Shown here: positions 1-13,012 of the stretch, piece by piece
How the letters are laid out: each line of letters starts with the position of its first letter
How positions within the stretch are numbered: position 1 is the first letter of the stretch
From: an uncultured Eubacteriaceae bacterium
GTDB taxonomy: Bacteria > Bacillota > Clostridia > Eubacteriales > Eubacteriaceae
Reading direction: 5' to 3'
Assembly: GCA_947625175.1 (NCBI GenBank)
Contig: CANQNI010000026.1
Span: forward strand, 1 to 13,012
Length of the DNA stretch: 13,012 bases
Position numbers and translations under genes: made by a program
Notes under the pieces: model-generated
Databases searched by the model: none
Told to the model about the DNA's origin: nothing
The model's input: only the letters and a program-made list of their open reading frames with translations

Positions 1-474
1 GCTACTGATACCGAGTTTATAGATTTAACGCCTCAGTTACCGCCGCCAGCTCCGGCTATCGATTATAGAGCTAATATTATTAATATAGCGGCTAGTCACT
101 TAGGCTACGCTCCCGGTACTTCTTCTGATAGTGTTTTCGGAAGAAGAATAGACGGAGTAAATGCCGGCGACTGGTGCTGTTACTTTGCTGTCTGCTGTGC
201 TTTAGACGCTGGAATAGCCGTACCGGTTACTGGATATTGTCCTTATATCCTAGACTGGGCTAGAGAGAGCGGACGCTTTACCGGAAATCCTGAACCTGGC
301 TTCTTTGTACTCTATGACTTTAACGGAAACGGAGTTCCCGACCATATCGGAATAGTTCAAGAGGTTTACGCTTCGGATCATGTTCTAGCTATAGAGGGAA
401 ATACCGGAGATCCTATCGGTGTTTATCAGAAAGATAGAGACTGGGGAATCTTAGGTTATGTAAATATCTTCTAA
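1..474 (+). CDS. CHAP-domain lysin (endolysin), C-terminal part
   Basis: The reading frame is open from the first base, so the N-terminus lies outside the window; 157 residues remain. A proline-rich stretch (PQLPPPAPA, residues 11-19) looks like a linker before a compact catalytic domain. The domain has the CHAP/NlpC-like pattern: Cys59 in GDWCCYF, His115 in PDHIGIV and Glu132 in IEGNTG, which I take as the Cys-His-Glu catalytic set. Enzymes of this family cut peptide bonds or the amide link in peptidoglycan and release phage progeny; they act on the host cell wall. No cell-wall binding repeats follow the catalytic domain, so any such domain must be N-terminal. The gene is followed after one base by a 66-aa gene in the same direction. 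No holin is visible. A tail-associated peptidoglycan hydrolase is the main alternative to an endolysin. Confidence 0.85.
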   Translation, partial: ATDTEFIDLTPQLPPPAPAIDYRANIINIAASHLGYAPGTSSDSVFGRRIDGVNAGDWCCYFAVCCALDAGIAVPVTGYCPYILDWARESGRFTGNPEPGFFVLYDFNGNGVPDHIGIVQEVYASDHVLAIEGNTGDPIGVYQKDRDWGILGYVNIF

Positions 475-475
475 A

Positions 476-676
476 ATGAAAGTTATTAATCTAGATAAAG
501 AAAACGGCCAAGCCGAAATTTTATCAGAATCGGAAGAAGAAGCCAATTATACAACCGGTGAAATAATTAAAACGGATATGGGAAATTATGTAGTTTTAAA
601 AAGAGTCTATACTTGCGACGGTGTCCGCTATCTATCGGTAACGACAGACCCTTTATTTAACTATACTAAGTTTTAA
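476..676 (+). CDS. Small hypothetical protein downstream of lysin
   Basis: A 66-aa protein that I do not recognise. It starts one base after the lysin stop codon (TAA-A-ATG). No Shine-Dalgarno sequence precedes it; the bases upstream are the lysin's own last codons. Expression therefore probably depends on ribosomes finishing the lysin. The first half is acidic (a run of serine and glutamate at residues 17-23) and the second half is rich in Val, Tyr and Thr, as in a small beta fold. It has no membrane segment, so it is not a holin. It is the last rightward gene before the convergent leftward block, and a hairpin at 689-711 follows its stop by 12 bases. The coding call rests on frame, tight spacing and similar codon use. 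Confidence 0.65.
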   Translation: MKVINLDKENGQAEILSESEEEANYTTGEIIKTDMGNYVVLKRVYTCDGVRYLSVTTDPLFNYTKF

Positions 677-688
677 GTTATAATAAAA

Positions 689-711
689 GAGAGCTAGAGT
701 AACTAGCTCTC
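689..711. terminator. Hairpin between convergent genes
   Basis: A perfect 9-bp inverted repeat (GAGAGCTAG, loop AGTAA, CTAGCTCTC) lies between the convergent ends of the 66-aa gene and the metallopeptidase gene. Read leftward, the stem is followed by TTTTATTA, so it works best as a terminator for the leftward transcript. Read rightward there is no T tract. It may act in both directions. Confidence 0.65.
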
Positions 712-768
712 ACTTCGGAATGATACTAGCTCTAGAAGTCTTTTAAAGGTTTCTAGGGCTATTTAATT

Positions 769-1992
769 TTATAATATTTCTTTCTCTTTTAATTCTTTAA
801 ATAAATTATCAAATAATACTTTTAACTCTCTTCTTTCTTCTCCCTGCGGATTAGGATTAAATATCTCTTCTTCTTTATCCTTAAAGTAGTATTCGGGAAC
901 AGTAGCTAGGAAATCATTTCTAATTCCTTTTTCTTCTAGCTTATCTATTACATAAGTATTAAAAGCTCGAGCGAATTTCTCACTAGTAGAGTTCCAATAG
1001 CTCTTTTTTCTATTCTCTAGACTATCTAAGAGACTAGAAGCTTTAGAAAAGTTAGATTTAGGAGATCTTAAATATCTTACTAGCTTCTTAAAGCTTTCTA
1101 ATTCTATATAGCCGTGTTCGCTTAAGAAGTTTTCATAATTAGAAGTAACACCTAAGAAGTGATCAAATCCGTGTCCCCATTCATGGGCTAGACTGCCAGC
1201 TCCTTTAAGTCTAGTTAGATTAATTACTTTTAGATCCGGCTCATAGTGGGCTAGAGCTTTTCCAGCTCCTCTAGCTCCGAAAGCTATAGAAAGAGTATTA
1301 TTAAAAGTAACTTTACTACTATCTATATCTAGAATATAAGCCAAGTCTTTTAAGCTATCATAAGTCCTATTTACTAACTCAACTCTTTCTTTGTCCTTTA
1401 CCCAGTTACCGTACTGAATGCCGTAGAAGCTAAATTCTTCTAGAAGCTCTTTACTAGTTATATCTTTATTATCTCTATAGTCTATACCCTCTCTCTTTAG
1501 CTCTTTAAGCTGTTTTAAGACGGCTCTCGGCGATCTTTTTCTAGAAGTAGTAGTTTTATTAGCCTTATTATCTTTCTTGTCTCTAAAGCTGTCTTCGCTG
1601 ATATTAAAGGGGTTGACTCTCTTATAGAAGATAGTTTTATCTGTTCTATAGCCGCTATTTAGAGCTAGAATTAGAGCTTTTAGCTTATCGCTAGAGTCTT
1701 TTACTTCTTCGCACATATCCCTTATTAGAGCTACTTTCTGAACGAAGCTCTTAATAGCTTCTAGAGTCTCTTTTATCGGCTTTGTTCTTATCGAAGCTCT
1801 AAGAGTCTTAATTAAGAAGTCGCAGTATTCATTATTAGAGTAAGAAGCTTCTTTTTTCCAAATGTTCTTTTTCTGTGCCGCTATATACTGATTAATTAAT
1901 TCCTCATCTTCTAAGTCCGAATAGTTAGTTATATAGTTATACTTTTTTGCGCCTGGTATTACTTTTCCTACATCTAAATAATCTTTATTCAT
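769..1992 (-). CDS. LPD1-like zinc metallopeptidase domain protein
   Basis: A 407-aa protein with a clear zincin active site: His270-Glu271-Trp-Gly-His274 (HEWGH), followed by Asp277-His278. Glu338 in the segment TSEKFARAF is the likely third zinc ligand, as in gluzincins. Before it come GIQYGNWV (residues 191-198), FGARGAGKALAHYEP (238-252) and VINLT (256-260). I associate this pattern with the large polyvalent-protein-associated domain 1 (LPD1) family of phages and conjugative elements; I recognise it from memory. Residues 1-190 are mostly helical and charged, with no family I know. In polyvalent proteins such domains are thought to enter the new host with the DNA and counter host defences; the substrate is unknown. 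Here it is a stand-alone protein. The start has a good ribosome site (AGAGG, 5 bases before ATG). It is the last gene of the leftward block. Confidence 0.8.
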   Translation of the reverse strand: MNKDYLDVGKVIPGAKKYNYITNYSDLEDEELINQYIAAQKKNIWKKEASYSNNEYCDFLIKTLRASIRTKPIKETLEAIKSFVQKVALIRDMCEEVKDSSDKLKALILALNSGYRTDKTIFYKRVNPFNISEDSFRDKKDNKANKTTTSRKRSPRAVLKQLKELKREGIDYRDNKDITSKELLEEFSFYGIQYGNWVKDKERVELVNRTYDSLKDLAYILDIDSSKVTFNNTLSIAFGARGAGKALAHYEPDLKVINLTRLKGAGSLAHEWGHGFDHFLGVTSNYENFLSEHGYIELESFKKLVRYLRSPKSNFSKASSLLDSLENRKKSYWNSTSEKFARAFNTYVIDKLEEKGIRNDFLATVPEYYFKDKEEEIFNPNPQGEERRELKVLFDNLFKELKEKEIL

Positions 1993-2059
1993 TTTATCCT
2001 CTTTTCTATACGTGATATAATTTAACTAGTGTTTTCTAATAAATAGATTTAATTAAAGA

Positions 2060-2092
2060 CTAGTAACTCTAGTTGACGCCTAGAGCTACTAG
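2060..2092 (-). terminator. Hairpin after the DarA-like gene
   Basis: Two 13-base arms (2060-2072 and 2080-2092) pair with one mismatch around the loop TTGACGC. It sits 11 bases past the stop of the leftward gene that ends at 2104. Read leftward, the stem is followed by TCTTTAATTAAA, a weak T-rich tail. It probably separates that unit from the metallopeptidase gene, though leak-through is likely because no strong promoter is visible for the latter. Confidence 0.55.
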
Positions 2093-2103
2093 CTATCTAA
2101 TTC

Positions 2104-3126
2104 TTATTTAGTAGCGGCTAATTTAGCGGCCGCTCTTTTAGCTTTTCTTCTTTCTGACTTTCTAGCTCTATTATTTAAAATTTGTGTCTTATACTTATCT
2201 AATAACATCTCTCTTTCTTCGGTTGTTTCCGGAATCTTTCTGAATTTCCAAATAGCTCTTAAGTCTAGACTGTCTAAGCCGTCGCTATTTTCTATTACCC
2301 AGTTAAAGAGATCGGCTTCTTTACAATGATAGTTACTTACTTTATAACCTTGCCCTCTTAAGCTTCTTATTGCCTGGCGAGAGTTTAGACTTTCAAATTC
2401 TATTACTTTCTTTTCTCCTGTTTCTACTATAGTTACTAAAGCTTTAAAATTCTTATTAGCCACCTCTTTCTTAGCTTTTCTTTCTTTCTTAGCTACTTTT
2501 ACTTCTTCTTTTACTTCTTGAGTATTAGTATTATCAATTATCATTAATGCTGTAACTTCTTTCTTTTCTTCTTTGACTTCTTCTTTAGCTTCTTCTCTTT
2601 CTATTAACTCCTGTGTTATTAGGTTTTCTAATTCTGATAATTTTAACTGATATGCCATATACTGTTTTGCCGTTAGGTTTTCTACTTTATAACTACAATT
2701 CTTTCTAACGCTCTTATCTTTAAGCTGGAATAAAACTGAATCCGAAGTAACGATCATTGAAATTTCATAGTTTTCATGAATATTCATTGTATCTGTTACT
2801 TTAACATCTCTTTCTAACTTAGCTGTATAAGTAGCTTTACTATCGCTTTCTTCGATACTGCCGAATCCTTTATTTGCTAAACTGATTGTTCTTTCTTTTA
2901 ATTCTTCTTGTTTCTTAGTTAGATTAATCATTTTTACTTCCTTTTCTTCTAATTCTTCTATTAATTCTAATTCGTAGCTTTTAACTTCTTCTTCTGTTAA
3001 CTTTCGACTATAAACTAGTAAGTCGAAGTAATCTTTATTATCGCTATCTTTTCTTTCTACTAAGCCTTTTCTAGGCTGGCAACCGAGTGAGTAACCTCTG
3101 TTTTTCATTCCGTATAAATATTTCAT
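2104..3126 (-). CDS. Protein with DarA-like N-terminal segment and basic C-terminal tail
   Basis: A 340-aa protein built of several parts. Residues 1-60 (MKYLYG, GYSLGCQP, FDLLVYSRKLTEEE) resemble a short domain seen in many Bacillota phages and plasmids, which I recall being annotated as 'defence against restriction DarA-related'; this is from memory. Residues 66-175 are a separate unknown domain. Residues 176-225 are a Glu/Lys-rich linker, probably helical. Residues 226-285 form another small domain (FKALVTIVETGEKKVIEF). The end (RKSERRKAKRAAAKLAATK) is strongly basic and could bind nucleic acid. The start has GAGGTG four bases before ATG. It follows the palindrome/TGTACA promoter at 3161-3212 with a leader of about 28 bases. 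Met66 has its own ribosome site, so a 275-aa form may also be made. A counter-defence role is an inference from family and context. Confidence 0.7.
   Translation of the reverse strand: MKYLYGMKNRGYSLGCQPRKGLVERKDSDNKDYFDLLVYSRKLTEEEVKSYELELIEELEEKEVKMINLTKKQEELKERTISLANKGFGSIEESDSKATYTAKLERDVKVTDTMNIHENYEISMIVTSDSVLFQLKDKSVRKNCSYKVENLTAKQYMAYQLKLSELENLITQELIEREEAKEEVKEEKKEVTALMIIDNTNTQEVKEEVKVAKKERKAKKEVANKNFKALVTIVETGEKKVIEFESLNSRQAIRSLRGQGYKVSNYHCKEADLFNWVIENSDGLDSLDLRAIWKFRKIPETTEEREMLLDKYKTQILNNRARKSERRKAKRAAAKLAATK
2929..2943 (-). promoter_or_regulatory. Internal ribosome site and start at Met66
   Basis: Inside the 340-aa gene, AAGGAAG (2937-2943, leftward) lies 5 bases before an in-frame ATG (2929-2931). 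It falls exactly at the boundary between the DarA-like segment and the rest of the protein. The spacing is as good as that of the gene's main start. It may produce a nested 275-aa protein without the first domain, or mark where two genes were fused. Confidence 0.45.
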
Positions 3127-3160
3127 TTAGCACCTCGCTTTTTCTTAACTTCTATAATTA

Positions 3161-3212
3161 ATTATAAGGGGTAAAGAGTTGATTGTACATGGTAAATATT
3201 AAAATTTTAATA
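3161..3212 (-). promoter_or_regulatory. Promoter B: AT palindrome + TGTACA + TATAAT
   Basis: Read leftward: palindrome TATTAAAATTTTAATA (3197-3212), 7 bases, TGTACA (3184-3189) in the -35 position, 17 bases, then a consensus TATAAT (3161-3166). It drives the 340-aa gene starting at 3126. Two more copies with the same spacings lie at 3937-3988 and 5450-5501. The palindrome begins 6 bases past the stop of the gene ending at 3219. Confidence 0.75.
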
Positions 3213-3218
3213 ATTAAT

Positions 3219-3545
3219 TTAAATTAAATCAATAAATCCTTGAGCTTCTTCTAAGAGATCAATAAGATCAATTTCTCTAAGATACTCATCATTTTCATCA
3301 GTAACATAATACTCATCTATAGCTATATTAGAAAAGCTATTATAGTTATGATCTAAAGACTTAAAGCTTAACCTTTCATCTTTACCATTGAATTTATAAC
3401 TAAAAACTACTTTTCTATTTCTAGTAACTTCTATATCTAATCCTTTTAAAATATCTAGCTTGCTTATCTTATAACCTTTTCTATTTACTTTACCGACTAA
3501 CTTATTTAATACTTCTTGTGCTATATCTCTTATGTCTCTTAACAT
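3219..3545 (-). CDS. Hypothetical protein
   Basis: A 108-aa protein that I do not recognise. The first third is helical and basic (LNKLVGKVNRKGYKISKLDIL) and the rest is acidic, ending in a helix (YLREIDLIDLLEEAQGFIDLI). The middle has alternating hydrophobic residues (KVVFSYKFNGKDERLSFKSL), suggesting a small alpha-beta fold. The ribosome site AAGGGA lies 7 bases before ATG. It starts 30 bases after the stop of the 107-aa gene and has no promoter of its own, so the two are co-transcribed from the promoter at 3937-3988. Both end in a similar acidic helix (EEAVEEFINTL and EEAQGFIDLI) and are nearly equal in length, so they could be distant duplicates; that is a guess from general layout. Confidence 0.7.
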   Translation of the reverse strand: MLRDIRDIAQEVLNKLVGKVNRKGYKISKLDILKGLDIEVTRNRKVVFSYKFNGKDERLSFKSLDHNYNSFSNIAIDEYYVTDENDEYLREIDLIDLLEEAQGFIDLI

Positions 3546-3575
3546 TTTTAATTCCCTTTTTTGCTCTAATTTAAA

Positions 3576-3899
3576 TTAAAGAGTATTAATAAACTCTTCT
3601 ACAGCTTCTTCGAATTCATCTCTAGTTAGATCTATTTCTTCGCCTGTTCTAATATCTTTAGCCCAGTAATCGTGTCCGTCGTGTTTATCGTAGTAAGTGT
3701 GATAAACTTTAGCGTTTAAAGTAAAAGAAAGTTTAGACTGATCGCAATTTAAAGAAGAATACTTAAATATTCTAAATCTTTCTTTTGTGTATACTTTAGC
3801 GTTTCCGCTGGTAAAACTTAACTCTACTTTATAATCTTTATTATTTAAAACTCTTTCTAAAACGTGATCTGTAATATCTGTATTAAATATACTTAGCAT
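3576..3899 (-). CDS. Hypothetical protein
   Basis: A 107-aa protein that I do not recognise. It reads as a small alpha-beta protein with alternating hydrophobic residues (YKVELSFTSGNAKVYTKERFRIF), a His/Asp/Tyr-rich middle (YHTYYDKHDGHDYW) and an acidic C-terminal helix (TRDEFEEAVEEFINTL). It has one cysteine, so a zinc site is unlikely unless the histidines serve. The start has a very good ribosome site, AAGGAG, 6 bases before ATG. It is the first gene after the promoter at 3937-3988, with a leader of about 31 bases, and is followed by the 108-aa gene in the same unit. Confidence 0.72.
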   Translation of the reverse strand: MLSIFNTDITDHVLERVLNNKDYKVELSFTSGNAKVYTKERFRIFKYSSLNCDQSKLSFTLNAKVYHTYYDKHDGHDYWAKDIRTGEEIDLTRDEFEEAVEEFINTL

Positions 3900-3936
3900 T
3901 TCTAGCTCCTTAAATTATTTACTTTCTATAGTTATT

Positions 3937-3988
3937 ATTTTAAAAGGAATCCCTGTGAATGTACAGGGCTTTTATTAAAATTTTAATA
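3937..3988 (-). promoter_or_regulatory. Promoter C: AT palindrome + TGTACA + TAAAAT
   Basis: Read leftward: the same 16-bp palindrome TATTAAAATTTTAATA (3973-3988), 7 bases, TGTACA (3960-3965), 17 bases, TAAAAT (3937-3942). It drives the 107-aa and 108-aa genes. The TGTACA also lies inside a 6-bp inverted repeat CCCTGT-N6-ACAGGG (3951-3968) that the other two copies lack. The palindrome begins 3 bases past the stop of the gene ending at 3992. Confidence 0.72.
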
Positions 3989-3991
3989 AAA

Positions 3992-4699
3992 TTATAATTC
4001 AATTCTTAAGCCGGATCTTTCTTCTTCTTTAATAAAACTATAGCGGCTTTCTTCTTTATATCTAAAGATACCAGCTATTTTAAAGCTGGCCTTATCTAGA
4101 TAGTTTAGGATATCCATTAGAGCTGATGACTTTTCTGTTAGGATAAAACTATCTATCTTAGCGGCTTCTAGAATAGCTCGAAGCTCTTTATACATTTCTA
4201 TATTCTTATAATCTCTTAGAGAGTCTATCTTTAAGAATGTATTACCGTTATCTCGACCGGTGTTATAGTGAAATAAGATATTCCAGTGAGCTTCGGACGG
4301 ACATCTCTCTCTAGTTTCTTCTAGAAGCTTATCTAAATAGCTATTCTTAAAAGTAGCTTCGTTATTTCTTCTTTCTTCTAATTCTTTTCTAGCTTCTATA
4401 TCTCTTAACTCTCTTTCTTTATCCTCTTTAATTCTTCTTAAGACTTCTTCTAGCTCGCTTTCAAATCTCTTATACTGTCTCTTACCTAAAACCTGAGTTC
4501 CTTTATTATCTTCTATATTCATTACTATATCCGTATCTATAACGCCTAGCTTAACTTCTAAGAAGCTTTTACCGGACTGCCATTTAATACTATAAATATC
4601 CCAGTTATAATCGTTTCTAGTATATATAGCTTTCTTTTCTCTTACTAAATCTTTCATTAACTCTACTAAATACTTTTCTTTCTTAGTCACTTTTAACAT
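3992..4699 (-). CDS. Hypothetical protein with central coiled coil
   Basis: A 235-aa protein that I do not recognise. The N-terminal third is mixed alpha-beta and basic. Residues 77-114 are a long charged helix, probably a coiled coil (ELEEVLRRIKEDKERELRDI). The C-terminal half (DKLLEETRERCPSEAHWNILFHY and later SSALMDILNYLDKASFKIAGIF) is a separate folded domain. The start needs checking. At ATG 4699 the sequence AGGAG abuts the start codon with no spacing. The in-frame GTG three codons later (4688-4690) has AGGAG 9 bases upstream and may be the real start, giving 232 aa. The gene follows the hairpin at 4744-4780, and I see no copy of the palindrome/TGTACA promoter before it. Confidence 0.72.
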   Translation of the reverse strand: MLKVTKKEKYLVELMKDLVREKKAIYTRNDYNWDIYSIKWQSGKSFLEVKLGVIDTDIVMNIEDNKGTQVLGKRQYKRFESELEEVLRRIKEDKERELRDIEARKELEERRNNEATFKNSYLDKLLEETRERCPSEAHWNILFHYNTGRDNGNTFLKIDSLRDYKNIEMYKELRAILEAAKIDSFILTEKSSALMDILNYLDKASFKIAGIFRYKEESRYSFIKEEERSGLRIEL

Positions 4700-4743
4700 C
4701 TCCTAGTTTTAAAGTTTTATTTAAAAGCTTAAAAAGCTTAATT

Positions 4744-4780
4744 TAGAAGCCTCTAGAAGAAGTAACTCTAGAAGCTTCTA
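4744..4780 (-). terminator. Hairpin after the 114-aa gene
   Basis: Two 14-base arms (4744-4757 and 4767-4780) pair with one mismatch (a G-U pair in RNA) around a 9-base loop. It lies 10 bases past the stop of the leftward gene ending at 4791. Read leftward the following bases are AATTAAGCTTTTTAAG, so the T-run is displaced; termination may be partial. Confidence 0.5.
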
Positions 4781-4790
4781 TATAAGCTCT

Positions 4791-5135
4791 CTAACTATTC
4801 TTCTTATATAAGTCGATATAACTTAGAAACTCTTTCTTAAATTCTCTAGAATACTTAACCGCTTTATAATCTTTAGAAGCGACTAGCTTATATTCTGGTG
4901 TAGGATAATAATCAATTAAGCTATCATTTCTATTAATATTAATAGCCGAGACTCCTAAGTTTGTGCAGTAGCTATCGCTTTCATATTCGATAGTTAAGTA
5001 AGTTTCTTGAGTTTCATAATCTCCGTCAATATCAATTACTACTGTAAAATCATCATTTTCAACTAAGCCTTCATTTTCTTCTACTAACTCTACTAAGTAT
5101 TCAAATTCTTTTTCGTTTAAAATTAAATCTTTCAT
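4791..5135 (-). CDS. Hypothetical acidic protein
   Basis: A 114-aa acidic protein that I do not recognise. It starts with an acidic helix (EKEFEYLVELVEENEGL), followed by alternating strands (FTVVIDIDGDYETQETYLTIEY) and a short C-terminal helix. The start has a strong ribosome site, AGGAG, 6 bases before ATG, which overlaps the end of the upstream 87-aa gene; the two stop and start 9 bases apart and are clearly one unit. That unit starts at the promoter at 5450-5501 and ends at the hairpin at 4744-4780. Small acidic proteins are common among phage inhibitors of host DNA-binding enzymes, but nothing in the sequence proves this. Confidence 0.72.
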   Translation of the reverse strand: MKDLILNEKEFEYLVELVEENEGLVENDDFTVVIDIDGDYETQETYLTIEYESDSYCTNLGVSAININRNDSLIDYYPTPEYKLVASKDYKAVKYSREFKKEFLSYIDLYKKNS

Positions 5136-5144
5136 TTTTATCTC

Positions 5145-5408
5145 CTATCTATTAATCTTTTCTAGCTCTCTCTTAAAAGTAATTCTTGAAACATCATATA
5201 CAGCTTCATAACCGATTGAGTAATAAACCGAGTAAGTATCTAAATCAATATTTACTAAAAAAGCTTTTTCATCTTCTTCACTTTCTACTCCTAAGATTAA
5301 TTCGTTTCCGAGATCTTCGAAGTATAAATTATCGAAGCTTAAAATATCTATAACAACTTTTCTGTCTTCTCTTTTTAAATTCTTTAAAATCTTTATCGCT
5401 TTTTCCAA
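5145..5408 (-). CDS. Hypothetical acidic protein, TTG start
   Basis: An 87-aa acidic protein that I do not recognise: a basic N-terminal helix (KAIKILKNLKREDRK), then strand-like segments (NELILGVESEEDEKAFLVNIDL) and a basic end. The fold plan of acidic strands after one helix recalls its downstream neighbour. The start codon is TTG. A ribosome site (AAAGGA) lies about 12 bases before it, which is long, and no closer start exists in frame. It is the first gene of the unit from the promoter at 5450-5501, with a leader of about 35 bases. Weak initiation from TTG with a stretched spacing would keep expression low despite a good promoter. Confidence 0.65.
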   Translation of the reverse strand: MEKAIKILKNLKREDRKVVIDILSFDNLYFEDLGNELILGVESEEDEKAFLVNIDLDTYSVYYSIGYEAVYDVSRITFKRELEKINR

Positions 5409-5449
5409 TAGTTTTAAAGTTCCTTTCGCTTTATCTTTACTATACTTAT

Positions 5450-5501
5450 AGTATAAGGGGAGTCAACGGCATTGTACAGGGATAATATTAAAATTTTAAT
5501 A
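5450..5501 (-). promoter_or_regulatory. Promoter A: AT palindrome + TGTACA + TATACT
   Basis: Read leftward: palindrome TATTAAAATTTTAATA (5486-5501), 7 bases, TGTACA (5473-5478), 17 bases, TATACT (5450-5455). A second, conventional reading also exists: TTGACT (5461-5466), 16 bases, TATAGT (5439-5444). The agreement with the copies at 3161-3212 and 3937-3988 favours the first reading. It drives the 87-aa and 114-aa genes. Confidence 0.75.
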
Positions 5502-5510
5502 AAAACATTA

Positions 5511-5534
5511 AAAAAAGAAGTCTCTAAAGAGACT
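5511..5534 (-). terminator. Intrinsic terminator after the recombinase operon
   Basis: Read leftward: a perfect 7-bp stem AGTCTCT/AGAGACT (5519-5534) around a two-base centre, closed one base further by flanking pairs, then TCTTTTTT (5511-5518). This is the best terminator in the window. It ends transcription coming from the repressor-recombinase operon, 112 bases past the recombinase stop and just before promoter A. Confidence 0.75.
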
Positions 5535-5645
5535 CCGTGAAATATAGTTAATATCTAGTTTATTTAGCTTTTAATATAGTTTAGTTTTAATTACTTTTTA
5601 CTTTAATTATTAAAATTATAATAACTCTAGAATAAAAAAAGACTT
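5535..5645. other. AT-rich non-coding stretch downstream of the recombinase; possible attachment region
   Basis: No gene. It holds a 9-bp direct repeat AATATAGTT (5541-5549 and 5573-5581), several TAGTTWA-like words, and a one-mismatch relative of the promoter palindrome (TATTAAAATTATAATA, 5608-5623). The phage attachment site of a serine recombinase usually lies next to its gene. The 5' end of this recombinase gene overlaps its neighbour, so this 3' stretch is the most likely place, but I cannot identify a core. Confidence 0.3.
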
Positions 5646-7190
5646 CTAAGAAGCTAGTTTATATTCTTTTAGATTAAAAGAGTAAGAGAGATAGCCCTCA
5701 TCATAAAATTCTACTGTGTTCAAAATAGTTTCGTTTTGGCGTGCCATTATGACATTAACCGAACACTCTTGAGATAAAAAAGTTCCGGACTCTCCGGGAA
5801 AGCAGTAATTATAATAAATAGTTACTATGCCTTTAGTATAGACAATAGAATTTATAAAGTTGTTTATAAAAGTGATCTTATCGTGTTCGCTTTTAATATA
5901 TTTAGTTTTAAAGTTTTTTAATGCCCATCTAACCGCTTCTTCTTTCGGTGATGGGTATTTTACTTCCTCGGCGAGTATTAAGCCCTTAATATTACTTAGC
6001 TCAGTCTCTAGCTCATTAATCTTAGTTACTATTAGCTCGCTTACATTTCCCAGCTCGAGAGCGTTTAAGAGATTATTAAGTCTATTTTCCGTATCTTGCT
6101 TTTGCTTCTTTAAAGCAGGCAGTTTATTATTAGAAGAGTCTTTATTATAGAAAGAGACAACTCTTTTAGCCAGCTCATCTATAATTTCATCTTTTAGGAC
6201 TTCGTTAAAAGTTATTTCTAATACGGCTTCTTCTATTTCTTCTTTCTTTAAAATATCATTATTACAGTTAGAAGCTTTCTTCTTTCTAGCTCGACACTTA
6301 TAATAATGATACTTTTCACCGCTTCTAGAAGTACCGGACTCGGACGTATAAAGCTCTCCGCATACGCCGCACTTTAAAAGTCCGCTAAGTAGATAGTATT
6401 CTCCTTTAGATCTTTTATGATAGCTACTTACTTTATTTAATTCCTGGGCTTTAAAGAAAACTTCCTTATCTAATAACGGCTCGAAAGCGTCGGGAATAAT
6501 AACATCTCCGTAAACATAAGTACCGATATATTTAGGATTAGAAAGAATATTATCTAGAGTTCCTCTCTGAATCTTTTTACCTTTCTTATTTCTTAGATTA
6601 TGTTCATCTAAATATCTTAGAATTTCCGCTCTAGTATAGCCGTCAATATATAACTGATAGATAAGTCTTACTATAGGAGCTTTTTCCTCATCTATAACTA
6701 TCTTAGAGTCTTTAGACTTCTTTAATCCTAAAGGAAGCTGGCCATTTACCATAGCTTTAAGAGCGTTAGAGTGCATGCCTCTTTTTACGTTCTGGGCTAA
6801 ATTAGCCGAATAATACTCTGCGAGTCCCTCCATAACCGACTCTAGAATTATTCCGCTCGGATCGTTAGGAATATTCTCTTTAGCCGAGATTAAAGTAACG
6901 CCATTCTTTTTAAGCTTTAGCTTATTAACAGCCATTTCTTCTCTATTTCTACCGAACCTATCGAGTTTCCAAACTAAGACTACTTCGAAAGCTTTACTAT
7001 CCGAGTCTTTAAGCATTTTCTGAAACTCATCTCTATTATCGCTTCTACCTGACTTAGCATAATCGGCATAAGTCTTAATTATATTAATATTATTATCTTT
7101 AGCATATTCGAGACAGTCGTTAATTTGATCTTCTATAGACTGTTCTCTTTGTCCTAAACTACTATATCTAGCGTAAATTACTCCGTTCAT
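5646..7190 (-). CDS. int: Large serine recombinase (phage integrase)
   Basis: A 514-aa large serine recombinase that would integrate and excise the phage by cutting attP and attB. The N-terminal catalytic domain has Arg8 and Ser10 in YARYSS (Ser10 is the nucleophile), then VVLVWKLDRFGRN (residues 70-82) with the conserved Arg78, and the helix E that ends near residue 145. The recombinase domain follows (residues 165-255; GTLDNILSNPKYIGTYVYG). A zinc ribbon has Cys274, Cys277, Cys299 and Cys309. A coiled coil (about 365-410) is placed as usual for control of direction. The length fits the family. The start overlaps the end of the upstream YubB-like gene by 23 bases and has only a weak ribosome site, which implies translational coupling. 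It is the last gene of the lysogeny operon. No separate excision factor is recognisable. Confidence 0.95.
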   Translation of the reverse strand: MNGVIYARYSSLGQREQSIEDQINDCLEYAKDNNINIIKTYADYAKSGRSDNRDEFQKMLKDSDSKAFEVVLVWKLDRFGRNREEMAVNKLKLKKNGVTLISAKENIPNDPSGIILESVMEGLAEYYSANLAQNVKRGMHSNALKAMVNGQLPLGLKKSKDSKIVIDEEKAPIVRLIYQLYIDGYTRAEILRYLDEHNLRNKKGKKIQRGTLDNILSNPKYIGTYVYGDVIIPDAFEPLLDKEVFFKAQELNKVSSYHKRSKGEYYLLSGLLKCGVCGELYTSESGTSRSGEKYHYYKCRARKKKASNCNNDILKKEEIEEAVLEITFNEVLKDEIIDELAKRVVSFYNKDSSNNKLPALKKQKQDTENRLNNLLNALELGNVSELIVTKINELETELSNIKGLILAEEVKYPSPKEEAVRWALKNFKTKYIKSEHDKITFINNFINSIVYTKGIVTIYYNYCFPGESGTFLSQECSVNVIMARQNETILNTVEFYDEGYLSYSFNLKEYKLAS

Positions 7191-7749
7191 CTCTATCTAA
7201 TTCTTCTTTAATAATTTGAAATAAGTCGTTTATATCATCAGCTTCACTATTAAATAAGTGTTCTCTAATTTCTTCTTCTTTAGTATTAAGAATTTCCGAA
7301 GCGAGTAAAATACTTAAATCTCCTCTTACTTCTATCTTAGATAACTCTTCTACTATTACACCGTTTCTAATAATAGCTCCGAATATACCGTCCTCTAAAA
7401 ACTCACATAGCCATAAAGCTATAATAGAGTCGTCCTCGCTCTCTAGAGTCTTACTTAACTCTTTAAGAAAACCTAAAGGCGGCGACCATGCTGTAGTTAA
7501 ATTAATACTTCTTTCATCTTTCCAATCTATATCCCAAGGTAACCATTTTGTACCCCAGTTAGAATTTCTCCAACTTAATTGTTCGTTAGTTAAAAGACTC
7601 GGATCTTTATGTTTTATATAATCCGGCTCTTTTACTAACTTATCGAAGTCTATAGTATCCTCATTTTTAATATAGAATTTATTTCTAATATCTCTAGCTT
7701 TTTCTTTAGAAGTATTTAGAATTACTTTATTAAACATATAATTTGCCAT
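7168..7749 (-). CDS. YubB/Api92-like ferredoxin-fold protein
   Basis: A 193-aa protein. The segment NWGTKWLPWDIDW (residues 64-76) followed by TAWSPP (86-91) matches the hallmark of the YubB (DUF1281)/Api92-like family, whose core has a ferredoxin-like fold; I rely on memory of the pattern. Members are frequent on plasmids and phages, and the molecular role is not known to me. The N-terminus (MANYMFNKVILN) matches the family's usual opening strand. The C-terminal 60 residues are acidic and helical (IREHLFNSEADDINDLFQII) and are less typical. The gene sits directly upstream of the recombinase and overlaps its start by 23 bases, so the two are translationally coupled. The ribosome site is GAGG about 10 bases before ATG. 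A role as a partner in integration is possible but only inferred from position. Confidence 0.75.
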   Translation of the reverse strand: MANYMFNKVILNTSKEKARDIRNKFYIKNEDTIDFDKLVKEPDYIKHKDPSLLTNEQLSWRNSNWGTKWLPWDIDWKDERSINLTTAWSPPLGFLKELSKTLESEDDSIIALWLCEFLEDGIFGAIIRNGVIVEELSKIEVRGDLSILLASEILNTKEEEIREHLFNSEADDINDLFQIIKEELDRDERSNLR

Positions 7750-7754
7750 AGCTT

Positions 7755-7973
7755 TTATTCCTCATCATATAGACTTTTCTCGATAGTATACCTATTTCTT
7801 AATTTAAAAAGTCTCTCATTTTCTATCCATATAGGTCTATCTATCTCCGGATAAAGCTTTACTATAGTTAAATTCTCACTAAACGGCTCTATTACTACTC
7901 CCAGTAAAACATCATCTTCTTCGGTATAAATACAGACAAAGTCTCCCGGCTTTAAATTCTTAGCTTTTCTCAA
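7755..7973 (-). CDS. Small hypothetical protein, TTG start, SH3-like
   Basis: A 72-aa protein that I do not recognise. The pattern LKPGDFVCIYTEEDDVLLGVVIE, then strand-turn-strand to IWIENERLFKLR, looks like a small beta barrel of the SH3 type; this is a guess from strand pattern. The start codon is TTG, overlapping the TGA stop of the upstream gene by four bases (TTGA). A strong ribosome site (AAGGAG, 8 bases before TTG) supports this start. The downstream YubB-like gene begins 6 bases after its stop. It belongs to the repressor-recombinase operon. Confidence 0.7.
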   Translation of the reverse strand: MRKAKNLKPGDFVCIYTEEDDVLLGVVIEPFSENLTIVKLYPEIDRPIWIENERLFKLRNRYTIEKSLYDEE

Positions 7974-8251
7974 AATTTAATCTCCTTATTTCTTTCTTGC
8001 CAATACGGATTAATTAATTCTATTTCTACATCTATTAACGAAGTTTTTAGTTTAATCTCTTCGGCTTCGTATTTATCTAAAAAAGACTTATTATCCTTTT
8101 TATAAAATAACTTTAGTTGATAGCACTTCTTTTTATTTCCGTGGTAATAATACTCTCTAGGCTCTACTTTAGTTAGATTAATACTAGTAACTTCTTCTAG
8201 ATAAGTAGGAAAGTAACCTAAGTTACTTCTAAAACTTAACTCTATATTCAT
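7970..8251 (-). CDS. Hypothetical protein
   Basis: A 93-aa basic protein that I do not recognise. It is rich in strands (NIELSFRSNLGYFP, CYQLKLFYKKD, LIDVEIELINPYW) with a Tyr-rich turn (EYYYHGNKKKCY). The ribosome site AAGGAG sits 6 bases before ATG. The stop overlaps the TTG start of the next gene by four bases and its own start is 10 bases from the stop of the preceding one, so it is part of the compact lysogeny operon. The string SINLT recurs in the YubB-like protein two genes away and in similar form in three other leftward genes. Confidence 0.7.
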   Translation of the reverse strand: MNIELSFRSNLGYFPTYLEEVTSINLTKVEPREYYYHGNKKKCYQLKLFYKKDNKSFLDKYEAEEIKLKTSLIDVEIELINPYWQERNKEIKF

Positions 8252-8261
8252 AAAAGTCTCC

Positions 8262-8603
8262 TTAAGTAAAGATCTTAATATCAGGCCAAATCTTAGTATC
8301 TCTAAAGTCTATAATAATCTTATTAGTAGTAATATGCCTCTCTACACAAAGAGAGTCGCCAGCTTCTATTTGCTTTAAATAATAGACTTCTAAATTAGTT
8401 AATGAATCAATAGTTACAATTAGCTCACCCTCTTTCTTATAATCTTTAGCTTTTAGCTTCTTAGCTGGAATTATCTCTAGACCGTTACCGAAGTCCTCTA
8501 CTAGCTTATTATTAATATATAAGCTTCTAATATAGCTATTATTTACTAGCTCTAAGATCTTTTTAATATTACTATTAAGAAGTCTTTTAATATAAGCATA
8601 CAT
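8262..8603 (-). CDS. Hypothetical protein
   Basis: A 113-aa protein that I do not recognise. The N-terminal 35 residues are helical and basic (YIKRLLNSNIKKILELVNNSYIRSLYIN); the rest alternates short strands (LIVTIDSLTNLEVYYLKQI) and ends in KIIIDFRDTKIW. No catalytic or metal motif is seen. Its ATG immediately follows the TAA of the zinc-ribbon/XRE gene with no gap. The nearest ribosome-site-like sequence (GAGG) is 11 bases upstream inside that gene, so re-initiation by terminating ribosomes is likely. Confidence 0.68.
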   Translation of the reverse strand: MYAYIKRLLNSNIKKILELVNNSYIRSLYINNKLVEDFGNGLEIIPAKKLKAKDYKKEGELIVTIDSLTNLEVYYLKQIEAGDSLCVERHITTNKIIIDFRDTKIWPDIKIFT

Positions 8604-8975
8604 TTACTTATTAGCCTCTCTTATTTCTTCTAGCTTCTTTAAGAAAAGATCCTTATCCGCTTCTAGAGCTTTAGCCAGCTTTAAAACAGTATCTAGTTTA
8701 GGAATAACTCTTCTATTCTCTATTCTATAGATAGTAGAGCGAGAAGAGCCAATTCGCCTGGCTAATTCAGCCATAGTTAAGTTATTAGCCTCTCTTAGAT
8801 CTTTTACTAAATCCCATAGAGACGGCTCTAGCTCGAATATATCTCCGCACTTAGGACAAACTAGTTTATACTTACTTTTATATTTATATTCGGTAAAGTC
8901 AGCACAGTTAAAACAGAATATTCCCGAACCTCTATAAATATGAACCGGCGAGCCGTTACGAATTATCCAGCTCAT
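8604..8975 (-). CDS. Zinc-ribbon plus XRE helix-turn-helix regulator
   Basis: A 123-aa DNA-binding protein with two clear parts. Residues 18-50 form a zinc ribbon with Cys21 and Cys24 (CFNC) and Cys40 and Cys43 (CPKCG). Residues 56-108 form an XRE/Cro-C1 helix-turn-helix (LREANNLTMAELARRIGSSR, then TIYRIENRRVIPKLDTVLKLAKAL), ending in a short helix. XRE proteins bind operator DNA; the N-terminal zinc ribbon is unusual here and could set dimer form or sense metal or redox state, which is inference. It overlaps the upstream XRE gene by one base (TAATG), with GGAGAG just before. It is the third regulator in the operon and lies between the repressor pair and the unknown genes. Confidence 0.85.
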   Translation of the reverse strand: MSWIIRNGSPVHIYRGSGIFCFNCADFTEYKYKSKYKLVCPKCGDIFELEPSLWDLVKDLREANNLTMAELARRIGSSRSTIYRIENRRVIPKLDTVLKLAKALEADKDLFLKKLEEIREANK

Positions 8976-9346
8976 TAACTCTCCTCTAATTCCTGCTCTA
9001 TTCTTAACTCTTCGGCTTTACTAAGTAACTTAAGCTTTCTATCTAAGTCTAGAGAGTTAAATTTATCTACTAAGTCTATTCTTAGCTTAACTAGCTCTAA
9101 ATCCTCTTCTTTTTTAGCGTTTAAAATATAACCCTCGCCTGTTCTAAACCAGACCGGATTAATATTAAACTCGAATTGTAGAGCTTTTAGAAAGCGTTCA
9201 TCTACTTTAGTAAAGCCCTGCTCGAAGTGGCTATAAGCCGGTTGATTTAAGCCGAATCTTTCTGCCATTACTTCTTGAGATAAGCCGAAGAAGCTTCGAA
9301 TTTCTCGAAGCCTTTCGCCCTCTTTAATACTTCCGTTTACTTTCAT
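8975..9346 (-). CDS. XRE-family transcriptional regulator
   Basis: A 123-aa protein with an XRE helix-turn-helix at residues 11-65 (RLREIRSFFGLSQEVMAERF, then AYSHFEQG) and the phrase INPVWFRTGEG, which is common in phage CI-like regulators at the end of the DNA-binding domain. The remaining 50 residues are a charged helix (DLDRKLKLLSKAEELRIEQEL), probably for dimerisation. It lacks any peptidase domain, unlike the neighbouring repressor. The start overlaps the repressor's stop by one base (TAATG) and has no clear ribosome site, so translation depends on the repressor gene. It could help the repressor, oppose it, or control integration. Confidence 0.87.
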   Translation of the reverse strand: MKVNGSIKEGERLREIRSFFGLSQEVMAERFGLNQPAYSHFEQGFTKVDERFLKALQFEFNINPVWFRTGEGYILNAKKEEDLELVKLRIDLVDKFNSLDLDRKLKLLSKAEELRIEQELEES

Positions 9347-9990
9347 TAAATTTTACCGTCAACCTTTCCTAAAATTTCTGCGTTATACTTCTTAGTTAAA
9401 TTAATAGTCTCATTTTCCGGATTGCTGGCTTCTAGTCTATCTATTAAGTACTTTCTAATAATTATTCTATCTTTATACTTAAATAGTCCTATATCACCCT
9501 CATTTAGAATTTCCGTAGGTGTAACTATTAAAACGTCGCCGTCCTCAAATAGAGGTGCCATAGAATTACCGACTAAAGTATAAAGCTTATAATTCTTAGG
9601 ATAAGCTCTAGAAGCTAACTCAGGTATCTCTAAGACTCTATCATTAACTTCTTCGTTAAACTTAAGCTTATTCTTATAATAGAAGTCTATTTGTAATTCT
9701 ATAGCTTTTCTATTACTCGAATTAATAGCTCTTAACTTCTTTAAGATCTCCTGCTCTTTCTTAGAGGTAGTAAAAGTAATTGGCTCTACTTCTATATCAT
9801 CTTGAAATAAGTAGTTTAGATCACAACCTAAAATATTAGAGATCTTAACAACTAAATCCATAGACGGCGAGCTAAAGTCAGTTTCATAGTGTCCTATCGA
9901 GCCCTCGGTTATTCCAAGCTCTTTAGCTAAAGCTTTTCTACTTATCTTACGATATTCTCGGAGCTCTCTCATTCGACTTCCTAGACTCAT
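9346..9990 (-). CDS. LexA/CI-type repressor (XRE HTH + S24 peptidase)
   Basis: A 214-aa immunity repressor. Residues 5-60 are an XRE helix-turn-helix (MRELREYRKISRKALAKELG, GSIGHYET). Residues 118-214 are an S24 serine peptidase-like domain with Ser143 in GNSMAP and Lys180 in IIIRKYL, 37 residues apart, as in E. coli LexA (Ser119/Lys156). Such repressors cut themselves when RecA is activated, which induces the prophage. I see no Ala-Gly pair at the usual cleavage region before Ser143, only ELASRAYPK. I chose the ATG at 9990 because GGAG lies 8 bases upstream; the longer frame to 10080 adds 30 hydrophobic residues from AT-rich promoter DNA. Met7 (AGGA 6 bases upstream) is a second possible start. 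It is the first gene of the leftward operon and faces the Cro-like gene across 282 bases. Confidence 0.92.
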   Translation of the reverse strand: MSLGSRMRELREYRKISRKALAKELGITEGSIGHYETDFSSPSMDLVVKISNILGCDLNYLFQDDIEVEPITFTTSKKEQEILKKLRAINSSNRKAIELQIDFYYKNKLKFNEEVNDRVLEIPELASRAYPKNYKLYTLVGNSMAPLFEDGDVLIVTPTEILNEGDIGLFKYKDRIIIRKYLIDRLEASNPENETINLTKKYNAEILGKVDGKI

Positions 9991-10090
9991 CTTTTTTACT
10001 CCGTCAATTAATTTAAGATAATTATAATATATATTTAAAAAAATTTTAAGGAATATTATAAAAAACTTATAGAAAAACATAAAAATCTAT

Positions 10091-10123
10091 AGTATACTTA
10101 TTAAAAATTAAAATTTAATAAGT
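10091..10123 (-). promoter_or_regulatory. Candidate leftward promoter with overlapping operator
   Basis: A perfect 10-bp inverted repeat, ACTTATTAAA / TTTAATAAGT, with an 8-base centre spans 10096-10123. Directly beside it, read leftward, is TATACT (10091-10096), a good -10 box for the repressor operon; the -35 position falls inside the repeat and is poor. The overlap suggests autoregulation by the repressor or Cro-like protein. The AT-rich background makes chance repeats more likely. Confidence 0.45.
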
Positions 10124-10150
10124 AGCTTATAGATCTAAAGCTTAAATTTA

Positions 10151-10172
10151 AAGAATATTAAAATTTATTCTT
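10151..10172. promoter_or_regulatory. Second candidate operator
   Basis: A perfect 7-bp inverted repeat AAGAATA / TATTCTT with an 8-base centre, the same centre length as the repeat at 10096-10123, but with different arms. It lies between the two opposing promoters, where repressor and Cro sites are expected. Confidence 0.35.
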
Positions 10173-10192
10173 AGTTATTAAATTTAGTCTAA

Positions 10193-10222
10193 TTTACATA
10201 ATTAATAAGCACCTTATATAAT
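10193..10222 (+). promoter_or_regulatory. Rightward early promoter
   Basis: TTTACA (10193-10198) is followed by 16 bases to TATATA (10215-10220) or 18 bases to TATAAT (10217-10222). It points toward the Cro-like gene and the early recombination genes, about 50 bases before the start codon. Confidence 0.6.
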
Positions 10223-10272
10223 AAAGATTAATAAAGTCGCTTTTAACTATGTAAAAGAAAGCGAGGAAAGGC

Positions 10273-10485
10273 ATGGATGAAATTAATGTTGGATTAAAGA
10301 TTAAAGACTATTTAAAGAAGAACGGCATTAAACAGACTTATTTAGCAAATCAGTTAAATAGAAATGATGCCGAATTAAGCTTCTTATTAACAGGTAAAAT
10401 TAAATTAACTGCCAATGAATTTATTAGGATTACTAATATACTTAACACAACTCCTAATGAAATTTTAGATATTACTAGTAGATAG
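10273..10485 (+). CDS. Cro-like XRE helix-turn-helix protein
   Basis: A 70-aa protein that is almost entirely one XRE helix-turn-helix domain (KIKDYLKKNGIKQTYLANQL, then SFLLTGKIKLTANEFIRI and NTTPNEIL). It is divergent from the S24 repressor and is the first gene of the rightward transcript, the classic place of Cro, which shuts off the repressor and commits to lytic growth. The sequence AAELSFLLTGK differs from typical recognition helices in having Asp-Ala-Glu (residues 32-34), but the frame of the domain is clear. The ribosome site is GAGGAAAGG just before ATG. The gene is followed 12 bases later by a 48-aa gene. Confidence 0.85.
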   Translation: MDEINVGLKIKDYLKKNGIKQTYLANQLNRNDAELSFLLTGKIKLTANEFIRITNILNTTPNEILDITSR

Positions 10486-10497
10486 AGTAAGTAAGTT

Positions 10498-10644
10498 ATG
10501 GAAAAGTTAAATGAGAAGCTCTTCGATAACCTAGCTGAGTTACTAGCTAGAGTCTTTAAAGACTCTAAAGACTGGGCTAATGACTACGAAGCAGAAACCG
10601 GTCAGAAAGCCTTTAACGAAGAAGCTCTAGAAAAAGCTAGTTAA
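10498..10644 (+). CDS. Small hypothetical protein (48 aa)
   Basis: A 48-aa protein, acidic and probably all helical: MEKLNEKLFDNLAELLARVF, then KDSKDWANDYEAETGQKAF. It begins 12 bases after the Cro-like stop in the same direction. Its codon use (CTA, GAA, AGA, GCT) matches its neighbours, which argues that it is real despite its size. The ribosome site is poor (GAG about 9 bases upstream). It ends 22 bases before the long inverted-repeat RNA at 10667. I do not recognise a family. Confidence 0.55.
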   Translation: MEKLNEKLFDNLAELLARVFKDSKDWANDYEAETGQKAFNEEALEKAS

Positions 10645-10666
10645 TTTATAGTTTTTACGGCTCTTT

Positions 10667-10927
10667 AACCGCTATCGTACTAAGTAGAGATAGATCTGAA
10701 TATAACTCCGTAGATTAAAATATCAGTTTACTTAGCACATTAACATATAAAGCCATTAATACCCAATTTAGAGATAAAAACAGAAGATGATGTCTGTTAG
10801 AGTTGCGCAATTAAAACTTCCTTTCTGTAATGCGGATTAATTTCTTCGGCTCTTAGTTAAAGATCTAAAAAGAAAGACTATCTCTACTAAGTAGGGTAGC
10901 GGTTATAGAAGTAGTTTTTATTTTTTT
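10667..10927 (+). ncRNA. Candidate structured non-coding RNA with a 27-bp closing stem
   Basis: Two 27-base arms (10667-10693 and 10878-10904) pair with 24 standard pairs, one G-U pair and two mismatches, enclosing about 184 bases. Inside, AGATCT/AGATCT (10692-10697 with 10861-10866) extends the stem past a bulge, AGCC/GGCT (10751-10754 with 10848-10851) forms an inner helix, and AACAGA/TCTGTT (10779-10798) forms a hairpin. The 3' arm is followed by a T-rich tract (10915-10927) on the plus strand only, which fixes the likely strand. The stretch has stops in all frames, no start with a ribosome site, and fewer CTAG words than the genes around it. I do not recognise it as a known RNA family. 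It lies in the early transcript between the 48-aa and 91-aa genes. Confidence 0.65.
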
Positions 10928-10964
10928 AATTTAATTTAAAACGTTTGCTTAATAAGGAGTTTAA

Positions 10965-11240
10965 ATGAAAGAAAAGCGAGTTACTAAGGATAATGTTCTA
11001 GATAGAGTTGAATCTATAGCTCTAACTAGACTAGTTGAAAATGTTCGTGATTATAAGAATGATTATTTTGTTGAGCGCAATCGCTGGGAAGATGTTAAAG
11101 AAGCTCTATATGATTATTTTGATACGGTTACTAAAGTTAATGAGCTTAAAGATATAGAGCAAGCTAAAGAAGAAGCTCTCTTTAATGCTTCGTTTAAGAA
11201 AGAATTAAAGGATTTAAAATTAATAAGTTTAGAGAAATAA
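10965..11240 (+). CDS. Hypothetical early protein
   Basis: A 91-aa charged, probably all-helical protein that I do not recognise (SIALTRLVENVRDYKNDYFV, then RWEDVKEALYDYFDTVTKVN). A strong ribosome site, AAGGAG, lies 5 bases before ATG. Its codon choice is different from its neighbours: more GTT, GAT and AAT, and CTA less dominant. It lies directly after the T-rich end of the candidate RNA and before the structured leader of the exonuclease gene, so it stands between two RNA structures. Because the T tract may end most transcripts before it, it might need anti-termination or its own promoter; I see none with certainty. Confidence 0.72.
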   Translation: MKEKRVTKDNVLDRVESIALTRLVENVRDYKNDYFVERNRWEDVKEALYDYFDTVTKVNELKDIEQAKEEALFNASFKKELKDLKLISLEK

Positions 11241-11243
11241 AAA

Positions 11244-11273
11244 ATGCTACGCTTAACCGGCAATTCTAGATAA
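11244..11273 (+). CDS. Possible 9-aa leader peptide
   Basis: ATG at 11244, nine codons (MLRLTGNSR), stop TAA at 11271-11273. Its body covers the 5' strand of both competing helices in the yqaJ leader, so translating it would block them. No ribosome site beyond an A-rich stretch is seen, so the call is weak. Confidence 0.2.
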   Translation: MLRLTGNSR

Positions 11274-11318
11274 GCATAGCCCAACAACTAAGTCTAGAAT
11301 AGCACGGCTTAAAGTAGC
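11246..11318 (+). promoter_or_regulatory. Structured, switch-like leader of the exonuclease gene
   Basis: Two folds compete. Fold 1: GCTAC (11246-11250) with GTAGC (11314-11318), an inner TTAA/TTAA and CCG/CGG extension, and a perfect 8-bp helix ATTCTAGA/TCTAGAAT (11263-11270 with 11293-11300). Fold 2: GCTACGCTTA (11246-11255) with TAAGCATAGC (11271-11280), 9 of 10 pairs. The folds share their 5' strand, so only one can form. It ends 16 bases before the yqaJ start, which lacks a ribosome site. Confidence 0.55.
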
Positions 11319-11334
11319 TGTCAAATAAAAAGCT

Positions 11335-12285
11335 ATGAAAAAAGAAAAATTAACTTATATTAAGCCGAAAGACAGAAAAGACTGGCTAGAAATTAGAAGA
11401 AGCGGAATAGGCGGAAGCGACGCCGCTGTTATCGTTAATTTAAATAAGTATAGAAGCCCTTATCTTTTATGGCTCGATAAGCTCGGACAATTAGAAGAAG
11501 TAGAGCAGAACGAAGCCATGAGACAAGGCTCTGATCTCGAAGCTTATGTAGCTAAACGCTTTACCGAAGAAACAGGTAAGCGAGTTAGAAGAAGAGCTCA
11601 AGTAATAAAGAATCCTAAATATCCGTGGGCTTTAGCTAATGTTGATCGCTGGATTATAGGAGAGAACGCCGGACTCGAATGTAAGACTATTAATAAACAG
11701 TATTGGCAACAATTCGAAGACGGTGAATTTCCGAGCCACTATTATATTCAGTGCTTACACTATATGGCAATAACCGGAGCGGATAAATACTACTTAGCTG
11801 TTTTAGTCTATCAAGAGGGCTTTCACGTATTCGAGTTTACTAGAGACGAAGAAGCTATAGCCGATCTAATGCAGGCGGAAGAGGCTTTCTGGGAATATGT
11901 TAAAACCGAAACGCCGCCGCCAGTAGACGGTACTAAAGCGACGGAAGAAGCTCTAAGAATCCAGTATAAAGATAAAGAGCTAAAAGAGGACTCTATTGTT
12001 CTTTACGGATTAAACGAAGAAGCCGATAGACTAGAAGAGCTTAAGAATGAAAAGAAAAGGATCTCTAAAGAGATAGCAACTATAGAGCAGGATATTAAAT
12101 CCAATTTAGGTGAGTATACTATCGGAGAAACTGATCGCTTTAGCTTTAGCTGGAAACCTCAAGTATATAAAACTTTTAAGCCCGATGAGCTGGCTAAAGA
12201 CTATCCGGATATTGATATATCTAAATACTATAACGAATCAGTTAGAAGAGTTTTTAGAAGTAAAAAGCTAAAGGGGAGAAAATGA
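11335..12285 (+). CDS. YqaJ-type viral recombinase exonuclease (lambda Exo-like)
   Basis: A 316-aa nuclease of the YqaJ family, which has the PD-(D/E)XK fold of lambda exonuclease. It degrades one strand of double-stranded DNA 5' to 3' and leaves a tail for the annealing protein RecT. The opening WLEIRRSGIGGSDAAVIVN (residues 17-35) is the family signature; Glu69 (QGSDLE), Asp104 (NVDRW) and Glu115-x-Lys117 (LECKT) are the metal and catalytic residues, with Gln139 (YYIQC) in the expected following helix. The last 100 residues are a coiled coil and a basic tail (RRVFRSKKLKGRK). No Shine-Dalgarno sequence precedes the ATG; instead a structured leader (11246-11318) ends 16 bases upstream, which suggests translational control. 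It overlaps the next gene by four bases and lies 461 bases before recT. Confidence 0.93.
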   Translation: MKKEKLTYIKPKDRKDWLEIRRSGIGGSDAAVIVNLNKYRSPYLLWLDKLGQLEEVEQNEAMRQGSDLEAYVAKRFTEETGKRVRRRAQVIKNPKYPWALANVDRWIIGENAGLECKTINKQYWQQFEDGEFPSHYYIQCLHYMAITGADKYYLAVLVYQEGFHVFEFTRDEEAIADLMQAEEAFWEYVKTETPPPVDGTKATEEALRIQYKDKELKEDSIVLYGLNEEADRLEELKNEKKRISKEIATIEQDIKSNLGEYTIGETDRFSFSWKPQVYKTFKPDELAKDYPDIDISKYYNESVRRVFRSKKLKGRK

Positions 12286-12500
12286 AAGCTTATTTAAATG
12301 TAGCCTATAATACACCGCTTGAATTATTCGAGAGTAATAGTAATAGCTTCGAAGAGCTAGTAGATGACTTTTTAAAGAGTAAGAAGATAGAAGAAGATCA
12401 AATAGCTTCTATTGAAATTACTGATATTAGAGACTTAGATGATGACGGACTTCCTTTAGTAGAAGTTTGGACTGATCTAATTAAACTAAAAGGAAACTAA
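12282..12500 (+). CDS. Small acidic hypothetical protein
   Basis: A 72-aa acidic protein that I do not recognise (NSNSFEELVDDFLKSKKIEE, then ASIEITDIRDLDDDGLPLVE). It looks like a small alpha-beta fold. The start overlaps the exonuclease stop (ATGA), and GGGGAG lies 3 bases before ATG, so it has both coupling and its own ribosome site. The position between exonuclease and annealing protein suggests an early recombination or replication accessory role, but the sequence alone does not show it. Confidence 0.72.
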   Translation: MKAYLNVAYNTPLELFESNSNSFEELVDDFLKSKKIEEDQIASIEITDIRDLDDDGLPLVEVWTDLIKLKGN

Positions 12501-12501
12501 T

Positions 12502-12666
12502 ATGAAAAGAAAAGTAAGAGTCTATTTTGAAGGTAGCGTTGATATCGAAGTTAATAGTAACGAAGAAATAGAAGAAGCTATTAATGAAAAATTTAACGAT
12601 ATTAAGCTTAATGATACTAATACAAATATATTCGAATTTGATCTAATTAAAGAAGAAGCCAATTAA
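12502..12666 (+). CDS. Small acidic hypothetical protein (54 aa)
   Basis: A 54-aa protein (MKRKVRVYFEGSVDIEVNSN, then EEIEEAINEKFNDI). The order strand, strand, helix, strand (IFEFDLIKEE) fits a small alpha-beta fold of a type often seen in short phage proteins. AAGGA lies 7 bases before ATG, and the gene begins one base after the stop of the 72-aa gene, so the two belong to one transcript. Codon use matches the neighbours. I do not recognise a family. Confidence 0.7.
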   Translation: MKRKVRVYFEGSVDIEVNSNEEIEEAINEKFNDIKLNDTNTNIFEFDLIKEEAN

Positions 12667-12746
12667 GAAGTTAAAAGTTTTTTCGGTTAAATATAAAAAT
12701 GAGTATTCTAAAACTAAATTTTAAGACAGAAAGGATTTAAATAATA

Positions 12747-13012
12747 ATGGCAACTAACAATAGAACCGTAGCTAATTCTAAAAATGCTATAAAGAATGCG
12801 GCAAATAATTCAATTTCTACAGATAAAAGACCTAACAATAGTCCTGGCTTAAGAGGTATCGTAAAACAAATGGAGGGTGAAATTAAAAAAGCTCTAGTCG
12901 GTACCGCTTTAAATCCCGAAAGGTTTACCCGGTTAATTATTTCTACTATAAGCTCTAACGAAAGACTAGCGGCTTCTACTCCCGAAAGTTTCTGCGCCGC
13001 CATGATGAGTGC
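12747..13012 (+). CDS. recT: RecT-family single-strand annealing protein, N-terminal part
   Basis: The first 88 residues of a RecT-like protein, cut by the window edge. The signature runs from KQMEGEIKKALVGTALNPER to FTRLIISTISSNERLA and STPESFCAAMMSA, matching the family's opening helix, the NPERF..R motif and the following P.SF..A.M motif. RecT binds single-stranded DNA and anneals complementary strands, working with the YqaJ exonuclease upstream. The first 30 residues are polar and low in complexity (Asn, Lys, Ser), a typical disordered lead. I chose ATG 12747; AAAGGA lies about 11 bases upstream, a little far, but no other start fits. The pairing with yqaJ, with two small genes between, supports the call. 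Confidence 0.9.
   Translation, partial: MATNNRTVANSKNAIKNAANNSISTDKRPNNSPGLRGIVKQMEGEIKKALVGTALNPERFTRLIISTISSNERLAASTPESFCAAMMS

What the first reader, a model, noticed from the sequence alone, without database searches (positions are those of the whole stretch)
10667..10927. Unassigned structured RNA with a 27-bp closing stem in the phage early operon
Arms at 10667-10693 and 10878-10904 pair at 25 of 27 positions (one G-U) around about 184 bases with further helices, and a T-rich tract follows on the plus strand. Nothing coding explains it. Each arm also carries the near-palindrome TACTAAGTAG, so the RNA or DNA could also form local hairpins or dimers. It sits between the Cro-like gene and the exonuclease, where anti-terminators, decoy RNAs or immunity RNAs are known in phages. 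I cannot match it to 6S, tmRNA, ROOL, GOLLD or a riboswitch.
Basis: partly seen in the sequence, partly recalled or inferred. Interest (0 to 1): 0.82.

Follow-up and report, generated by a model that had tools for sequence, protein, structure and literature searches.

The report
Long RNA stem between phage genes
A prophage carries a long, near-perfect RNA hairpin between two of its early genes, probably a cut or stop mark that splits its first message, and stems of similar build turn up in some other phages.

Summary
The inverted repeat is real: 28 of 32 positions pair (10662-10693 with 10878-10909), scoring 20 against at most 16 in 200 shuffles. It is noncoding and lies in the rightward early region, between a Cro-like gene plus 48-codon ORF and a 91-codon ORF plus YqaJ exonuclease. 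The 'further helices' are not supported: the 184-nt interior folds no better than shuffles (z +0.45). No Rfam match and no DNA relative was found, so covariation in this stem could not be tested. A U-tract follows; it holds the only T7 run on the window's plus strand. I read it as a cis-acting intercistronic RNA stem that makes an mRNA boundary by RNase III-type cleavage, termination, or both. Indirect support from 257 sources (window included): noncoding stems lying before early genes show G.U over A.C on the operon strand (31:8); repeats inside ORFs do not (38:38). A follow-up set was too small to confirm this (3:2), and the window's own stem is neutral (1:0). New variant of a known kind; a trans-acting RNA is not shown.

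The parts
9346..10080 (-). CI-like repressor (HTH and S24 peptidase)
   Evidence: Pfam and PHROGs
10193..10222 (+). promoter-like site (TTTACA, 18, TATAAT; 11 of 12), possible start of the rightward early transcript
   Evidence: 10 sites found in 1.4 kb against 5.7 (sd 2.6) in shuffles, so a consensus match only
10273..10485 (+). Cro-like gene
   Evidence: weak HTH matches just under the Pfam cut-offs, phrog_3 and phrog_1468
10498..10644 (+). 48-codon ORF without a family
10657..10693 (+). 5' side of the long stem (core 10662-10693)
10694..10877 (+). 184-nt interior, unstructured beyond chance, noncoding
10878..10915 (+). 3' side of the long stem (core 10878-10909; extension to 10915 in the fold of 10655-10927 only)
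   Evidence: in the fold of 10640-10970 the stem ends at 10909
10916..10927 (+). U-tract (U4-A-U7)
10965..11240 (+). 91-codon ORF; one relative, 97% identical, among 5.8 billion proteins
11246..11318 (+). second stem, in the next gap before YqaJ (about 21 Watson-Crick pairs with small bulges, short loop)
   Evidence: (z -2.96)
11335..12285 (+). YqaJ / RecE-like exonuclease
   Evidence: PF09588, phrog_434

Best explanation
It is a cis-acting intercistronic RNA stem in the rightward early transcript of a prophage. The nascent mRNA folds so that about 10657-10693 pairs with 10878-10915 around an unstructured 184-nt loop. This double strand marks an mRNA boundary between the immediate-early part (Cro-like gene, 48-codon ORF) and the rest (91-codon ORF, YqaJ). 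The most likely act is cleavage of the stem by host RNase III, as in T7 and SP82 early mRNA, with the U-tract after the stem giving at least partial termination of uncleaved transcripts. Shown: the repeat, its place, the U-tract, no coding, no structured interior. Inferred: that it is transcribed, that it pairs in the cell, and what cuts or stops there.
For: Stem far beyond shuffles; noncoding; interior unstructured, as in the 13 other loops tested (z -2.35 to +1.01 over 14). Stems of similar build in early regions of other Bacillota phages. Strand-symmetric count over 257 sources: 16 noncoding repeats before an early gene have G.U 31 to A.C 8 on the operon strand (p 3e-4), 23 repeats inside ORFs 38 to 38; by element 11 favour G.U, 1 A.C, 1 ties, 3 have neither. 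A second stem fills the next gap of the same operon. The U-tract holds the only plus-strand T7 run of the window. [quoted passage not shown] SP82 early mRNA by the B. subtilis enzyme (titles in a reference list).
Against: The window's own stem adds almost nothing to the strand test: 1 G.U, 0 A.C, 3 other mismatches; over longer arms 1 G.U, 1 A.C, 4 others, and its second stem 0 G.U, 1 A.C. The follow-up set gave 5 such repeats, 3:2, against 6:3 inside ORFs: no confirmation. The 13 repeats in neither class had 21:13 (p 0.23). Shuffled loci also give such repeats: score 17 or more, 30 real (not deduplicated) against 2 and 9; 15 or more, 61 against 25 and 25. No relative, so no covariation. The loop is far longer than the 60-nt T7 R1.1 substrate. 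In a longer stretch the U-tract is not next to the stem. The other elements lack a U-tract like this one. Cleavage is untested.
Confidence: 0.5

Rival explanations
1. A conditional transcription terminator or attenuator at the place of lambda tR1: the long-range stem and U-tract stop the early transcript unless the fold is prevented by translation, a protein or fast elongation. No cleavage needed.
For: In the fold of 10655-10927 the stem runs to 10915 and U4-A-U7 follows directly. T7 runs are scarce in this DNA (4 on both strands, 20.2 expected from shuffles) and this is the only one on the plus strand. Place behind a Cro-like gene.
Against: A 184-nt loop is far from the short loop of known intrinsic terminators (recalled); the terminator scan, limited to loops of 3-8, found 0. 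In the fold of 10640-10970 the stem ends at 10909 and the U-tract starts unpaired in a loop. The comparable stems elsewhere have no such U-tract.
Confidence: 0.2
2. A DNA-level pair of sites: two operator-like or recombination sites in opposite orientation, for looping or for inverting the 184-bp segment.
For: Each arm holds an imperfect palindrome around TACT-A-AGTA. In L175, L044 and L083 similar far-apart repeats are near-perfect palindromes, as operator pairs would be. A serine recombinase lies in the window.
Against: Pairing between the arms is much better than the palindrome within each. Only 3 of the 16 noncoding repeats look like palindrome pairs; the rest lean to G.U. No inverted or second copy was found. 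The recombinase looks like the phage integrase.
Confidence: 0.12
3. A trans-acting small RNA of about 260 nt (decoy, immunity or antisense RNA), closed by the stem and ending in the U-tract.
For: Stem at both ends, U-tract at the 3' side, noncoding, no Rfam match. A -10-like TATAGT lies just before the left arm.
Against: Interior unstructured. The promoter scan lists no plus-strand site just before the arm. No conservation could be shown. The loop's 17-nt match to the host gapA start is chance-like.
Confidence: 0.1
4. A MITE-like insertion: a small non-coding mobile element with 32-bp terminal inverted repeats and a 9-bp target duplication (TAGTTTTTA at 10649-10657 and 10912-10920).
For: Long terminal repeats, noncoding unstructured middle, flanking 9-bp repeat.
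Against: The flanking repeat is 2 nt out of register with the arms and A+T-rich. No other copy of the arm with up to 3 mismatches in the 67 genomes of the order, G000 included, and no exact arm pattern in IMG/VR.
Confidence: 0.06

Closest known systems
RNase III processing sites in early mRNA of phage T7 (R sites) and of Bacillus phage SP82
   Same: Double-stranded RNA between early genes of a phage operon, more than one per operon. T7's early mRNA is processed at five sites by host RNase III (PMC4858673, passages).
   Different: The loop is 184 nt; T7 R1.1 used as substrate gives 47- and 13-nt products. Here a U-tract follows. Cleavage unknown. For SP82 I saw only titles in a reference list.
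Intrinsic terminator / lambda tR1-like early terminator
   Same: Stem followed by a U-tract, behind a Cro-like gene.
   Different: Very long loop; not found by the terminator scan, whose loop limit is 8. Lambda comparison is recalled.
Known phage and bacterial RNAs (6S, tmRNA, phi29 pRNA, ROOL, GOLLD, EAR, HK022 put, retron RNA)
   Same: RNAs with paired ends or a place in early phage mRNA (recalled).
   Different: No Rfam match at gathering score over the window and none relevant at E up to 5 around the element; no tRNA or tmRNA; no reverse transcriptase among the proteins scanned, up to 10 in each. I did not check that each of these has an Rfam model.
MITEs (small non-autonomous inverted-repeat elements)
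   Same: Long terminal inverted repeats around a short noncoding middle.
   Different: No second copy found; flanking repeat out of register.

Membership tests
phage early-mRNA RNase III site (T7/SP82 type) | lies between genes of the early operon | tested here: met
   between the 48- and 91-codon ORFs behind a Cro-like gene, no coding inside; that they form one transcript is inferred
phage early-mRNA RNase III site (T7/SP82 type) | about 20 or more pairs of double-stranded RNA (recalled requirement) | tested here: met
   28 Watson-Crick pairs of 32 positions
phage early-mRNA RNase III site (T7/SP82 type) | selected as RNA of the operon strand | tested here: inconclusive
   window 1 G.U, 0 A.C; comparable stems 31:8 with the window, follow-up 3:2
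phage early-mRNA RNase III site (T7/SP82 type) | cleaved by RNase III | not testable with these tools
   needs RNA or enzyme
intrinsic terminator | stem directly followed by a U-tract | tested here: inconclusive
   met in the fold of 10655-10927, not in that of 10640-10970
intrinsic terminator | short loop | tested here: not met
   184 nt; scan with loop limit 8 found 0
trans-acting structured noncoding RNA | structure beyond the closing stem | tested here: not met
   z +0.45
trans-acting structured noncoding RNA | matches a described family | tested here: not met
MITE | target duplication in register with the repeats | tested here: not met
   9-bp direct repeat offset by 2 nt (read)
MITE | further copies in the genome or relatives | tested here: not met
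   only the two arms themselves in 67 genomes, up to 3 mismatches; G000 is 84% complete
invertible DNA switch | segment found in both orientations | not testable with these tools
   no relative or read data

The most novel reading that the evidence does not exclude
Some temperate phages of Bacillota carry a so far undescribed kind of intercistronic RNA element: a stem of roughly 20-30 pairs around a 44-192-nt unstructured loop, placed before early genes, several per operon in some phages, without shared sequence, kept by selection on the operon-strand RNA. It would set early-gene mRNA boundaries by host RNase III, or insulate ribosome sites, and the window holds a member that also has a U-tract.
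Probability: 0.35. Interest if true: 0.6.

Novelty: new variant of a known kind. Interest (0 to 1): 0.42.

Why it matters
If true, some temperate phages of Bacillota would divide their early operons with long double-stranded RNA marks that have no fixed sequence, so that homology searches and Rfam miss them. The strand test (G.U against A.C, with repeats inside ORFs as control) is a cheap way to tell RNA stems from DNA repeats where no homologue exists. It would also tie prophage early expression to host RNase III, which in Bacillus subtilis is essential because of resident prophages (titles of PMC3531473 and PMC3531482, listing).

Tried and rejected
Rfam at gathering score and at E up to 5 around the element: 3 weak matches, far under their gathering scores. 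DNA relatives: blastn in phages, none; plasmids, one 41-base match; 101 relatives, 40 of the family at E up to 0.1 (10 of 40 genomes with short matches), 67 of the order (5 of 67, short A+T-rich matches), 398 of the phylum: nothing beyond short chance-like matches. Patterns of both stem halves in GTDB and IMG/VR: 0; arm pattern in IMG/VR: 0.

Host gapA start: the loop holds 17 nt identical to the start of the host gapA gene, sense strand. Other matches of 41 bits against its 37 occur in the same genome with a longer query, so I treat it as chance. A CRISPR-repeat reading of it was dropped: no repeat array in L022 or L010. A 96% match of 25 nt in G037 lies in a long ORF that looks like a GGDEF gene (name from recall).

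Anti-Shine-Dalgarno motif in the loop: seen first, then tested: p 0.005 in the window, under 0.005 in L062, its homologue L065 and L090, 0.015 in L101, 0.165 or more in the other 6 of 11; in 5 fresh elements none reached 0.05 (lowest 0.055). Rejected as a general feature.

L055 repeat: in two divergent HTH-like ORFs, a coding artefact. L151: looks like a dispersed genomic repeat (recalled likeness). Antisense type I toxin idea (31-codon hydrophobic stretch on the minus strand): not followed. Covariation elsewhere: L062, L066, L065 read A-U, G-U, G-C at one pair; L101 and L107 have identical arms and diverged loops: too few to count.

Choices made. The search for related loci kept the best 80 of 256, 337, 575, 559 and 579 confirmed loci, three of these lists cut at 600 stretches. 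One search was given 147 of the 160 YqaJ loci regions picked from its output plus L111. Elements were picked by eye. Searches used RNA energy or hand-picked elements (43 real against 20 in one shuffle at -32 kcal/mol; G.U 52 to A.C 16), which favours G.U, so I do not rest on them. One search used all 257 sources (several are the same contig fetched twice; repeats were deduplicated by arm) and no energy filter: 53 repeats = 16 noncoding before a gene on the operon strand, 1 before a gene on the other strand (2:0), 13 neither (21:13), 23 in ORFs. Its crude ORF filter does not list L101 and L111 as noncoding, L062 falls in 'neither', and L083, L175, L044 (operator-like) are among the 16 without adding mismatches. 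The excess of 16 over 1 by orientation is no evidence, as the loci were turned along the operon. One search dropped 20 repeats already seen. The 'antisense' start calls at position 0 are artefacts of the script.

Full report
What is there. The window is contig G000:C26 of a genome given as 84% complete. It carries part of a prophage: a serine recombinase, HTH regulators, a CI-like repressor with S24 peptidase and, rightward, a Cro-like gene, a 48-codon ORF, a 91-codon ORF and a YqaJ/RecE-like exonuclease. Between the 48- and 91-codon ORFs lie 320 noncoding bases (10645-10964) with the reported inverted repeat.

The observation. Arms 10662-10693 and 10878-10909 pair at 28 of 32 positions. With +1/-2 scoring the window reaches 20 and 200 dinucleotide shuffles of all 13 kb at most 16; with mismatches at -3 it is 16 against 15 in 60 shuffles. 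The RNA 10655-10927 folds at -70.5 kcal/mol, z -4.95; the minus strand of 10645-10927 at z -3.63. The interior alone has z +0.45, so the 'further helices' are no more than chance, and the local arm hairpins are weak. In the fold the stem continues with mismatches to 10657-10915 and U4-A-U7 follows; in the fold of the longer stretch 10640-10970 it ends at 10909 and the U-tract starts unpaired. T7 runs are scarce in this DNA (4 on both strands, 20.2 expected), and the only one on the plus strand is 10921-10927. A second stem, 11246-11318, fills the next gap, before YqaJ (z -2.96).

Relatives. No DNA relative of the element was found where I could look. The 91-codon ORF has one relative, 97% identical on a 1208-base contig, among 5.8 billion proteins. 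So the covariation test asked for could not be made on this stem.

Comparable stems. I fetched YqaJ and RecT regions, the best 80 of each list, from IMG/VR and GTDB genomes and looked for the build rather than the sequence. Long stems with large loops turned up in gaps of early operons: L162 (Absicoccus porci, two in tandem before YqaJ), L111 (before YqaJ, where a longer ORF reading overlaps it), L062/L065 (behind an HTH-looking ORF, not scanned), L110, L114, L101/L107, L090, L234, and four in L212 and three in L263. Of 14 picked elements, 6 have a ribosome site and an ATG starting 14-23 nt after the stem, 4 (the window among them) one at 33-55 nt, 2 a GTG, 2 none. The 14 loops tested are unstructured (z -2.35 to +1.01).

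RNA or DNA. A stem kept as RNA of one strand tolerates G.U on that strand but not A.C; a DNA repeat or a coding accident should show both alike. With a strand-symmetric selection (BLAST self-match, score 15 or more, gap 40-260) over 257 sources and 1.98 Mb (one search gives the size), 53 deduplicated repeats remained. Sixteen noncoding ones before an early gene, the window included, had 31 G.U and 8 A.C (p 3e-4); 23 within ORFs had 38 and 38; 13 others 21 and 13; 1 before a gene on the other strand had 2 and 0. By element, 11 favour G.U, 1 A.C, 1 ties and 3 have neither (p 0.006 by sign). Part of the set must be chance: at score 17 or more there are 30 real repeats, not deduplicated, against 2 and 9 in two shuffles. 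In a follow-up set of 146 further loci, with 20 repeats already seen dropped, only 5 such repeats were left, 3:2, with 6:3 in 7 repeats inside ORFs: no power and no confirmation. The window's stem itself has 1 G.U, 0 A.C and 3 other mismatches, so it is placed with the rest by place and build, not by this test.

How it most likely works. Double-stranded RNA between genes of phage early mRNA has a known use: T7's early transcript is cut at five sites by host RNase III (PMC4858673, passages read), and SP82 early mRNA by the Bacillus subtilis enzyme (titles in a reference list; content recalled). I take cleavage of the stem, separating the Cro-like gene's message from the 91-codon ORF and YqaJ, as the most likely act. 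The U-tract makes termination a close second, and both may occur: a folded but uncut transcript could end there. I give 0.5 to the cis-acting reading led by cleavage, 0.2 to conditional termination alone, 0.12 to a DNA-level pair of sites, 0.1 to a trans-acting small RNA and 0.06 to a MITE.

What is known. Nothing in Rfam fits. My paper searches for such elements listed nothing on point: five returned no paper, and seven by title. Of the 2021 survey of structured RNAs in human microbiomes (PMC8040213) I saw three passages, none on this. The library holds open-licence papers only, so absence there says little. I file the element as a new variant of a known kind: it would work like an intercistronic processing or stop signal, but with a far larger loop than the 60-nt T7 R1.1 substrate, and cleavage is untested.

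Noticed in passing
window 11246-11318 (+): A second imperfect stem (about 21 Watson-Crick pairs, short loop) fills the gap just before YqaJ, z -2.96; YqaJ has no clear ribosome site there.
   Followed up: partly
window 4692-4797, 1985-2110, 677-768, 5400-5650 (-): Strong hairpins with short loops also lie in gaps of the leftward genes; two are followed by T-runs as terminators would be.
   Followed up: partly
window, all: T7 runs are depleted: 4 on both strands against 20.2 expected from dinucleotide shuffles.
   Followed up: no
window 10781-10814: The loop resembles the start of the host gapA gene, sense strand (17 nt identical, then a 2-nt gap). Probably chance.
   Followed up: partly
window 10715-10810 (-): An antisense stop-to-stop stretch of 31 codons, hydrophobic, starting with TTG behind an AGAAAGGAAG-like ribosome site.
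   Followed up: no
L212 3357-3994 and 5535-5682; L263 3584-4089: Rumen phage contigs with four and three long stems each in early-operon gaps, with A-rich unstructured loops; some arms of the two share letters.
   Followed up: partly
L162 3040-3184 and 3211-3455: Two tandem long stems fill the 470-nt gap before YqaJ in the cultured Absicoccus porci; the gap folds at z -18 with 24 shuffles.
   Followed up: partly
L044 1303-1552, L083 108-436, L175 1065-1332: Far-apart repeats that are themselves palindromes, probably repressor operator pairs.
   Followed up: no
L101 2228-2381 and L107 2204-2359: Arms identical in both contigs while the loops have diverged with insertions and deletions; flanking genes not compared.
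   Followed up: no
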